DNA of 64,000 bases from Actinomadura barringtoniae (GTDB taxonomy: Bacteria; Actinomycetota; Actinomycetes; Streptosporangiales; Streptosporangiaceae), in assembly GCF_017573505.1 (NCBI RefSeq), contig NZ_JAGEOJ010000008.1, positions 248,001 to 312,000 on the forward strand, written 5' to 3'. Position 1 is the stretch's first letter. Each line of letters opens with the position of its first letter. Below, piece after piece: positions 1 to 64,000 of this stretch. The translations under genes were made by a program, and so were the position numbers. The notes under the pieces were generated by a model that was not told the origin of the DNA, did no database searches, and saw nothing but the letters and a program-made list of their open reading frames with translations.

Positions 1-2
1 GG

Positions 3-869
3 CAGCGCCTGTGGCACTTCCTCAGCTTCGGCGCGCCCGGCATCACGGTGTACGTGTGCTTCGTGCTGGCGCCGATCGTGCTGAGCTTCGGCTACAGCCT
101 GACCAACTACAACCCGTTCAACCCGCCGACCAGGTTCGTCGGGCTGCGCAACTACCGGATGCTGTTCCAGGACTCGGAGTTCCTGCTGTCGCTGCGCGTC
201 ACCACGATCCTCACCGTGATCGTGGTGATCGTGCCGAACGTGCTGGGCCTGGCGATCGCGCTGCTGCTGGACCGGCGCGGCTGGTTCTACAACGCGCTGC
301 GGACGGTGTTCTTCACCCCGGTCGTGCTGAGCACGGTGGTCGTCAGCATCATCTGGATCCGGCTGATGGCCGACGACGGGCTGATCAACCAGGCGCTGCG
401 CGGGATCGGCGTGGCCAGCCCGCCGGGCTGGCTCTCCGACCCCTCGTACGCGCTCTACTCACTCGCGATCGTGCTGTCGTGGCAGATGCTGGGCTTCTGC
501 GTGGTGGTCTACCTGGCCGGGCTCCAGGGCGTACCGAACGAGCTGCAGGAGGCGGCGGCGATCGACGGCGCCGGCCCCCTCGAACGCTTCCGGCACATCA
601 CCTGGCCGATGCTGGCGCCCGCCCTCACCATCAACACGGTCGTCATGCTGATCTCGGCGTTCAAGGTGTTCGACCACGTGCAGGTCATCACCAAGGGCGG
701 CCCCGGGACCGGCACCACCGCGACGGTCGCCTACAACGTGATCCAGACCGGCTTCGTGGCCAACCGCCAGGGCTACGCCTCGGCGATGGCGATCGTGATG
801 CTCGTCATCATCGCGACCGCGAGCGGGATCGCCCTGAAGATCCTCCAACGACGCGAGGTGCAGCTGTGA
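3..869 (+). CDS. Sugar ABC transporter permease, MalF/UgpA-like (5' end outside window)
   Basis: Inner-membrane permease of a carbohydrate ABC importer (binding-protein-dependent transport, MalF/UgpA/LacF type). The frame is open to the left edge (QRLWHFLSFGAPG precedes the first possible GTG at 48), so the start lies outside and 288 residues are visible. There are about six hydrophobic segments. The cytoplasmic EAA loop, which contacts the ATPase, is clear (EAAAIDGAGPLERF, about residue 182). A second permease follows 31 bases downstream, then an alpha-galactosidase, so the substrate is probably an alpha-galactoside. The binding protein should lie upstream, beyond the window. No ATPase gene is visible; such importers often share one encoded elsewhere. 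Confidence 0.93.
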   Translation, partial: QRLWHFLSFGAPGITVYVCFVLAPIVLSFGYSLTNYNPFNPPTRFVGLRNYRMLFQDSEFLLSLRVTTILTVIVVIVPNVLGLAIALLLDRRGWFYNALRTVFFTPVVLSTVVVSIIWIRLMADDGLINQALRGIGVASPPGWLSDPSYALYSLAIVLSWQMLGFCVVVYLAGLQGVPNELQEAAAIDGAGPLERFRHITWPMLAPALTINTVVMLISAFKVFDHVQVITKGGPGTGTTATVAYNVIQTGFVANRQGYASAMAIVMLVIIATASGIALKILQRREVQL

Positions 870-900
870 GCCGGGTTTCAGCCATGTGCGGGAGGCGGCC

Positions 901-1746
901 GTGACCTCTTCCGGCATGCGGGGCGAACGCGCCCCCTGGGTACGTCCCCTCATCGCGCTCGCGGTGGGCACGGTCTTCTTCGTCCCCCTCTACGTCGCCT
1001 GCGCGAACGTCATCAAGGACGGCCCGAAGATCGCGCGCTCCCCCGCCTCGCTCCCGATCCCGCCCACGCTGGGCAACCTCCACTCCGTCCTCAGCCGCCC
1101 CGATCAACTCTTCTGGGTGAGCCTCACCAACAGCGTCATCGTGACGGGCCTGTCGATCGTGATCCTCACCGTCCTGTCGGCGATGCTCGGCCACTACCTG
1201 GTCCGCGCGGGCGGCCGCTGGTCGCGCGCGCTGATGCTCCTGCTCCTCTGCGGCCTCATGATCCCGCCGCAGGTGATCCTGCTGCCGGTGACCCGGGTCC
1301 TGAACGTCTTCCACCTCATGACGACCGTGCAGGGTCTGGTGCTCTTCAACGTCGGCTACTACATCCCGTTCGGCGTCTTCGTCTTCGCCGGCTTCATGCG
1401 TTCCATCCCGGTGGAGCTGGAGGAGGCCGCGGCGATCGACGGCGCCGGGCGCCAGCGCGTCTTCTGGCAGGTCGTCTTCCCGCTCCTGCGCCCGGCGACC
1501 GCGAGCGTGCTGATCTTCCTCGGCGTCTGGATCTGGAACGACTTCCTCGACCCGCTCATCATCCTGGGCCCGGGCCAGGGCACCACGATCACCACCGGCG
1601 TCTACCGCTCCATCGGCCAGTACCAGGCCGACCTCGGCGGCGTCTTCGCCATGATGTTCCTGGCCACCCTGCCGGTCCTGATCTTCTACCTGCTGCTCCA
1701 GCGGCAGTTCGTCAAGGGCCTGACGGGAGGCGCGACCAAGGGATGA
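901..1746 (+). CDS. Sugar ABC transporter permease, MalG/UgpE-like
   Basis: Second permease of the same importer, 281 residues. About six membrane spans; EAA loop EEAAAIDGAGRQRVF; typical end (LLLQRQFVKGLTGGATKG). I prefer GTG 901 because GGGAGG ends five to six bases before it; GTG 886 is also in frame but lacks a ribosome site. The TGA stop (1744-1746) overlaps the ATG of the GH36 gene at 1743, so the two are translationally coupled. The pair is a normal heterodimeric permease. MalG family is certain; the sugar is inferred from the neighbour. Confidence 0.93.
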   Translation: MTSSGMRGERAPWVRPLIALAVGTVFFVPLYVACANVIKDGPKIARSPASLPIPPTLGNLHSVLSRPDQLFWVSLTNSVIVTGLSIVILTVLSAMLGHYLVRAGGRWSRALMLLLLCGLMIPPQVILLPVTRVLNVFHLMTTVQGLVLFNVGYYIPFGVFVFAGFMRSIPVELEEAAAIDGAGRQRVFWQVVFPLLRPATASVLIFLGVWIWNDFLDPLIILGPGQGTTITTGVYRSIGQYQADLGGVFAMMFLATLPVLIFYLLLQRQFVKGLTGGATKG

Positions 1747-3041
1747 TGCCGATCGAGGAGATCCCGGTCGATCCGGGGCGCGGCCGGGTGTACGAGCACG
1801 GGTGGCAGAGCTGGAGCCCGACGGCGACGTATTCGATCAGCGCGGCGGGCGAACGGCCGCGCATGGATCCGGCGGTCATGCAGACGATGTGCTGGCGGCC
1901 GGGCCGTCCCGCGCCGGCCGACGGGTTCCAGGGCGAGGGCCTGCTGGTGGTCGATCCCGGTGACGGCGGGCCCGTACGGCTGTTCGCCGCGCCCGACGGG
2001 CGGAACGAGGTGCCGTCGATCCGGGCCCGGCTGGTGGACGACCGGCTGCTGGTGGAGGCGGACGGGAAGGTCGACCGGATCGTTCAGGAGGGGACCATCG
2101 AGGCGGCGCTCGCCGCGTGGGGGGACGGGATCGCGGTCGCGCAGCGCGCGGCGCCGGCGGTGTGGTGCTCCTGGTACCACTACTTCGGCTCGGTGACCGC
2201 CGATGACGTCGCCGAGAACCTCGGGGCGATCGGCGCGTACGAGCTGCCGGTGGACGTCATTCAGATCGACGACGGGTGGCAGGCCGAGATCGGCGACTGG
2301 CTGAGGTTCTCCGAACGGTTCGCCGGGCTGCGCGCTCTGATCGGCAGGATCCACGAGGAGGGGCGCCGCGCCGGGGTGTGGGTCGCGCCGTTCCTCGGCG
2401 GGGCGCGCAGCGTGACCGCCCGCGCGCATCCGGAGTGGTTCGCGGGCGATGCGGGGCACAACTGGGGCCAGCGGCTCTACGGGCTCGACGTGACGCATCC
2501 GGGTGCGCGTGACCATCTGCGGCGGGTCTTCACAGGGCTACGCGAGCTCGGCTTCGACTACTTCAAGCTCGACTTCCTCTACGCAGGGGCCCTGGAGGGC
2601 CGCAGGCACGAGGACATGCCCGGGGTGGTCGCCTACCGGCAGGGGCTCGGGCTCATCCGCGAGGCGATCGGGCCCGAGCCGTACGTCCTGGGCTGCGGGG
2701 CGCCGATCCTGCCGAGCGTCGGGCTGGTGGACGCGATGCGGGTCGGTCCCGACGTCGGCCTGACAGTCGAGCCTCCGCAGGGCGACATGTCGCGGCCGTC
2801 GCAGCGCGCCGCCACGGCGACGACGGTCGCGCGCGCGTGGCAGCACGGGCGGCTGTGGGTGAACGACCCGGACTGCCTGGTCGCCCGTCCCGCGATGCGG
2901 GAACGCGAGGCCTGGGCCCGCACGGTCGAACGCTACGGAGGCCTGCGCGCCTCGTCCGACCGCATCCGCGACCTCGACGAGTGGGGGCTGGAGACGACCC
3001 GGCGCCTGCTGTCGGCTCCCCCGTCGTTCAGGCCAGGCTGA
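1743..3041 (+). CDS. Alpha-galactosidase, glycoside hydrolase family 36/27 type
   Basis: 432-residue retaining glycosidase expected to release terminal alpha-galactose from imported oligosaccharides (raffinose or melibiose class). GH-D clan signatures are visible: WCSWYHYF and DVIQIDDGWQ early in the barrel, the nucleophile Asp in YFKLDFLY (Asp277) and the acid/base Asp in MRVGPDVG (Asp337). No signal peptide, so it is cytosolic, fitting degradation after ABC uptake. It is shorter than full GH36 enzymes (about 700) and lacks most of the N-terminal beta-supersandwich. ATG 1743 overlaps the permease stop. Its 3' end overlaps the convergent gene by 14 bases (3028-3041). Confidence 0.88.
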   Translation: MMPIEEIPVDPGRGRVYEHGWQSWSPTATYSISAAGERPRMDPAVMQTMCWRPGRPAPADGFQGEGLLVVDPGDGGPVRLFAAPDGRNEVPSIRARLVDDRLLVEADGKVDRIVQEGTIEAALAAWGDGIAVAQRAAPAVWCSWYHYFGSVTADDVAENLGAIGAYELPVDVIQIDDGWQAEIGDWLRFSERFAGLRALIGRIHEEGRRAGVWVAPFLGGARSVTARAHPEWFAGDAGHNWGQRLYGLDVTHPGARDHLRRVFTGLRELGFDYFKLDFLYAGALEGRRHEDMPGVVAYRQGLGLIREAIGPEPYVLGCGAPILPSVGLVDAMRVGPDVGLTVEPPQGDMSRPSQRAATATTVARAWQHGRLWVNDPDCLVARPAMREREAWARTVERYGGLRASSDRIRDLDEWGLETTRRLLSAPPSFRPG

Positions 3042-4026
3042 GCGCCCTTCCGGCCTGCAGCGCGGTGCCGACCGAGGCGCGCAGGGCCGACTCGGCGCAC
3101 TGCGCGTCGTCGGCGAGGCGGTGGATCTCCTCGCTGGCGGTGTCGTGGCCGACCGTGCGCGCGAGCAGGTCCCGGTAGCGCTCGTTCTGTTCCGGGAGCC
3201 GCTGCAGGACCTGCCACTCGTGGTAGGCGTCGTCGGCGTCGCGCGCGTGCCGCGCGTAGGTCTCCAGCGCCTCGATGCGGGCGGTGATGGCGGCGGCCGA
3301 CAGCTCCAGCGCGCGGCGCTGCGGCTCCAGGAGCTCGCGCACCTGCGCCGTGAGCCGTTCGGGCCGCTGTGCGCGCTGTTCCTGGCGCAGCCGGGTGTGC
3401 TCGGCCAGCGCCGAGGCGATCTCCCACTCCTGGCGCGGCAGCACGACGGCGTTGTTGACGTCGTCCAGCAGCCCGGCGCGGTGCGCGGCCGAGCCGAGCA
3501 CCGCGTCGATCGCCCGCTGCGCGCGCACCAGCAGCCGCACGGCCGGTCCGTCGAAGTCGCCTGGCAGCAGGTAGCGCCCGTGGTGCTCGCGTACGGACCG
3601 TTCCGCGGGCGCCTCGCGCAAATGCCGCAGCGCACCCGCGACCCAGCCGCCGAAGCTGATCGCGGCCAGCAGTGCGGCGGCCTCGCCCTGCCCGAGCAGG
3701 ATCAGCAGGATCTGCACGGCGGGCGTCGCCATCATCGCCAGCGTCGCCGTGCGGCCCCACCGGAACGCGCCGTCCATCAGGGTGTCGTCGTCGAGCGAGG
3801 CGAGGAAGAACAGCCGGAACCAGCCGCCGGGGAGCACGCCGTAGAAGAAGGCGAACATCGGGATCCAGACCGACCGTGCGACGATCGTGGCCGCGCCCAC
3901 GTGCGGCGCGTGCGGGGCCGGCAGGCTCGCGGCGACCAGGCGCTCGGGGCTGGCCGCCAGGAGCGCTCGATCGCCGGTGGGAATGAGGGGGTCGAAGACG
4001 GGCCGGGGCCGGCTGTCGTCGGTCAT
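3028..4026 (-). CDS. Uncharacterised membrane protein with C-terminal coiled coil
   Basis: 332 residues; I do not recognise the family. ATG 4026 is chosen because GGGAGAG lies just upstream; GTG 4038 is possible. Residues about 45-130 hold two to four hydrophobic stretches (SVWIPMFAFFYGVLP; LAMMATPAVQILLILLG). The rest is soluble, with long charged helices rich in Arg/Glu/Gln (about 190-300) likely to form a coiled coil. No catalytic motif is seen. It stands alone, convergent with the alpha-galactosidase and tail-overlapping it. A structural or stress-related envelope role is possible but nothing here demonstrates it. Confidence 0.7.
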   Translation of the reverse strand: MTDDSRPRPVFDPLIPTGDRALLAASPERLVAASLPAPHAPHVGAATIVARSVWIPMFAFFYGVLPGGWFRLFFLASLDDDTLMDGAFRWGRTATLAMMATPAVQILLILLGQGEAAALLAAISFGGWVAGALRHLREAPAERSVREHHGRYLLPGDFDGPAVRLLVRAQRAIDAVLGSAAHRAGLLDDVNNAVVLPRQEWEIASALAEHTRLRQEQRAQRPERLTAQVRELLEPQRRALELSAAAITARIEALETYARHARDADDAYHEWQVLQRLPEQNERYRDLLARTVGHDTASEEIHRLADDAQCAESALRASVGTALQAGRALSLA

Positions 4027-4086
4027 TGGCTCTCCCACCGCAAAGGGAAACCGTTAACCCAATCGTGCCTTCGTGCCTATCACGGG

Positions 4087-5061
4087 TTACCGCCCGCGCA
4101 ACAGATCGTTTCCCATTTCCGTCCGGGCGTACAGCACCGAACGTCCCGCACGCGCACGGCTGACCAACCCCGCGCCGTACAGCACCGCCAGCTGCTGCGA
4201 CACCGCGCCCGCCGTGACGCCCAGCCGCCGCGCCAGGTCGGTGGTGGAGGCGGGACGGTCGAGACCTGCGAGGATCTCGGCCTTCGGCCGCCCGACGAGG
4301 TCGGCCAGCACGCCGGGCGGCGGTGGCGGCGCCGCCTCCCAGAGCGTCGCGAGGCCGCGCGCCGGATACTGAACGAGCGGAGGCTCGTTCGGGCTGAGCG
4401 GCAGGCCGGGCGTCTTCACGAACAGCGTCGGCATCAGGCTGAGGCCGCGCCCGCTGATGGGGATGCGCTGCTCGCGATGGGGCTGCGTCACCTCAAGCCG
4501 CAGAATCCCCCGCCGCCACGCGATCGCCGGATGCAGGTCGGCGAACAGGGCACGTGCCCCGCCCCGCGTGAGCTGCTGCGCGCGATACAGCATGTCCGCT
4601 TCGAGCACCCCGAGCATGCGCGGCCACTGCGGAACGAAGATGGTCTCCCAGTAGTCCTCCAGCAGCCGTACGATCCGATCCCGCAACCGCCCCGGCCGGC
4701 CGAGCCCCTCCTCCAGCAGAGCGGGCACGCGCCCGCCGACCTGTGCGGCGACGATGTCCCTGGCGACCTTGGCGGGCGGCACCGTCCGCACTCGCGCCAG
4801 TTCCTCGGCGAACTCCGGTACGGGCTCGTCCGGCCGCGTCGCGAGGAAGTCCGGCACGGTCCGGTGCGGGCCGACGAGCGCCAGCAGCAGCCTGATGTCC
4901 AGGTCCCCCATATCGGCCCGAGCCCGCCGCAGCCACGGCAGATGCAGCACGTAGTAGCCCGGCAGCAGCCAGATCCGCAGGCTCAGCACCGCCTCCGCCA
5001 GCGGCGAGACGGCGAACCGCGTGTCCGCGAGGTCCTCGACCTCCAGCCTCAGCTCAATCAT
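4087..5061 (-). CDS. ArsR-type winged-helix regulator with DUF5937-like N-terminal domain
   Basis: 324 residues. The N-terminal 220 residues match the DUF5937 module common in actinomycete regulators (start IELRLEVEDLADTRFAVSPLAEA). The C-terminal 75 form a winged helix (RPASTTDLARRLGVTAGAVSQQLAVLYGAGLVSRAR in pieces) with a final basic wing. No metal-binding Cys cluster is seen. Its ATG (complement of 5059-5061) lies inside a 7-7-7 perfect inverted repeat, and TAGGCT sits eight bases upstream as a -10-like box. The message is probably leaderless and self-repressed. The divergent EamA transporter is the likely regulated partner. Confidence 0.85.
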   Translation of the reverse strand: MIELRLEVEDLADTRFAVSPLAEAVLSLRIWLLPGYYVLHLPWLRRARADMGDLDIRLLLALVGPHRTVPDFLATRPDEPVPEFAEELARVRTVPPAKVARDIVAAQVGGRVPALLEEGLGRPGRLRDRIVRLLEDYWETIFVPQWPRMLGVLEADMLYRAQQLTRGGARALFADLHPAIAWRRGILRLEVTQPHREQRIPISGRGLSLMPTLFVKTPGLPLSPNEPPLVQYPARGLATLWEAAPPPPPGVLADLVGRPKAEILAGLDRPASTTDLARRLGVTAGAVSQQLAVLYGAGLVSRARAGRSVLYARTEMGNDLLRGR

Positions 5062-5079
5062 TTAGCCATAGCCTAAATG
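5059..5079. promoter_or_regulatory. Perfect inverted repeat CATTTAG-N7-CTAAATG between divergent genes
   Basis: CATTTAG (5059-5065), seven-base spacer, CTAAATG (5073-5079). One arm contains the ATG of the ArsR/DUF5937 gene. The other contains the upstream candidate ATG (5077) of the transporter. This is the obvious operator for the ArsR-type protein and could block both divergent promoters at once. Seen directly; binding is inferred. Confidence 0.7.
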
Positions 5080-5118
5080 TCTATCCCCCTTACTGCCATC
5101 GCGGGTGGAGTGGACGGC

Positions 5119-5964
5119 ATGACCGCCGCACTAGCCGTGATCTTCGCCGGGGTGCTCCACGCCACCTGGAACGCCATCGCCAAAGGCGCCACCGACCGCC
5201 GCGCCTCGTTCGCCCTGATCGCGCTCGCCCAGGGCACGCTCATGCTCCCCGTCCTGGCGTTCGCCAAGGCCCCGGACCCCGCTGCCTGGCCCTGGCTGGC
5301 GGGTTCGATCCTCGTCCACCTCGTCTACATGGCGCTGCTGCTGAAGTCCTACGATCTGGGCGACTTCAGCCAGGTCTACCCACTGGCCCGGGGCAGCGCG
5401 CCGCTGATCGTGGCCCTGGTCGCCGCGCTGGCCCTCGGCGAGCACCTGTCCTGGGCGCAGTTCACGGGCGTCGCCGCGGTCTGTGGCGGCCTCGTCGCCC
5501 TCGCCTTCGCCGGCGGTGGCCTGCGCGCCGCCTCGGACGACAGGGCGGTCGTCGCGGCGTTGCTCACCGGCTTGTCGATCGCGACGTACACGCTCATGGA
5601 CGGGATCGGGGTGCGCGAGTCGGGCGGTGCGGCGGGCTACTCGGCGTGGCTGTTCGCGTTGGAGGGCCCGCTGACGATCGCGTGGATCTGGCTGCTGGTC
5701 GGGCGCCGGTCACCGTTCACCGGGATCGCCCGGCGCGAGTGGGCGCTCGGGCTGACCGGCGGGGTGATCTCGATGGCCGGGTACGGGATCGTGCTGTGGG
5801 CGCAGACGCGGGGCGCGCTGGCGTCGGTGGCGGCGCTGCGGGAGACGGGTGTGATCTCGGGGGCCATCATCGGCGCGGTCGTGTTCTCCGAGCGGATGGG
5901 CGCGCGGCGGATCGTCGCGGCATGCGTGGTCGCCGCCGGGGTCGTGCTGATCACGGCGCACTGA
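5119..5964 (+). CDS. EamA/DMT-family transporter
   Basis: 281-residue inner-membrane protein with about ten predicted spans in two repeated EamA halves (HATWNAIAKGATDR near the start; QVYPLARGSAPLIVALVAAL; second half GGVISMAGYGIVLWAQTRGAL and ALRETGVISGAIIGAVVFSE). Family members export small metabolites, drugs or amino acids; the substrate cannot be read from sequence. ATG 5119 has GGTGGAG eight bases upstream and is preferred over ATG 5077, which lies in the operator. Divergent from the DUF5937 regulator. The stop overlaps the convergent monooxygenase by 14 bases. Confidence 0.88.
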   Translation: MTAALAVIFAGVLHATWNAIAKGATDRRASFALIALAQGTLMLPVLAFAKAPDPAAWPWLAGSILVHLVYMALLLKSYDLGDFSQVYPLARGSAPLIVALVAALALGEHLSWAQFTGVAAVCGGLVALAFAGGGLRAASDDRAVVAALLTGLSIATYTLMDGIGVRESGGAAGYSAWLFALEGPLTIAWIWLLVGRRSPFTGIARREWALGLTGGVISMAGYGIVLWAQTRGALASVAALRETGVISGAIIGAVVFSERMGARRIVAACVVAAGVVLITAH

Positions 5965-7513
5965 ACGCACTGACCGCCCTGCGAAGAGCGGCCGAGACCC
6001 GGGCGGGGCCGGCGGCGGGCAGGATCGCGGCGAGATGGGCGTCGGGCCGTACGAGCCAGGCCTCGCCCGGACGGACGTCGAGCGCCTTGGCCAGCGCGCC
6101 GGTCGGGTCCAGGTCACGCAGGTGCAGGGTCGTCAACGGCAGGTCGGTCTCAGGGGTCACGTCGCCTGTGTCGGCGGCCTGGATGAGGGTGAAGCCGTCG
6201 CGGAGGAGCTCGCGGAGGCGGGTGGCGTGGGGGTGGTTGATCGGAGCGTCCGGGACGATGACGCCAGGCGCGGGCGGTTGCAGGGCGCCCTTGGACGGGC
6301 GGCCGGTCGGCGGCCGGGTCGGCTCGGGCGTGGTGAGGGGCGAGTCGGCGTACCAGTACGGCTCGGCGAGGCGGCCGGAGTCGACCGCCGCCGTGGCGGA
6401 CGGGTCGGCGGCGGCCCGGTCCAGGGCGGCGCGGCGCAGGTCTCGTTCCTCGTCGTTCTGCGGTACGAGAAAGCGCATCGTGTCGGTCGTGACGGCGAGG
6501 TTCTCGAGCGCGGCGGCGTGGCGTTCCTGGTGGTAGGTCTCCAGCAGGTCTTCGGGCGCCCAGCCTCGGGCCACGAAGGCGATCTTCCACGCGGCGTTGT
6601 CGGCGTCCGGAACGCCCGAGTTGAGGCCTCGGGCGCCGAAAGGCGACAGCAGGTGGGCGGCGTCGCCCGCCAGGAGGACGCGCCCCACCCGCAGGCGGTC
6701 GGCCACTCGTGAGTGGAAGCGGTAGACGGTCTTCCAGACGACCTCGTACGGGCGGTCACCGATGATCTGGCGGATGCGCCGGTCGAGCCCGCCGCTCGCC
6801 TCGTCGTCGGCGAGGGAGTAGTCGGGCGGCACCTGCCAGTCGATCCGGTAGTGCGAGCCCGGGCACGGGTGGATGAGCACCTGGCGGCCCGGGTTCCAGG
6901 GCGGGTCGAAGAAGAACCGCCGCTCCTGCTCCCAGCCCGGCATGTCGAACCGCAGGTCGCAGATCAGGAACTGGTCCTCGAACGTCTTGCCCGGGAAACC
7001 GACTCCGAGCGTCTCGCGCAGCGTCTCCGACCGGCCGCCCGAGCACGCGATGACGTACGAGGCGCGGGTCTCCTCACCGGAGGCGCTTCGCAGGGTGACA
7101 CCGGCCGCGTCCTGTCTCAGGCCGATCACGTCGTGCCCGCGGCGCACCTCGATCAGGTCGGACTCGGCCACGAGGGCGTCGAGGATCTCCTCCGTGCGGG
7201 TCTGGGAGAGGTTGACGAACGGCGGCAGCGGCCCGGCGTCGGCGAAGCGCCACGCGAACAGCTCGGCGTCGCGGTAGTAGGTGCGCGCGGTGGTCCAGGT
7301 GAGCCCCTCGTCGGCGATCGCCCGCGCGCCGACCGACGCCCAGATGTCCAGGACATCGCGCTGCTGGCAGATCGAGCGCGAGCCCGCCAGGTCGCGGGTC
7401 AGGCGGCGTTCGAGGACGACCACCGGCAGGCCGCGGCGGGCGAGCGACAGCGCCGCCGTCAGCCCGACCGGTCCCGCCCCGATCACCACGACCGGGTCCG
7501 TGCTCGTTCCCAC
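5951..7513 (-). CDS. FAD-dependent aromatic monooxygenase (PheA/TfdB-like)
   Basis: 520-residue group A flavoprotein hydroxylase, using NAD(P)H and O2 on an aromatic substrate. Dinucleotide-binding VVVIGAGPVGLTAAL at the N-terminus, the second FAD motif VGRVLLAGDAAHLLSPFGARGLNSG near residue 280, and a C-terminal thioredoxin-like domain (LRDLDPTGALAKAL, WLVRPDAHLAA) as in phenol and polyketide hydroxylases. The GTG start (7513) lies two bases after the stop of the MBL gene, with AGGA upstream, so they form one operon MBL then monooxygenase. The substrate is unknown. The frame remains open far upstream only as a shadow of the MBL gene. Confidence 0.88.
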   Translation of the reverse strand: MGTSTDPVVVIGAGPVGLTAALSLARRGLPVVVLERRLTRDLAGSRSICQQRDVLDIWASVGARAIADEGLTWTTARTYYRDAELFAWRFADAGPLPPFVNLSQTRTEEILDALVAESDLIEVRRGHDVIGLRQDAAGVTLRSASGEETRASYVIACSGGRSETLRETLGVGFPGKTFEDQFLICDLRFDMPGWEQERRFFFDPPWNPGRQVLIHPCPGSHYRIDWQVPPDYSLADDEASGGLDRRIRQIIGDRPYEVVWKTVYRFHSRVADRLRVGRVLLAGDAAHLLSPFGARGLNSGVPDADNAAWKIAFVARGWAPEDLLETYHQERHAAALENLAVTTDTMRFLVPQNDEERDLRRAALDRAAADPSATAAVDSGRLAEPYWYADSPLTTPEPTRPPTGRPSKGALQPPAPGVIVPDAPINHPHATRLRELLRDGFTLIQAADTGDVTPETDLPLTTLHLRDLDPTGALAKALDVRPGEAWLVRPDAHLAAILPAAGPARVSAALRRAVSAFSAP

Positions 7514-7515
7514 GT

Positions 7516-8475
7516 TCAGTCCTGCAGTTCGGACCACACCTGGCGGTCGCGCTCGCCGGTCCAGATGCGGGGCCGCTCGACGCCGTTCAGCTCGTCCCAC
7601 AGCCGCGAGACGTCGAACGGCAGGCAGTGCTCGAAGATGGGCCAGCCGCCGTACTGCGGGGCGAGCGCCCCGTGCACGGCCTGGAAGGCGTCCTTGAGCG
7701 CTCCCCCGCGCTTCTTGACCGCCGTCACCTCGCGGATCATCACGTCGAGGAAGTCGCGGGTCTGGCCGATCGCGGCCCGTACCTCGTCCCGCCCGTGCGC
7801 CACCGCGCCGCGCCCGCCGACCAGCGCCTCGGCGGGGAGGCCCGCGACGTGCTCCAGCGTCTCGCCCGCCCAGTCGCGGTGGAACGCGTCGCCGGTGTAG
7901 AGCGCCGCCTGCGTCTCCACCAGGTCGCCGGCGAACAGCACGCGCTGGCGCGGCAGCCACGCCACGATGTCGCCCTCGGTGTGGCCGCGCCCGCAGTACG
8001 CCAGGTCCAGCTCGCCCCGGTCGCCGCCGAGGTCGATCGACAGGGTGCGGGAGAACGTGACGGTCGGCCAGGTGAGGCCGGGGATCGACCCGGGGTTCTT
8101 GAACAGCCGGGGCATCCGGCCGAGCTCGGACTCCCAGTCCTGCTTGCCGCGCTCGGCGATGAGCGCGCGGGTCCGGTCGTGCGCGATGATCGTACGGGCG
8201 CCGAACGCGCTCGCGCCCAGCGTGCGGACCGCGTGGTAGTGCGACAGGACCAGGTAGCGGATCGGCTTGTCGGTGTAGGCGCGCAGCACCATGAGCCAGT
8301 CGCGGGCGGCCACCGGGGTGGCGAGGGCCTCGAAGCAGACCAGGAAGTCCTCGCCCTCGATCGCACCGACGTTAGGATCCCCCTCGGCGGTGAGGGCGTA
8401 GACCCCGTCGGCCAGGACCTCCAGGGTCGGCGTCTTGTCGCTCAGGTCGGCGGAGGAGGCGAACGGCTTGGGCAC
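7516..8475 (-). CDS. MBL-fold hydrolase-like protein with altered metal motif
   Basis: 319 residues with metallo-beta-lactamase fold landmarks: LEVLADGVYALTAEGDPNVGAIEGEDF, then LSHYHAVRTLGA at the signature, CGRGHTEGDIVAW and LFAGDLVE. The canonical HxHxDH reads H79-Y-H81-A-V-R84, so the Asp and third His of the signature are replaced, while the later His and Asp are kept. It may bind one metal or act on a different substrate. GTG 8475 is preferred (AAGGGG upstream); ATG 8511 would add 12 residues. First gene of a pair with the FAD monooxygenase two bases downstream, suggesting a shared aromatic-compound pathway. Confidence 0.8.
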   Translation of the reverse strand: MPKPFASSADLSDKTPTLEVLADGVYALTAEGDPNVGAIEGEDFLVCFEALATPVAARDWLMVLRAYTDKPIRYLVLSHYHAVRTLGASAFGARTIIAHDRTRALIAERGKQDWESELGRMPRLFKNPGSIPGLTWPTVTFSRTLSIDLGGDRGELDLAYCGRGHTEGDIVAWLPRQRVLFAGDLVETQAALYTGDAFHRDWAGETLEHVAGLPAEALVGGRGAVAHGRDEVRAAIGQTRDFLDVMIREVTAVKKRGGALKDAFQAVHGALAPQYGGWPIFEHCLPFDVSRLWDELNGVERPRIWTGERDRQVWSELQD

Positions 8476-8597
8476 CCTTGCCCCTTTCGTTCGTGGTTTA
8501 TGCGGGTTCATTCCACCCGTGCGGGCCCGGTAATCGTCGGCCCGCAGGGGTAAGAAGGATCTTGTTCGATGGAGGGGCGGAAGGAGAGCGTTTCCCG

Positions 8598-10004
8598 GTG
8601 AACGTCGTGCTCGGCCTGGTGGCCGTCGTGGTGCTGACGGCCGCGACCGGCTATTTCGTGGCGCAGGAATTCGCCTACGTCACCGCCGACAGGCTGGCCC
8701 TGGAGCATCAGGCCAAGGACGGCGACCGCGCCGCCGCGCGGGCCGTGCGGGTGATGGAACGGCTGTCGTTCATGCTGTCGGGCGCGCAGCTCGGCATCAC
8801 CGTCACCGCGCTGATCGTGGGTTTCATCGCCAAGCCGGCGCTGGCCGACCTGATCGAGCCGGGGCTGGAGCTGGTGGGGATCCCGAAGGCGGCCTCCGGC
8901 GGGATCGCGGTCGCGCTCGGCTTCGCGCTGGCCACGATCATCCAGATGGTGCTGGGCGAGCTGTTCCCCAAGAACCTGGCGCTGGCACGGGCCGAGCCGA
9001 TGGCCCGCGCGCTGGCCCGCTCCACCCTGATCTACATGATGCTGGCCTCGCCGCTCATCAAGTTCTTCGACGCCTCGGCGAACCGGCTGCTCCGCGCGGT
9101 CGGGATCGAGCCGGTCGAGGAGCTGCACCACGGCGCGACGCTGGAGGAGCTCGGCCACATCATCGGCGAGTCCGGCGAGGAACTTCAGGACGGCCACGCC
9201 GACCTGCTGGAGCGGGCGCTGGCGTTCTCCGAGCGCAACGCCGAAGAGGTGATGGTGCCGCGGGTGGACGTGGTCACGGTGCCGGCGGACGCGGCGGCGG
9301 CCGAGCTGACCGACATCATCACCGCGCACGGCCACACCCGCTATCCCGTGGTCGGCCACAGCGTCGACGACGTCATCGGGGTCGTGGGGCTGGACGAGCT
9401 GATCCTGCTGTCGCCCGACGAGGCGGCGCGCACCCCGGTACGCGAGCTGGCGCGGCCCGCGGTGCTGGTGCCCGACTCGCTGCCGCTGCCGCAGGTCGTC
9501 GCGCAGCTGCAGGGCGGCGGCGGCGCCGCGATGGCGTGCGTGGTGGACGAGTACGGCGGCTTCGCCGGGCTCATCACCTGGGAGGACGTCGCCGAGGAGC
9601 TCGTCGGCGAGATCGAGGACGAGAACGACGTCGGCGAGGACCTGGCGATCCGGCGCGGCGAGTGGTGGACGACCGACGCGGGACTGCGCATGGACGAGGT
9701 CGCGCACGAGACCGGCATCGCGCTGCCCGAGGGCGACTACGAGACCGTCGCCGGGCTGCTGCTGCAGCGGCTCGGCCGCGTCGCCGAACCGGGCGACGTG
9801 GTGACCGTGGACCTGCCGCCGACGCGGATGGACGAGCCCGCGCGCCAGGCCGTGGTCGAGGTGCTGACCGTTCACCGGCACGTACCGGAACTGATCCGGA
9901 TCCGCGCCGTCGACGCCGCGCCCGATCAGCCCGATCAGCCCGATCCGAAGCACGACGGCGACGACGCAGACGGCGAGAAAGAGAAAGAGGGGGACGGCGC
10001 GTGA
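8598..10004 (+). CDS. Hemolysin/CorC-family CNNM membrane protein with CBS and transporter-associated domains
   Basis: 468 residues: N-terminal CNNM (DUF21) domain with about four membrane helices (LSGAQLGITVTALIVGF, GELFPKNLALARAEP), a paired CBS region (VMVPRVDVVTVPADAA, GHTRYPVVG; MACVVDEYGGFAGLITWEDVAEELVGEI) and a C-terminal CorC/HlyC domain (PEGDYETVAGLLLQRLGR). The family is linked to Mg2+/Co2+ efflux or homeostasis. GTG 8598 has AAGGAG eleven bases upstream; longer in-frame starts run back into the divergent MBL gene. The stop overlaps the GTG of the paralogue (GTGA at 10001-10004). The two probably assemble together. Confidence 0.9.
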   Translation: MNVVLGLVAVVVLTAATGYFVAQEFAYVTADRLALEHQAKDGDRAAARAVRVMERLSFMLSGAQLGITVTALIVGFIAKPALADLIEPGLELVGIPKAASGGIAVALGFALATIIQMVLGELFPKNLALARAEPMARALARSTLIYMMLASPLIKFFDASANRLLRAVGIEPVEELHHGATLEELGHIIGESGEELQDGHADLLERALAFSERNAEEVMVPRVDVVTVPADAAAAELTDIITAHGHTRYPVVGHSVDDVIGVVGLDELILLSPDEAARTPVRELARPAVLVPDSLPLPQVVAQLQGGGGAAMACVVDEYGGFAGLITWEDVAEELVGEIEDENDVGEDLAIRRGEWWTTDAGLRMDEVAHETGIALPEGDYETVAGLLLQRLGRVAEPGDVVTVDLPPTRMDEPARQAVVEVLTVHRHVPELIRIRAVDAAPDQPDQPDPKHDGDDADGEKEKEGDGA

Positions 10005-11014
10005 ATCTGTCCGTGGGCGTGCCGCTCACCCTGGCGCTGCTGCTCGGCAACGGCTTCTTCGTCGCGGCCGAGTTCGCGCTCGTGGCGGCCAAGCGGCCCC
10101 GGCTGGAGAAGCTGGCGGCCGAGGGAAGCCGTTCCGCCGCGTCCGCCGTCGCCGGGATCCGCGAGCTGTCGCTGATGCTGGCGGGCGCGCAGCTCGGCAT
10201 CACCATGTGCTCGCTGGGCCTTGGTCTGGTGTCCGAGCCGGTCATCGCCGAGACCATCACGCCGTGGTTTCATTCGGCGGGCCTGCCGGAGGCCGGGGCG
10301 CACGCGGTGGCGTTCGTGCTGGCCCTCGCGCTGGTGACGTTCCTGCACATGGTGGTCGGCGAGATGGCGCCCAAGTCGTGGGCGATCGCCCGGCCCGAGC
10401 GCTCGGTGATGCTGCTGGCGCCGCCGTTCCGCGGGTTCACCAAGGTGGTGCGGCCCGTGCTGGCGTCGCTGAACGCGATCACCAACCTGCTGCTGCGGTC
10501 GATCGGCGTGCCGCCGCGCGACTCGCTCAGCGTGTCGCGCACGCCCGAGCAGCTGCGCGACCTGGTCGTCGAGTCGCGGCGCCTCGGCCTCATCGAGGAG
10601 TCCGACGTCAAGGTGCTGAAGGCCGCGCTGGACGCCCCGGTGGCGCCGCTCGCCGAGCTGGTGACACCGGTGAACGAGATCGTCGACGTGCCGCCCTCGG
10701 CCGGGCCGCAGGAGGTCATCGACACCGCCGTGCGCACCGGCCGCACCCGCATCATGCTGCGGGGCGGCGGCGCCCGCGCCCGGATGGTGCACGTGCGGGA
10801 CGCCTACCTGGCCAGGGCGCGCGGCCGGACCACCCCGGCGGGCGAGCTGGCCCATCCCGTTCCGACGCTGTCGGTGGACACGCCGGTGGCCGACGCGGTC
10901 GCGACGCTGCGCGAGAGCCACAGCCATCTCGGCATGGTGCGCGGCACCGACGGGAACATCGCGGGCCTGATCAGCCTCGATGATCTCCTGACCACACTAT
11001 TGGCGCCCGCGTAG
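10001..11014 (+). CDS. CNNM/CBS membrane protein, shorter paralogue
   Basis: 337 residues, paralogue of the preceding protein: CNNM domain (NGFFVAAEFALVAAKRPRLEKL, LAGAQLGITMCSLGLGL, GEMAPKSWAIARPE) followed by a divergent CBS pair (DAVATLRESHSHLGMVRGTDGNIAGLISLDDLL). The C-terminal CorC/HlyC domain present in the partner is missing. Such long/short CNNM pairs are common in actinomycetes. GTG 10001 overlaps the upstream stop by four bases, so translation is coupled. Its last 44 bases would be overlapped by the frameshifted part of the convergent secreted-protein gene. Confidence 0.9.
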   Translation: MNLSVGVPLTLALLLGNGFFVAAEFALVAAKRPRLEKLAAEGSRSAASAVAGIRELSLMLAGAQLGITMCSLGLGLVSEPVIAETITPWFHSAGLPEAGAHAVAFVLALALVTFLHMVVGEMAPKSWAIARPERSVMLLAPPFRGFTKVVRPVLASLNAITNLLLRSIGVPPRDSLSVSRTPEQLRDLVVESRRLGLIEESDVKVLKAALDAPVAPLAELVTPVNEIVDVPPSAGPQEVIDTAVRTGRTRIMLRGGGARARMVHVRDAYLARARGRTTPAGELAHPVPTLSVDTPVADAVATLRESHSHLGMVRGTDGNIAGLISLDDLLTTLLAPA

Positions 11015-11299
11015 CGGGCTCGGGTTCCGGGGCGACGACCGGCGGCCGAGGCGGGATCGCGCAGCCGTCGATGGGCCCCGCCAGCCGGCACGACGGGCGG
11101 CGCGGCTTGTGGTGGTGCGACTTCTTGTGGTGCTTGGCGTGACCTTCGGGCGCCGCGGGCTCTGAGGGCGCCGCGGGCTCTGAGGGCGCTGCGGGCTGTG
11201 AAGGCGCCGCGGGCTGTGAAGGCGCCGCGAGCGCCGGGGCTGCGGCAGGCGCCTGGGCGGGCGGCCTGCCTACCGGCCTTTTGGGCGCGACCGCCCCGG
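10971..11299 (-). pseudogene. Out-of-frame C-terminal part of the chaplin-like secreted protein
   Basis: Downstream of the short secreted-protein gene, the minus strand stays coding-like in the -1 frame from the G run at 11294-11300 to a TGA at 10971-10973. It reads AVAPKRPVGRPPAQAPAAAP, four six-residue PAAPS(E/Q) repeats, a His/Lys block (EGHAKHHKKSHHHKPRRP), a Cys pair (SCRLAGPIDGC) and PEPEPATRAPIV. Third codon positions are mostly G/C and there is no start codon of its own in this frame. One extra base in the CCCGGGG run would join it to the upstream frame as a single 188-codon gene. Either a real frameshift, a sequencing error in the homopolymer, or a -1 slippage site. Confidence 0.6.
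11149..11231 (-). repeat. Four-copy 18-bp tandem repeat (PAAPSx coding)
   Basis: Units at 11149, 11167, 11185 and 11203 plus a partial fifth. Plus-strand consensus GGCGCCGCGGGCTCTGAG, with GCTGTGAA ends in the last two. Read on the minus strand in the -1 frame this gives Pro-Ala-Ala-Pro-Ser-(Glu/Gln). A period divisible by three supports a translated linker. Confidence 0.85.
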
Positions 11300-11536
11300 G
11301 TTGCTGACGCAGGGCTCGTTCGGGTTGTTCGCCGGGTTGCCGGTGGTCACGCCGAGGTTCAGGCAGGCGACCACGGGGAGGTTGACCGGCACGTTCAGGG
11401 TGAGGCCGGTGAGGATGCCGAGCCCGCCGGACGGCTGCGGGTCGGCGGGTGCGGCCGAGGCGCGCGCGGCCGGGGCGTGCACCGCGAGGCAGGCGGCTCC
11501 GACCACGGTCGCGAGGAGGTTGGCGGGTCGCATCAT
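11270..11536 (-). CDS. Small secreted chaplin-like protein (apparently truncated by a frameshift)
   Basis: As read, 88 residues: signal peptide MMRPANLLATVVGAACLAVHAPAARASA (cut in pieces: hydrophobic core then ARASA-AP), then a hydrophobic region GILTGLTLNVPVNLPVVACLNLGV followed by NPNEPCVSNPG. Two cysteines flank a VPVNLPV segment, reminiscent of the chaplin core of surface-active aerial-hypha proteins, though the match is weak. GGAG lies eight bases before ATG 11536. The last residues (RSRPKGR) do not look natural. A -1 shift at the CCCGGGG run (11294-11300) would extend the protein by about 100 residues of Pro/Ala repeat and His-rich tail. Divergent from the HTH/Clp_N operon. Confidence 0.65.
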   Translation of the reverse strand: MMRPANLLATVVGAACLAVHAPAARASAAPADPQPSGGLGILTGLTLNVPVNLPVVACLNLGVTTGNPANNPNEPCVSNPGRSRPKGR

Positions 11537-11618
11537 CAATGGCGCTCCAGATCGTCGGTCACAGCGGATGATCACACACAGTAACAATCCGATGATCTCC
11601 TGGCCGCGCAAGGCTCGC

Positions 11619-11661
11619 GTCAACCTTGGTTGACACTCGTGAGATGTCAACGTAGGTTGAC
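11619..11661 (+). promoter_or_regulatory. Leaderless promoter overlapped by twin palindromes
   Basis: Two palindromes 27 bases apart: GTCAACCTTGGTTGAC (11619-11634, perfect) and GTCAACGTAGGTTGAC (11646-11661). The -35 box TTGACA (11630-11635) lies at the end of the first. The -10 box TAGGTT (11653-11658) lies inside the second, with a 17-base spacer. The expected transcription start is about 11665, the A of the HTH gene's ATG, so the message should be leaderless. The arrangement implies repression by a dimer pair, most simply by the HTH product itself. Confidence 0.75.
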
Positions 11662-11664
11662 GGT

Positions 11665-11898
11665 ATGAGCGATGGAGTGAAGCTCGCCCAGGAGGCGGGC
11701 AGCCGTGACCCGGCCGTCGGGCTGCGGGCGGTGCGCGCCCTGCGCGAGCTCGCCGAACGGCTGGAGTCCCTTCAGGTCGCCAACGCGCGCGACCAGGGCT
11801 GGTCCTGGCAGGAGATCGCGGTCTGTCTCGGCGTGAGCCGCCAGGCCGTCCACAAGAAGCACGGCGCCGGCCGGCGAATTCTGAAGAAGGAGCGTTAG
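11665..11898 (+). CDS. Small HTH DNA-binding protein paired with Clp_N gene
   Basis: 77 residues. The C-terminal half is a helix-turn-helix (GWSWQEIAVCLGVSRQAVHKKHGAGRRIL); the N-terminal half is a charged helix (LRAVRALRELAERLESLQVANARDQG). No ligand domain. ATG 11665 coincides with the predicted transcription start, so no ribosome site is expected. The stop is three bases before the start of the stand-alone Clp N-domain protein. This HTH plus Clp_N gene pair is a recurrent actinobacterial arrangement whose role is not established as far as I know. Autorepression through the twin palindromes is inferred. Confidence 0.85.
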   Translation: MSDGVKLAQEAGSRDPAVGLRAVRALRELAERLESLQVANARDQGWSWQEIAVCLGVSRQAVHKKHGAGRRILKKER

Positions 11899-11901
11899 AG
11901 G

Positions 11902-12450
11902 ATGTTCGAGCGGTTCACCAACGAGGCCCGGACGGCCGTCGCGCGGGCGCAGGAAGACGCCCGCACGTTCAAGCACCACCGCATCGGCCCCGAGCACCTG
12001 CTGCTGGCCCTGGCCGAGGGCGGCGGAGTCGCGGCGGACGCCTTGCACGCGCAGGGCGTGGACGCGGCCAGGATCCGGGAGTACGTGATCCGGGTCGGCT
12101 CCTCGGGCGGCCCCGACGCGCTCGATCCCGAGGCACTGAAGACCATCGGGATCGATCTGGAGGCCGTCCGCGATGCGACCGAGCAGACCTTCGGCGAAGG
12201 CGCGCTCGACTCCCCTCCGGGCCGGACCCCCCAGGGCCACATCCCGTTCGAGCCGACGTCGAAGAAGGCACTGGAGCTGAGCCTTCGTCACGCCATCCGG
12301 CTGAAGCACAAGTTCATCAGCGACGGCCACGTGCTGCTGGGCGTCATCCACGACGACCGCGCACCGGCGTCGATCATGCTGGTCACCTCGGGCGCCGACC
12401 TCAGCGCGCTCCGGGCGGACGTGGCCAGCCGGATCAAGTCCGCCGCCTGA
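11902..12450 (+). CDS. Stand-alone Clp N-terminal domain protein
   Basis: 182 residues carrying Clp N-domain repeats as in ClpC/ClpA substrate-adaptor domains but no AAA+ ATPase: first repeat MFERFTNEARTAVARAQEDAR ... HRIGPEHLLLALAEGGG, second FEPTSKKALELSLRHAIRLKHKFISDGHVLLGVIHDD. Proteins of this kind may act as free adaptors or decoys for the Clp machinery. Three bases after the HTH gene, so same transcript. The window also holds part of an Hsp100 (62420-64000) with which it could in principle interact, but they are 50 kb apart. Confidence 0.88.
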   Translation: MFERFTNEARTAVARAQEDARTFKHHRIGPEHLLLALAEGGGVAADALHAQGVDAARIREYVIRVGSSGGPDALDPEALKTIGIDLEAVRDATEQTFGEGALDSPPGRTPQGHIPFEPTSKKALELSLRHAIRLKHKFISDGHVLLGVIHDDRAPASIMLVTSGADLSALRADVASRIKSAA

Positions 12451-12510
12451 GCATCATTCGCATCATTTCGTGGCACAATCGCGCAACCCTCTGATTCACC
12501 AGGATGTGCG

Positions 12511-13062
12511 ATGAACGCCGACGAAACACAGTTCGAGCAGCCTCCCGGCGCACCGTCCGATCACCAGCAGCCCGATCACCAGCGGACCGAGCAGTTCCAG
12601 GCCGAGCAGCAACCGACCGAGCAGCAACCGGGCATCGCGTCGACCGAGCAGCAGCCGACCATCTCGCCGGGCGAGCAGCAGCCCGGCACGCTGACCGCCC
12701 AGGACGTCAAGACCTACGCGACGCTCGCCCACGCGGGCACCGTCCTGGGCGCGCTGGCCTTCCTCCCCCTGATGTGGGTCCCGGCCGCCGGCCTGTTCCT
12801 CTTCTTCGGCAGGCGGGACCAGGTCGGCCTGCTGCGCCGCCATCTGGCCCAGGCCGTCTCGTTCTCCGCCGTCCTCACCGGCTACGCGCTCGTGATCGAG
12901 CTCGTGCTGCGGGTGTCGGAGGTGGACGGCCGGGTCCTCACCCTCTATCCGATCCTGGTGGCTCTGGTCGCGATCTACCCGTCCCTGAAGGCGATCCGGG
13001 CCGCGCAGAGCCTCCAGCCCTACGAGCACCCGAAGCCGTTCGCCTGGCTCCCCCTGCACTGA
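12511..13062 (+). CDS. DUF4870-like membrane protein with Gln-rich N-terminus
   Basis: 183 residues. Residues 1-65 are a low-complexity Gln/Pro/Glu region with repeated TEQQP units (PTEQQPGIASTEQQPTISPGEQQPG). The rest is a small three- to four-helix membrane domain (YATLAHAGTVLGALAFLPLMW, RRHLAQAVSFSAVLTGYALVIE, LTLYPILVALVAIYPSLKAIRAA) of the DUF4870 (Tic20-like) type. AGGA precedes ATG 12511. Function unknown. Single gene between the Clp_N operon and the oxidase. Confidence 0.8.
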   Translation: MNADETQFEQPPGAPSDHQQPDHQRTEQFQAEQQPTEQQPGIASTEQQPTISPGEQQPGTLTAQDVKTYATLAHAGTVLGALAFLPLMWVPAAGLFLFFGRRDQVGLLRRHLAQAVSFSAVLTGYALVIELVLRVSEVDGRVLTLYPILVALVAIYPSLKAIRAAQSLQPYEHPKPFAWLPLH

Positions 13063-13090
13063 GCTCAGGGTTCCGTGATTACGTGAGGGC

Positions 13091-14470
13091 ATGGCCTCAC
13101 TGATCGACGCCCTGCGTTCGTCCATTCCCGCGGAACGCGTGGTGACCGACCCCGACGTGGTCGCCGCCTACGTCCATGACGAGGCGCAATGGGCGCCCCA
13201 CGGCGCCCCTGCGGTCCTCGTCCGCGCGGGCTCGACCGCCGACGTCCGCGCGGTGGTGCGGGCGTGCGCGCAGCGGTCCGTGCCCGTCGTGCCGCGCGGC
13301 GCGGGGACCGGCCTCTCGGGCGGGGCGAACGCGCTGGACGGCTGCGTACTGCTCTCGCTCGAGGCGATGAACGAGATCGTCGAGATCGATCCGCACGAGC
13401 GCCTCGCCGTCGTACAGCCCGGCGTGGTGAACGACGACCTGCGCGCGGCCTGCGCCGAGCAGGGCCTGTGGTATCCGCCGGACCCGGCCAGCTCCCCCTG
13501 GTCGACGATCGGCGGGAACGTGGCGACCAACGCGGGCGGCGTCTGCTGCGTCAAGTACGGCGTGACCCGCGACTATGTGCTGGCCGTCGAGGCGGTCGTC
13601 GGGCGCGGCGAGGTCGTGCGCCTCGGCCGTCGTACCGCCAAGGGCGTGGTCGGCTACGACCTGTGCGGGCTGATGGTCGGCTCGGAGGGCACGCTGGGCG
13701 TGGTCACCGAGATCACCGTCCGGCTGCGCGCCGCCCGTCCCGCCGAGCAGACCGTCGTCGGCTACTTCGACACGCTGGCCGCCGCGGGCGAGGCGGTCAG
13801 CGCGGTGACGGCGGCCGGGGTCGTGCCGAGCGCGCTGGAGCTGGTCGACCGGCACTGCCTGCGCGCGGTCGACGAGTGGAAGAACATGGGCCTGTCCGCC
13901 GACGCGAACGTGCTGCTCCTCGGCCGTACCGACGCGCCGGGCGAGGCGGGCGACCGCGAGGCCGACGCGATGGTCGACTGCTTCAAGCGGGCGGGCGCGA
14001 CCTGGAGCGCGCGGTCGACCGACGAGGAGGAGGCCGAGGCGCTGTTCTCCGCGCGCCGGCTGGCCTACCCCGCGCTGGAACGGCTCGGGCCCGTGCTGAC
14101 CGAGGACGTGTGCGTACCGCGCGCCCTGGTGCCCGAGATGCTGACCCGGATCGAACGGGCCGCACGCGACAACGACACCCACATCGCCAACATCGCGCAC
14201 GCGGGCGACGGCAACCTGCACCCGCTGATCATCGCCCCGGCCGGCGACGACGAGGCCCGCCGCCGCGCACAGCGCGCGTTCGACCAGATCGTGGACGACG
14301 CGATCGCGCTCGGCGGGACCGTCAGCGGCGAGCACGGCGTCGGTCTCCTGAAGCGCCGTGGTCTGCACGCCGAGCTGGACCCCTCCGTCGTGGCCCTGCA
14401 TCACGGGGTCAAGAACGCCCTGGACCCGGCGGGCATCTTCAACCCCGGCAAGGTCTTCGGCACGCCCTAA
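13091..14470 (+). CDS. FAD-linked oxidase, GlcD/D-lactate dehydrogenase-like
   Basis: 459-residue flavoprotein of the PCMH/VAO type, oxidising a 2-hydroxy acid such as glycolate, D-lactate or D-2-hydroxyglutarate. FAD-binding motifs VPVVPRGAGTGLSGGANAL and STIGGNVATNAGGVCCVKYGVTRDYV. C-terminal FAD-oxidase domain with the conserved HAGDGNLHPLI and GEHGVGLLKR. No GlcE or Fe-S GlcF neighbour and no fused Fe-S domain, so the electron acceptor is unclear. ATG 13091 follows TGAGGGC. A short stem-loop follows the stop. The exact substrate cannot be assigned. Confidence 0.88.
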   Translation: MASLIDALRSSIPAERVVTDPDVVAAYVHDEAQWAPHGAPAVLVRAGSTADVRAVVRACAQRSVPVVPRGAGTGLSGGANALDGCVLLSLEAMNEIVEIDPHERLAVVQPGVVNDDLRAACAEQGLWYPPDPASSPWSTIGGNVATNAGGVCCVKYGVTRDYVLAVEAVVGRGEVVRLGRRTAKGVVGYDLCGLMVGSEGTLGVVTEITVRLRAARPAEQTVVGYFDTLAAAGEAVSAVTAAGVVPSALELVDRHCLRAVDEWKNMGLSADANVLLLGRTDAPGEAGDREADAMVDCFKRAGATWSARSTDEEEAEALFSARRLAYPALERLGPVLTEDVCVPRALVPEMLTRIERAARDNDTHIANIAHAGDGNLHPLIIAPAGDDEARRRAQRAFDQIVDDAIALGGTVSGEHGVGLLKRRGLHAELDPSVVALHHGVKNALDPAGIFNPGKVFGTP

Positions 14471-14484
14471 CGCTCTGCGTTTAG

Positions 14485-14500
14485 GCCTTGTGACCAAGGC
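14485..14500 (+). terminator. Possible stem-loop after GlcD-like gene
   Basis: GCCTTG-TGAC-CAAGGC, a perfect six-base stem with a tetraloop 15 bases after the stop. No U-run follows, so it is a weak terminator or processing stem at best. Confidence 0.35.
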
Positions 14501-14528
14501 GGCGGCGGGGTTACGGTCTCCCACTATC

Positions 14529-14541
14529 AGGAAAGTTTCCT
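14529..14541 (+). promoter_or_regulatory. Palindrome AGGAAAGTTTCCT upstream of chitinase
   Basis: AGGAAA-G-TTTCCT is a perfect inverted repeat 86 bases before the chitinase start. Similar GGAAAG/CTTTCC elements occur upstream of secreted polysaccharide-degrading genes in actinomycetes, as I recall. It is the best candidate operator for chitin- or catabolite-responsive control here. Confidence 0.5.
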
Positions 14542-14627
14542 ATTAGCAGGAGGCCGGACAGACGCATCGGGGCCTCGGGGGAGCCCGGCTTCCACCCCGT
14601 CCATCCGCGTCGTCATCAGGAGTGACC

Positions 14628-15668
14628 TTGAGACGCACGACCCCGCCCCTCGCCCTCGCCACCCTGGCACTCGCGCTCCTCACCCCATCCACCGCGCACG
14701 CCGCAGTGCGGGCCGCCGCCGCTCCCACGGCCGCCGCTCCCAGCACCACCGGCTCGCACACCACCGGCTCGCGCTCCGCTCCCAAGCTGGCGGCCGGCTC
14801 GGGCGCCGCGCCCTACCTGTTCCTGGGCTGGGGTGACCCGCCCGCCCCGTCCACCGTGATGAACGCGACCGGCATCAAGCAGTTCACGATGGCGTTCATC
14901 CTGTCCAGCGGCGGCTGCAACCCCGCCTGGGACGGCAACCGCCCGCTCGCCGGCGGCACCGACGAGCAGACCATCGCCCAGATCCGCGCGGCGGGCGGCG
15001 ACGTGCTGCCCTCGATCGGCGGCTGGCAGGGCAACAAGCTCGGCCCGAACTGCCCCGACGAGCAGTCGCTCGCGGGCGCCTACCAGAAGGTCATCGACGC
15101 CTACGGCCTGAAGGCGATCGACGTCGACATCGAGAACACCGACGAGTTCGAGAACGAGGCCGTCCAGGACCGCATCCTGGGCGCCCTGAAGATCGTGAAG
15201 CAGCAGAACGCCGGCATCACCACGATCCTGACGTTCGGCACCTCGACCACCGGGCCGAACTACTACGGCACGCGCCTCATCAAGCGCAACGCCGAACTGC
15301 AGGCGGGCGTGGACATCTTCACGATCATGCCGTTCGACTTCGGCGGCGGCTCGGACATGTACCAGAGCACCGTCAACGCCTCCGAGGGCCTGAAGGACGC
15401 GCTGAAGTCGGCCAACGGCTGGTCGGACGCCGACGCGTACGGGCACATGGGCATCTCGGGCATGAACGGGCTGTCGGACCAGCAGGAGACGACCTCGCCC
15501 GAGACGTGGACGAAGATCCGCGACTGGGCCAAGTCCAAGGGGCTGGCGCGCCTGGCCTACTGGGCGGTCAACCGCGACCGGCCCTGCCCGGGCGGCGGCG
15601 TGGTCTCCAACTGCAGCGGCATCGCCCAGGACGAGTGGGAGTTCACCAAGATCACGGCAGGCTTCTGA
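14628..15668 (+). CDS. Secreted chitinase, glycoside hydrolase family 18
   Basis: 346-residue retaining chitinase. The TTG start at 14628 is chosen because AGGAG (14618-14622) is five bases upstream; GTG 14622 overlaps that site. Signal peptide ([20 protein letters not shown], then AHA-AV) and an Ala/Thr/Ser linker, then a GH18 barrel. FLGWGDPP and [15 protein letters not shown] open the barrel, LPSIGGWQG is the SxGG motif, and DVDIEN holds the catalytic Glu169 with Asp165 and Asp167. No carbohydrate-binding module is attached; this resembles short ChiC/D-like enzymes. The 3' end overlaps the convergent TetR gene by 17 bases. Confidence 0.9.
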
Positions 15669-16236
15669 CCTCCGTCGTGACCCCCGCGACCCCGAGGGCC
15701 GCGATCAGCGTGGCGGCGGCCGACTCCACGAGCCGTTCGACCGGCACGTCCTCGTGGGCGAGCCGGTCGAGGATCAGCTCGTCCAGGTAGCCGACCCAGG
15801 CGCGCATCGTGGCCCGCAGCAGCGGCGGAACGGGTTCGCCGATCGAGAGGGCGCCCAGTATCCGCTGGGCGCCCTCCCAGCGAGAACCCTCCACGATCTC
15901 CCGCACCTCGGCATCGGAACCCAGCCCGCCGCGCACGATGGCGAGGAACCCGTCTGAGTTGGCCTCGATGAACTCGATGTGCCGCCGGATCCCGTTCCGC
16001 AGCTGTTCCTCAGGCGTCTCGCCCTCCACCGGCGCGTCCCGCACCTCGCGCAGCCGATCCGCCGCCGCCCGGATGGTGGCCAGGTAGAGCCCCCGCTTGT
16101 TCTCGAAGTGATGGGCGATGAGCCCGTACGCGACGCCGGCGCGCTTGGCGATCTCGGTCGTGGTGACCTCGTCGTACGCGCGCTCGATGAACAGCTCCCC
16201 CGCGGCTTCGATGAGCCGTGCCCTCCGGTCGACCAT
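15652..16236 (-). CDS. TetR/AcrR-family regulator
   Basis: 194 residues from ATG 16236 (GGGAGA eight bases upstream). N-terminal Tet[51 protein letters not shown]. Helical ligand-binding C-terminus (residues 60-194) without a recognised ligand. Divergent from an SDR oxidoreductase across a perfect 17-base palindrome, the usual local TetR-target layout. It probably represses both itself and the SDR gene. Confidence 0.9.
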
Positions 16237-16252
16237 GGTGCTAGTCTCCCGT

Positions 16253-16269
16253 ACTGATTGATAATCAGT
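16253..16269. promoter_or_regulatory. TetR operator candidate ACTGATT-GAT-AATCAGT
   Basis: Perfect seven-base arms with a three-base centre, placed between the divergent TetR (start 16236) and SDR (start 16287) genes. AT-rich in an otherwise GC-rich region. Most likely bound by the adjacent TetR protein. Confidence 0.75.
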
Positions 16270-16286
16270 CAACTTGAGGAGCCGTC

Positions 16287-17069
16287 ATGACCGACCTCCG
16301 AGGGTCACGGATCCTGCTCACCGGCGCGTCCAGCGGCATCGGCCGCGCGCTGGCCATCGCCCTGGCAGGCCACGGCGCGCGCGTCGCCGTCTCGGCCCGC
16401 CGCGAGCCCGAGCTGCGCAAGCTGCCCGCCGAGCACGTCCTGCCCGCCGACCTCTCTATCCGCGGCGCCGCCGCCACGCTGGCCGAACGAGCCGCCCACG
16501 CGATGGGCGGCATCGACATCCTCATCAACAACGCCGGCGTCAGCGTGATCGCCCCCCAATCAGACCTGGGCGACGACGACGAGGCACGCGCCTCGTTCGA
16601 GACCAACTTCTGGACTCCCCTGGCGCTCGCCCGCGCGGCCCTGCCCGCGATGCCCGGCAACGGAACGATCGTCAACGTCACCTCGACGGTGCAGTCCGTC
16701 CCGCTCCCCCTGCTCGGCTACTACGCCGCGTCCAAGTCGGCGCTCGCCCAAGCAACCCGCGCCCTCCGTCACGAACTCCGCCACACCGACATCCGCGTCC
16801 TGGAGATCGTCCCCGGCTCGACCGACACCCCACTCCGCGACATCGACCTGCTCCCCTGGCGAGGCGGCAAGCCACCCCGCACCTTCCCGCCCGTTCCGCC
16901 CGAATCAGTGGCCGCCGCGACCATCAAGGCACTCCGCAAGAACAAGCAGCGCATGGTCCACCCCGCCTATTCACTCGCACCCCTAGAACTGCCGGTCATA
17001 GGCCGCCTGGTGGCATCGATCGCGGCCCGTCGCATCCGAACGGAGTCGGAAACTCTGCCCACACCGTGA
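16287..17069 (+). CDS. Short-chain dehydrogenase/reductase (SDR)
   Basis: 260 residues, classical SDR: cofactor loop TGASSGIGRAL, NNAG at INNAGVSV, catalytic Ser in IVNVTSTVQS and YxxxK in YYAASKSA. The Arg pair after the second strand (SARREPELRK) suggests NADP(H). Substrate unknown; the C-terminus has an extra hydrophobic segment (ELPVIGRLVASIAARR) seen in membrane-associated lipid or steroid SDRs. Controlled by the divergent TetR gene. Its last 74 bases overlap the convergent ATPase gene. Confidence 0.88.
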   Translation: MTDLRGSRILLTGASSGIGRALAIALAGHGARVAVSARREPELRKLPAEHVLPADLSIRGAAATLAERAAHAMGGIDILINNAGVSVIAPQSDLGDDDEARASFETNFWTPLALARAALPAMPGNGTIVNVTSTVQSVPLPLLGYYAASKSALAQATRALRHELRHTDIRVLEIVPGSTDTPLRDIDLLPWRGGKPPRTFPPVPPESVAAATIKALRKNKQRMVHPAYSLAPLELPVIGRLVASIAARRIRTESETLPTP

Positions 17070-17436
17070 CACCCTCGCCGTCCCCGTCATAACCCCACCG
17101 TTCGCTCAACGCGGCGAGCAGCATCAGCCCGCGCCCATTTTCGGTGAGTGGATCGACCTCCCGCGTGATGCCCGGCCGCCCCAGGCCGCCGTCATCGGTC
17201 ACCTCCGTACGGACCACACCCGAGCCCGCCGAGAGGGTGACCGTCACCCAGCCGCCCTCACCCGACCGGCTGTGCCGGATCGCGTTGCCGAACTTCTCGG
17301 TCAGGCACAGCTGGATGTCGTCCAGCCGTGGATGGTCCGCCCCCAGCAGATCCCCCGCGAACTGCCGCAGCTGCCGTACCGAGCGGCTCTCACCCAGCAG
17401 CGTGATCGTGCCGATCACCACCAGTCCGTCGGTCAC
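16996..17436 (-). CDS. Anti-sigma-factor-like ATP-binding protein (HATPase_c_2)
   Basis: 146-residue GHKL ATPase domain like SpoIIAB/RsbW: N-box EKFGNAIRHSRSGEGG, then TDDGGLGRPGI and the G-box ENGRGLMLLAALSERWGY. The usual ELxxNA Glu context reads EKFGNA. GTG 17436 has AAGGAG eight bases upstream. In actinomycetes such proteins commonly sit beside XRE-DUF5753 and DUF397 genes, exactly as here (divergent from 17611). They are thought to act in sigma or antitoxin-like partner switching. The 74-base 3' overlap with the SDR gene is unusual. Confidence 0.85.
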   Translation of the reverse strand: MTDGLVVIGTITLLGESRSVRQLRQFAGDLLGADHPRLDDIQLCLTEKFGNAIRHSRSGEGGWVTVTLSAGSGVVRTEVTDDGGLGRPGITREVDPLTENGRGLMLLAALSERWGYDGDGEGVTVWAEFPTPFGCDGPRSMPPGGL

Positions 17437-17512
17437 GCCACGTTCTCCTTCCGTTTGCGTCGTCCACGGAAGGTTCGTCCCACCCGGTGATCGCCATCTC
17501 GCGTTCGATCCC

Positions 17513-17544
17513 GGGCTAAAAGATCGACGGGCTAAAAGGTCATC
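17513..17544 (+). promoter_or_regulatory. 16-bp direct repeat GGGCTAAAAG upstream of XRE gene
   Basis: GGGCTAAAAGATCGAC (17513-17528) is immediately followed by GGGCTAAAAGGTCATC (17529-17544), in the divergent promoter region of the ATPase and XRE-DUF5753 genes. Two abutting copies suggest cooperative binding, perhaps by the XRE protein. Confidence 0.5.
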
Positions 17545-17610
17545 GGATTGAAGATTCAGCCGCCGAGAATCCTGTACTCATCCGGGCACGGAGCGTGAAA
17601 CGGTGTCAAC

Positions 17611-18450
17611 ATGCCCTCGGTCCGGTACCGCCGCATCGGAAGCGCCCTCCGCCAGGCCCGCGAGGCGGCGGGCCTGACCATAGAAGCCGCCGCGCGCCGC
17701 TACGGCCGCTCCCCCGGCTGGATCAGCACGACCGAGAACGGCCTCCAGCCCATCCGAGTGGACGACCTCGGCGACCTCCTCGACTTTTACAAAGTGCAAG
17801 ACCCGATCCTCCGCGAATCCCTTCTTCACCTGGCCCGCCAAGGCCGCAAGAAGAACTGGGAACGCGAGTTCCAGAACCATGTATCCGCCGCATCGCTCGA
17901 TCTGGCCAGTCTGGAGTGGGACTCATCCGAGATCTGTACGTTCCAGCCCAACCTCATACCTGGTCTGCTGCAGACACCGGACTACACGCGCAGCCTCATA
18001 GCCGCGAGTCTTTATGACGAGGACCGGCGACCAGATGACTTCGTGAGGTTTCGGCTAGCGAGACAGCGTGTTCTCTCGAAGGCTCAGCCCCCGAACTATG
18101 TCGCAGTCATTGGGGAGGCCGCCCTACACCAGCAGGTCGGCAGTTCTGAAGCAATGCGCACCCAACTCCGGCAGCTACGCGAGGCCGCACAGCTAAGCCA
18201 CATCACCGTGCGGATCCTCCCATACTCAGCAGGTGCTCACTTGTGGCTGACGGGTCCCTTCGATCTCTTCAGACTCCTGCCACCTGGCCGGCTGACGGTT
18301 TCAGTGTTCGAACTCTTCAAACAAAGCTCTTTCGTCGAGGACCCGAAGGAGGTCGCCAGCCACGAACAACTCTTCGCCCATCTACTGTCCGGCACCTTGG
18401 ATGAAGCCCATTCTCTCAATGTCGTCGACCGGATACTCTCAACGCCATGA
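17611..18450 (+). CDS. XRE-family regulator with DUF5753 (Scr1-type)
   Basis: 279 residues: N-terminal HTH_XRE (IGSALRQAREAAGLTIEAAARRYGRSPGWISTTENG) and a C-terminal DUF5753 domain (WDSSEICTFQPNLIPGLLQTPDYTRSLI, VIGEAALHQQVGS, ITVRILPYSAGAHLW). DUF5753 proteins pair with DUF397 proteins, described as antitoxin-like/toxin-like and also as developmental regulators in Streptomyces. The stop overlaps the ATG of the DUF397 gene at 18447. No strong ribosome site upstream of ATG 17611. Codon use in the middle is less GC-biased than in its neighbours, which is common for this family. Confidence 0.9.
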   Translation: MPSVRYRRIGSALRQAREAAGLTIEAAARRYGRSPGWISTTENGLQPIRVDDLGDLLDFYKVQDPILRESLLHLARQGRKKNWEREFQNHVSAASLDLASLEWDSSEICTFQPNLIPGLLQTPDYTRSLIAASLYDEDRRPDDFVRFRLARQRVLSKAQPPNYVAVIGEAALHQQVGSSEAMRTQLRQLREAAQLSHITVRILPYSAGAHLWLTGPFDLFRLLPPGRLTVSVFELFKQSSFVEDPKEVASHEQLFAHLLSGTLDEAHSLNVVDRILSTP

Positions 18451-18773
18451 AGGCACCGGAGTTGCGGGGCGCCTGGTGGCGCAAGAGCAGCTACAGCGGC
18501 GGCAGCGAGGGCAGCTGTGTAGAGGTTGCGTCCGTCTGGCAGAAGAGCAGCTACAGCGGCGCCAGTGAAGGCCAGTGCGTCGAGGTCGCGGCCGCTTGGC
18601 ACAAGAGCAGCCGTAGCGGCGGCGACGAGGGCGACTGTGTTGAGGTTGGGAGTGCCTCGGGGCGGTTGGTGGCGGCTCGGGATTCCAAGGATCCTGAGGG
18701 GCCTGCGCTGTGCTTTGAGCAGGGCGAGTGGCGGTCGTTCTTCACCAGCATCAAGTCAGGCGTATACGGCTAA
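18447..18773 (+). CDS. Triplicated DUF397 protein
   Basis: 108 residues. A normal DUF397 protein is about 60-70 residues with one WRKSSYSG...CVEVA unit. Here the unit occurs three times with an exact 20-residue (60-base) period: RKSSYSGGSEGSCVEVA, QKSSYSGASEGQCVEVA, HKSSRSGGDEGDCVEVG. The single usual tail follows (RDSKDPEGPALCFEQGEWRSFF). The bases encoding KSS begin at 18483, 18543 and 18603. ATG 18447 overlaps the XRE-DUF5753 stop. Likely the partner of that protein; the amplified N-terminal motif may give several binding sites. Confidence 0.88.
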   Translation: MKAPELRGAWWRKSSYSGGSEGSCVEVASVWQKSSYSGASEGQCVEVAAAWHKSSRSGGDEGDCVEVGSASGRLVAARDSKDPEGPALCFEQGEWRSFFTSIKSGVYG

Positions 18774-18784
18774 GCTCCCAGGTC

Positions 18785-19261
18785 ATGTCCTACGTCGATC
18801 ACACGGGCGAGATCAGCGCGGTGCTGCGGACCGCCGACGACATCAAGTCGCTGACCTACCCGAACGGCACCACGACCGTCTTCACCGCGCCGGGGTCGGC
18901 GACCATGGGCCAGTTCGGGCTGTTCGAGTGGAACATGGTCGCTCAGAGCTCGCGTTCAGGCGGCCACTTCCACAAGACCTTCTCCGAGTCGTTCTACATC
19001 GTGAGCGGGCAGGTCGAACTCTTCAACGGCGAGAAGTGGGCCACGGCCAACCCTGGTGACTTCTTCTACGTGCCGATGGGCGGCGTCCACGGGTTCTGCA
19101 ACCCCGCCGAGGCGGAGGCCAAGATGCTGGTCCTGTTCGCCCCCGCGCCGCCCCGCGAGAAGTACTTCGAGGCACTGGCCGAGATCCGCGAGTCGGGCCG
19201 CACCCTCACCGACGAGGAGTGGACCGCCCTCTACGCCGAGCACGACCAGTACATGGTCTGA
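18785..19261 (+). CDS. Cupin-domain protein
   Basis: 158-residue single-domain cupin. Motif 1 GGHFHKTFSESFYIVSGQVELF gives two His and one Glu metal ligands. Motif 2 PGDFFYVPMGGVHGFCN gives the last His. Such small cupins act as metal-dependent dioxygenases, isomerases or ligand-binding proteins; the reaction is not readable. ATG 18785 follows the DUF397 stop by 11 bases, without a strong ribosome site. It may or may not share that transcript. Confidence 0.82.
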   Translation: MSYVDHTGEISAVLRTADDIKSLTYPNGTTTVFTAPGSATMGQFGLFEWNMVAQSSRSGGHFHKTFSESFYIVSGQVELFNGEKWATANPGDFFYVPMGGVHGFCNPAEAEAKMLVLFAPAPPREKYFEALAEIRESGRTLTDEEWTALYAEHDQYMV

Positions 19262-19271
19262 CGGCCCTGCC

Positions 19272-20216
19272 TCACTCCTTCCACCACGGCTCTTCGCCCT
19301 CCTGGGCGATGAACTCGTGGAAGTCCATGTTGCCGATCTCCAGGTTGCAGGCCAGCGATCCGACCTCGCGGCAGGGCAGGAGCATGGCCTGGCCAGGGGT
19401 GTCGTAGAGATCGACGACGGTCAGCGGTCGGCCGGGTTCGGTGAACGTTCTGGCATCGGCGAGCGCGACCAGTGTGGTGTGCAGCTTGGGCGCGGTCAGC
19501 GCCGGAACCTGGCCCGGCAGGAGATCGCTGAACGCCCGGTCGTCGACGACCCTGGCCGTGAGCGGATAGTTGTCCACGTCGATCTCGTCCGGGTCCAGGT
19601 CAGCACCGACCCATCGGCCACTCTCATCGACGCCGCCCAGGTCGGCGAGCAGCGCCTGCCATCCCGCCTCGTCATCGAACGATGTGCGGACCAGCAGCGC
19701 GGCGTCGGTGGACGGCAAGGCCGGGAAATCTCGACGGAGTGGCGTGGTCGGCGTGGTGAAGGCCGGCCGGGCACCGTCGCCCTCGTAAACGCCGAGCACG
19801 TCCATGCCGCGCACCAGATCGTCGAAACCGAGCGCGCCGCCGAGCAGGGCCGTCAGGACCTCGCCTAGCCGGGCCGACGGCACCCGGACGCCGCGTCCGG
19901 GCACCACGGCCACATCCACCAGCAACGGCCCGGCCCCGCCATAGGTCACCGCAATGTCGGCCAAGACGACGACCGGTGCGGATTCGCCTTCCGGAACGAG
20001 CGCAGGGACGTTCCCACCGTGCAGGTAGTCCCAGCCACGGCCTTCCACCAACCGCACCCGCGCGTCGCCCAGGACGAGCACGTCACCCTGCCTGCCGCCT
20101 CCGATCTCGCCTAGCAACTGGCCCCACCGTGCCTTGCCGTTCTCGTAGCTCGTGCACACCAACAACACCTCGCCGGGCGCGGACTGAAAAAGCTCGGGAA
20201 AAGTCATGGCTCGCAT
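19272..20216 (-). CDS. Tandem DUF6924-like protein
   Basis: 314 residues from ATG 20216 (ATG 20207 and TTG 20237 are alternatives; no clear ribosome site). Two related halves are visible. Residues about 10-140 begin LLVCTSYENGKARWGQLLGEIGG; residues about 175-310 begin LLVRTSFDDEAGWQALLADLGG. Each is followed by a beta-rich stretch (VVVLADIAVTYGGAGPLLVDV; TLVALADARTFTEPGRPLTVVDL) and a C-terminal MDFHEF motif only in the second. Single DUF6924 proteins are the usual form, so this is an internal duplication. Function unknown; no enzymatic motif. Confidence 0.72.
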   Translation of the reverse strand: MRAMTFPELFQSAPGEVLLVCTSYENGKARWGQLLGEIGGGRQGDVLVLGDARVRLVEGRGWDYLHGGNVPALVPEGESAPVVVLADIAVTYGGAGPLLVDVAVVPGRGVRVPSARLGEVLTALLGGALGFDDLVRGMDVLGVYEGDGARPAFTTPTTPLRRDFPALPSTDAALLVRTSFDDEAGWQALLADLGGVDESGRWVGADLDPDEIDVDNYPLTARVVDDRAFSDLLPGQVPALTAPKLHTTLVALADARTFTEPGRPLTVVDLYDTPGQAMLLPCREVGSLACNLEIGNMDFHEFIAQEGEEPWWKE

Positions 20217-20238
20217 GGTGGTGCCCGGGTCGGACAAT

Positions 20239-21396
20239 TCAGCGCGGGAGGAACGTGTCTAGGGCGTCGGCGACCAGGCCGGGTTGTTCGAGGGTCTGCA
20301 TGTGCGGTGTGCCGGGCAACTCCACGTAGGTCGATCCGGGGATGGCCTTGGCGATCCCGGACATGATCTCCGGCGTGGTGGAGGCGTCCAACTCCCCCGC
20401 CAGAACGAGGACTGGGGCCTTGAAGTCGGACAGGCGTCCCTGCACGTTCAGGTCCTTGAACGCGTGCCAGGCCGCGGCCCAGTCCTGCGGCAGGAACCGC
20501 AGGATCCGCTCGCGGGCGTAGCGCACACCCCAGTCGTTGGTGGCAAGCGCAGGCCCGGTGAACCAGCGCGTCAGCGTCGGGACGACCTGTGCCTGCATCC
20601 CGTCCGCCTCACCCGACCGGCCGCGGTTCTCGAACGCCTCGGTGAACGCGAAGTCGGTGGTGGCCTGGAGGGTGAGCGAGGCGAACCGGTCGGGGTGGGC
20701 GACGGCGGCGGTCTGCGCGATGCCTCCGCCGAACGACAGGCCCGCGACGTGCGCCTGATCCAGGCCGAGCGCGTCCATCACCCCGATCAGGTCATCGCCA
20801 GCCTGGTCCATGGTGAACGGGGTGGGCGACCCGGCGGCCGAGCCGTGCCCGCGGATGTCGTAGGCGAACACCCGGCGGCCGACCGCCAGCCGATCCATCA
20901 CCGGCTCCCACATTCGCCAGTCCAGGCCGAGCGAGTGCGACAACAACACGGCCGGACCGGCCTCTCCGCGCTGCGCCACCACCGTCTCGTGATCGTTCAG
21001 CCGCACCCGGTGCAGCCTGGCCGGTTGCGAGATCCCCGCGTCGGTGAGCACCCGGTCGATGACCTCAAGCGCCGTCAGCCCGCGCGGGAACCCCGCGTAC
21101 ACCGCCACATGCTCGGCCAGCGCCCGCAACTCATCCGCACCGACGCCCTGGTGCAGCGCGCCGCGCACATGCGTCGCGAGCTTGCCGTCGGCGCCGCCCA
21201 GCGCCGCGATCACCGCGACACTCGCCAGCTCCCGCGACTGACGGCTCAGCTCCGGGTGCGTCATCGGCCCCGCGAACGTCTCCAACATCGTCGCGTGCAC
21301 ATCCGGCGATGAGGCCTTGATCCTGTCCAGACCCGGCTCCGCCGGAACACCGATCAACTGCTCGAACTCGTGCTCGCCGCGCTCAAAGCGATCCAT
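20239..21396 (-). CDS. CMD-alpha/beta hydrolase fusion, reversed PcaL order
   Basis: 385 residues. ATG 21396 has AAGGAGG six bases upstream. Residues about 10-120 form a carboxymuconolactone decarboxylase (PcaC-like) domain (ELASVAVIAALGG, HVRGALHQGVGADELRAL, VAVYAGFPRGL). Residues about 127-385 form an alpha/beta hydrolase resembling 3-oxoadipate enol-lactonase: oxyanion SHSLGLDWRMW, nucleophile Ser221 in GLSFGG, Asp in LAGELDAS, His in GTPHMQ. Known actinobacterial PcaL has hydrolase first and CMD second; here the order is opposite. No other beta-ketoadipate genes are present, so the substrate may differ. Confidence 0.82.
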   Translation of the reverse strand: MDRFERGEHEFEQLIGVPAEPGLDRIKASSPDVHATMLETFAGPMTHPELSRQSRELASVAVIAALGGADGKLATHVRGALHQGVGADELRALAEHVAVYAGFPRGLTALEVIDRVLTDAGISQPARLHRVRLNDHETVVAQRGEAGPAVLLSHSLGLDWRMWEPVMDRLAVGRRVFAYDIRGHGSAAGSPTPFTMDQAGDDLIGVMDALGLDQAHVAGLSFGGGIAQTAAVAHPDRFASLTLQATTDFAFTEAFENRGRSGEADGMQAQVVPTLTRWFTGPALATNDWGVRYARERILRFLPQDWAAAWHAFKDLNVQGRLSDFKAPVLVLAGELDASTTPEIMSGIAKAIPGSTYVELPGTPHMQTLEQPGLVADALDTFLPR

Positions 21397-21409
21397 GGCT
21401 GCCTCCTTG

Positions 21410-22879
21410 TCAGGCCTCTGCGGGAGCATCGGCGGCGCGGTTCATGGTGAGGAGTGCGATGAGGAGCGCCGCCACGTAGAACCCGCCCCCGACGAGGATT
21501 CCGGTGGTGTAGCCGTGGGTGAGGGCGTCGGGCAGCGGGTGGCCGGGCAGCTGGTGCTTGGTGGCCTCGGTGGCGATGGCCGCCAGCACGGCCAGGCCGA
21601 GGGCGCCGCCGATCTGCAGGGTGGTGTTGATCAGGCCGGAGGCGATGCCGGTGTCGCGGTCGGCGACGCCGCGTACTCCGGCGATGGTCACGGTGACGAA
21701 GGCCAGGCCGAGGCCGAGACCGGCGACGAGCTGTGCGGGCAGCAGGACCGTCCAGGGGTTCTGGCCCGGCGCCAGGAGACCGAACCAGCCCATTCCGATG
21801 GCGGCGACCAGCAGCCCGATCGCGGTGACCGAACGTTCCGACATGCGGCCCAGCAGCTGCGGGCCGATGCCGCCTGCGGAGACGCCGATGCCGATGGCGA
21901 ACGGCAGGTAGGCCAGGCCGGTCTCCATCGGCTTGTAGCCCTTGACGACCTGCATGTAGAGCGTGAGGAAGTAGAACGTGGCGAGCATGCCCGCGCCCAG
22001 CAGGAAGTTGACCAGGTTGGCGCCGGCACGGCCCCTGTCGGCCAGGATGGCGGGCGGCATCATCGGCGCGGCGGCGGTGTACTGGATGACGGCGAACGCG
22101 ATCAGCAGCACGGCGGCGGCGCCGAAGAAGACGAGCGAGGTCCCGTCGGTCCAGCCGTGCACGTTGGCGCCGTTGATGGCGTAGACGAGCGAGCCGAGGC
22201 CCAGGATGACGGTGAGGGCGCCGGGCAGGTCGATCTTGCCGCGCTCGCGGTCGCCCTCGACGAGCACGGTGGTCCCGGCCAGCACCGCGATGGCGATCGG
22301 CACGTTCACGAACAGGATCCACCGCCAGTTCAGGTACTCGGTCAGCGCGCCGCCGAGCAGCAGGCCGACCACAGACCCGAGCCCGCCCATCGCGCCGTAG
22401 ACGCCGAGCGCCTTGTTGCGTTCAGAACCCGCCGGGAACGTGGTGGCCAGCAGCGACAGCGCCGTGGGCGCGGCGATCGCCGCTCCGACTCCCTGGGCGA
22501 TCCGGGCCGCGATCAGCACCGAACCCGTGGTGGCGAAGCCACCGGCGAGCGAGGCCAGCGTGAACACCACCAGGCCGGCGCGGAACATCCGCCTGCGCCC
22601 GAAGAGGTCACCGGCGCGGCCGCCGGCGAGCAGCAGGCCGCCGAACGACAGGGCGTAGGCGGTCATCACCCAGTTCAGGTCGGCCGCCGCCATGTGCAGC
22701 GAGTTCTGGATGCTGGGCAGGGCGACGGTCACGATGGTGGCGTCCAGCACCAGCATCAGCTGAGCCGCTGCGATCACCAGCAGGGCCAGGCCCAGCTTTC
22801 TCCCGCCCGCTTGGGGCGGTGAACCGGGAGGCGGTGAGTCCGGGGCGGCGGACGGGTCGTTTCTGGTCTGTGTGGTCAT
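21410..22879 (-). CDS. MFS drug/metabolite exporter, DHA2 (EmrB/QacA) type
   Basis: 489 residues, about 14 spans. Motif C-like and DHA2 landmarks are clear: VLDATIVTVALPSIQNSL near span 1, GGRAGDLFGRRRMF (motif A), RIAQGVGAAIAAPTALSLL and LGGALTEYLNWRWIFVN-like (WRWILFVNVP). Proton-driven efflux of drugs or a pathway product is expected. ATG 22879 overlaps the stop of the upstream 157-residue protein gene (22876), so they are coupled. Transcribed toward the CMD-hydrolase fusion 13 bases downstream. Confidence 0.92.
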   Translation of the reverse strand: MTTQTRNDPSAAPDSPPPGSPPQAGGRKLGLALLVIAAAQLMLVLDATIVTVALPSIQNSLHMAAADLNWVMTAYALSFGGLLLAGGRAGDLFGRRRMFRAGLVVFTLASLAGGFATTGSVLIAARIAQGVGAAIAAPTALSLLATTFPAGSERNKALGVYGAMGGLGSVVGLLLGGALTEYLNWRWILFVNVPIAIAVLAGTTVLVEGDRERGKIDLPGALTVILGLGSLVYAINGANVHGWTDGTSLVFFGAAAVLLIAFAVIQYTAAAPMMPPAILADRGRAGANLVNFLLGAGMLATFYFLTLYMQVVKGYKPMETGLAYLPFAIGIGVSAGGIGPQLLGRMSERSVTAIGLLVAAIGMGWFGLLAPGQNPWTVLLPAQLVAGLGLGLAFVTVTIAGVRGVADRDTGIASGLINTTLQIGGALGLAVLAAIATEATKHQLPGHPLPDALTHGYTTGILVGGGFYVAALLIALLTMNRAADAPAEA

Positions 22880-23349
22880 GAGCCTTCTCCTCTGTACGGG
22901 TTGGGGGGTCGGTGTTCGCGGCGTAGCCGGCGGGTGGCGCGGTCGGCGTCGGCGGCGACCGAGACGCTGCGGAACTCCCCGCCGGCCTCGGCCACCCAGA
23001 ACGCGCGGGCGATGATGGTCGGCCTGACGGGCTGGACCGCGTCGGCGCGGCCCGCGAACAGGACGGCGACCTGGTCACAGCCGGGCGGGAGCTGGCCCCA
23101 GGCCAGCGCCCACGGAGCCTGGCCGCGCCTGGCGCGGAAGCCGCCACGCAGCAGGATGGAGACGAGCGAGTGGGCCACGGCCACATCGAGCAGCCCGTCG
23201 CGGTCGTCGTGGATCTGCAGGGCGGGCCGGCGGTCGGGACCCCGGCCGATCCGGACGGTGTAGCCGCTTCGGGGAAGGCAGCACCCGCCCGGCGTCCCGG
23301 CCTGCCACGGCACAGCCGTGGCAGGCTCGATGAGGCGATCGGTCGTCAC
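22876..23349 (-). CDS. Unrecognised 157-residue protein
   Basis: No family recognised. Cytosolic, Arg-rich, with an early CysCys (GGCCLPRSGY) and a central region that looks like a small alpha/beta fold (LLDVAVAHSLVSILLRGGFRARRGQAP, VAVLFAGRADAVQPV, RAFWVAEAGGEFRSVSV). The tail is basic (ADRATRRLRREHRPPNPY). The gene sits 13 bases after the CMD-like gene and overlaps the MFS start by four bases, so it belongs to the same operon. GTG/ATG start at 23349 follows an unremarkable leader. Good coding bias supports it being real. Confidence 0.65.
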   Translation of the reverse strand: MTTDRLIEPATAVPWQAGTPGGCCLPRSGYTVRIGRGPDRRPALQIHDDRDGLLDVAVAHSLVSILLRGGFRARRGQAPWALAWGQLPPGCDQVAVLFAGRADAVQPVRPTIIARAFWVAEAGGEFRSVSVAADADRATRRLRREHRPPNPYRGEGS

Positions 23350-23362
23350 GGACGCTCCGCGG

Positions 23363-23848
23363 CTATTCGGCCGCGGCCGGACGCCACTGCTCGTCGGGCG
23401 AGACGCCCGGGAGCGGCCTGCCCGTCAGCGCGAGCGCGATGAAGAAGCTCACCTGGCCGACGGCCATGGTGAGGGTGGCCAGCGCCTTGTCCTCGTAGAG
23501 GGCGGACGCCCGCGCGTACAGTTCGTCGGAGACGCGCTCACCGTGCGGGTTGGGCGTGAGCACCGCCTCCACCAGCTCCAGCGCGGCGCGTTCGGCGTCG
23601 GAGAAGTAGGGCGCGTCCCGCCAGGAGGAGACGGCGGTGATCCGTTCCTCCGACTCCCCCGCCCGGCGCAGGTTCCCGGTGTGCAGAACGGTCAGGTAGG
23701 TGTTGCCGACGATCTGCCCGGCGCGCAGCTGGACCAGCCCGATCGTGGTGCGCGGGATCGAGCCGTTGCCGGTGGCCTTGAACAGCGCGCCGCCGACCTC
23801 GCCGAGTTCGGGAACGAGCTGCTGGGGGTTGGGCATGCGTGAACTCAT
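23363..23848 (-). CDS. AhpD-like CMD-fold protein lacking the CxxC cysteines
   Basis: 161 residues. Aligns to the AhpD/CMD peroxidase family along its length (IGLVQLRAGQIVGNTYLTVLH, RITAVSSWRDAPYFSDAERAALELVEAV, DKALATLTMAVGQVSFF). Active members have G-C-x-x-C-x-x-x-H at the signature; here it is G48-N49-T-Y-L52-T-V-L-H56, so both cysteines are absent and only His remains. It cannot be a thiol peroxidase of the AhpD kind. GGAGG lies before ATG 23848. Second gene of the five-gene minus-strand cluster. Confidence 0.85.
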   Translation of the reverse strand: MSSRMPNPQQLVPELGEVGGALFKATGNGSIPRTTIGLVQLRAGQIVGNTYLTVLHTGNLRRAGESEERITAVSSWRDAPYFSDAERAALELVEAVLTPNPHGERVSDELYARASALYEDKALATLTMAVGQVSFFIALALTGRPLPGVSPDEQWRPAAAE

Positions 23849-23912
23849 GGTTCCTCCATGTGGTTGTGATCGTGTGAAACGGAATGTGGAACGGGATGTG
23901 GAACGGGAGTGG

Positions 23913-24455
23913 TCAGTCGGTGTGCCGGACGAGCGGCCAGTCGACGGCGACGCGCGTGGCGTTGGTGACGTGGTTGGTGAAGACGTTGAGGGCGACGTGC
24001 GCGGCGACCTCGACGATCTGTTCCGGGGCCAGGCCCGCCGCGCGGCCGGCCGACAGCTCGTCGGCGGTGACCGAGCCGTTGCGCCGCAGCATCGCGGCGG
24101 CCAGCATCAGGGCGGCGGCGGCCACCGGGTCATCGGCCTCGCCGCTGCGCGCCCGGGTGGCCTCGGTCTCGGTCAGCCCGGCCAGCTTGGTGGCGACGTA
24201 GGTGTGCGCGGACAGGCAGTAGTCCGAGCCGTGGTGCTGCGCCACCAGCAGAGCGATCCGTTCGCGGACCGCCATCGGCAGGCTCCCCTCGCGCAAGGCA
24301 CCGGCCAGGCCCAGGTAGCCCCGGAGGGCCGCCGGGCTGTTGGCCATCGCCTTGATCATGTTCGGGGTGATGCCGAAGACGTGCTGGGTGGCATCGAGCA
24401 GGCTCGCCGCCTCACCGGTGGCGGTCTCTGGCTGGATCAGCGGAAAACCTTGCAT
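23913..24455 (-). CDS. Peroxidase-related CMD-fold protein with one cysteine missing
   Basis: 180 residues from ATG 24455. Family signature region VAQHHGSDYCLSAHTYVATKLAGL; active homologues read CDYCLSAH, so the first Cys is Ser77 and only Cys80 and His84 are kept. The rest is typical (MAVRERIALL; GLAPEQIVEVAAHVALNVFTNHVTN). Upstream in-frame codons could add up to 24 residues, but the family begins near MQGFPLIQPE. First gene of the minus-strand cluster and divergent from the Tat-exported hydrolase. Confidence 0.85.
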   Translation of the reverse strand: MQGFPLIQPETATGEAASLLDATQHVFGITPNMIKAMANSPAALRGYLGLAGALREGSLPMAVRERIALLVAQHHGSDYCLSAHTYVATKLAGLTETEATRARSGEADDPVAAAALMLAAAMLRRNGSVTADELSAGRAAGLAPEQIVEVAAHVALNVFTNHVTNATRVAVDWPLVRHTD

Positions 24456-24639
24456 GGCTGAAGCCTGTGCCGCCGCGTTGATGGATCGGCGATGCGTCCG
24501 CGATGAGGCCGGAGACGGCATGACCACGCCGCCTCATCGTGAACGCATAGCGGATCTAACAGCGGCGTTCCTCATGCTGGGCCCGGATTGATTGATCGTC
24601 TGCGATCTGGACGGATCTGGATCGGCGAAGGGACTCGGC

Positions 24640-25617
24640 ATGTCGTTGGATCGGCGTAAGGCATTGGCGCTCGGAGCCGGTACGGCCGCGGCCGCATTGG
24701 TGACGACGCGTGGGGAGGCGTTGGCTTCGACCGGGCGTTCCGTGCCCGGCGATGACAGGCTGGCGCGGTCGCTGCCCGGCGGCTTCCGCAGCCACCACGC
24801 GAACGTGAACGGGACGCGGTTGCACTATGTGGCCGGCGGTAAGGGTGATCCGCTCATCCTCGTGCCGGGCTGGCCCGCGACGTGGTGGAGCTACCGCAAG
24901 GTCATGCCGGCCCTCGCCCGCCACTACCGCGTCATCGTCGTCGACATCCGCGGCATGGGCGGATCGGACAAGCCGCAGGGCGGGTTCGACAAGAAGACGA
25001 TGGCGCGGGACATCTACGAGCTGGTCCGCAAGCTCGGCTACCGCAGCGTGAACATCGCCGGGCACGACATCGGCGCGATGGTGGCGTTCAGCTTCGCCGC
25101 CAACCACGCGGCGGCGACGCGCAAGGTGGCGCTGCTGGACGTCCTGCACCCGGACGAGGACCTCTACACAATGCCGATGCTGCAGCCGCCGGGCGGCGAC
25201 ATCAACATGTGGTGGTTCGCGTTCAACCAGGTGCCGGTACTGCCCGAGCAGCTGATCGCGGGCCGGGCGCGCTACCTGATCGACTGGCACTACGGCATCG
25301 GCCTGGTCGACCAGTCGAACGTCGCCGACGCCGACCGCGCGGTCTTCGCGCACGCCTACGACACCCGTGACGCCGTTCGCTGCGGCAACGGCTGGTACAA
25401 GGCCATCCAGCAGGACATCGAGGACATGAAGGGCTACTCCAAGATCACCGCGCCCCTGCTGGGCCTGGCCTCCCCGCACGCCTACGACTGGTTCAGGTGG
25501 ACGCTGCCGAAGGAGACGACCGACCTGCGCGGCGTCGTCAGGTTCGAGGCCCTTCACTGGCTGTGCGACGAGGAGCCTCAGCTCGTCATCCGGTCCCTGC
25601 GGGAGTTCTTCTCTTGA
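24640..25617 (+). CDS. Tat-exported alpha/beta hydrolase (epoxide/haloalkane hydrolase-like)
   Basis: 325 residues from ATG 24640 (AAGGGA six to seven bases upstream). The N-terminus carries a twin-arginine signal: LDRRKALALGAGTAAAALV then ALA-STG. Alpha/beta hydrolase core: oxyanion VPGWPATWWSYRKV, VVDIRGMGGSDKP, nucleophile in NIAGHDIGAMVA (Asp, as in epoxide hydrolases and dehalogenases), and a late His in ALHWLCDEEP. Reaction likely hydrolysis of an epoxide, halide or ester outside the membrane. The stop TGA (25615-25617) overlaps the TTG start of the PLP enzyme. Confidence 0.85.
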   Translation: MSLDRRKALALGAGTAAAALVTTRGEALASTGRSVPGDDRLARSLPGGFRSHHANVNGTRLHYVAGGKGDPLILVPGWPATWWSYRKVMPALARHYRVIVVDIRGMGGSDKPQGGFDKKTMARDIYELVRKLGYRSVNIAGHDIGAMVAFSFAANHAAATRKVALLDVLHPDEDLYTMPMLQPPGGDINMWWFAFNQVPVLPEQLIAGRARYLIDWHYGIGLVDQSNVADADRAVFAHAYDTRDAVRCGNGWYKAIQQDIEDMKGYSKITAPLLGLASPHAYDWFRWTLPKETTDLRGVVRFEALHWLCDEEPQLVIRSLREFFS

Positions 25618-26621
25618 TCTCGTACGGCGATGTGAAGGCGGCGGCCGACCGGATCGCCGGTGCCGTCCGGCCCGTGACGGTCGTGCCGCTCGATCCCGGC
25701 CTCGTCGACGGCCCGGGGGTGCACGCGGCACTGGAGTTCATGCAGCACAGCGGTTCGTTCAAGGCGCGCGGGGCGGCGAACTTCGTGGCCGCGCTGCTGG
25801 AGGCCGGGCGGCTGCCGGCCACAGGGCTGGTCGTGTCGACCGGCCGGAACGCCGACCTCGGGTTCGCCTGGGCCGCCGCGCGGCACGGCGTGCCGGTGAC
25901 CGCGTTCCTGGCCGAGAACGCTCCGGCCGCCAAGGCCGAACGGCTGCGGATGTTCGGCGCGCACGTACGCCTGGAAGGGGCGGATCAGGCCGAGGCGGCC
26001 GAGGAGGCCCGTCGTTTCGCCGTACGCACCGAGGCGATCGACGCCTCCACGTTCGACAACGTTCTCACGGCGGCGGGCGCCGGCACCCTGCTACCCGAGA
26101 TCATCGCCGCCGTTCCGGGCCTGGACACGGTCGTCGTCGCGGTCGGCGCCGGCGGGCTGTTCTCCGGCGTCACGGCCGCGGCCGACCATCACGGCGTCCG
26201 CGTGGTCGGCGTCGAACCCACCGGCTGCCAGGCCTTGCACGCCGCGCTCGCGGCCGGTGAGGTCGTGGACGTTCCCGTGGATTCGGTCGCCGCCGATTCA
26301 CTGGGTGCCCTCCGCGTTTCCCACGATGCGCTCGCGTGGGCGCGCACGGCGGACGTCCGCTCGGTGCTCGTGGACGACGATGCGATCGTCGATGCCCGGC
26401 AACAGCTCTGGGACCGGCACAGGCTCGCGGTCGAGCACGGCTCCGCGGCCACGCTCGCCGCGCTGATCTCGGGTGCGTACGTTCCCGGGCACGGGGAGAG
26501 GGTCGCGGTGGTCCTGTGCGGAGCCAACACAGACCCCGCCGATCTCAATGATCACATCGCGTCGAGCTCGGCCAGGAGGGCGCGAAGGTCATCGGCCTCC
26601 GGCAGGTCGAGCTCGGTGTAG
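25614..26621 (+). CDS. PLP-dependent threonine dehydratase-like lyase (fold II)
   Basis: 335 residues. TTG 25614 has GGGAG eight bases upstream and overlaps the hydrolase stop; the frame upstream is shadow. Fold-II signatures: Schiff-base Lys in MQHSGSFKARGAANF, AENAPAAKAERLRMFGAHV, the phosphate loop AVGAGGLFSGVT and a late Ser/Cys in VVLCGANTDP. Related to threonine/serine dehydratases and 3-hydroxyaspartate enzymes; no ACT domain. Its last 70 bases overlap the convergent AfsR gene, and the final 24 residues look like run-on (SSSARRARRSSASGRSSSV). A stop may have been lost. Confidence 0.85.
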   Translation: MISYGDVKAAADRIAGAVRPVTVVPLDPGLVDGPGVHAALEFMQHSGSFKARGAANFVAALLEAGRLPATGLVVSTGRNADLGFAWAAARHGVPVTAFLAENAPAAKAERLRMFGAHVRLEGADQAEAAEEARRFAVRTEAIDASTFDNVLTAAGAGTLLPEIIAAVPGLDTVVVAVGAGGLFSGVTAAADHHGVRVVGVEPTGCQALHAALAAGEVVDVPVDSVAADSLGALRVSHDALAWARTADVRSVLVDDDAIVDARQQLWDRHRLAVEHGSAATLAALISGAYVPGHGERVAVVLCGANTDPADLNDHIASSSARRARRSSASGRSSSV

Positions 26622-29509
26622 ACGTCGAGTGCCCGCTCGGCGTGATCGCGGGCGTCACGGGTCCGGCCGAGGGCCCGATCGACGCCGGCGAGCCCTGCGA
26701 GGGCGCGGGCCTGTTCATGCCGGTTGCCCGACTCCTCGGCCATGGCCAGGGCGGCTTCGAACTCGTCGGCGGCACGGGAGAGATCTTTTGCGGCGTGGGC
26801 GGCCTCTCCCAGCCCGTTCAGCGCGGACGCCTCGAAGCTGCGGCTGCCGAGCTCGCGGTAGAGCTCCTGAGCCTGCCGATGAAAGTCGCGGGCCTGCTCG
26901 TACCTCTCCTGGCCCCTGCTCACGATTCCGAGACCGTTCAGCACGAGGGCCTCACCGGCCCGGTTGCCGAGCTCTCGGTGCAGGTCCAAGGCCTGCTGGA
27001 GGTCGTCGCGGGCCTGGTCGTACCGGCCTTGCTGCTCATGGACCATGCCGAGGGCGTCCAGTACGTGCGCCTCGCCCACCCGGTTGCCGATCTCGCGGCA
27101 GATCTCCAGGGCCTTCCGCAGATGCCGGTACGCCTGGTCATGCTCACGCTGCCGTGCGCGGACCCGGCCCATGGTGTTGTACGCGCGGGACTCGCCGTAG
27201 CGGTCGCCGACCTCCTCGCACACCTTCAAGGCCTCCGAGGAGAGCGCGTACGCCTGCTCGTAGCGGCACTGCCGTACGTACGCCCAGCCCAGGTCGATCA
27301 GGGCGCCGGCCTCACCGTCCCGGTCACCGACGCGCCTGCCCGCCTGCAGCGCCTGCGTGTGCACCGTGATCGCGTCCGAGAGATGAGCGTGCCCGTCCAG
27401 GTAGGGCCGCAGGATCGCCGCGAGGTGGCCGGCGTGGTCGGGGCGGGCGCGGTGGGCCAGGTCGGTGAGGGGGGCGACGAGATTGGCGCGCTCGGCGTCC
27501 AGCCATGCCGCCGCGTCGTCGGGGCCGTGGAACGGCACGGCGGGCGCCGTGAGCTCGGGGATGTGCCGCCGCTGCGGTCGGCCATGGGGGAAGAGGAGAT
27601 CGACCGCCGCGCGGGCGGTGACGACGTAGTGGTCGAGCAGCCGGGCCGTCGCGGCCTCGCGCGCGGCGTCGGTCTCCTCCGTGGCCGCGATGGAACGGGA
27701 GTGCTCGCGCAGCAGATCATGCAGGGCGTACCGGCCAGGCTCACGCTGCAGCACGGCGTGCGCGTCCAGGAGGTTCTCCAGCAGCTCTTCGGCCTCGTGA
27801 ACGGGGAGGTCGGCCAGCGCCGCCGCGACGTGCGGTTCGATGTCGTGGCCCGGGTGCAGGCCCAGGAGCCGGAACATGCGCTGCTGGTCAGGAGGAAGCT
27901 GCTCATAGGTGAGCGTGAACGCCGACGCGATGCTCCGGTCGGCCGTGGACAGCTCGGCGAGCCGGCGCCGCTGGTCGCGCAGGCGGTCGGCGAGGTAGGC
28001 GACGGTCCACTGCGGGCGATGATGAAGACGAGCGGCGGCGATCCGTACGGCCAGCGGCAGGAACCCGCACAGATGCAGGACGTCCAGGACCGCGATCGGC
28101 TCGGCGTGCGCCCGGTCTCCGACGATGCGGGTGAACAGCTCGACCGCGTCCCTGGCGGGCAGCAGGTCCACCGACAGGGTCTGCACCCCGTCCAGGCCCG
28201 TCAGCCGTCTGCGGCTGGTGACCAGGACGAGGCTGTCGGTGAAGCCGGGCAGCAGGGGCCGTACATGCTCGGCGTCGGTGGCGTTGTCCAGCACGGCCAG
28301 GACCCGGCGGTCGGCGAGTTCGGCCCGCCACAGCTCGGCGCGGCCGGTGAGCGAGGGCGGAATGCGTTCGGCGGGGATGCCGAGCTGCCGCAGCAGATGC
28401 TCCAGCGCTGCCTCGGCCTCGACCGGCGCGTGGCCGGCGGTGTGCGCGTGCAGGTCGACGAAGAGCTGACCGTCGGGATAGCGGTCCGCGAGCCGGCGTG
28501 CCGCGCGTACGGCCAGCGCCGTCTTGCCGATCCCCGCCATGCCGTCGACCGTCGCGACCCGCACCCCGTCCGCCGAGGACCGGACGAGGCGGTCGAGCTC
28601 GACCGTACGCCCGGCGAGGTCCGGCGTGTCATAGGGCAGGAAGCAGCGCCCGGATCCGCCCCGGCGCTCTCTTCTCGGCTCAGGGAAGTCAATGGAAGCC
28701 GCCTGTTCGGCGACCGGTGCCTCTCGTCGCGGGGTCGCGACGCCCGCGTCGTCGCGGAGGATCGCCTGTTCCAGCGCGACGAAGGCCCGGCCCGGATCCA
28801 GGCCCTGCTGGTCGGCGAGCGCCGTACGGAGGGATCGTCCGGCCGTCAGCGCGTCGGCCTGCCGTCCGGCCCGGTGCAGAGCCAGCATGAGCTGGCCGCA
28901 GAGCCGCTCCCGCAACGGGTTGGCCGCCGCCGGCCCGCCCAGTTCGTCGATGAGTGCCTCGTGGCGGCCGAGTGTCAGTTCGATGTCCGCCAACCGTTCG
29001 ATCGCCGTCAGCCGCCGCTCTTCCAGACGGGCCCGAGCGGTGGCGACGTAGTCGGCGTTCACCCCCGCGAAGGCCTCCCCCCGCCACAGTCCGAGCGCGG
29101 TGCGGATCTGCGCGGCGGCGGCCTCAGGATCGCCCTCGCCCTGCGCCTGAGCGGCGGTGACCAGGGCGTTGAACTCATCCAGGTCGAGCTGCCCGGGAGC
29201 GGGCTGCGCCACGTAGCCTGCCGCCCGCGTCTCCAGTACGCCTTCCGCCCCGGCCGCTCGGAGCACTCTGCGGATCGCCGTCACCGCCGCGTGGATCTGT
29301 GCTCGCGCCGTGTCCGGAGGAGTCTGGCCCCACACCGCGTCGATCAGCCGGTCGGCGCTGAGCACGGTCCGGGCGTTCAGGAGCAGGTAGGCCAGGACCG
29401 CGCGGTGGCGCGGCGTCGCGCCCGGCACGGGCCGCTCTCCGGCCGTCACTTCCACGGGACCGAGAATCGTGAACCGCGCTCGGTCGCCGGGCTGACCCGA
29501 TCCTGTCAC
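26552..29509 (-). CDS. AfsR/DnrI/RedD (SARP) family transcriptional regulator with NB-ARC and TPRs
   Basis: 985 residues from GTG 29509 (GGGGGAG upstream). Order: OmpR-like winged helix (FTILGPVEVTAGERPVPG, LIDAVWGQTPPDTARAQIHAAVTAIRR), bacterial transcriptional activation domain (to about 250), STAND/NB-ARC ATPase with Walker A in DGMAGIGKTALAV (about 325) and LAVLDNATDAEHV, then C-terminal TPR repeats of the 40-residue GEAHVLDALGMVHEQQGRYDQA type. Such full-length AfsR proteins activate secondary metabolism or developmental genes in actinomycetes. It is the only pathway-type activator near the CMD/MFS/hydrolase cluster and could control it. Confidence 0.93.
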   Translation of the reverse strand: MTGSGQPGDRARFTILGPVEVTAGERPVPGATPRHRAVLAYLLLNARTVLSADRLIDAVWGQTPPDTARAQIHAAVTAIRRVLRAAGAEGVLETRAAGYVAQPAPGQLDLDEFNALVTAAQAQGEGDPEAAAAQIRTALGLWRGEAFAGVNADYVATARARLEERRLTAIERLADIELTLGRHEALIDELGGPAAANPLRERLCGQLMLALHRAGRQADALTAGRSLRTALADQQGLDPGRAFVALEQAILRDDAGVATPRREAPVAEQAASIDFPEPRRERRGGSGRCFLPYDTPDLAGRTVELDRLVRSSADGVRVATVDGMAGIGKTALAVRAARRLADRYPDGQLFVDLHAHTAGHAPVEAEAALEHLLRQLGIPAERIPPSLTGRAELWRAELADRRVLAVLDNATDAEHVRPLLPGFTDSLVLVTSRRRLTGLDGVQTLSVDLLPARDAVELFTRIVGDRAHAEPIAVLDVLHLCGFLPLAVRIAAARLHHRPQWTVAYLADRLRDQRRRLAELSTADRSIASAFTLTYEQLPPDQQRMFRLLGLHPGHDIEPHVAAALADLPVHEAEELLENLLDAHAVLQREPGRYALHDLLREHSRSIAATEETDAAREAATARLLDHYVVTARAAVDLLFPHGRPQRRHIPELTAPAVPFHGPDDAAAWLDAERANLVAPLTDLAHRARPDHAGHLAAILRPYLDGHAHLSDAITVHTQALQAGRRVGDRDGEAGALIDLGWAYVRQCRYEQAYALSSEALKVCEEVGDRYGESRAYNTMGRVRARQREHDQAYRHLRKALEICREIGNRVGEAHVLDALGMVHEQQGRYDQARDDLQQALDLHRELGNRAGEALVLNGLGIVSRGQERYEQARDFHRQAQELYRELGSRSFEASALNGLGEAAHAAKDLSRAADEFEAALAMAEESGNRHEQARALAGLAGVDRALGRTRDARDHAERALDVYTELDLPEADDLRALLAELDAM

Positions 29510-29543
29510 CGTGCTCTCCCCCTCGTGCGCCCTCATCGGGCTC

Positions 29544-30098
29544 TCAACGGGCGCCGGCCTTGGCGCGCACCGCGGCGACGTAGCGGACGGTGAAGATCAT
29601 CGGGACCACGAAGCCGGCGACCTGGATCAAGGTGGCGGGGGTCGAGTGCGCGTTGCCCGCGTGGGCGAAGACCGCCAGCACGACGGCGGTGACGGCGAAG
29701 GCGGCGGTCCACACGCCGGTGATGATCACGTTGGTCCGGACGAACAGCGGCTGGTCCCAGAACTCGCGCGGGGTCGTCTGCTTGGCGATGCCCAGCGTGA
29801 ACGGCTTGCCGACCAGCAGCGAACCCCCGGCGATCACCGCCAGCGTGCCGGAGGACAGGGCGGCGGAGTAGTCGTGCACGGGCGAGTGCGGGTCGGCGAA
29901 GGCGATCGCGGCCAGCACGGCGAAGAAGACCGCCGACCCGACCTCGATGATCATGGCGTCCCAGCCCGCCCCGGCCGCGCGCTGCTGGACGATCACCACG
30001 ACCGCGACCACCAGACCGGCCAGCGCCGCCCACTTCCACTGGCTGGACGGCAGGACCGCGAAGATGATCCATGGCAGGAAGGTCTTGACGTACGACAT
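29544..30098 (-). CDS. Five-span membrane protein, possibly septation-protein-A-like
   Basis: 184 residues with about five hydrophobic segments (FLPWIIFAVLP, WAALAGLVVAVVVIVQ, GSAVFFAVLAAIAFA, IITGVWTAAFAVTAVVLAVFA, LIQVAGFVVPMIFTVRYVAAV) and a conserved-looking loop GKPFTLGIAKQTTPREFWDQPLF. The loop recalls YciB/DUF3159-type proteins; I offer that only tentatively. ATG 30098 has AAGAGG upstream. It has a strong promoter with two GACATGTC palindromes, so it is under tight repression by an unidentified protein. Confidence 0.7.
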   Translation of the reverse strand: MSYVKTFLPWIIFAVLPSSQWKWAALAGLVVAVVVIVQQRAAGAGWDAMIIEVGSAVFFAVLAAIAFADPHSPVHDYSAALSSGTLAVIAGGSLLVGKPFTLGIAKQTTPREFWDQPLFVRTNVIITGVWTAAFAVTAVVLAVFAHAGNAHSTPATLIQVAGFVVPMIFTVRYVAAVRAKAGAR

Positions 30099-30130
30099 CG
30101 TTCGGCCTCTTCCGTTCAACGCTCCAGTTG

Positions 30131-30170
30131 TGACATGTCAAAAATAGACACTCTGCAGACGACATGTCAA
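30131..30170 (-). promoter_or_regulatory. Promoter with paired GACATGTC palindromes
   Basis: Minus-strand -35 TTGACA (30165-30170), 18-base spacer, -10 TATTTT (30141-30146), start near 30134. Palindromes TGACATGTCA (30131-30140) over the start point and GACATGTC (30161-30168) over the -35, 29 bases centre to centre. The layout fits a dimeric repressor binding two sites. The neighbouring LysR gene faces away, so the regulator is uncertain. Confidence 0.7.
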
Positions 30171-30350
30171 TATTGGAATGTCAGATCCAGGGCACCCCAG
30201 CCGGTCACATCGGCACCGTGGAATCCGTCAGACCGGTGACGGGGTCGCCGCCGTGGCCACCGACCACTCTCGTCAAAGCCCTGAACTGGATCAACGTAGA
30301 CTTCGCGCCCGTGCCGATAAGGCACCGGTTATGAACGGAGGTGAGGGCCG

Positions 30351-31292
<942 letters not shown>

Positions 31293-31295
31293 TTC

Positions 31296-31937
31296 CTACC
31301 AGCGGTCGATGTGGAGGACCTCGTCGAGGGGCTGGCGCGGGGCGGGCTTGAACGTCTCGCCGGTGTAGTAGGCGGTCGGGACCAGCGCCGCCTGGTGCAC
31401 GCCGTCGGGGATGCCGAGCAGCTCGGAGATCTCCTTCTCGTACGCCAGGTGGAGGGTGGTCCACGCCGTGCCGAGCCCGCGCGCCCGGGCCGCCAGCATG
31501 TAGTTCCAGACGGCGGGCAGCAGCGATCCCCATCCCCCGGCCTGGTTGCCGTCGCTGAGCTTGATCCTCAGGCACGGGATCAGCAGCACGGGCGCCTCGC
31601 CCATGTGCTCGCCCAGGTAGGCGACGCTGTCGCCGACGCGCTGCTGGACCTTCGACCGCTCCTGGTCGTCGGCGAACAGCTTGGCCGCCGAGTACTGCGA
31701 CTCCAGGTAGCGCTCGACCGAACGCCGGTAGAAGTCACCGACCGCCGCCCGCTGGGCGGGGTCGGTGATGACGATCCACTGCCAGTCCTGGCGGTTGCTG
31801 CCGCTGGGCGCCTGCATGGCGATCTCCAGGCACTCCCGGATCAGCTCCATGGGCACGTCACGGGTGAGGTCGAGGCGCTTGCGGACCGTACGGGTGGTGG
31901 TCAGCAGCTCGTCGGGCGTCAGCGGCAGAGTGGTCAT
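31296..31937 (-). CDS. Nitroreductase-family FMN protein
   Basis: 213 residues from ATG 31937. Nitroreductase fold landmarks: RTVRKRLDLTRDVP, EIAMQAPSGSNRQDWQWIVITDP (FMN-binding), WNYMLAARARGLGTAWTTLHL, and LGIPDGVHQAALVPTAYY. Uses NAD(P)H to reduce nitro, quinone or F420-like substrates; the substrate is unknown. Eleven bases after the methyltransferase stop, so probably co-transcribed with it and under the same paired-palindrome operator. Confidence 0.85.
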   Translation of the reverse strand: MTTLPLTPDELLTTTRTVRKRLDLTRDVPMELIRECLEIAMQAPSGSNRQDWQWIVITDPAQRAAVGDFYRRSVERYLESQYSAAKLFADDQERSKVQQRVGDSVAYLGEHMGEAPVLLIPCLRIKLSDGNQAGGWGSLLPAVWNYMLAARARGLGTAWTTLHLAYEKEISELLGIPDGVHQAALVPTAYYTGETFKPAPRQPLDEVLHIDRW

Positions 31938-31948
31938 GACCTTGATGA

Positions 31949-32767
31949 TTACATGCGCGTCGCGGTGACCACGATGGTGGTGTAGTTCATCGTGAAGGCG
32001 CCCCCGAGGCGGTCGAGCGCGGCGCCGACCTCGGCCAGGATCTCGTTGAGCCGGTCGGCCGGGAGTTGGGTGGCGACGCCCTGGGTGGGCAGCACGTCCA
32101 GCCACTCGTCACGGGTGTACGGCTGGGTCCACTCGAACTTCCACTGCTCGGGCTCGGTGAACGCGCCCGCCTGGCGGATGCCGTCCATCGCCTTGGTCAG
32201 CGGGGCCGAGTAGGCCTCCACGGACACGTTGCTGTAGGCGCGGGCGGCCAGCGAGCCGGGCATCAGGCGGTTGTAGAGCTCGCCGAACGCCTCGGTCACG
32301 TCGGGTGGAGTCAGCGCCACGTTCCAGAACAGTGCCAGCCGGCCGCCGGGGCGCAGGACCTCGGCCGCCTTGGCCGCGCCCGCGACGGGGTCCACCCAGT
32401 GCCAGGTCTGGGCGGCGATGAAACCGTCGTAGCGGCGGCCCGCCGGGTCCCAGGTCTCGATGGTGGCCTGTTCGGACTCCAGGCCCCGGCCCCGGGCGAA
32501 CTCGGCCATGCGGGCGTCGGGCTCGACCCCGAACACCCGGCATCCGGCCGCCTGGAACTGCCGGGCGGCGATGCCGGTGCCGGAGCCGACGTCGAGGATC
32601 TCGGGGCCGGGGGTGGCGGCGACGACGCGTTCGACCATGGCGTCGGGATAGCGGGGGCGGGTGCGGTCGTAGCGCTCGGCGTCGATGCCGAACGACTCGG
32701 CCATGCCCCGCTGCCGGTGGGATTCGCCGACGGGTTCGGGTGAGGGGCCGGAAGGTAGAGTGGGCAT
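31949..32767 (-). CDS. Class I SAM-dependent methyltransferase
   Basis: 272 residues from ATG 32767; ATG 32704 (MAESFGIDAERYD) is a good alternative that begins where the family usually does. Rossmann methyltransferase motif I EILDVGSGTGIAARQF, then VFGVEPDARM, AAQTWHWVDP and LRPGGRLALFWN, as in the UbiE/BioC-like group acting on small molecules. The longer start lies inside a palindrome, which would make the message leaderless. Operon with the nitroreductase; divergent from a TetR gene. Confidence 0.87.
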   Translation of the reverse strand: MPTLPSGPSPEPVGESHRQRGMAESFGIDAERYDRTRPRYPDAMVERVVAATPGPEILDVGSGTGIAARQFQAAGCRVFGVEPDARMAEFARGRGLESEQATIETWDPAGRRYDGFIAAQTWHWVDPVAGAAKAAEVLRPGGRLALFWNVALTPPDVTEAFGELYNRLMPGSLAARAYSNVSVEAYSAPLTKAMDGIRQAGAFTEPEQWKFEWTQPYTRDEWLDVLPTQGVATQLPADRLNEILAEVGAALDRLGGAFTMNYTTIVVTATRM

Positions 32768-32795
32768 GCGCCCACTCTAGTGGGCACGTGCCCAC
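32760..32795. promoter_or_regulatory. Twin palindromes GTGGGC-N4-GCCCAC between TetR and methyltransferase
   Basis: GTGGGCATGCGCCCAC (32760-32775) and GTGGGCACGTGCCCAC (32780-32795), both perfect at the arms and exactly 20 bases apart (two helical turns). GATAAT at 32801-32806 is a -10 candidate for the TetR gene. Clear operator pair for the adjacent TetR protein. Confidence 0.8.
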
Positions 32796-32840
32796 TCGTC
32801 GATAATCATGCGAGGAGAGAGCCGGGGAAGGGATCGCACA

Positions 32841-33419
32841 TTGCCGACCGGGGTGGCCCTGCGGGACGCTCGCGAGCAGCTGTTCGATGCTGCGGAGCGG
32901 ATCCTGCTGAGGGACGGGCCGAACGCGCTGACCAGCCGGGCGGTGACGACGGAGGCGGGCTGCGCCAAGGGCGTGCTGCACCGCCACTTCACCGACTTCG
33001 ACGCGTTCCTCGCCGAGCTGGTGCTGGACCGGATCGCCCGGGTCGAGGCCCAGGGCGAGGCGCTGCGCGCGGCGGCGGGGAGCGGGAGCGTCGCGGACAA
33101 CCTCATCGGCGCGCTGACCGAGGTCTTCGAGTCGGTCGCGGTGGGGATCGTCGCGCTCATCACGGCCCGCGACGAGCTGCGCGCCAGGCTGCGGAAGGTC
33201 AGGCCGCCCGGCGTCCCGCTGGCGACCGAGGCGATGGTCATGATCTCCGGCTATCTGAAGGCCGAACAAGATCTCGGCCGGATCGCGGCGGGCGCCGACC
33301 TCGACGCGCTCGCACTCGCCCTCGTCGGGGGCGGCCACCTGCTTTTCGCGGGCAGGGAGGGCACGCCCCCGGAGGAGGTCGCCAAGCTCGTGACGACCGC
33401 CATCGCCGGTGTCACCTGA
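32841..33419 (+). CDS. TetR-family regulator
   Basis: 192 residues from TTG 32841, which has AAGGGA seven bases upstream; ATG 32808 would add 11 residues without a ribosome site. HTH: AREQLFDAAERILLRDGPNALTSRAVTTEAGCAKGVLHRHFTDFDAFLAEL. Helical effector domain follows with no recognised ligand. Divergent from the methyltransferase/nitroreductase operon across two 16-base palindromes; most likely represses that operon and itself. Confidence 0.88.
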   Translation: MPTGVALRDAREQLFDAAERILLRDGPNALTSRAVTTEAGCAKGVLHRHFTDFDAFLAELVLDRIARVEAQGEALRAAAGSGSVADNLIGALTEVFESVAVGIVALITARDELRARLRKVRPPGVPLATEAMVMISGYLKAEQDLGRIAAGADLDALALALVGGGHLLFAGREGTPPEEVAKLVTTAIAGVT

Positions 33420-33447
33420 GCGGTCCGTGGCCATGGGTCGGCCGGAG

Positions 33448-34620
33448 TCACATGACCGGGCGGCGGGTGGCGCGGCCGCCCTTGGTGATGGTGGCGCTGA
33501 CGTTCACCCACTTGCTCAGCCGGAAGAACTTCACCGGGCTGCCGCTCACCATCTCCTTGTACATCACGGCCCAGCGGCCGGTGATGTGGAAACGGCCGGG
33601 GGTGTCGTCGGCGTGGGTGAACTGGATGACGCCGTCCTTGCGGCCGAGGCTCACCGGCTGGTGGAAGTAGCCGAACCGGAACGGCCTGTCCTTGCGGCCG
33701 CGCAGCCGCCGCACGATGGCGTCGGCGACGTGGACGGCGGTCGGCATGCCGCTCTGGCAGGTGCCGTGGACCTCGCCCCAGCCGAGGCGCACGGCCGCCG
33801 CGTCGCCGATCGCGAAGACGTCCGGGTGCGAGACCGAACGCAGCGTCGCGTCCACCACGACCAGCCCGCGGCCGTCCACGGCGAGACCCGCGCCCGCGGC
33901 CAGCGGTGAGACCTTGACGCCGGCGGTCCACAGCGAGGCGTCCGAGGGGACCAGCTCGCCGCCCTCCATCTCGATGGCGTCGGGCAGGACCTTGGTGATG
34001 CGCTCGCCGGTCTTCAGCGTGACCCCGAGCCGGTCCAGCGACCGCAGCAGGTAGGCGCGGGCCTTGGCGCCCATCATCGCGGCGGGCTCGGTCAGGCTGA
34101 TCAGCGTGACGTTCAGGCCGGGGTGGCTCTCGGCGATCTCGGCGGCGGCCTCGATGCCGGTCAGTCCCCCGCCGCTCACGGTCACCGTGCCGCCCGCCGC
34201 GGCCACCTCGGCGAGGCGATCGGCGAACCGCGCGGCGTTGCCGATGCCGTTCAGGGTGAACGCGTGGTCGTCGGCTCCGGGGACCTTGCTCGTGTCGGTG
34301 GCGCTGCCCAGGGCGTACACCAGCGTGTCGTAGGGCAGCACCCGGTCGCCGACCGTCACCTCGCGGGTGTCGGGGTCGATCGCGGAGGCGAAGCCCTGCA
34401 CGAAGGTGACGCCGGTGCCGGCGAGCAGGTCCTCGATCCGGTGGTCGGCGAGCTCCTGCCCGGAGGCGATCTGGTGCATCCGCAGCCGCTCGGTGAACCG
34501 GGGCGAGGGGTTGACCAGGGTGATCCGAACGTCCATGCGGCGGGTCCGGTGCGCGAGGCGCGCGGTGGCCATCATGCCGGTGTAGCCGGCGCCGAGGACG
34601 ACGATGCGGTGGGTGTTCAT
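33448..34620 (-). CDS. NDH-2-like FAD-dependent NAD(P)H oxidoreductase
   Basis: 390 residues from ATG 34620 (GGAG just upstream). FAD-binding RIVVLGAGYTGMMAT at the N-terminus, TLVYALGSATD, a second nucleotide-binding site TVTVSGGGLTGIEAAAEIAE, and HPDVFAIGDAAAVRLGWG. Looks like the type II NADH dehydrogenase/ferredoxin reductase group, transferring electrons from NAD(P)H to a quinone or dye. The C-terminal segment (KFFRLSKWVNVSATITKGGRATRR) could be membrane-associating. Divergent from the ArsR gene. Confidence 0.87.
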   Translation of the reverse strand: MNTHRIVVLGAGYTGMMATARLAHRTRRMDVRITLVNPSPRFTERLRMHQIASGQELADHRIEDLLAGTGVTFVQGFASAIDPDTREVTVGDRVLPYDTLVYALGSATDTSKVPGADDHAFTLNGIGNAARFADRLAEVAAAGGTVTVSGGGLTGIEAAAEIAESHPGLNVTLISLTEPAAMMGAKARAYLLRSLDRLGVTLKTGERITKVLPDAIEMEGGELVPSDASLWTAGVKVSPLAAGAGLAVDGRGLVVVDATLRSVSHPDVFAIGDAAAVRLGWGEVHGTCQSGMPTAVHVADAIVRRLRGRKDRPFRFGYFHQPVSLGRKDGVIQFTHADDTPGRFHITGRWAVMYKEMVSGSPVKFFRLSKWVNVSATITKGGRATRRPVM

Positions 34621-34691
34621 CTCCAGCTCCTTAGCTCGTGCTGTCGACCCCAAGGACTGGAACGGCCGCGTAGACGTGACATCCGTCCGAT

Positions 34692-34705
34692 GTGACCTGG
34701 GTCAC
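34692..34705. promoter_or_regulatory. Palindrome GTGACC-TG-GGTCAC in divergent region
   Basis: Perfect 14-base palindrome 72 bases upstream of the NDH-2-like start, preceded by ACATC-CGTCC-GATGT (34679-34693 region). Candidate regulatory site; no regulator assigned. Confidence 0.4.
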
Positions 34706-34751
34706 CCCTTGACGAACGGGCCTGAGCAGGATAGAAAACCAAGTAGTTATT

Positions 34752-34765
34752 TAACCGAGAGGTTA
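34752..34765 (+). promoter_or_regulatory. ArsR operator candidate TAACC-GAGA-GGTTA
   Basis: Inverted repeat ending on the A of the ArsR gene's ATG (34765), in an AT-rich stretch that also contains TAGTTATTTAACC. Autoregulation by the ArsR protein is the simplest reading. Confidence 0.55.
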
Positions 34766-35121
34766 TGTGCATGCTGGACACCACCTTCGCCGCGCTGGCC
34801 GATCCGACGCGGCGAGCGATCCTCAGGCGGCTCGCGGAGGGCGAGGCGACGGTGACCGAACTGTCCGCCCCGTTCGCCATGAGCCAGCCCGCGATCTCCA
34901 AGCACCTGAAGGTGCTGGAGCGCGCCGGGCTGATCTCGCGCGGCCGCGACGGCCAGCGGCGCCCCTGCCGGCTGGAGGCGGGGCCGCTGAAGAACGCGAT
35001 GGACTGGATCTCCGACTACCGCGACTACTGGGAGGAGAGCTACCAACGACTCGACGCCCTCCTACTGAACGAACCGAGCGACCTGAACGAGCTGAACGAC
35101 GGGGAAGAGGACCAGTCATGA
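34765..35121 (+). CDS. ArsR-family winged-helix regulator (SdpR-like)
   Basis: 118 residues: FAALADPTRRAILRRLAEGEATVTELSAPFAMSQPAISKHLKVLERAGLISRGRDGQRR is the full ArsR fold, no metal cysteines. The tail is acidic (NELNDGEEDQS). ATG 34765 lies in the inverted repeat; ATG 34771 is possible. The stop overlaps the ATG of the SRPBCC gene (35118), so the two proteins are made together. The ArsR plus SRPBCC pair is a widespread actinobacterial module in which the SRPBCC partner probably senses or clears a hydrophobic ligand. Confidence 0.9.
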   Translation: MCMLDTTFAALADPTRRAILRRLAEGEATVTELSAPFAMSQPAISKHLKVLERAGLISRGRDGQRRPCRLEAGPLKNAMDWISDYRDYWEESYQRLDALLLNEPSDLNELNDGEEDQS

Positions 35122-35588
35122 GCCTCTCGGTCAGCACCCCGTCCGACACCGAGGTCGTTCTCACCCGGACGTTCGCGGCGCCGCCCGCGCGCGTGTTCGC
35201 CGCGTTCACCCAGCCCAACCTGCTGCGCCGCTGGCACGGCGCACGCGGCTGGAACCTGGTGGTCTGCGAGGTGGACCTGCGGCCCGGCGGTGCGTGGCGG
35301 TTCGTGTCCCGCAACCAGGACAGCGGCGCCGAGATGACGATGAGCGGCCTCTACCGCGAGGTCGAACGGCCGACCCGCATCGTCAACACCGAGACCCACG
35401 ACGACTGGACCGAGGGCACGGCCCTCATCACCACCGTCTTCGACGAGCGCGACGGCCGGACCGCCATGGCCACGACCGCGCGCTACCCCTCCCGCGAGAT
35501 CCGCGACCTCGTGCTGCGTTCCCCGATGGAACGAGGCGCGGGCGAGGCCTACGACCGCCTCGCCGAACTCCTGAACACCACCACCTGA
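35118..35588 (+). CDS. SRPBCC (AHSA1-type) protein
   Basis: 156 residues of the START/Bet v1-like fold: VVLTRTFAAPPARVFAAFTQPNLLRRWHGARG, CEVDLRPGGAWRFVSR, TMSGLYREVERPTRIVNTETHD. Binds hydrophobic ligands in a deep cavity; no enzyme motif. ATGA overlap with the ArsR gene. A 14-base near repeat (GAACACCACCACC) spans the stop (35573-35602). Followed by a VOC protein 25 bases downstream, probably on the same transcript. Confidence 0.88.
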   Translation: MSLSVSTPSDTEVVLTRTFAAPPARVFAAFTQPNLLRRWHGARGWNLVVCEVDLRPGGAWRFVSRNQDSGAEMTMSGLYREVERPTRIVNTETHDDWTEGTALITTVFDERDGRTAMATTARYPSREIRDLVLRSPMERGAGEAYDRLAELLNTTT

Positions 35589-35613
35589 ACACCACCACCG
35601 AAAGGCGCAGATC

Positions 35614-36021
35614 ATGGAACCCACCACCCTGCCCGTCACCCCCGGCGCGTTCCTGCTGGAGCTCGTGCCGATCCCGGTCAGCGACGTCGAGAAGGCCAAG
35701 GAGTTCTACACCGAGCGCCTCGGCTTCCACGTGGACGTCGACGTCCGCCCGGCCGAGGGCGTTCGCATCGTTCAGCTGTCCCCGCCGGGCTCGGCCTGCT
35801 CGATCTGCCTGACCGAGGGCGTGCCGCAGCTCGACAACCAGCCGGGCTCGGTCCGCGGCCTGCACCTGGTGGTCAGCGACATCGAGGCCGCCCGCCAGAG
35901 CCTCATCGACCGCGGCCTGGAGCTCTCGCGGGTCGAGGACCTGGGCGGCGTCTTCTACGCCTGGTTCGCCGACCCCGACGGCAACACCTGGGCCCTGCAG
36001 CACATGCCCTGGAGGAAGTGA
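35614..36021 (+). CDS. VOC-family (glyoxalase/bleomycin-resistance-like) protein
   Basis: 135 residues with two beta-alpha-beta-beta-beta modules: FLLELVPIPVSDVEKAKEFYTERLGFHVDVDV and LHLVVSDIEAARQSLIDRGLELSRVEDLGG ... FADPDGNTWALQHM. Fold used by glyoxalases, dioxygenases and drug-binding resistance proteins. GAAAGGC precedes ATG 35614. Third gene of the ArsR/SRPBCC/VOC transcript. No specific activity can be assigned. Confidence 0.87.
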   Translation: MEPTTLPVTPGAFLLELVPIPVSDVEKAKEFYTERLGFHVDVDVRPAEGVRIVQLSPPGSACSICLTEGVPQLDNQPGSVRGLHLVVSDIEAARQSLIDRGLELSRVEDLGGVFYAWFADPDGNTWALQHMPWRK

Positions 36022-36041
36022 TCCGACGGCGATCCCCCGGT

Positions 36042-36081
36042 CCCGAATCCCGGCCCCGAATCCCGGCCCCGAACTCCCGGC
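36042..36081 (+). repeat. 14-bp tandem repeat CCCGAATCCCGGCC
   Basis: Two exact copies (36042 and 36056) and a third diverged copy, in the 126-base gap between the VOC gene and the ArsR-SRPBCC fusion, just before its promoter. Purpose unknown; could fold into weak stems. Confidence 0.75.
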
Positions 36082-36083
36082 GA

Positions 36084-36143
36084 TTGACATGCAACCTTTT
36101 GGCTGCCTATTCTCGGGAGAGCAACAGGCAACCAAAAGGTTGC
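36084..36143 (+). promoter_or_regulatory. Promoter with two GCAACC-N4-GGTTGC operators
   Basis: -35 TTGACA (36084-36089), 18-base spacer, -10 TATTCT (36108-36113). Operators GCAACCTTTTGGCTGC (36091-36106, one mismatch) in the spacer and GCAACCAAAAGGTTGC (36128-36143, perfect) just after the start point. The two together also form a longer inverted repeat. Typical ArsR-style autorepression site. Confidence 0.75.
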
Positions 36144-36147
36144 ATTA

Positions 36148-36954
36148 GTGGATGATGGAGCGATGGACGAGGTCTTCAAGGCGCTCGCCGATCCGAGCCG
36201 GCGACGGCTGCTGGACGGGCTGAACGCGCGCAACGGCCAGAGCCTGCGCGAGCTGTGCGCGGGGCTGGACATGACCCGGCAGGCGGTCACCAAGCACCTG
36301 GCGGTGCTGGAGGCGGCCGGCCTGGTCACCACCGCGCGCCAGGGCCGGGAGAAGCTGCACTACCTCAACGCCGCGCCCATCCACGACATCACCGAACGCT
36401 GGATCGGGCGGTACGACCGGCGGCGCCTGGACGCGCTGTCCGATCTGAAGCAGGCACTGGAGGATCCCGTGAGCCAGACCGAGTTCGTCTACGTCACCTA
36501 CATCCAGACCACGCCAGAGAGGCTCTGGCAGGCGCTGACCGACCCCGCGTTCATCCGCCGCTACTTCGACGGCGGCGGCCCCGAGTCCGACTGGAAGGTC
36601 GGCTCGCCGGTGAAGTGGAGCATGAACGCCGAGGACGAGCTGCACGACTGGGACCAGCGGGTCCTGGTCTCCGAGCCGAACCGCAAGCTCTCCTACACCT
36701 GGCACAACTACCAGCCGGAGATGCGGCAGTTCTTCGACTGGACCGACGAGCAGTTCGCCGAGCTGGTCAAGGAGAAGCGCGCGAAGGTCACCTTCGAGAT
36801 CGAGCCCGCCGGGTCGGCCGTGAAGCTCACCGTCGTGCACGACGACTTCGAGCCCGACAGCGAGATGCTGAAGGGCATCAGCGGCGGCTGGCCGAGCATC
36901 CTGTCCAGCCTGAAGTCGCTGCTGGAGACCGGGGAGCCCCTCTCGACCTCATGA
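36148..36954 (+). CDS. ArsR-SRPBCC fusion protein
   Basis: 268 residues. The N-terminal 95 are an ArsR winged helix (VFKALADPSRRRLLDGLNARNGQSLRELCAGLDMTRQAVTKHLAVLEAAGLV). Residues about 108-265 are an AHSA1/SRPBCC domain (FVYVTYIQTTPERLWQALTDPAFIRRYFDGGG, VTFEIEPAGSAVKLTVVHDDFE). GTG 36148 has AAGG eight bases upstream; ATG 36163 is possible. It is the fused equivalent of the split ArsR and SRPBCC genes 1 kb upstream. The fold suggests direct coupling of ligand sensing to DNA release. Confidence 0.9.
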   Translation: MDDGAMDEVFKALADPSRRRLLDGLNARNGQSLRELCAGLDMTRQAVTKHLAVLEAAGLVTTARQGREKLHYLNAAPIHDITERWIGRYDRRRLDALSDLKQALEDPVSQTEFVYVTYIQTTPERLWQALTDPAFIRRYFDGGGPESDWKVGSPVKWSMNAEDELHDWDQRVLVSEPNRKLSYTWHNYQPEMRQFFDWTDEQFAELVKEKRAKVTFEIEPAGSAVKLTVVHDDFEPDSEMLKGISGGWPSILSSLKSLLETGEPLSTS

Positions 36955-36978
36955 GCCGTCATGAACCCTCATGAGCCG

Positions 36979-38214
36979 TCATGACAGGCGGGCGGCCTGG
37001 GCGTTCAGGTAGCGCTCCTGCGGGAGGCTGGCCGTGCGCCGGGCCGCCTCCTGGTAGGCCGCACGGGCCGCGGCCGGGTCGCCCGACATCTCCAGCAGGT
37101 GCGCCCGAACGGCGTGGAGGCGATGATCGCTCGCGAGGCGTTCGTCGGCGGCCAGGTCGTCCAGCAGGACCAGGCCCGCGGCCGGGCCGTTCACCATCGC
37201 CGCGGCGACCGCGTGGTTCAGCCGTACGACGGGGTTGTCGTCGATGCGCAGCAGCAGCCCGTACAGCGCCATGATCTGCGGCCAGTCGGTCTCGGCCGAC
37301 GACGGCGCCTCGTCGTGCACCGCGGCGATCGCCGCCTGGAGCTGGTACGGGCCGGGCTCGCCGCGCGGCAGCACCTCGCTGATGAGGGTGATCCCCTCGG
37401 CGATCTGCTCGGCGTTCCACAGCGCGCGGTCCTGCTCGGCCATCGGGACGAGCGCGCCGTCCGGGCCGGTGCGCGCCGGGCGCCGCGCGTCGGTCAGCAG
37501 CATCAGCGCCAGCAGGCCCGCGACCTCGCCGTCGCCCGGCAGCAGGCGGCGAACGAGCCGGGCCAGCCGGATCGCCTCCGCCGACAACTCGGTGCGGGCG
37601 AGGTCGGGCCCGGACGTGGCGGCGTAGCCCTCGTTGAAGACCAGGTACAGCACGTGCAGGACGGCGCCGAGGCGTTCGGCGTGGCCCGGGGGCAGGCCGA
37701 ACGGGACGCCGCTCTCCTTCACCGCCCGCTTGGCCCGCGTGATCCGCCGCGTCATCGTCGCCTCGGGCACCAGGAACGCGCGGGCGATCTCCGCCGTGCT
37801 CAGGCCGCCGACGGCGCGCAGCGTGAGCGCGATCTGCGACGCGGCCGACAGGGCCGGATGGCAGCACATGAACAGCAGGATCAGCGTGTCATCGGAGTCG
37901 GCGGTCTCAGCGGCCCCTGCCGCGGCGTCGGGCAGCTCACGCCACGCGGCGACGGTGTCCTCGCGCCGCCGCCGGGCCTGGTCGGCGCGCAGCAGGTCGG
38001 TGAGGCGGCGGGAGGCGACCTTCACCAGCCAGCCGCGCGGATTCTCCGGAACACCGTCGCGCGGCCACTGCACGGCCGCCGCCAGCAGCGCCTCCTGCAC
38101 GGCGTCCTCGGCGAGGTCGAAATGCCCGTACCGCCGCACGAGCGCGCCGAGGACCTGCGGCGCCAGCTCGCGCAGCAGATCCTCGGCACGTCCGGCGGCG
38201 TCGGGCGTGGTCAC
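36979..38214 (-). CDS. ECF42-type sigma factor with C-terminal TPR-like extension
   Basis: 411 residues. Sigma region 2 (LGALVRRYGHFDLAEDAVQEALLAAAVQWPRDGVPENPRGWLVKVASRRLTDLLR in sequence) and region 4 (ALTLRAVGGLSTAEIARAFLVPEATMTRRITRAKRAV), then a long helical DUF6596/TPR-like domain ending LERAGDPAAARAAYQEAARR-type repeat. This size and layout define the ECF42 group, which is genetically linked to DGPF/YciI proteins, as here. GTG 38214 overlaps the stop of the YciI gene (GTGA). No anti-sigma gene; control is thought to be through the C-terminal extension. Confidence 0.9.
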   Translation of the reverse strand: MTTPDAAGRAEDLLRELAPQVLGALVRRYGHFDLAEDAVQEALLAAAVQWPRDGVPENPRGWLVKVASRRLTDLLRADQARRRREDTVAAWRELPDAAAGAAETADSDDTLILLFMCCHPALSAASQIALTLRAVGGLSTAEIARAFLVPEATMTRRITRAKRAVKESGVPFGLPPGHAERLGAVLHVLYLVFNEGYAATSGPDLARTELSAEAIRLARLVRRLLPGDGEVAGLLALMLLTDARRPARTGPDGALVPMAEQDRALWNAEQIAEGITLISEVLPRGEPGPYQLQAAIAAVHDEAPSSAETDWPQIMALYGLLLRIDDNPVVRLNHAVAAAMVNGPAAGLVLLDDLAADERLASDHRLHAVRAHLLEMSGDPAAARAAYQEAARRTASLPQERYLNAQAARLS

Positions 38215-38627
38215 TCCAGTTCGTCCATGGACCCGACGCAGGGCCGCACGTCCACGTACCACTCGCGTCCGAGGTCCAGGCCCTCGGGATGCGGGGTGTC
38301 GGCGAGCTTGGCGGCGATCTCGGTCGCGCGGTCGAAGCTGGCGCAGTCGACGATCGTGTACCCGGCGAGGACCTCCTGGGTCTCGGCGTACGGACCGTCG
38401 GTCACCACCGGCACGCCGTCGCGCAGCCGGATCCGCCGCGCGTGGACGGGCGCGGTCAGGCCCTGCGCGTCGACGAACTCCCCCGACTCGACCAGGTCGT
38501 TGTTCCACTTGGTCATGAACGCGTGGAGCGCTTCCAGGTCCTCGGGCTTGAACGCGACGCCGTCGCCCTTCCCGGCGAGCATGTCGAAGTCGCGCTGCGA
38601 GCCGACCATCATGATCATGTACTTCAC
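38211..38627 (-). CDS. YciI/DGPF-domain protein, ECF42 partner
   Basis: 138 residues from GTG 38627 (AAAGGAGG upstream). YciI-like dimeric ferredoxin-type fold: KYMIMMVGSQRDFDML and the signature VTDGPYAETQEVLAGY, where the usual DGPF is DGPY. Such proteins are encoded with ECF42 sigma factors and are probable members of the sigma regulon with unknown activity. The stop overlaps the sigma-factor start. Confidence 0.9.
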   Translation of the reverse strand: MKYMIMMVGSQRDFDMLAGKGDGVAFKPEDLEALHAFMTKWNNDLVESGEFVDAQGLTAPVHARRIRLRDGVPVVTDGPYAETQEVLAGYTIVDCASFDRATEIAAKLADTPHPEGLDLGREWYVDVRPCVGSMDELE

Positions 38628-38678
38628 GGTGCCTCCTTTTACCAGAGACGTCGAAGCCACCGATCCCCTCCGGACATC

Positions 38679-39590
38679 CTAGGAACGAGGAAGTCCCACG
38701 AGTTTCGCCGACTCGTCCCAGAGCAGGTCACAGCGGGTCTCGTCGGTGGTGTGCGGGGCGGTCGGCACGGCCTGGCGCTCGACGTAGAACCGCCCGGTGA
38801 CGCCCTCGACCTCGGACGCGGTGGCCAGCCAGACGGGCGTGTCCGCGCCGGTGTCGGGCCCGGGGATCGCGGGGTCGCGCTGGAACCGTTCGCCGAACGC
38901 CTTCAGCTCGCCGCGCGAGTTCCGGCCGAGCCCGGTCCCCTTGATGATCCCCGGATGCGCGCCGTTCACGGTGATCCGGGTGCCGGACAGCCTGCGCGCG
39001 AGGGCGTAGACGAACATCGCGTTCATGTTCTTGGTCCGCCCGTAGAGGTGGAACGGCACGAAGTCCGGCCCCCAGGACTCGTCCCGGCCCGTCAGGTCGT
39101 CCAGGTCAACGGGTACCTCCGCCAGGCGCTCCGGATCGGCGCCGACGACGATGAAACGCGCGGACCGCCGGTCGCCGAGGGACGCCGCCAGTTCCCGCAG
39201 CAGCAGATAGGGCGCGAGGTGGTTGGTCGCCAGGGCGACCTGGAGCCCCTCGGCGGTCGTCTCGTCCGGGTCGGCGATCACGGCGGCGTTGCTGATGACG
39301 ACGTCCGGCGGCGGCCCGGCCGCCAGACGGGCTGCGAGCGCGCGCACCTCGGCCATCAGCGACAGGTCCGCGCGTTCCACCTCCAGAACGGCGCCCGGCA
39401 CGCCGCCCGGCACGGCCCCCGGCACGCCGCCAGGCACAGTCTCCTGCACAGCGTCCGCGATCCGTTCCCGCGCCTCCTTCAGGCTCTCGTCCGTACGGCC
39501 GACCAGCACGACCTCGGCCCCGCGCGACGCCAGCGAACGGGCGATCGCCTCGCCGATCCCGCGGGTGGCTCCGGTGACGACTGCTCTCAT
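38679..39590 (-). CDS. SDR-family protein with altered active site and VPGG insertion
   Basis: 303 residues from ATG 39590 (GGAGGAGGGG upstream). Cofactor loop TGATRGIGEAIA; NNAG is replaced by SNAAV. The strand holding the catalytic Ser reads RFIVVGADPE with no Ser; YxxxK is kept (HLYGRTKNM). Between strands 2 and 3 there is an insertion of four VPG(G/A) repeats (TVPGGVPGAVPGGVPGAVL). The protein belongs to the retinol dehydrogenase/WWOX-like SDRs, but the missing Ser questions ordinary chemistry. Its promoter is overlapped by two palindromes. Confidence 0.82.
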   Translation of the reverse strand: MRAVVTGATRGIGEAIARSLASRGAEVVLVGRTDESLKEARERIADAVQETVPGGVPGAVPGGVPGAVLEVERADLSLMAEVRALAARLAAGPPPDVVISNAAVIADPDETTAEGLQVALATNHLAPYLLLRELAASLGDRRSARFIVVGADPERLAEVPVDLDDLTGRDESWGPDFVPFHLYGRTKNMNAMFVYALARRLSGTRITVNGAHPGIIKGTGLGRNSRGELKAFGERFQRDPAIPGPDTGADTPVWLATASEVEGVTGRFYVERQAVPTAPHTTDETRCDLLWDESAKLVGLPRS

Positions 39591-39611
39591 CACGACCCCT
39601 CCTCCAACGCT

Positions 39612-39658
39612 AGGTTGACGTCGTCAACCTAAATCGGCGAAGTTGACAACGTCAACCT
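39612..39658 (-). promoter_or_regulatory. SDR promoter overlapped by two AGGTTGAC/GTCAACCT palindromes
   Basis: AGGTTGACGTCGTCAACCT (39612-39630, perfect) and AAGTTGACAACGTCAACCT (39640-39658, one mismatch), 28 bases apart. For the minus-strand SDR gene, TTGACG (39650-39655) serves as -35 and TAGGTT (39626-39631) as -10 with an 18-base spacer, so both boxes are covered. Neither adjacent gene encodes a regulator. Confidence 0.72.
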
Positions 39659-39723
39659 GTCGATCCGGGCCCGGCCCGCTCGTGTAGGAGGCGAGAACAC
39701 GAGATCGAAAGGACACTGAAGCC

Positions 39724-40566
39724 ATGAAGACCCTGATGAGCGGCCTGGTGATGGTCGAGTCGCCCCGCTGGCACGACGGCCGCCTGTGGTTCGCCCACTG
39801 GCTGACCCACGACGTCGTCGCCGTCGACCTCGACGGCAAGAGCGAGGTGGTGGCCCGCTCCCCCATCCCCATCCCGTTCTCCATCGACTGGCTGCCCGAC
39901 GGGCGCCTGCTCGTCATCGCGGGCACGCGGCTGCTGCGCCAGGAGGAGGACGGGACGCTGGTCGAGCACGCCGATCTGAGCGAGGTGAACGGCGGCCGCG
40001 GGTTCAACGAGCTGGTCGTGGACCGGCGCGGCAACGCCTACGTCAACGGCGCCGGCTTCGACATGATGGCGGGCGAGGCCCCGGCTCCCGGCTTCGTGGT
40101 CCTGGTGACCCCGGACGGCGAGGTACGGACGGTGGCGGGCGGCATCCAGTTCGGCAACGGCATGGCCATCACGCCGGACGGGTCCACGCTGATCGTGGCC
40201 GACTCCTACGCCAACTGCCTGCTGGCGTTCGACATCGCCGCGGACGGGAGCCTGTCGGGCCGCCGGGTGTGGGCCGACGCGGGCGACGGCGTGCCCGACG
40301 GTATCTGCCTCGACGCCGAGGGGGCCGTCTGGTACGCCGACGTGCCCAACAAGCACGTCCGGCGGGTGCGCGAGGGCGGCGAGGTGCTCCAGACCATCGA
40401 CTTCGACGACGGCTGCTTCGCCTGCATGCTGGGCGGCGAGGACGGCCGGACACTGTTCGTGCTGACCTCGGTGTGGCGCGGGGTCGAGGGAGCCACGGGC
40501 GACCAGGAGCGCACCGGCCGCGTCCGCATGGTGGAGGTGGCGGTGCCGCACGCCGGAAGGCCCTGA
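39724..40566 (+). CDS. SMP-30/gluconolactonase-family beta-propeller protein
   Basis: 280 residues. Six-bladed propeller lactonase with the expected metal-ligand positions: Glu in MVESPRWHDGRLWFAHW, Asn in FNELVVDRRGNAYVN, Asn in FGNGMAITPDGSTLIVADS and Asp in PDGICLDAEGAVWYADV. Hydrolyses a sugar lactone or related ester. GAAAGG precedes ATG 39724. It faces away from the SDR gene; the palindromes between them could also affect it. The 3' end carries a 22-base direct repeat (GCACGCCGGAAG at 40549 and 40571). Confidence 0.88.
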   Translation: MKTLMSGLVMVESPRWHDGRLWFAHWLTHDVVAVDLDGKSEVVARSPIPIPFSIDWLPDGRLLVIAGTRLLRQEEDGTLVEHADLSEVNGGRGFNELVVDRRGNAYVNGAGFDMMAGEAPAPGFVVLVTPDGEVRTVAGGIQFGNGMAITPDGSTLIVADSYANCLLAFDIAADGSLSGRRVWADAGDGVPDGICLDAEGAVWYADVPNKHVRRVREGGEVLQTIDFDDGCFACMLGGEDGRTLFVLTSVWRGVEGATGDQERTGRVRMVEVAVPHAGRP

Positions 40567-40706
40567 GCCTGCACGCCGGAAGACCCTGGGCCGTAATGCC
40601 CTGATATGGGAAAAGGATCGGTTCTCCTTGGTCCACCCCCGGTAATGATCACCGACGGCGCGATGCGGCTTCCGGTGTGACAGCTCCGGTGTGACGAAGG
40701 AGAACC

Positions 40707-41528
40707 ATGTTCGTGAGACGTGTGCTGGCCTGCGCCACCCTCGCGGTGGCGGCGGCCTCCGGGTCGGTGACCGCGCGTGCCGCGGCCTATCCCGACCCGC
40801 CGCCCGACCCGACCGTTCCGAAGAACGGCGGGCTCTACGTCGCCAAGGGCGGTGTGGCCGAGATCCATTTCGCGCCGAGCTTCACCGCGAAGATCAAGCA
40901 GCTGCACGCCAAGCTCCGCTACATCTCGCCCTGGTACGCGCTGCCCGGCGGCGCCGACACCGGGTTCGGCATGCCGGTCGGGTCCGACCGCGACACCTTC
41001 ACCGACCCGAACCGGATCACCTACCCGGGCGGCCTCGCCATCACCGACTACAAGGGCAACACCGGCGCCATCAACGGCGTGTGGCTACGGCTCGCGCCCG
41101 GCGGCTTCTTCGCCGTTCCCTGGGTGAACGGCAAGCGCCTGGAGGGCGAGAAGTACCTGCTGTCGTTCAGCGTCCTGGAGGCGTTCGCCAAGCTCAAGGA
41201 GCACGGCGGCGGCTTCGGCCCGAAGGGGCTGAGCCTGTACGCGACCGGCGACCTGTCGCAGCTGATCGACTCCTACGCCGAGGTCCCGGCGGGCACCGGC
41301 GCGACCAAGCCGTACGTCAAGGCCGGCGAGCCGGTCGGCGTCATCAACGTCGCCTGGAAGGACAAGGCGAACGCCCAGCAGGCCGCGAACGCCGCGCAGC
41401 AGGCCCTGCAGTCCGTGCAGTCGGGGCAGTCGGGGCAGTCGGGGCAGTCGGGGCAGTCGGGGCAGTCGGGGCAGAACGGGCAGGCCGCGCCGGACGGGCA
41501 GCCCGGCACGGCGCCGTCGCACCGCTGA
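40707..41528 (+). CDS. Secreted protein of unknown function with Ser-Gly-Gln repeat tail
   Basis: 273 residues. Signal peptide MFVRRVLACATLAVAAASGS then ARA-AA; AAGGAG five bases before the ATG. A unique 180-residue globular part (GGLYVAKGGVAEIHFAPSF, RYISPWYALPGGADTGFGMPVGSDRD, VWLRLAPGGFFAVPWVNGK) with no recognised family. Then an Ala/Gln-rich linker, six Ser-Gly-Gln units and a Pro-rich end. Not a lipoprotein (no lipobox). Likely an exported or wall-associated protein. Confidence 0.75.
   Translation: MFVRRVLACATLAVAAASGSVTARAAAYPDPPPDPTVPKNGGLYVAKGGVAEIHFAPSFTAKIKQLHAKLRYISPWYALPGGADTGFGMPVGSDRDTFTDPNRITYPGGLAITDYKGNTGAINGVWLRLAPGGFFAVPWVNGKRLEGEKYLLSFSVLEAFAKLKEHGGGFGPKGLSLYATGDLSQLIDSYAEVPAGTGATKPYVKAGEPVGVINVAWKDKANAQQAANAAQQALQSVQSGQSGQSGQSGQSGQSGQNGQAAPDGQPGTAPSHR
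41418..41471 (+). repeat. Six-copy 9-bp tandem repeat CAGTCGGGG
   Basis: In-frame nonamer repeat encoding Gln-Ser-Gly near the end of the secreted protein. Copies are identical at the base level, indicating recent slippage or expansion. Confidence 0.88.
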
Positions 41529-41610
41529 GACTGACCCGGTTCATGGGAGTTTTGCCAGGCATTACACGCCGCTGACTCCCAAAGATCGCGAACCCCGGGC
41601 GGATCCGAGC

Positions 41611-41631
41611 ACGATCATCTGTTGTGATCGT
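41611..41631 (+). promoter_or_regulatory. Inverted repeat ACGATCA-N7-TGATCGT upstream of TPR-NicO-DUF4331 operon
   Basis: Perfect seven-base arms, seven-base spacer, 30 bases before the TPR gene start. A second, looser pair TGGGAGT (41544-41550) and ACTCCCA (41575-41581) lies upstream. The 21-base repeat is the best candidate operator for the operon; it does not match the NikR or Nur consensus as I know them. Confidence 0.5.
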
Positions 41632-41661
41632 TCGCACCGAGTCCGTCCGGGGACCGCGACC

Positions 41662-42963
41662 ATGAAGAAGGCGCTGGTAGTGGCCGGAACGGCCGCCACC
41701 GGAGCGGTGGGCCTCGCCCTGCTCGCCCCGGTCGGCCTGTTCGCCCGCGAGCACGTGTCCCCGACCGCCCGCCCGTACGACCTGAGCAGCGTGCCGGTGC
41801 AGATCGGACGCGCCCAGACCTACCTGCGGCAGCGGCCCTCGGACGCCCGCGTCTGGGCGGAGCTCGGCAGCGACTACGTCGAGCAGGCCCGGCTGTCCGG
41901 CGATCCCGTCTACTACGCCAAGGCCGGCGGGGCCCTGCGGCGTTCGCTGAGCCTCGATCCGCACCGCAACACCGACGCGTTCATCGGCATGGGCGCCCTC
42001 GCCGTCGCGCAGCACCGCTTCGCGGCGGGCGAGCGGCTGGCGCGCACGGCCCAGCGCCTGGACCCGCACCGCTGGTCGGCGTACGGCGTCCTCGGCGACG
42101 CCGCGATCGAGCTGGGCGACTATCGCGGCGCCGAACGGCTGCTGGAACGCATGCTGCAACTGCGTCCCGGCGTCGCGTCCTTCACCCGCGCCGCGCATCT
42201 GCTGGAGCTGAAGGGCGACACCCGCAAGGCCTTCGACGCCCTGCACCGCGCGGCCCACACCGCCGCGACGCCCCAGGACGTGTCGTACTGCCACTTCCGG
42301 CTCGGCGAGCTGTCCTGGAACACCGGCCGTACGGCCCAGGCCCTCGACGAGTACGGCCGCGCGCTCAACGCCACGCCCGGCAACCCCTACGCGCTGGCAG
42401 GCCAGGCCAGAGCCGAGGCCGCGGTCGGACGCACCGACGAGGCCGTCGCCGACTACACCAAGGCGACGTCCCGCCTCCCCTCACCCCAGTTCCTCCTTGA
42501 GCTGGGCGAACTCCAGCTGGCCCGCCACCAGCCCCAAGAGGCCGCGCGGCAATTCGAACTCCTGGCCGCCCAGGAGCGCATCCTGCACGCCAAGGGCGTC
42601 GTCGACGACCTGACCATCGGCCGGTACGAGGCCGATCACGGCGATCCCCGTTCGGCCGTACGGCACCTGAAGGCCGAATGGGACCGCCGCCAGACCGTGG
42701 ACGTCGCCGACGCGCTCGCCTGGGCTCTGCACCGCGCCGGCAAGGACCGCGACGCCCTGGTCCGCGCCCGCTGGTCGATGCGGCTCGGCGGCCGTACGGC
42801 ACCTCAGGTGTTCCACCTGGGCGAGATCGAGCGCTCCCTCCGGATGCGCGCCGCCGCGGCCCGCCACCTCCGCCAGGCCCTCGCCATCAACCCCGCGTTC
42901 TCGCCGCTCTATGCCGACCAGGCCAGGCAGGACCTCTCGGGTTCCGGGAGTTCCGCCCGATGA
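41662..42963 (+). CDS. Membrane-anchored TPR protein of the NicO-DUF4331 operon
   Basis: 433 residues: an N-terminal membrane anchor or uncleaved signal (KKALVVAGTAATGAVGLALLAPVGLF), then about nine to ten tetratricopeptide repeats of roughly 34 residues (ARVWAELGSDYVEQARLSGD, AYGVLGDAAIELGDYRGAERLLERML, LGELSWNTGRTAQALDEYGRAL). TPRs are scaffolds for protein binding, here on the outer face of the membrane. Its TGA stop overlaps the ATG of the NicO gene at 42960. Probably assembles the exported DUF4331 protein or the transporter. Confidence 0.85.
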   Translation: MKKALVVAGTAATGAVGLALLAPVGLFAREHVSPTARPYDLSSVPVQIGRAQTYLRQRPSDARVWAELGSDYVEQARLSGDPVYYAKAGGALRRSLSLDPHRNTDAFIGMGALAVAQHRFAAGERLARTAQRLDPHRWSAYGVLGDAAIELGDYRGAERLLERMLQLRPGVASFTRAAHLLELKGDTRKAFDALHRAAHTAATPQDVSYCHFRLGELSWNTGRTAQALDEYGRALNATPGNPYALAGQARAEAAVGRTDEAVADYTKATSRLPSPQFLLELGELQLARHQPQEAARQFELLAAQERILHAKGVVDDLTIGRYEADHGDPRSAVRHLKAEWDRRQTVDVADALAWALHRAGKDRDALVRARWSMRLGGRTAPQVFHLGEIERSLRMRAAAARHLRQALAINPAFSPLYADQARQDLSGSGSSAR

Positions 42964-44267
42964 TCGTTCCCGCGGTGCCGCCCGCCGTCGTGGCCCATCC
43001 GCTCGGGAACTTCAGCGTCAACCACTACGACGGCCTCCAGATCGGCCGCGACCGCATCGTGGACAACGCGATCGTCGACTTCGCCGAGATCCCGACCCTG
43101 CAAGACGACGCCGTGGCGAGCGACGACCCCGCCGCCATCTGCACGGAACTCTCCCGATCGCTCCGCGCCTCCGCGGCAGGCCGCCCGCTCACCTTCCGTA
43201 CGGGCCGCAGCGCCCTCACCTACCGCCCCGGCGCAGCGGGCCTGCGCACCAGCCGCGTGACCTGCGAGCTGACCGCCCCAGCCCACATCGACGACCGGAC
43301 GAACCTCACCTTCACCAACGCCTTCCGCGCCGACCGAGTCGGCTGGCGCGAGATCACCGCCACCGCCGTGGACGTCCGCCTCACAGCCTCGACCGCGCCC
43401 GGCACCAGTGTCTCCAAGCAGCTCATGTCCTACCCCCGCGACCTGCTCGGCTCGCCCCTGGACGAACGTTCGGCCCGCATCACCGCAGAGCCCGGCCACT
43501 CCACCGCCGCAGCCCCGGCCCACGCCCTCCCCGCCGCCAACGACCTGGAACGCCTCACCGGCCCGGCCGCCCACAGCCTCGACGACATCATCGGCGCCAA
43601 CCGCGTCACCCCGCTGATGGCCGGACTGGCGCTCCTCCTGGCAACGGCCCTGGGCGCCGCGCACGCGCTCCTCCCCGGACACGGGAAGACCGTGATGGCG
43701 ACCTACCTGGCAGCCCGCCAAGGCCGCCCCCGCGACGCCGCCATCGTCGGCGCCACCGTCACCCTCACCCACACAGCCGGAGTCCTGCTCATAGGTCTCC
43801 TCCTCACCCTCTCCTCCCTGGCCGGAGACTCGGTAGTCCAGTGGCTGGGAGTGGCGTCCGGAGCCCTCATCGCCGCCGTAGGCGCCGCCCTCCTGACCTC
43901 AGCCCGCCGCCGACGCCACCAGCACACCCACGGCCACACCCACACCCACACCCACACCCATCGAGCAAACCTCCTAGGCCTGGGCATAGCCGGCGGCCTG
44001 GTCCCAAGCCCGTCCGCCCTGGTTGTCCTCCTAGGAGCCGTAGCGCTGGGCCGCACCGCATTCGGCGTCGCCGCAGTCGTCTCCTACGGCGCCGGGATGG
44101 CCGCGACCCTCACCGCCGCAGGCCTGCTCGTCCTCCGCGTCCGCAGCACAGTCAAGCTGGGCCACCACGCCCGCAAACTCGGCCCGTACGGCGCGTTGCT
44201 GACCGGCGGGCTGATCCTGCTGGCCGGTACCGCGATCGCCGCCCGCAATCTCGGCGCACTGCTCTGA
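42960..44267 (+). CDS. NicO-type nickel/cobalt transporter with extracytoplasmic N-terminal domain
   Basis: 435 residues. Residues 1-200 are a soluble domain (VVAHPLGNFSVNHYDGLQI; FTNAFRADRVGWREI) that follows a weak signal segment. Residues about 215-435 are the NicO/RcnA membrane domain with LGAAHALLPGHGKTVMATYLAA, VTLTHTAGVLLIGL and GGLVPSPSALVVLLGAVALGR. A His/Thr loop (HTHGHTHTHTHTH) lies between spans, as in RcnA exporters. Expected to move Ni2+ or Co2+. ATG 42960 overlaps the TPR stop. Confidence 0.87.
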   Translation: MIVPAVPPAVVAHPLGNFSVNHYDGLQIGRDRIVDNAIVDFAEIPTLQDDAVASDDPAAICTELSRSLRASAAGRPLTFRTGRSALTYRPGAAGLRTSRVTCELTAPAHIDDRTNLTFTNAFRADRVGWREITATAVDVRLTASTAPGTSVSKQLMSYPRDLLGSPLDERSARITAEPGHSTAAAPAHALPAANDLERLTGPAAHSLDDIIGANRVTPLMAGLALLLATALGAAHALLPGHGKTVMATYLAARQGRPRDAAIVGATVTLTHTAGVLLIGLLLTLSSLAGDSVVQWLGVASGALIAAVGAALLTSARRRRHQHTHGHTHTHTHTHRANLLGLGIAGGLVPSPSALVVLLGAVALGRTAFGVAAVVSYGAGMAATLTAAGLLVLRVRSTVKLGHHARKLGPYGALLTGGLILLAGTAIAARNLGALL

Positions 44268-44289
44268 ACGCCCACCGATCGGGGAGACC

Positions 44290-45594
44290 ATGAAGGTTCT
44301 GCTGACCTCCACCATCGCCTGCGCGACCGCCGCGTCCGCCCTCACCGCCGGACTCCTTGCCGGACCGGGCATCGAGATCAGCCAGGCGTCCAGCCACGTC
44401 GACGCACCCCGCCTCATCGCCGACCCGCAGATGGACGGCTCGGACCTCTATGCCCACACCTGCCCCGACGACCCCGCCTCGGTCTGCCTCATCGCCGACT
44501 ACACCCCCGCCCAGCACGGCGCAGGACGCCCGTTCGCCGACGACGCCCGCTACGAGATCCACATCGACCAGAACGGCGACGGCGCCCCCGACCTCACCTA
44601 CCGCTGGACCTTCGAGAAGCCCGACGCCCGCGACGCCCAGCACTACACGCTGGAAGAGATCCCCAAGGGCGCCAAGCCCCGCACCCTCATCACCAACGCC
44701 GTCGCGCCCCTCTCCCGCTACGGCGCCGCCGAGGCCCGAGCCGCAGCCGTCGAGCACCTCCCCGGCGGCGGTCGCACTCTCGCGTTCAAGGCCGCCGACC
44801 CGTTCTTCAGCAACTCCAACATCGTCGGCCTAGCCCTAACTGGCACCACCCTCGTCCCGCCCATCGACCTCATCCAGGCTCTCAACGGCAACGTCAACGC
44901 CCTGGCGCTCCAGATCCCCAAGTCCCACCTGGCCCTCAAGGGCGACCCGACCCGCAACCCGGTCATCGGCGTCTCAACGACAGCCGCCCGCCGCACCATG
45001 ACCCTCGACAAATCACCCGAGACCTACCCGCAGATGTCCCGCCTCGGCAACCCGTCCGTGGACGTCCTCACCTTCTTCTCCATGGGCGAGCAGATCAACT
45101 CGATGTCCGCTTCCCAGATCGCCCGCGACCACGCCTTCGCCAAGTTCGTCACCGAGCCCGGCGCCCCCAAGCTCATCGCAGGCCAGCACTACGGTTTCGA
45201 GGTCCCCCAGACCCCCCGCAAGGACCTCTGGCAGACCTACCTGACCGGCATCGCCAAGTCCACCGGCCCGATCCAGCGCGACCTCAACTCCCCCACCCTC
45301 AACCGCGACGCCGACCCCGACCAGATCGTCCCCGCCGACGAACTCCGCCTCAACATGACCACCCCGCCCACCCCCAGCCCCAACCGCTTCGGCCTCCTGG
45401 AGAACGACCCCCAAGGCTTCCCCAACGGCCGCCGCATCAACGACGACATCCAGACCAGCCTGGTTCGCATGCTCATGGGCGAGCCCCTCACCGACGGCGC
45501 CCCCAGCCTCGTCATGGGCCAGAACAACCAGGTCACCGGCCCCAAAGAACCAGTAACCCGCCAGTTCCCCTACCTAGCAGTCCCCCACGCCTGA
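44290..45594 (+). CDS. Secreted DUF4331 protein
   Basis: 434 residues. N-terminal signal (KVLLTSTIACATAASALTAGLLA), then the DUF4331 hallmark SSHVDAPRLIADPQMDGSDLYAH close to the mature start, FEIHI-type strand (RYEIHIDQNGDGAPDLTYRW) and a long C-terminal region ending PYLAVPHA. The family has no settled function; the many Asp/His positions suggest metal or ion binding. GGGGAG precedes ATG 44290. Third gene of the TPR-NicO-DUF4331 operon. The 3' end overlaps the convergent LLM gene by 25 bases. Confidence 0.88.
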   Translation: MKVLLTSTIACATAASALTAGLLAGPGIEISQASSHVDAPRLIADPQMDGSDLYAHTCPDDPASVCLIADYTPAQHGAGRPFADDARYEIHIDQNGDGAPDLTYRWTFEKPDARDAQHYTLEEIPKGAKPRTLITNAVAPLSRYGAAEARAAAVEHLPGGGRTLAFKAADPFFSNSNIVGLALTGTTLVPPIDLIQALNGNVNALALQIPKSHLALKGDPTRNPVIGVSTTAARRTMTLDKSPETYPQMSRLGNPSVDVLTFFSMGEQINSMSASQIARDHAFAKFVTEPGAPKLIAGQHYGFEVPQTPRKDLWQTYLTGIAKSTGPIQRDLNSPTLNRDADPDQIVPADELRLNMTTPPTPSPNRFGLLENDPQGFPNGRRINDDIQTSLVRMLMGEPLTDGAPSLVMGQNNQVTGPKEPVTRQFPYLAVPHA

Positions 45595-46511
45595 CCAACC
45601 ACCGCCGCCAACCGCTCCAGCACATCGACAGCGCTGACCAGATCATCCGCCACAGGCGTCACCAGCACATGGTCAGCGCCCGCATCCAGATGCTCACCGA
45701 CCCGCCGCGCGATCGCCTCCTCATCACCCCAGGCCCGCGTGGCGTCCAGCAGCCGATCACCACGCCCGGCGATCTCGTCCTCGCTGTACCCGAGCCGCCG
45801 GAAGTTGTCCGCGTACGCCTTCACCTGCACGCCCTGAGCAACGCCCTCCCGCAGCTTCGCGCGCGCCACCGCCGGATCCGTCTCCAGCAGCACGGACAGC
45901 TGAGGAATCAGCAGCTTGTCCGCCCCAAGGATCTCCCGCGCGAACGCGGTGTGCTCCACGGGGGTGTTGAACGGATGCGCGCCGTCCGCCCGATCGCGCG
46001 CGAGCTCGAGCATCTTGGGGCCCAGCGCCGCGAGCACACGTGGGAACGGCACGGTCGGGACGGTCGCCGCGCCGGGCCTGGCAGGCACCCCCGCGTCCAT
46101 CTCGTCGAGGTAGCGCCGCATCGTGCTCAGCGGCCGCCAGTCGGTCGCGCCGGCCAGCTCGGCCTGGAAAGGGTGCCCCACCCCGATGCCGAGCACGAAC
46201 CGTCCCGGATAGGCCTCGGCCAGCGTGGCGCCGCCCGCCTGCATCGTGACGCCGGGGCGCGCCCACACGTTGGCGATCCCGGTCCCGACCACGATCCGCT
46301 CCGTCGCGGCCAGGTAGCTGCCGTACTCGGCGAACGCCTCCCGTCCGCCGATCGTCTCGCCCGCCCACACCGACCCGTACCCCAGCGCCTCGATCCGCGC
46401 CAGCTCGCGCCGCGTCACCTCGATCGGCGCGACTCCGTACCGCGCCTTCATCAGCCACACGCCCACCCGCCCAAGCCGCCGCCGAGCGTCGCCCACCACG
46501 TCGTCCACCAT
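45570..46511 (-). CDS. LLM-class F420-dependent oxidoreductase
   Basis: 313 residues. Luciferase-like TIM barrel of the TIGR03620-like actinobacterial group: YGSVWAGETIGGREAFAEYGSYLAATERIVVGTGIANVWARP, YPGRFVLGIGVGHPFQ, DGAHPFNTPVEHTAFAREILG, ADHVLVTPVADDL. Predicted to transfer hydride to or from coenzyme F420. AAGGGAT lies six bases before ATG 46511. Divergent from a TetR gene with two repeated operators between them. Confidence 0.88.
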   Translation of the reverse strand: MVDDVVGDARRRLGRVGVWLMKARYGVAPIEVTRRELARIEALGYGSVWAGETIGGREAFAEYGSYLAATERIVVGTGIANVWARPGVTMQAGGATLAEAYPGRFVLGIGVGHPFQAELAGATDWRPLSTMRRYLDEMDAGVPARPGAATVPTVPFPRVLAALGPKMLELARDRADGAHPFNTPVEHTAFAREILGADKLLIPQLSVLLETDPAVARAKLREGVAQGVQVKAYADNFRRLGYSEDEIAGRGDRLLDATRAWGDEEAIARRVGEHLDAGADHVLVTPVADDLVSAVDVLERLAAVVGQAWGTAR

Positions 46512-46523
46512 CAGGCATCCCTT

Positions 46524-46560
46524 CTCCAGTTAAACTGAGGCGCCCTCCATTTAAGTGGAG
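46524..46560. promoter_or_regulatory. Twin operators CTCCA-N-TTAA-N-TGGAG
   Basis: CTCCAGTTAAACTGAG (46524-46539) and CTCCATTTAAGTGGAG (46545-46560), 21 bases apart, in the 78-base gap between the LLM and TetR genes. Same-face spacing and an AT core fit a TetR dimer pair controlling both genes. Confidence 0.78.
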
Positions 46561-46589
46561 GACCCCTCCGGAATCAAGGGAGCATGATC

Positions 46590-47135
46590 ATGCGCGCGGA
46601 TGCGCGACGGAATTACGAGCGGCTGCTGGCGGAGGCCGAGGCGCTCATCTCCGAGCTGGGGACGGACGCGCCGCTGGAGGAGATCGCGCGCCGCGCCGAG
46701 CTCGGAATCGGGACGCTGTATCGGCACTTTCCGACGAGAGAGGCTCTGCTTGAGGCGCTGCTGAGGGAGCGGTTCGACGGGCTTCGGGCGCTGGCCGAGG
46801 AGCTGATGAACGGTCCGGACGCTTTTGAGTCGCTGGCCGAGTGGTTGCGGAGGTTCATCCTCGGGGCGGGGGTCTATCGGGGGCTGGCGGCCTCGATGGT
46901 GGATGCGATCCAGGACGAGTCTTCGAGTCTGCACGCTTCGTGTTTGAGCATGCGGGAGGCGGCTGCGGAGCTGCTCGTTCGGGCGCAGGGGGCGGGGGCG
47001 GTGCGGGCGGAGGTCACGCCGGTCGATGTGCTGGTGATGGCGAACGCCGTCGCCTGGGCCATGGATCGGGCTCCGGGCGACGGCGAGGCCGGGGAGAGGC
47101 GGCTGTCGATGGTGCTTAGGGGGATGCGGGTTTAG
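46590..47135 (+). CDS. TetR-family regulator
   Basis: 181 residues from ATG 46590 (AAGGGAG seven bases upstream; ATG 46584 is too close). HTH ARRNYERLLAEAEALISELGTDAPLEEIARRAELGIGTLYRHFPTREALLEAL, with the C-terminal domain of the SbtR-like group (WLRRFILGAGVYRGLAASMVDA). Probably represses the divergent F420-type oxidoreductase and itself. Its stop codon abuts the stop of the convergent MMPL gene with no base between (TAG at 47133-47135, TCA at 47136-47138). Confidence 0.9.
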   Translation: MRADARRNYERLLAEAEALISELGTDAPLEEIARRAELGIGTLYRHFPTREALLEALLRERFDGLRALAEELMNGPDAFESLAEWLRRFILGAGVYRGLAASMVDAIQDESSSLHASCLSMREAAAELLVRAQGAGAVRAEVTPVDVLVMANAVAWAMDRAPGDGEAGERRLSMVLRGMRV

Positions 47136-49181
47136 TCAGGAGGCTTCGGCGAGGTTCATGCGGGCGTGGAGGCGGCGTAGGGGGCGGGGCATCCACCAGT
47201 TGCGGGAGCCCAGGAGGGTCATCGTTGCGGGGACCAGCAGCATGCGGACGATGGTGGCGTCGAGGGCGATGGCCAGGACCAGGCCGATGCCGATGGACTT
47301 GATGGGGGCGAAGCCGCCGAAGACGAAGCCGGTGAAGACGACGCCGATGAGGAGGGCGGCCATGGTGACGATGCCGCCGGTGCGCTGGAGGCCTTCGGCT
47401 ACGGATTCGCGGGGGCCGTCGCCGGCGAGCCAGCGTTCGCGGATGCGGGAGAGCAGGAAGACCTCGTAGTCGACGGAGAGGCCGAACGCGATGGCGGCCA
47501 CCAGGACCGGGACGGTGAGGTGGACGTAGCCGAGTCCCTGGGTGCCGAGCAGGCCCGCGAAGTGGCCGCTCTGGAAGATCCAGACGACTGAGCCCAGGGC
47601 CGCGCCGATGCTCAGGACGTTGGTGATCACTGCCTTGATGGGCAGGACGATCGAGCCGGTGAAGGCGAAGAGCAGGATCATCGTGAGGGCGGCCATCAGG
47701 GCGAAGGCCCAGGGCAGGCGCTGGTGGAGCATCGCCTTGTAGTCGATGAGGCGGGCCGTGTCGCCGGTGACCTCCACGCGGAACGGGGTGTTGAGGGCCC
47801 GGATGTCGTGGACGGCGGAGCGGGCGGGGCCTTCGCCTGGGCCCTTGGGGGTGGCCAGGAGGACGGTGAGGTTGGGGCCTGCCTTGACCGTTTCCAGTTG
47901 GGCCACGCCTCGCATGCCTTGGATCTGGTGCTGCATGGCCTGCAAGGCGGGGTCGGTGGTGGGGGCGTCGGCGACTACCTGGATCTTGCCGCCCCACTGG
48001 GTGCGCTCGGGGTAGTGCGCGGACATGTCGTCCCACATCTGGCGGGTCGCGGTAGAGGTGGGCAGCATCCGGGGGTCGCCCTGGGAGATGCGCATGCCGA
48101 GCGCGGGGAGGGCGAGGGTGAGCATCACGATGCCGGTCGCGACGAGGGTGAGCAGGGGGCGGCGCTGGACGGCGCGGGCCACGCGGGCGAAGATGCCGCG
48201 GCCCGTGCGCTCCTTGGCGGGCGAGATGCGGTGGCCGAAGCGGACCAGGAGGGCGGGCAGGAGGGTCAGGGCGGCCAGCATGTCGACCAGGACGACGGCG
48301 GCGCCGGCCATGCCCATCGAGCGGAGGAACGGGTCGGGCAGCACGAGCAGGGCGGAGAGCGCGACGGCGACGGTGAGGCCGGAGAACACGATGGTGCGGC
48401 CGGCGGTGGCGGTGGTGCGGTCGACTGCGGCGCGGACGTCGGGGGCGGTACGGCGTTCCTCGCGGAAGCGGTTGACCATGAGGAGGGCGTAGTCCACGCC
48501 CAGCCCGACGGCCAGCATGGTCGTGATCTGGATCGAGTAGACCGAGACGTCGGAGACCGTGCTGAAGGCGTACAGGACACCGAACGTGCCGCCGATGCCA
48601 ACACCCGCGATGAGGAGCGGGAGCCCGGCGGCGAGCAGGCCGCCGAAGACGACCAGGAGCAGGACGAGCACCACGGGCATGCTGAGCATCTCGGCGCGGG
48701 CGACGTCCTTCTGCGCCTGGCCGTTGAAGTCGGAGTCGGCCAAGGGGCCGCCGCCGACGCTGACCTTGGCGCCGTCGATGGCCTTGAGGCGGGCGGCTGC
48801 GGCCTTGGCGGTCGTCTCTTCGTGGTCGCCTGGCGTGATGCCGACGTCGACCAGAAGGGCGTCGTTCTTGGCCGATGGGAGGGGTCTGCCGACGTCGGCC
48901 ACGCCGGGGACCGTGCGTACGGCGGCCAGGGCGGACTCGACGGACGGGTCTCCGGCGCGCTTGCCGACGATCACGGCGGTGATCCGTTCGGGGCGCGGCG
49001 CCAGGTCGTCCAGGCGCTTCTGGGCGTGTGCCGACTCGCTGCCCGCGACGCGGCCGACGTCGGGGGTGAGCTTCCCGAACACCCCGGTGCCGACGCCGAA
49101 CCCGGCGATGACCAGGAGGGTCCAGACGACGAAGACGAGGTACGGCCGCCGGACGGCGATGCCGGTGAGTGTGCGTGTCAT
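47136..49181 (-). CDS. MMPL-family RND transporter
   Basis: 681 residues from ATG 49181 (GGAGG five bases upstream). Twelve predicted spans in two halves, each starting with one span and a large extracytoplasmic loop. MMPL landmarks TTMLAVGLGVDYALLMVNRFREE and AIAFGLSVDYEVFLLSRIRERW carry the proton-relay Asp-Tyr. These proteins export lipids, siderophores or drugs. It stands next to a two-component system transcribed in the same direction, which may control it, though they are 91 bases apart and the regulator genes lie upstream. Confidence 0.92.
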   Translation of the reverse strand: MTRTLTGIAVRRPYLVFVVWTLLVIAGFGVGTGVFGKLTPDVGRVAGSESAHAQKRLDDLAPRPERITAVIVGKRAGDPSVESALAAVRTVPGVADVGRPLPSAKNDALLVDVGITPGDHEETTAKAAAARLKAIDGAKVSVGGGPLADSDFNGQAQKDVARAEMLSMPVVLVLLLVVFGGLLAAGLPLLIAGVGIGGTFGVLYAFSTVSDVSVYSIQITTMLAVGLGVDYALLMVNRFREERRTAPDVRAAVDRTTATAGRTIVFSGLTVAVALSALLVLPDPFLRSMGMAGAAVVLVDMLAALTLLPALLVRFGHRISPAKERTGRGIFARVARAVQRRPLLTLVATGIVMLTLALPALGMRISQGDPRMLPTSTATRQMWDDMSAHYPERTQWGGKIQVVADAPTTDPALQAMQHQIQGMRGVAQLETVKAGPNLTVLLATPKGPGEGPARSAVHDIRALNTPFRVEVTGDTARLIDYKAMLHQRLPWAFALMAALTMILLFAFTGSIVLPIKAVITNVLSIGAALGSVVWIFQSGHFAGLLGTQGLGYVHLTVPVLVAAIAFGLSVDYEVFLLSRIRERWLAGDGPRESVAEGLQRTGGIVTMAALLIGVVFTGFVFGGFAPIKSIGIGLVLAIALDATIVRMLLVPATMTLLGSRNWWMPRPLRRLHARMNLAEAS

Positions 49182-49272
49182 GACAGCCTCCATAGGGTTG
49201 GCAGCTGCCCTGATCGTCGTTCCGCGGCATGGTCCGGCGGATCGCCGGTAGGAGCGGAGTTGCGTCCCGCTC

Positions 49273-50025
49273 TCAGGAGGGAGTGGGCGGAGCGGTCTCG
49301 CCGGGACGGACCAGGCCCGCCTCGTAGGCGAGCACGACGGCCTGGACGCGGTCGCGCAGCCCGAGCTTGCTCAGCAGGCTGCTCACGTGGGTCTTGACGG
49401 TGTGCTCGCTGACGTAGAGCTCGGTCGCGATCTCGGCGTTGGACAGGCCGCGCGCGATCTGCCGCAGCGTGTCGGACTCGCGCGCGGTGAGCGACTCCAG
49501 CCGGGCGCGGTCGACGGGCGTCGCCGACGCGGGCGTTCCGGTCCCGACCACGTGCGCGATGAGGCGGCGGGTGACGGTCGGCGCGAGCAGCGACTCCCCC
49601 GAGGCGACCACGCGGATCGCGCCGACGAGCTCGTCGCGGCGCATGTCCTTCAGCAGGAAGCCGCTGGCGCCCGCGCGGAGGGCGTCGTAGACGTACTCGT
49701 CGAGGTCGAACGTGGTCAGCACGAGCACCTTGGCGTCGGTCTCGCGGCAGATCGCCGCGGTCGCCTCGATGCCGTCGACGTTCGGCATCCGGATGTCCAT
49801 GAGGACGACGTCGGGGCGCAGCTCGCGCGCGGCGGCGATCGCCTCGGCCCCGTCGGAGACCTCGCCGACCAGGTCCAGGTCGGGCTGCACGGAGAGGATC
49901 ATCGCGAAACCGTCGCGGACCAGGGCGAGGTCGTCGGCGATGAGCACGCGGATCGGCGCTGTGCCGGGCACGATCGCAGTGTGGGCCACGAACGCAGTGT
50001 GGGCCACGAACGCAGTGTTGGCCAC
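49273..50025 (-). CDS. LuxR/NarL-family response regulator
   Basis: 250 residues. Receiver domain IRVLIADDLALVRDGFAMILS, phospho-Asp in DVVLMDIRMPNVDG, Lys in FLLKDMRRDELV. LuxR HTH at the C-terminus (LTARESDTLRQIARGLSNAEIATELYVSEHTVKTHVSSLLSKLGLRDRVQAV in sequence). The start is uncertain: GTG codons recur in an 18-base repeat (50025, 50007, 49989), and typical homologues begin near PIRVLIADD. It begins three bases after the histidine-kinase stop, so the two are one operon. Confidence 0.92.
   Translation of the reverse strand: MANTAFVAHTAFVAHTAIVPGTAPIRVLIADDLALVRDGFAMILSVQPDLDLVGEVSDGAEAIAAARELRPDVVLMDIRMPNVDGIEATAAICRETDAKVLVLTTFDLDEYVYDALRAGASGFLLKDMRRDELVGAIRVVASGESLLAPTVTRRLIAHVVGTGTPASATPVDRARLESLTARESDTLRQIARGLSNAEIATELYVSEHTVKTHVSSLLSKLGLRDRVQAVVLAYEAGLVRPGETAPPTPS
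49981..50016 (-). repeat. 18-bp tandem repeat at the response-regulator start
   Basis: GTGGGCCACGAACGCAGT occurs at 49981 and 49999, with diverged flanking copies on both sides. On the minus strand each copy carries a GTG and encodes AFVAHT, giving several equivalent start codons. Confidence 0.82.
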
Positions 50026-50028
50026 GGG

Positions 50029-51144
50029 CTACACGATGGGCAAGTCGGCCGCGACGCGAAAGCCCGTTCCCTCCGGGCGGGGGCCGTAGACCAGCTCACC
50101 GCCGGCGGCCACGACGCGTTCGCGCATGCCGGTGAGCCCGTGACCTCCCCCAACGCCGCCGTCCGGCGCATCGCCGTGGCCGTCGTCGGACACCTCCAGC
50201 CGCAGCGCGCCCTCGTCCCAGCGAACGCGGACGACGACCGTGCCGGCGCCCGCGTGCTTGACCACGTTGGTGAGCGACTCCTGAACGATCCGGTAAGCGG
50301 TGGCGGCGAGGTCGGGCGGAACGGGCCGTGACGCGCCCTCCTCCTCCAGCCTCACCTGGAGCCCGGCGTCGCGTACGCCCGCCGCCAGCGCGGGAAGCCC
50401 ATCCAGGCCGGGCAGCGGCCGCCGGTCGGCGTCCTCCGAGCGCAGTACGCCGAGGACCCGGCGCAGTTGTGCGAGCGTCTCGCGCGCCGTGCTCCCGATC
50501 GTGTCGAAGACCCGCTCGGCCCTGCCCGGGTCGCTGCGCACGACCGCCGAGCCGCCCTCGGCCTGGATGGCGATCATGCTGACGGAGTGGGCGAGGATGT
50601 CGTGCATCTCGCGCGCGATCCGCTCGCGTTCCCTGGTCGCGGCGGCCTGCTCCTCCTCGGCGTGCCGCAGCGCGCGTTCCTCCAGCATCGCGATCCGGTC
50701 CCGGCGGGCCCGCGCGGTCGTGCCGAGGGCGTGCGCGACGGCGAACGCCATCCCGACCACCCCGAGGTTGGCGAACTCGTCGCCGGGGATCAGGATCGAG
50801 CCCGTCACGCCCGCGACCGTCCCGGCGATCGCCAGCGCCCGCTTTCCCGGCGGGCAGAGGTCGGCGAAGGTGTAGGTCATCACCAGCTGCACGGCCGGGA
50901 ACTGCCCGAGCAGCTTGGCCGGGGCGAGGAACGAGGTGCCGAGGCCGCAGAGCAGCGTCATCGCGAACGGGTACCGCCGCCGCCACATCAGCGGCAGTGA
51001 GTAGGCCGACGCCACGAGCGGGACCCACCACTCCAGGCGCCCGTTGATGCCCGCCTGGAGAACGACGTTGAGCCCGCACGCGATGGTGATCACGGCGTCC
51101 ACGGCGACCGGCGGTAGCCGCCTGAGCGCCGCGAGGATCTCCAC
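50029..51144 (-). CDS. NarL-type sensor histidine kinase
   Basis: 371 residues from GTG 51144 (earlier GTGs would add up to 15). Four to five N-terminal spans (VDAVITIACGLNVVLQ, WWVPLVASAYSLPLMWRRR, FANLGVVGMAFAVAHALG), HisKA_3 dimerisation with phospho-His in RERIAREMHDILAHSVSMIAIQ, and HATPase ending LEVSDDGHG and GHGLTGMRERV. The sensor has almost no external loops, like envelope-stress kinases of the LiaS/DesK group. Pairs with the response regulator immediately downstream. Confidence 0.92.
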   Translation of the reverse strand: MEILAALRRLPPVAVDAVITIACGLNVVLQAGINGRLEWWVPLVASAYSLPLMWRRRYPFAMTLLCGLGTSFLAPAKLLGQFPAVQLVMTYTFADLCPPGKRALAIAGTVAGVTGSILIPGDEFANLGVVGMAFAVAHALGTTARARRDRIAMLEERALRHAEEEQAAATRERERIAREMHDILAHSVSMIAIQAEGGSAVVRSDPGRAERVFDTIGSTARETLAQLRRVLGVLRSEDADRRPLPGLDGLPALAAGVRDAGLQVRLEEEGASRPVPPDLAATAYRIVQESLTNVVKHAGAGTVVVRVRWDEGALRLEVSDDGHGDAPDGGVGGGHGLTGMRERVVAAGGELVYGPRPEGTGFRVAADLPIV

Positions 51145-51211
51145 GGCCCCAGTATCGGCGCCGGGCCCGCGGCGCGTCCTCACTCTCAAGAGCGAGGCCC
51201 GCTCCCCCGCC

Positions 51212-52048
51212 TCACCGACCCTTGAGGAGCTCCACGACGGGCGCGAACGTCTCGACGAACGGCGAGGGCACGGTCACGTACGAGATCCCGAGCTCGTCGC
51301 GCCGCCGTTCCAGCGTGTCGGCCATCTGCCGCGGCGTCCCCGACAGCGCCACCACCGACCCGGCGTCGCGCAGGTCGGCGAGGCTGACGCCCATCCGTCC
51401 GGCCAGCCATTCGGGTGCGTCGTCGCCGACCACCTGCACGCTGCCGCACAGCTCGATCTCGTCGAACCGGTCCCCCGCCGCGTCCCGCACGATCTTCACG
51501 CGTTCGGCGAGGCCCGCCTCGTCGGTCAGCGGCGGGATGCCGAACGCGATGGTGTCGGCCTTGGCCGCCGCCATCGACAGCATCCGCGGCCCGCCGCCCG
51601 CGACCAGGACGCGGGGCCGGGTGCCGGTACCGCCGTAGACCCCGTCGACCGGCGTGGCCAGCGCGTCGATGACCTCGCCGATCCGCTCGATGCGCTCGCG
51701 CGGCGTGCCGTACGGCAGGTCGAACACCTCCGCGTCGGCCTCGGCGCCCGGACGACCCGCGCCAAGCCCCAGTTCGAAGCGGTCGCCGGTCAGCAGGGCC
51801 ATCGTGCCCGCCTCCTGGACGATCTGGTTGACCGGGCGGAACGGGACGGCCAGCACGAACGACCCGACGTGCAGGTCCGTGGTGGCCGTGGCCGCTGCGG
51901 CGAGCGCGGGCAGCGTCGCCATCATGGGCGCGCCGTCGGGCATCAGCATGGTCGAGAAGCCGTTGCGCTCGGCCTGCCTCGCCAAGCCCGTCCATTCGTC
52001 CGCGGTACGTGCGAATCCCGACACCAGTCCAAAGCGAAAGTTCGTCAT
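51212..52048 (-). CDS. LLM-class F420-dependent oxidoreductase (second)
   Basis: 278 residues from ATG 52048. TIGR03621-like luciferase fold: FRFGLVSGFARTADEWTGLARQAERNGFSTMLMPD, DLHVGSFVLAVPFRPVNQIVQEAGTMALLTGDRFELGLGAGRPG, RVLVAGGGPRMLSMAAAKAD, SYVTVPSPFVETFAPV. F420 dependence is inferred from the family. No strong ribosome site (GAGGCC). A large palindrome lies 9-30 bases upstream, separated from the methyltransferase gene by a terminator, so it has its own regulated promoter. Confidence 0.87.
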   Translation of the reverse strand: MTNFRFGLVSGFARTADEWTGLARQAERNGFSTMLMPDGAPMMATLPALAAAATATTDLHVGSFVLAVPFRPVNQIVQEAGTMALLTGDRFELGLGAGRPGAEADAEVFDLPYGTPRERIERIGEVIDALATPVDGVYGGTGTRPRVLVAGGGPRMLSMAAAKADTIAFGIPPLTDEAGLAERVKIVRDAAGDRFDEIELCGSVQVVGDDAPEWLAGRMGVSLADLRDAGSVVALSGTPRQMADTLERRRDELGISYVTVPSPFVETFAPVVELLKGR

Positions 52049-52056
52049 GGCCTCAG

Positions 52057-52078
52057 AATGAGTGAGCACCCACTCATT
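52057..52078 (-). promoter_or_regulatory. 22-bp palindrome AATGAGTG-N6-CACTCATT
   Basis: Perfect outer eight-base arms (52057-52064 and 52071-52078) with centre AGCACC. TetR-type operators of this form (TGAGTG/CACTCA) are common, but no TetR gene is adjacent, so the regulator is encoded elsewhere. Positioned directly upstream of the second LLM gene. Confidence 0.72.
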
Positions 52079-52089
52079 TGTCAAGAAAG

Positions 52090-52111
52090 CCTTCCGGCCC
52101 GAGCCGGAAGG
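52090..52111 (-). terminator. Intrinsic terminator of methyltransferase gene
   Basis: CCTTCCGGC-TCGG-GCCGGAAGG read on the minus strand, a perfect nine-base stem with a tetraloop, followed by CTTTCTTG. It lies 16 bases after the methyltransferase stop. The best intrinsic terminator in the window. Confidence 0.8.
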
Positions 52112-52126
52112 TGCGAATCAGCGGGG

Positions 52127-52930
52127 CTAGCGGGTGCCGTGGGCCAGCAGCGCGCACGCGGGCAGGGTCACCCGGCCGTCCTCGCCGACGGGGAACGTGG
52201 CGATGATCCGGTCGTACTCGGCGCGGATCTTGGCCACGGTGGAGGGGTCCTGCCGGTTGATCACCGCGCCGTTGCACGCGGTCCCGGCGACCACGTCGTC
52301 CCACCAGGCGCCCGGGTCCACGGTGTGCTCCCAGCGCAGCGTGTCGGCCCCGGCGCCCGCGAACCCGGCGGCGCCGAGCAGCCCCGCGAAGGCCTTGGGC
52401 TCGGCGTAGACGCCGAACGGCTGGGCGGCGGGCACGTCGTCGGGCTGCCCGACCTCGGCTGCCTGCACGGCCTCGGAGAAGACCTTGTTGGCGCGCATGT
52501 CCGGGTAACGCCAGCAGGTGAGCGCGATCCGGCCGCCGGGACGCAGCACCCGGTACAGCTCCTCGATCGCGGCGGGCGGGTTGCCGGTGTGGTTGATGAC
52601 GTAGTTGCCGACGACCGCGTCGAACTCCTCGTCGGGGAACGGCAGCTCCGGCAGCGTCGCGAGCTGGACGTGGGTGTGCGGGTGGCGCCGCGCGACGACC
52701 TCCAGCATGTCCAGGTCGGCGTCGGCGGAGGTCACCTGGGCGCCCAGCTCCAGCGCCGCGGCCGTCACCGGACCGGGCCCGCAGCCGATGTCCAGCAGGC
52801 GCGTCCGCGGGCCGACCCGGGTGCTGTTCAGCAGCGGCTCCACGGTGTGGGCGGTCAGCCGGGCGAACCCCCGGTCGTACGCCTCGGCCCGGCCCGGCCA
52901 GTTGGCGCGCTCGAACGCGTCGAAATCCAT
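52127..52930 (-). CDS. Class I SAM-dependent methyltransferase
   Basis: 267 residues from ATG 52930 (AAGGG nine bases upstream). Motif I RLLDIGCGPGPVTAAALE, acidic loop TSADADLDML, then FDAVVGNYVINHTGNP and LRPGGRIALTCWRYPD. UbiE/Coq5-like small-molecule methyltransferase. Single gene ended by a strong terminator. Its upstream neighbour is the helicase, same strand, 70 bases away. Substrate unknown. Confidence 0.86.
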   Translation of the reverse strand: MDFDAFERANWPGRAEAYDRGFARLTAHTVEPLLNSTRVGPRTRLLDIGCGPGPVTAAALELGAQVTSADADLDMLEVVARRHPHTHVQLATLPELPFPDEEFDAVVGNYVINHTGNPPAAIEELYRVLRPGGRIALTCWRYPDMRANKVFSEAVQAAEVGQPDDVPAAQPFGVYAEPKAFAGLLGAAGFAGAGADTLRWEHTVDPGAWWDDVVAGTACNGAVINRQDPSTVAKIRAEYDRIIATFPVGEDGRVTLPACALLAHGTR

Positions 52931-52949
52931 CAAGCAACCCTTCCCACGC

Positions 52950-53003
52950 ACATCACAGCATCACGAAGTCACAGCATCACGGCGTCACGGCGTCACGGCG
53001 TCA
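52950..53003 (-). repeat. Short GTCAC-type repeats at helicase 3' end
   Basis: CACAGCATCACGAAGTCACAGCATCACGG then CACGGCGT three times, running up to the helicase stop (53001). Low-complexity slippage sequence between helicase and methyltransferase genes; no function assigned. Confidence 0.7.
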
Positions 53004-55496
53004 CATGCGGTCGACGGCGGTCACCTTGACGACCGCCTCCCCGGCGTCGTCGGAGCCCGCCAGGTCGACCTCGGCGCTGATGCCCCAGTCATGGTCGCCC
53101 GCCGGGTCGTCGAAGGTCTGGCGCACCCGCCACAGGGCGTCCTCGGGCACCTCCTCGATCCGCAGCAGCTGCGGCCCGCGGGCGTCCGGCCCGGTGAACA
53201 GGTCGTCGTGCTCCTCGAAGTAGGCGTCCATGGCGGCGGGCCAGTCGATGTCGGGGTCCAGTTCGGCGAGGTCGCGGTAGTGCTCCAGCGCGGCCAGCTC
53301 GACGCGGCGGAACATCGCGTTGCGCACCAGCACGCGGAACGCGCGGGTGTTGGCGGTGACCTTGGTGACGCGCTCCTCGAGATCGGCGTCCAGGGTCTCG
53401 TCGCCGGGGTTGGCCAGCTGCTCCCACTCGTTCAGCAGGCTGGAGTCGACCTGGCGGACCAGCTCGCCGAGCCACTCGATGAGGTCGATGAGATCGTCGT
53501 TCTTGATGGACTCGGGAACGGTCTGCTGCAGGGCCTTGTAGGCGCCCGACAGGTACCGCAGCACCATGCCCTCGCCGCGCGCGAGCTCGTAGTAGGCGAT
53601 GTACTCGGTGAACGTCATCGCCCGCTCGTACATGTCCCGCACGACCGTCTTCGGCCGGAGCGGGTGGTCGCCTACCCAGGGGTGGCCGCGGCGGTACAGC
53701 TCGTACGCCGCCTCCAGCTCCTCCTCCAGCGGCTTGGGGTAGTCGACGTCCTGGAGCGCCTCCATGCGCTCCTCGTACTCCATGCCCTCGGCCTTCATCT
53801 CCGCGACCGCCTCGCCGCGCGCCTTGTTGAGCTGGGCGGCGATGATCTGGCGCGGGTCCTCCAGCGTCGACTCGATGACCGACAGGACGTCCAGCGCGTA
53901 GGTGGGCGAGCCGGGGTCGAGCAGCTCGAACGCGGCCAGCGCGAACGTGGACAGCGCCTGGTTGAGCGCGAAGTCCTCCTGGAGGTCGACGGTGATGCGA
54001 GCCCAGCGGCCCTGCTCGTCGGGGACCTCCAGCTGCTCGACCACTCCCCCGGCCAGCAGCGAACGGTAGATCGCGATGGCCTGCGAGATGTGGCGGCGCT
54101 GGGCGGGCCGGTCCTCGTGGTTGTCGGTGAGGAGCTTCTTCATCGCCTGGTAGGCGTTGCCGGGCCGGCCGATGACCGACAGCAGCATCGCGTGGCTGAC
54201 GCGGAACCGCGATTTCAACGGCTCGGGCTCGGCGGTCTGCAGCTTGGCGAAGACCTCCTCGTCCCAGCCGACGAAGCCCTCGGGGGCCTTCTTGCGCTGG
54301 ACCTTGCGGCGCTTCTTGGGGTCGTCGCCGGCCTTGGCGAGGGCCTTCTCGTTCTCCACCACGTGGTCGGGGGCCTGCGCGACGACGTAGCCGATGGTGT
54401 CGAACCCGGCCCGGCCCGCGCGCCCGGCGATCTGGTGGAACTCGCGGGCGCGCAGCCGCCGCACGCGGTGCCCGTCGTACTTGGACAGCGCGGTGAACAC
54501 GACCGTGCGGATCGGCACGTTCACCCCGACGCCGAGCGTGTCGGTGCCGCAGATGACCTTCAGCAGCCCGGCCTGCGCGAGCCGTTCCACCAGCCGCCGG
54601 TATTTCGGCAGCATCCCGGCGTGGTGGACGCCGATGCCGTGCCGCACGAACCGCGACAGGTTGCGGCCGAACTTGGTGGTAAAGCGGAAGCCGCCGATCA
54701 GGTCGGCGATGCGCGCCTTCTCCTCCTTGCTGCAGACGTTGATGCTCATCAGCGCCTGCGCCCGCTCGATCGCCGCCGCCTGGGTGAAGTGCACCAGGTA
54801 GATCGGCGCCTTCTGGACCGAGAGCAGCTCCTCGATCGTCTCGTGCAGCGGGGTCGTGCGGTACTCGTACTTCAGCGGAACGGGCCGCTCGGCCGAGCTC
54901 ACCACCGCGGTCGGCCGTCCGGTGCGGCGGCTGAGGTCCTTCTCGAAGCGGGCGACGTCGCCGAGCGTGGCCGACATCAGCAGGAACTGCGCCTGCGGCA
55001 GCTCCAGGATCGGGATCTGCCAGGCCCAGCCGCGCTCGGGCTCGGCGTAGAAATGGAACTCGTCCATCACGACCAGGCCGATGTCGGCCTCGGCGCCGTC
55101 GCGCATCGCGATGTTGGCCAGCACCTCGGCCGTGCAGCAGATGATCGGGGCGTCGGCGTTGATGCTGGCGTCGCCGGTCATCATGCCGACGTTGTCGCTG
55201 CCGAACATCGCGGTCAGGTCGAAGAACTTCTCCGACACCAGGGCCTTGATCGGCGCGGTGTAGAACGAGACCTCGTCCCGCGCCAGCGCCGCGAACTGGG
55301 CGCCCGCGGCGACCAGGCTCTTGCCGGAGCCGGTCGGCGTCGCCAAGATCACGTTGGAGCCCGAGACCGCCTCGATCAGCGCCTCCTCCTGGGCGGGGTA
55401 GAGCGTGACCCCGCGTTCGGCCGACACCCAGCCCTCGAAGGCCTCGAAGAGCGCGTCGGGGTCGGGTTCGGCGGGAAGGCGGTCGATGAGGGTCAC
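53001..55496 (-). CDS. DEAD/DEAH-box helicase with DUF3516 (Ski2/Mtr4-like)
   Basis: 831 residues from GTG 55496 (AGGATGGAGG upstream). Motif I ATPTGSGKS (about 52-60), TAPIKALVSEK (Ia), DEFHF (II), LMSATLGD (III), CGTDTLGVGVNVPIRTVVF (V) and FHQIAGRAGRAGFD (VI). The C-terminal 400 residues are the actinobacterial DUF3516 domain. Family members resemble exosome-associated Ski2-type RNA helicases and probably unwind structured RNA in turnover. Linker KKRRKVQRKK after motif VI is very basic. Encoded alone. Confidence 0.93.
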   Translation of the reverse strand: MTLIDRLPAEPDPDALFEAFEGWVSAERGVTLYPAQEEALIEAVSGSNVILATPTGSGKSLVAAGAQFAALARDEVSFYTAPIKALVSEKFFDLTAMFGSDNVGMMTGDASINADAPIICCTAEVLANIAMRDGAEADIGLVVMDEFHFYAEPERGWAWQIPILELPQAQFLLMSATLGDVARFEKDLSRRTGRPTAVVSSAERPVPLKYEYRTTPLHETIEELLSVQKAPIYLVHFTQAAAIERAQALMSINVCSKEEKARIADLIGGFRFTTKFGRNLSRFVRHGIGVHHAGMLPKYRRLVERLAQAGLLKVICGTDTLGVGVNVPIRTVVFTALSKYDGHRVRRLRAREFHQIAGRAGRAGFDTIGYVVAQAPDHVVENEKALAKAGDDPKKRRKVQRKKAPEGFVGWDEEVFAKLQTAEPEPLKSRFRVSHAMLLSVIGRPGNAYQAMKKLLTDNHEDRPAQRRHISQAIAIYRSLLAGGVVEQLEVPDEQGRWARITVDLQEDFALNQALSTFALAAFELLDPGSPTYALDVLSVIESTLEDPRQIIAAQLNKARGEAVAEMKAEGMEYEERMEALQDVDYPKPLEEELEAAYELYRRGHPWVGDHPLRPKTVVRDMYERAMTFTEYIAYYELARGEGMVLRYLSGAYKALQQTVPESIKNDDLIDLIEWLGELVRQVDSSLLNEWEQLANPGDETLDADLEERVTKVTANTRAFRVLVRNAMFRRVELAALEHYRDLAELDPDIDWPAAMDAYFEEHDDLFTGPDARGPQLLRIEEVPEDALWRVRQTFDDPAGDHDWGISAEVDLAGSDDAGEAVVKVTAVDRM

Positions 55497-55624
55497 CCCT
55501 CCATCCTGCCCTTGATCACCCACTGCGTGAGCCACCCGGGGCGGGTCATCTCCAACTCGACATGGATTGTGGACCGTTCCGGTTCAATCCGGACCGCTGC
55601 CGGTCAGCCGTCTGGCGCCCTGAC

Positions 55625-55653
55625 CTGACAGGCCACACGCTTTGTCCTAACAA
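55625..55653 (+). promoter_or_regulatory. Promoter for aquaporin gene
   Basis: -35 CTGACA (55625-55630), 17-base spacer, -10 TAACAA (55648-55653); start near 55660, then AAGGAGG eight bases before ATG 55684. An imperfect repeat TCCGG-TTCAAT-CCGGA lies upstream. Confidence 0.55.
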
Positions 55654-55683
55654 TCCCAGTTTGCCCAGTTAAGGAGGGCAATC

Positions 55684-56379
55684 ATGAGGCGGTACGTCAC
55701 CGAGTTCATCGGGACGTTCTTCCTGGTCTTCACGGTGGGCACCACCGTGCTGGCCAAGGTGGAGCTGGCGCCCCTGGCCATCGGGTCCGTGCTGATGGTG
55801 ATGATCTACGCGGGCGGCCACATCTCCGGCGCGCACTACAACCCCGCCGTCACCCTCGGGGTGTTCATCCGGGGCAAGATCAACGGCGTGGACGCCGCCG
55901 CGTACTGGGTCGCGCAGATCGCGGGCGGCATCATCGGGGCGCTGGTCGCCAAGTGGGGCGTGAACCCCGGCAAGGTGACGGCCCTGTCACCCTCCGGCAG
56001 GACGCTCGGGGTCGCGTTCGTGGCCGAGGTCCTGTTCACCTTCGCGCTGGTGTACGTGGTGCTCAACGTCGCCACCAGCAAGGACCACCCCGACAACAGC
56101 TTCTACGGGCTGGCGATCGGCTTCACCGTGGCGGCGGGGGCGTTCGCGGTCGGCGGGCTGTCGGGCGGCGCGTTCAACCCGGCCGTCGCCTTCGGCGCGG
56201 CGAGCGCGGGCATGTTCGCCTGGTCGAAGATCTGGCTCTGGCTGATCGCCGATCTGGCGGGCGGTGCCGTGGCGGGGGCCACGTTCATCCTGCTCAACCC
56301 CGAGGACCGGGTGCCGATGGAGATGGGCCTGCCCAGGCAGCCCGCCGCCCCGCCCGCCGAGGCCCGCACCGCCGCCTAG
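55684..56379 (+). CDS. MIP-family channel (aquaporin)
   Basis: 231 residues, six spans and two half-helices with the NPA boxes: SGAHYNPAVTLGVFIRG and GGAFNPAVAFGAA. N-terminus RRYVTEFIGTFFLVFTVGTTV is typical. Selectivity-filter context (His in GGHISGAHYN, and a small residue before the second NPA) suggests a water-type rather than glycerol channel, inferred. AAGGAGG precedes the ATG. Single-gene unit; tail-to-tail with gnd. Confidence 0.92.
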   Translation: MRRYVTEFIGTFFLVFTVGTTVLAKVELAPLAIGSVLMVMIYAGGHISGAHYNPAVTLGVFIRGKINGVDAAAYWVAQIAGGIIGALVAKWGVNPGKVTALSPSGRTLGVAFVAEVLFTFALVYVVLNVATSKDHPDNSFYGLAIGFTVAAGAFAVGGLSGGAFNPAVAFGAASAGMFAWSKIWLWLIADLAGGAVAGATFILLNPEDRVPMEMGLPRQPAAPPAEARTAA

Positions 56380-56426
56380 GCCACCGCGCGAGCGGCGGCC
56401 CGGGCGGGGCACGAAGGCGCAGGGGG

Positions 56427-57854
56427 TCAGGCGGTCACCTCGGACCGGTCGCCGCCCCAGAGGGTGTGGAACGAGCCGTCGCGGTCGACGCGGCGGTAGG
56501 TGTGGGCGCCGAAGAAGTCGCGCTGCCCCTGCGTGAGCGCGGCGGGCAGCCGCTCGGCGCGCAGCGAGTCGTAGTAGGCGAGCGCGGCGGAGAACCCCGG
56601 CGTGGGGATGCCCAGCTTCACGCCGGTGGTGATCACGTTCCGCCAGGCGTCCTGGGCGGCGCCGACGGCCTCGGCGAAGTGGCCGGCGGTGAGCAGGGTG
56701 GGCAGGCCCGGGTCGGCGTCGTAGGCGGCCCGGATCTCGTTGAGGAAGCGGGCGCGGATGATGCAGCCGCCGCGCCAGATGGTCGCCATCGCGCCCGCGT
56801 CGATGTTCCAGCCGTACTCGGCGCTGCCCGCCTGGATCTCGTGGAAGCCCTGCGCGTACGCGACGACCTTGGAGGCGTAGAGCGCCTGCTCGACGGCGTC
56901 GGCGAAGCCGGACTCCTCCACCTTGGCGCGGGCCGGGCCGGGCAGTCCCTGGGCGGCCTCGCGCAGGTCGGCGTGGCCGGACACCGAACGGGCGAAGACG
57001 GCCTCGGCGATGCCACCGACCGGGACGCCGAGGTCCAGGGCGGTCTGCACGGTCCAGCGGCCGGTGCCCTTCTGCTCGGCCTGGTCCAGCACGACGTCGA
57101 CGAACGGCTTGCCGGTCGCGGCGTCGGTGTGCGCGAGCACCTCGGCGGTGATCTCGATGAGGTAGGACTCCAGGCGCCCGGTGTTCCAGGTCTTGAAGAC
57201 CTCGGCGATCTCGGCCGGGGACAGGCCCGAGGCGTACCGCAGCAGGTCGTAGGCCTCGGCGATCAGCTGCATGTCGGCGTACTCGATGCCGTTATGCACC
57301 ATCTTCACGAAATGACCGGCACCGTCCGGGCCGACGTGGGTCGCGCACGGCACGCCGTCGACCTTGGCCGAGATGTCCTCCAGCAGCGGCCCGAGCGCCT
57401 CGTAGGACTCCGGGGAGCCGCCCGGCATGATGCTCGGCCCGTTCAGCGCGCCCTCCTCGCCACCGGAGATCCCGGTGCCGACGAAGTGCAGGCCGCGCTC
57501 GCGCAGCGCCGCCTCGCGCCGCCGGGTGTCGGCGAAGTGCGCGTTGCCGCCGTCCACGATCATGTCGCCGGGCTCCAGCAGCGGCGCGAACTCCTCGATC
57601 ACCGCGTCGGTGGGCCCGCCCGCCTTCACCATGATCACCAGTCGGCGGGGGCGCTCCAGCGCCGCGACGAACTCCTCGGCGGTCTCGGCGGGGATGAACG
57701 TGCCCTCGTCGCCGAACTCCTCCACCAGCGCCTTGGTCTTGGCCGCCGTGCGGTTGTGCACCGCCACCGGATGCCCGTGCCGTGCAAGGTTCCGTGCCAG
57801 GTTGCGGCCCATGACCGCGAGCCCCGTCACACCGATCCGCGCCTGCTGTGCCAT
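56427..57854 (-). CDS. gnd: 6-phosphogluconate dehydrogenase, decarboxylating
   Basis: 475 residues, the size of the classical long GND enzyme of the oxidative pentose phosphate pathway (6-phosphogluconate to ribulose 5-phosphate, CO2 and NAD(P)H). Rossmann [30 protein letters not shown]; substrate motif [21 protein letters not shown]; catalytic Lys in [18 protein letters not shown]-terminal [12 protein letters not shown] and [13 protein letters not shown]-like tail ([15 protein letters not shown]). ATG 57854; the Met-Ala-Gln start is normal. Divergent from the HAD/GH65 operon. Confidence 0.95.
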
Positions 57855-57992
57855 ATGGATGGCTCCCTCTCCCCCGACGTCGATGGCGGCCGTACACCAA
57901 CGTACGCGTCCGCCTCGCGGCGCGTTCGACCGACCTGTGAGATTGATCAACCCTTCGGCATGTCCTTGTCTTCCCCGGGAACGCTCCGCGAG

Positions 57993-58050
57993 GTGGAATG
58001 ACAGCGTTGAATGTGGAATGGCAGCGGTTGAATGGCTGACAGCGTTGAAT
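57993..58050 (+). repeat. Three direct repeats GACAGCGTTGAAT upstream of HAD gene
   Basis: GTGGAATGACAGCGTTGAAT (57993-58012), GTGGAATGGCAGCGGTTGAAT (58013-58033, 21 bases) and a third GACAGCGTTGAAT ending at 58050. Spaced by about two helical turns immediately upstream of the ribosome site, so they may bind an iteron-type activator or repressor of the HAD-GH65 operon. Confidence 0.65.
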
Positions 58051-58077
58051 CTGGAGAGAACAGCCGGAGGGGGAAGC

Positions 58078-58830
58078 GTGCTGGGACTGCCCGATGAGGT
58101 CGAGGCCTGCCTGTTCGATCTGGACGGTGTGCTCACGGGGACGGCGTCGGTGCACGCCGCCGCGTGGAAGCAGATGTTCGACGCCTATCTGAAGGAACGG
58201 GCGGAACGGACCGGCGACCCGTTCGTGCCGTTCGACCCGGTCAAGGACTACGGCGAGTACGTCGACGGCAAGCGGCGCGAGGACGGCACGCGCTCCTTCC
58301 TGTCCTCGCGCGACATCACGCTCCCCGAGGGCTCCCCGGACGACCCGCCAGAGGCCGAGACGGTCCACGGGCTCGGCTCCCGCAAGAACGCGCTGGTCCT
58401 GAAGCTGATCGACGAGAAGGGCGTGCAGGTCTTCGAGGGCTCGGTCCGCTACGTCCGGGCCGTACGCGAGGCCGGGCTGAAGACGGCCGTGGTCTCCTCC
58501 AGCGCCAACACCGTTCAGGTGCTGCGGGCCGCGAACATCACCGACCTGTTCGACGGCCGGGTCGACGGCGTCGTCGCCCAGGAGCGGAACCTGCCCGGCA
58601 AGCCCGCCCCCGACATGTTCCTGGCGGGCGCCGAGGCGGTCGGCGTCTCCGCCGCGCACGCCGCGGTGTTCGAGGACGCCCTGGCCGGCGTCGAGGCGGG
58701 CCGCGCGGGCAAGTTCGCCCGGGTGATCGGCGTGAACCGGGTCGACGACGCCCACGCGGCCGACCTGGCCGAGCACGGCGCCGACGTCGTGGTCTCCGAC
58801 CTGTCCGAGCTGATGGAGGAGGGCCGGTGA
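58078..58830 (+). CDS. Beta-phosphoglucomutase-type HAD hydrolase
   Basis: 250 residues from GTG 58078 (GGAGGGGG five bases upstream). HAD motif [11 protein letters not shown] with the nucleophile Asp and acid/base Asp, motif [10 protein letters not shown], Lys in [10 protein letters not shown] and motif [15 protein letters not shown]. The helical cap (residues 30-110) resembles bacterial beta-phosphoglucomutase, converting beta-glucose 1-phosphate to glucose 6-phosphate. The GTG of the GH65 gene overlaps its stop, so the pair makes and consumes beta-glucose 1-phosphate. Confidence 0.9.
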
Positions 58831-61244
58831 GCGACCGGAGCGAGGAGAGCGGCCAGGGGAGCCAGAGCCTGCAGGCCGACGTCGACCGGCCCGTCTACAC
58901 CGTCGAGGAGTGGTGCGTCACCGAGCCCGAGCTGCGGCTGGACCGCCTGCCGCAGAGCGAGTCGGTGTTCGCCCTGTCGAACGGGCACCTGGGCCTGCGC
59001 GGCAACCTCGACGAGGGCGAGCCGCACGGCCTGCCGGGCAGCTACCTCAACTCCTTCTACGAGCTGCGGCCGCTCCCCTACGCCGAGGCCGGGTACGGCT
59101 ATCCCGAGTCCGGCCAGACGATCATCAACGTCACCAACGGCAAGCTCATCCGGCTGCTGGTCGACGACGAGCCGTTCGATGTCCGCTACGGCCGCCTGCA
59201 CTCGCACCGGCGCCAGCTGGACATGCGAGCGGGCACGCTCACCCGCACGGTCGAGTGGACCTCGCCCGCCGACAAGCGCGTCAAGATCACCTCGGTGCGG
59301 ATGGTCTCGCTGAAGCAGCGCGCGATCGCCGCGATCTGCTACGACGTCGAGGCCGTGGGCGATCCCGTCCGCATCGTGGCGCAGTCGGAGCTGGTCGCCA
59401 ACGAGTCGCTGCCCGACCTGGGCAAGGATCCCCGCGTCGCCGCCGCCCTGGAGTCGCCGCTGGTCAGCGAGGAGCACGTCGCCAACGGCACCAAGGTGAT
59501 CCTCGTGCACCGCGCCCGCGAGAGCGGCCTGCGGATGGCCGCCGGGATGTCGCACGACATCGAGGGGCCGAACGAGATGGCGTGCGAGTCCGAGAGCTCG
59601 CCCGACGTCGGCCGCCTCACCGTCTCGACGCGGCTGGAGCCCGGCCAGCGGCTGCGGATCGTGAAGTACCTGGCGTACGGGTGGTCCAGCCAGCGGTCCA
59701 GGCCCGCGCTGCACGACCAGGTGGTGGCGGCGCTCGCGGGCGCCCGGCACACCGGCTGGGACGGGCTGGTCGCCCAGCAGCGCGCCTACCTCGACGAGTT
59801 CTGGCGCGGCGCCGACGTCGAGGTCGATGGGGACTCCGAGATCCAGCAGGCGGTGCGGTTCGGACTGTTCCACATCCTCCAGGCGGGCGCCCGCGCCGAA
59901 CGCAGGATGATCCCCGCCAAGGGCCTGACCGGCCCCGGCTACGACGGGCACACCTTCTGGGACACCGAGACGTTCGTGCTGCCCGTGCTGACCTACACCC
60001 ATCCGCGTTCGGCGGCCGACGCGCTGGCCTGGCGGCACATGACGCTCCCGCTGGCCCGCGAACGCGCCGAGCAGCTCGGCCTCGCCGGGGCGGCGTTCCC
60101 CTGGCGGACGATCCGCGGCCAGGAGTGCTCGGGCTACTGGCCCGCGGGCACCGCCGCGTTCCACATCAACGCCAGCATCGCCGACGCGGTCGTGCGCTAC
60201 ATCGACGCCACCGAGGACGAACGGTTCGAACGCGAGGTCGGGCTGGAGCTGCTGGTCTGCACGGCCCGGCTCTGGCGCAGGCTCGGCCACCACGACCTGG
60301 AGGGCGTCTTCCGGATCGACGGCGTCACCGGCCCGGACGAGTACACCGCGATCGTGGACAACAACGTCTACACCAACCTCATGGCGCGCCGTAACCTGCG
60401 GGCCGCCGCCGAGGTCGCGATGAACCACCCCGACCTGGCCGCCGACCTCGGCGTCAGCACCGAGGAGACCGCGTCCTGGCGGGACGCGGCGTCGGCCATG
60501 CTGATCCCCTACGACGAACGGATGGGCGTTCACCCGCAGAGCTCGGGCTTCACCAACCACTCCCGCTGGAACTTCGCGGCGACCAAGGCCGAGCACTACC
60601 CGCTGCTGCTGAACTTCCCTTACTTCGATCTCTACCGGAAGCAGGTCGTCAAGCAGGCCGACCTGGTGCTGGCCATGCACCTGTGCGGGGACGCCTTCAC
60701 CGACGAGCAGAAGGCCCGCAACTTCGACTACTACGAGGGCATCACCGTCCGGGACTCCTCGCTGTCGGCCCAGACGCAGGCGGTGCTGGCCGCCGAGGTC
60801 GGGCAGCTGGAGCTCGCCCACGACTACCTGGCCGAGACCGCGCTGCTGGACCTGCACGACCTGGCCCACAACACCCGCGACGGGCTGCACATCGCCTCGA
60901 TGGCGGGCTCGTGGAGCGGCCTGGTCGCCGGGTTCGGCGGGATGCGGGCCGGGCACGGCTCGCTGCGGTTCGCACCCCGGCTGCCGAGCGGGATGAGCCG
61001 GCTGGCGTTCCGGATGCGCTACCGCGACCGGCTGCTGCTGGTCACGATCCGTACGCACGCGGCGACCTACGAGCTGCTGGAGGGCGCGGAGATCGAGCTG
61101 GTCCACCACGGCGAACGGTTCACCCTGGTCGACAAGCCGGTCGAGATGGACATCTCGCCGGTCCCGTCGCGGCCGCGCCCGAGCCAGCCGGTCGGCCGCG
61201 AGCCTCTCCCCCGCCGCGCCGACCCGTCCGTCCGAACGAACTGA
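58827..61244 (+). CDS. Glycoside hydrolase family 65 disaccharide phosphorylase
   Basis: 805 residues, the usual GH65 size. N-terminal beta-sandwich ([35 protein letters not shown]), alpha6/alpha6 barrel with [18 protein letters not shown], catalytic acid Glu505 in [19 protein letters not shown] and phosphate-binding HIASMAGSW. Inverting phosphorolysis of an alpha-linked glucose disaccharide (trehalose, maltose, kojibiose or nigerose) yields beta-glucose 1-phosphate. Residues 1-25 and the last 40 are Ser/Pro-rich extensions. Overlaps the HAD stop by four bases. Confidence 0.92.
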
Positions 61245-61251
61245 AAGGCGA

Positions 61252-61272
61252 CCGGCCAGTTGAGGCGGCCGG
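61252..61272. terminator. Possible bidirectional stem-loop between GH65 and soxR
   Basis: CCGGCC (61252-61257), nine-base loop, GGCCGG (61267-61272), in the 28-base gap between convergent stops. Short stem, no T-run. Confidence 0.35.
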
Positions 61273-61839
61273 CTAGTTCTGCATGCCGGGCGTGCAGGGG
61301 TCGCACGGCGCGGCGTCGCACGCCTGGACGTCGTGCGGGGCGTCAGCGGGTCCGGCGGGCTCGACCTTGTCGGACTCGGTGGAATGCCGGACGAGCAGGC
61401 GGCGGGGGCCCGGGCCCTCGTCGCCGAGCCGGTCGTAGGGGTTGGCCAGCGCGCACTTGTTGATCGACAGGCAGCCGCAGCCGATGCACTCGGTCAGGCT
61501 GTCGCGCAGGCCCTGGAGCTGGGCGATCCGCTCGTCCAGGTCGGTACGCCAGGCCTCCGACAGCCGCGCCCAGTCGTCCACGGTCGGGGTCCGCTCCTCC
61601 GGGAGCGTGCTCAGCGCCTTCTTGATGTCGCTGAGCGGGATGCCGACGCGCTGCGAGACCCGGATGAAGGAGACCCGGCGGAGCGTGTCGCGGGTGAACC
61701 GGCGCTGGTTCCCGGCGGTCCGGCGGCTGGTGATCAGCCCCTTGGACTCGTAGAAGTGCAGCGCCGACACCGCGACCCCGCTCCGCTCGGCCAGCTGACC
61801 GACGGTCAGCTCGTACAGCCTGTGCTCCAACCGGCTCAT
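61273..61839 (-). CDS. soxR: Redox-sensitive transcriptional activator SoxR (MerR family)
   Basis: 188 residues. MerR HTH (YELTVGQLAERSGVAVSALHFYESKGLITSRRTAGNQRRFTRDTLRRVSFI in sequence), coiled dimer helix, and the [2Fe-2S] motif CIGCGCLSINKC. Senses redox-cycling compounds, in actinomycetes often self-made antibiotics. It is about 30 residues longer than Escherichia coli SoxR; the tail ends QACDAAPCDPCTPGMQN, adding three cysteines not in the cluster motif. Activation target is not adjacent: GH65 is convergent and the upstream side faces the HdeD-like gene, same strand. Confidence 0.93.
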   Translation of the reverse strand: MSRLEHRLYELTVGQLAERSGVAVSALHFYESKGLITSRRTAGNQRRFTRDTLRRVSFIRVSQRVGIPLSDIKKALSTLPEERTPTVDDWARLSEAWRTDLDERIAQLQGLRDSLTECIGCGCLSINKCALANPYDRLGDEGPGPRRLLVRHSTESDKVEPAGPADAPHDVQACDAAPCDPCTPGMQN

Positions 61840-61857
61840 GCGGCACAGAATATGCGG

Positions 61858-62419
61858 CTAGACGGGCTGGGCGGCTCCGCCGCGGGCCTCGGACTCTTTG
61901 GCGAGCTTGCGGAGCCGGAACGCGGCGCCGACCATGAGCGCGCCGAACAGGATCGAGAAGAAGCCGATCATCCAGACCACGGCGAGCGCGCCGGAGACGG
62001 GCCAGACGAACAGCAGCACCCCGAACAGCACCGAGATCGCGCCGGTCAGCACGTACACCCACTCGTTGTCGATCTGCTTGCGCAGCGCGAACGCGGTGGC
62101 GATCTCGAAGATCCCGGTGACGACCGCCCAGGCGGCGATCAGCATGAGCAGCGCGAAGCCGGTGATGCCGGGCCAGGCCATCGCCACGATGCCGAGGACG
62201 ATGCCGCAGACGCCGGTCAGCGCCAGCCAGCCCCGTGACTGCCCCTCGACGCCGCGGAACGCCCCGTACAGCGCGATGGCGCCGTCCACCAGCGCGTACG
62301 CGCCGAACAGGATGACCAGGGCCCAGACGGTGATGCCGGGCCAGATCCAGGCGACCAGTCCGAACAGGATCGCGAACGCGCCGCGGAGCGCGAGAACCCA
62401 CCAGTTGCGGGCCATCATG

Positions 62420-62430
<11 letters not shown>
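61858..62430 (-). CDS. HdeD/DUF308-family membrane protein
   Basis: 190 residues, six predicted spans in three HdeD-type hairpins ([93 protein letters not shown] in pieces). Associated with acid or envelope stress in enterobacteria; role in actinomycetes unclear. ATG 62430 or 62427, with GGGAGG upstream. It overlaps the Hsp100 3' end by about ten bases, so the two are one operon; stress coupling is plausible. Confidence 0.85.

Positions 62431-64000
<1,570 letters not shown>

Follow-up and report, generated by a model that had tools for sequence, protein, structure and literature searches.

How copper and nickel cross the envelope into bacteria is only partly understood. Human Ctr1 and albumin are ATCUN proteins. 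The ATCUN motif for copper and nickel is described as NH2-X-X-His (PMC12509749; see also PMC7701195). The available part of the account of the anglerases describes Ang-1 and Ang-2 as proteins that bind copper at His1 and are borne on HupE/UreJ-2 permeases (PMC12537917). HupE, a relative of the HupE/UreJ_2 permeases, is given there as a nickel importer.

The locus compared here lies in 64,000 nucleotides of Actinomadura barringtoniae (the window) and encodes a TPR protein, a NicO-like permease and a DUF4331 protein (PF14224). A search of the available papers found none with 'DUF4331' or 'PF14224'. We regard it as about evenly probable that the trio is a cell-surface capture and transfer unit for a transition metal, copper and nickel being the likeliest. 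A transition-metal role is proposed because His3 of DUF4331 is invariant and the mature permease would begin with His-Pro-Leu-Gly. If this is true, a domain of unknown function gains a testable chemistry, and the anglerase idea acquires a partner outside the cell as well as a possible scaffold and regulator. One purified protein is enough to check the central prediction.

Table 1. Positions of the operon's genes and sequence features in the window.
Feature	Position	Strand	Remarks
Inverted repeat ACGATCA-N7-TGATCGT	41611-41631	.	Exact 7-7-7; chance level, outside the system
TPR gene	41662-42963	+	433 aa, N-terminal hydrophobic segment; Pfam TPR repeats
NicO-like permease gene	42960-44267	+	435 aa
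Predicted permease signal sequence MIVPAVPPAVVA	42960-42995	+	12 residues; cleavage predicted
Permease exterior domain	42996-43499	+	Mature N-terminus predicted as His1-Pro-Leu-Gly-Asn-Phe; weak model likeness to Ang-1 (9GCE) and ZrgA
Helical membrane core	43563-44261	+	Mature residues 190-422 (helices in the model)
His-rich loop HQHTHGHTHTHTHTH	43917-43961	+	8 His in 15 residues
DUF4331 gene	44290-45594	+	434 aa, exported
Predicted DUF4331 signal peptide, ending ...SQA	44290-44388	+	Cleavage predicted
Ser-Ser-His at predicted mature N-terminus (ATCUN-type NH2-X-X-His)	44389-44397	+	SQA↓SSH
Acidic DQNGDGAPD stretch	44566-44592	+	Possible calcium site

All three genes are real and have the tight or overlapping joints that a first-pass annotation had reported. 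The permease ATG (42960) and the TPR TGA (42961-42963) share a 4-base ATGA overlap, and a 22-bp gap separates the permease and DUF4331 genes. The third product, rightly named there as an exported DUF4331 protein, has a predicted signal peptide and matches the Pfam family at 268 bits (cut-off 27) over positions 1-421 of 421. In the TPR protein, His118 and Phe120 are invariant in 9/9 aligned relatives from several phyla.

The gene set is conserved, and a lack of co-occurrence is clearly excluded. In several phyla, genes for exported DUF4331 proteins have TPR and permease genes as neighbours, and the permease is either NicO-like or of HupE/UreJ_2 type. TPR and NicO genes were found with 24/25 canonical DUF4331 regions from relatives; like the other neighbour counts (31 and 23 of 36, 18 and 10 of 24, 28/35), this was read from tables. 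Among named DUF4331 loci, a TPR neighbour stands at 41/42 exported, 0/24 cytosolic and 9/14 unsorted ones. In a 246-genome sample of one phylum, with kinship uncorrected, DUF4331 is present in 30/31 genomes that have the NicO form and in 18/215 others. Carriers number 48/246 in that phylum, and they number 26/149 in another. In the second phylum, a permease of NicO-like or HupE/UreJ_2 type lies near just 10/24 exported DUF4331 genes, and 2/5 cytosolic loci have a TPR neighbour, which shows that the link between export and TPR is not a strict one. Six permease queries found a permease, a NiCoT, near only 1/43 cytosolic loci searched. With 24/111 members cytosolic (below), DUF4331 therefore also has a role without the permease. 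The permeases beside short cytosolic rhizobial DUF4331 genes are NiCoT and HupE_UreJ. Around cytosolic DUF4331 genes, the 41 listed ORFs with the widest sharing looked like DUF4331 or overlapping frames.

Counted from the predicted processing site, position 3 of DUF4331 is His in 111/111 readable members found by profile, 87 of them exported ([A/G]↓X-X-H) and 24 cytosolic (counted after the start codon). The ends read SSH (77), ADH (10), SHH (9), SDH (5), ASH (4), ANH (3), SNH (2) and AHH (1), and residue -1 of the exported members is Ala in 84 and Gly in 3. Position 3 alone is invariant across the family, with S/D/H/N at position 2 and S/A at position 1. As a rough background, other signal-peptide-like ORFs, drawn with a crude regular expression, have His at +3 in 4/216 and at +1 in 3/216. 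The 111 come from 112 loci (L061-L090, L214-L266, L310-L338); the remaining one, L242, is truncated at the end of its contig. Loci L091-L170 were retrieved with patterns including ASSHREAP and stand outside the count. Most of the places that these searches gave but that were left unretrieved were fragments or repeats; one of them (G140) was below the cut-off and had a stop. A script sought [SATG]-x-His near the profile start and listed non-matching members as 'not read', which applied only to L242. Rows were placed by eye for L087, L264, L266 and L322 and by hand for L214, L217, L240, L337 and L338. Cleavage sites of DUF4331 and the permease were predicted by a small-residue rule only; start codons of cytosolic members are putative, and some starts were read as Val (GTG).

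A quick tree of DUF4331, with five labels set by hand, L177_b omitted and a long-branch warning for the window copy, L259 and L182, requires at least three switches of export state. An N-terminal-nucleophile enzyme was rejected as the general role of the family because position 1 is Ala in 18/111 members. The DUF4331 model had no Foldseek match at E ≤0.001, its best VIA matches (Z ~6) were uninformative Ig domains, and DUF4331 had no sequence match in the PDB. The acidic DQNGDGAPD stretch, which looks like an EF hand, is a possible calcium site judging by its residues.

The sole Pfam match of the permease is DsbD_2, at 20 bits against a cut-off of 24.9, and neither Pfam NicO (PF03824) nor HupE/UreJ-2 (PF13795) matched at E ≤0.1. 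Its best curated match is the RcnA-type NCBIfam model PRK10019, at 59 bits and under the cut-off of 195. Relatives in the same slot vary: L182 of Nostoc clears Pfam NicO (44.3, cut-off 27.7), L170 falls below that cut-off (21.8), and those in Proteobacteria match HupE/UreJ-2 (PF13795). The earlier label of NicO transporter thus stands at the superfamily level but not at the family level, where the Pfam NicO and PRK10019 cut-offs are missed. The His-rich loop is present as described, and so is an exterior domain, though the 200 residues first given for it become ~168 in the model, mostly beta structure. The predicted junction A↓HPLGNF would leave an N-terminal His. The signal sequence before it is just 12 residues in the window copy and mostly longer in other members. 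An HPLG[NKD] start is found in 86/86 NicO profile matches that reach the model start, none of which were chosen by pattern. The A3 rows were picked with an HPLGN-type pattern, which 33/34 of the listed members had, and their invariant start is therefore partly selection. In HupE-type ORFs, read by eye, His follows Ala or Gly in 11/11.

The model of the exterior domain shows a weak likeness to the copper-bound 'anglerase' Ang-1 (9GCE) and to the zinc protein ZrgA. VIA gave Z scores of 7.9 and 7.6 for ZrgA and 7.7 for Ang-1, with the next at 6.6; all of these are weak (Z <8), and the 9GCE alignment covers 133 residues at 4.0 A and 14% identity. Foldseek placed 9GCE at rank 3 (E 3.6e-3, TM by target 0.47) and returned no match at E ≤0.001. 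In the PDB, the permease sequence profile gave only weak matches, mostly to the His-rich part, and Ang-1 was absent among them.

Cut at the predicted sites, the two exterior proteins would each start with a known type of metal-chelating end. Cu2+ or Ni2+ would be bound outside the membrane by the N-terminal NH2-Ser-X-His of DUF4331. The membrane-anchored TPR protein may hold the partners together, and the metal would be handed to His1 (NH2-His-Pro-Leu-Gly) of the anglerase-like domain and then pass through the permease. We infer the cleavage, the binding, the relay from DUF4331 to the permease and its direction, for which uptake is slightly preferred over efflux. More tentatively, DUF4331 may be a widespread ATCUN family of metalloproteins in which a processed NH2-X-X-His, the sole N-terminal constant across the family, was kept through at least three switches of export state. 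Its exported form would be the outer catcher of a relay made up of the ATCUN end, the TPR protein, the His1 domain and a permease that is interchangeably NicO-like or HupE/UreJ_2. The first-pass annotation had suggested a metal-handling machine at the cell surface; by inference that role survives and becomes more specific, with the X-X-His of DUF4331, the His1 of the permease and varied nickel-type permeases.

Another conceivable reading, which we think unlikely, casts DUF4331 as a metalloenzyme or redox protein loaded at its N-terminus, with the permease and TPR protein as metal-delivery and assembly factors. Its ~400 residues, many of them invariant far from the N-terminus, go beyond the needs of a simple metal catcher, cytosolic members occur without the permease, and type II secretion genes adjoin DUF4331 on Sulfitobacter and Paracoccus plasmids. 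However, no enzyme fold was recognised for DUF4331, and the presence of a His1 domain on the permease itself points to capture on the outside. Such a domain at the outer mouth also fits uptake better than a rather unlikely stress-induced efflux or buffering, in which the permease would export metal like RcnA and DUF4331 would bind it outside and block re-entry. HupE/UreJ_2 permeases in the same slot, relatives of the nickel importer HupE in the available account (PMC12537917), likewise argue against efflux. On its side are the RcnA-type efflux transporter as nearest curated model (below its cut-off), an ECF sigma/anti-sigma control that fits stress, and a His-rich loop that, with the model helices taken in order, would lie on the side opposite the exterior domain.

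Distinctly improbable in our view is an X-X-His end that is structural or binds a partner protein, in a system not mainly related to metal. The main clade does conserve an SSHREAP block over seven residues, longer than an ATCUN site needs, and the metal role is drawn from sequence. Yet an ATCUN site would be expected to show just this family-wide invariance of position 3 only, with tolerance at positions 1-2. In addition, the DUF4331 model places residues 1-7 without confidence, and the partners are nickel-type permeases.

An ECF sigma gene adjoins many operons, often together with an RskA-type (RskA_C) anti-sigma gene, and the pair probably controls the adjoining operon in many members. Some of the operons are preceded by a promoter-like motif, which we take to resemble the SigK consensus. 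The pattern for it was written after viewing 13 upstream regions and had 35 matches, 7 among those 13 and 28 among 114 other exported loci. The SigK promoter consensus was not found in the available part of PMC7509140. The other copy in the same genome (L061) has the SigK-like motif upstream and a sigma gene, with no RskA match. In the window, the motif occurs on neither strand. The sole sigma gene among ten window ORFs scanned (36979-38508) is of the DUF6596 type, unlike L136 and L061, and RskA is absent from the ten. The window trio is a fast-diverging second copy that retains the two N-terminal motifs without the sigma/RskA control.

The perfect inverted repeat noted before the operon is exact, but its significance is not upheld. 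When the 133 bp upstream were shuffled with dinucleotides preserved, 176/1000 shuffles contained one or more perfect 7-bp inverted repeats (spacer ≤20), and the whole window holds 271 of that kind, or 0.56 per 133 bp. Four of the nearest relatives (L065, L068, L071, L072) have no such repeat in ~160 bp upstream. An operator role was rejected on this chance frequency and on the absence in these relatives.

Among known systems, mycobacterial SigK-RskA, in the available part of its description (PMC7509140), resembles many canonical operons in that an ECF sigma gene lies next to an RskA_C anti-sigma gene; gene content differs, and the window copy is without such a sigma gene, anti-sigma gene and motif. 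With the RcnA and NicO nickel-cobalt transporters, the permease shares a membrane core with a HALxPGHGKT motif and a His-rich loop, whereas it scores below both cut-offs, has the extra ~168-residue exterior domain, and sits in an operon with DUF4331 and TPR genes. Ang-1 and Ang-2 share with it a signal peptide, a mature N-terminal His (cleavage is predicted here) and an exterior domain on a nickel-type membrane permease, a domain whose beta-sandwich fold may be similar here, given the weak model match; Ang-1 and the exterior domain also have the same structural neighbour, ZrgA. Unlike the anglerases, the window permease is NicO/RcnA-like rather than HupE/UreJ-2, has no profile-detectable sequence similarity to Ang-1, and adjoins TPR and DUF4331 genes, which are absent from the available part of the anglerase account (PMC12537917). 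Finally, DUF4331, if processed as predicted, would have in common with ATCUN proteins and peptides a free N-terminus that carries His at position 3. It differs from them as a large folded bacterial family in which the motif, as read from sequence, is present in both exported and cytosolic members.

The trio of the window, a TPR gene, a NicO-like permease gene and a DUF4331 (PF14224) gene, belongs to a genome of 11.7 Mb in 75 contigs, probably that of an actinobacterium to judge from its relatives. The gene coordinates and Pfam matches bear out the three-gene layout and overlapping joint described in the first-pass annotation. Its name for the permease, a NicO transporter, stands in part: no NicO model was reached, but an RcnA-type model is the best curated match (59 bits, below cut-off). 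The 7-7-7 inverted repeat said to precede the genes is exact, but it was equalled in 176 of 1000 shuffles and is absent in four near relatives.

Features at and around the trio in the window
Feature	Position	Strand	Remarks
Predicted exported protein	40707-41528	+	Run of Gln-Ser-Gly repeats; Pfam Collagen 18 bits, below cut-off
7-7-7 inverted repeat	41611-41631		
TPR gene	41662-42963	+	Pfam TPR repeats
Permease gene	42960-44267	+	Own ATG overlaps TPR stop
DUF4331 gene	44290-45594	+	Pfam, 268 bits
Luciferase-like monooxygenase gene	45570-46511	-	Convergent with DUF4331, 25-base overlap at the DUF4331 end

Conservation of the gene neighborhood had been proposed as a check, and the neighborhood is conserved. 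In relatives, TPR and NicO genes accompany 24 of 25 regions that contain a canonical exported DUF4331 (L061-L085), and the one exception (L070) is on an 8.2-kb contig. Five loci fetched alongside (L086-L090), all with a cytosolic DUF4331, have neither (TPR 0/5, NicO 0/5). Across a broad collection of 80 named loci, the gene orders are DUF4331-TPR-NicO (35), DUF4331-TPR (12), TPR-DUF4331 (2), NicO-DUF4331-TPR (1) and DUF4331 alone (30), and a TPR neighbor is found for 41/42 exported, 0/24 cytosolic and 9/14 unsorted members. The TPR-permease-DUF4331 order of the window is also found in L065, L229 and L315. In a sample of 246 genomes from the same phylum, 48 carry DUF4331 and 31 a permease with the exterior domain; DUF4331 is present in 30 of these 31 genomes versus 18 of the 215 others (Fisher 6.5e-25, uncorrected for kinship). 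Of the 35 exterior-domain permease genes, 28 have a DUF4331 or a DUF4331 fragment no more than about 10 kb away, and three of the remaining seven start less than 600 bases from a contig start. The stretches fetched around 36 exported members of this sample (L214-L253) contain TPR in 31 and NicO in 23. In a second phylum, that of Luteitalea (L101), exported members have TPR in 18/24 and a NicO- or HupE-type permease in 10/24, and cytosolic members have TPR in 2/5.

The permease slot beside DUF4331 is interchangeable between permease types, as judged from 15 plasmid records picked by hand out of the 37 found. By Pfam, a HupE_UreJ_2 permease fills it on plasmids of Marinobacter, Lichenicola, Pseudoalteromonas and a comamonad, and the Nostoc slot is occupied by a NicO protein adjoining a TPR protein. 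The Pseudoalteromonas set comprises sigma, RskA-type anti-sigma, DUF4331, Ig-like, TPR and HupE/UreJ_2 genes. In rhizobia, two short and distant DUF4331, both cytosolic, are neighbors of a NiCoT (NicO-family) permease and a HupE_UreJ permease. Among the records examined, no such permease gene was found in the listed stretches of Sulfitobacter (L174, L185), Paracoccus (L183) and the Streptomyces loci L180 and L181, both short. Type II secretion genes adjoin DUF4331 on the Sulfitobacter and Paracoccus plasmids, and in L183 and L185 DUF4331 also has an adjacent A24 peptidase gene; the arrangement looks as if DUF4331 were secreted by a system of its own. On an Adhaeribacter plasmid (L175), a TonB-dependent receptor gene is transcribed divergently from DUF4331-TPR, which again hints at metal uptake.

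In exported DUF4331, a conserved block starts exactly after a signal-peptidase-type site (A/SSHREAP and variants, the slash marking the block start). Cytosolic members have the same block directly after the start codon (M/SSHREAP, M/SHH, M/SNH, M/SDH, M/ADH), and frequently a stop codon lies a few codons before that start. Cytosolic DUF4331 starting M/SSHREAP (L105, L109, L118, L152 and others) form a large class with no conserved partner seen. Position 3 is His in all 111 readable N-termini (profile-found members only; 112 loci, one cut off, some rows corrected by hand); as a rough yardstick, 4/216 other signal-peptide-like ORFs have His at +3. Of the 111, 87 are exported, with Ala (84) or Gly (three) at -1, and 24 are cytosolic; overall they have Ser (93) or Ala (18) at position 1 and Ser (81), Asp (15), His (10) or Asn (5) at position 2. 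PMC12509749 describes an unblocked NH2-X-X-His end as the ATCUN site, which binds Cu(II) and Ni(II) (see also PMC7701195). In a tree built from 136 rows, four changes between the exported and cytosolic labels occur, and starred branches force at least three of them. Related pairs illustrate the switch: exported G/ADHLDAP (L259), with TPR and NicO, pairs with cytosolic M/ADHLDAP (L255, L257, L260), without them, and RA/ADHNDP (L337) pairs with M/ADHNDP (L338), which nevertheless has a TPR neighbor.

The window DUF4331 is a long branch (2.01) on this tree. About 20-25 residues are missing around its TFLYN segment; like its near relatives L068 and L072, it has no C-terminal membrane tail, and its predicted mature start is SSHVDAP instead of SSHREAP. 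His3 of DUF4331 and His1 of the permease are retained. Export of the permease exterior domain is less certain here because the signal is only 12 residues, equally short in L128. A second DUF4331 (508 bits) in the same genome, at L061, adjoins TPR and NicO genes. One relative's genome (G005) has near-identical operon copies in opposite orientation at 0.85 Mb and 8.60 Mb of its 9.62-Mb contig C1 (L071, L072).

One type of ECF sigma gene occurs in 51/105 regions and an RskA-like anti-sigma gene in 37/105; three anti-sigma factors scanned match RskA_C. By class, the sigma gene is found at 26/42 exported, 4/24 cytosolic and 4/14 unsorted of the 80 named loci. A promoter-like motif, C[AC]ATCC-N15-18-CG[AT]A[TA], which we take to resemble the mycobacterial SigK consensus, lies upstream of 35/127 exported versus 2/46 cytosolic DUF4331 genes. 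In 32 of the 35 it is 188-208 bases ahead of the mature-start codon (scan distance plus the 60 bases excluded from the scan), and across all loci it occurs at a density of 0.006 per 340 bases. Neither strand of the window contains the motif. A serine/threonine protein kinase gene is near the operon in 24/105 regions, e.g., L136 11921-13558 (+).

With the gene set, its spread and the conserved N-terminal letters established, we consider the chances about even that the trio is a unit for metal capture and transfer. DUF4331 and the permease would be cleaved at their predicted N-terminal sites and Cu or Ni would be bound, with the TPR protein, in which one His and one Phe are invariant in 9/9 aligned, as a putative scaffold. 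The metal may then be handed to His1 of the permease and pass through it, in a direction that we likewise infer. That the genes instead serve enzyme maturation is unlikely; efflux, which we place after it, is improbable too, and a role without metal is the most doubtful reading.

Permeases with a His1 exterior domain have been in print since 2025 (PMC12537917). Within the literature searched, which left most subscription journals out of reach, neither the term DUF4331 nor a description of a NicO-type His1 permease together with a DUF4331 that has an ATCUN-type end throughout its family, a TPR protein and an ECF sigma/RskA-type neighbor was found. The predicted mature start of the exterior domain is HPLG with N, K or D as the next residue in 86/86 NicO matches that reach the model start (92 NicO matches in the fetched loci), preceded by Ala in 76/84 measured. 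A His follows Ala or Gly in 11 listed HupE-type ORFs, read by eye. In the predicted structure (pLDDT 77, pTM 0.48), residues 1-168 are mostly beta. Foldseek with the exterior domain model gave no match at E <= 0.001; the Cu-bound domain of anglerase, Ang-1 (PDB 9GCE), ranked third (probability 1.00, E 3.6e-3) below two DeCLIC channel chains. VIA gave Z of 7.9 for apo ZrgA, 7.7 for Ang-1 and 7.6 for zinc-bound ZrgA (next row 6.6), where Z under 8 may mean merely a common arrangement. The Ang-1 paper reports Cu binding via His1 (Kd 73.6 nM and 62.3 nM, two domains), Ni binding by Ang-1 at 220 nM and zinc-binding 8F1B as the nearest fold (PMC12537917). This 8F1B is the same ZrgA entry matched by the window exterior domain model.
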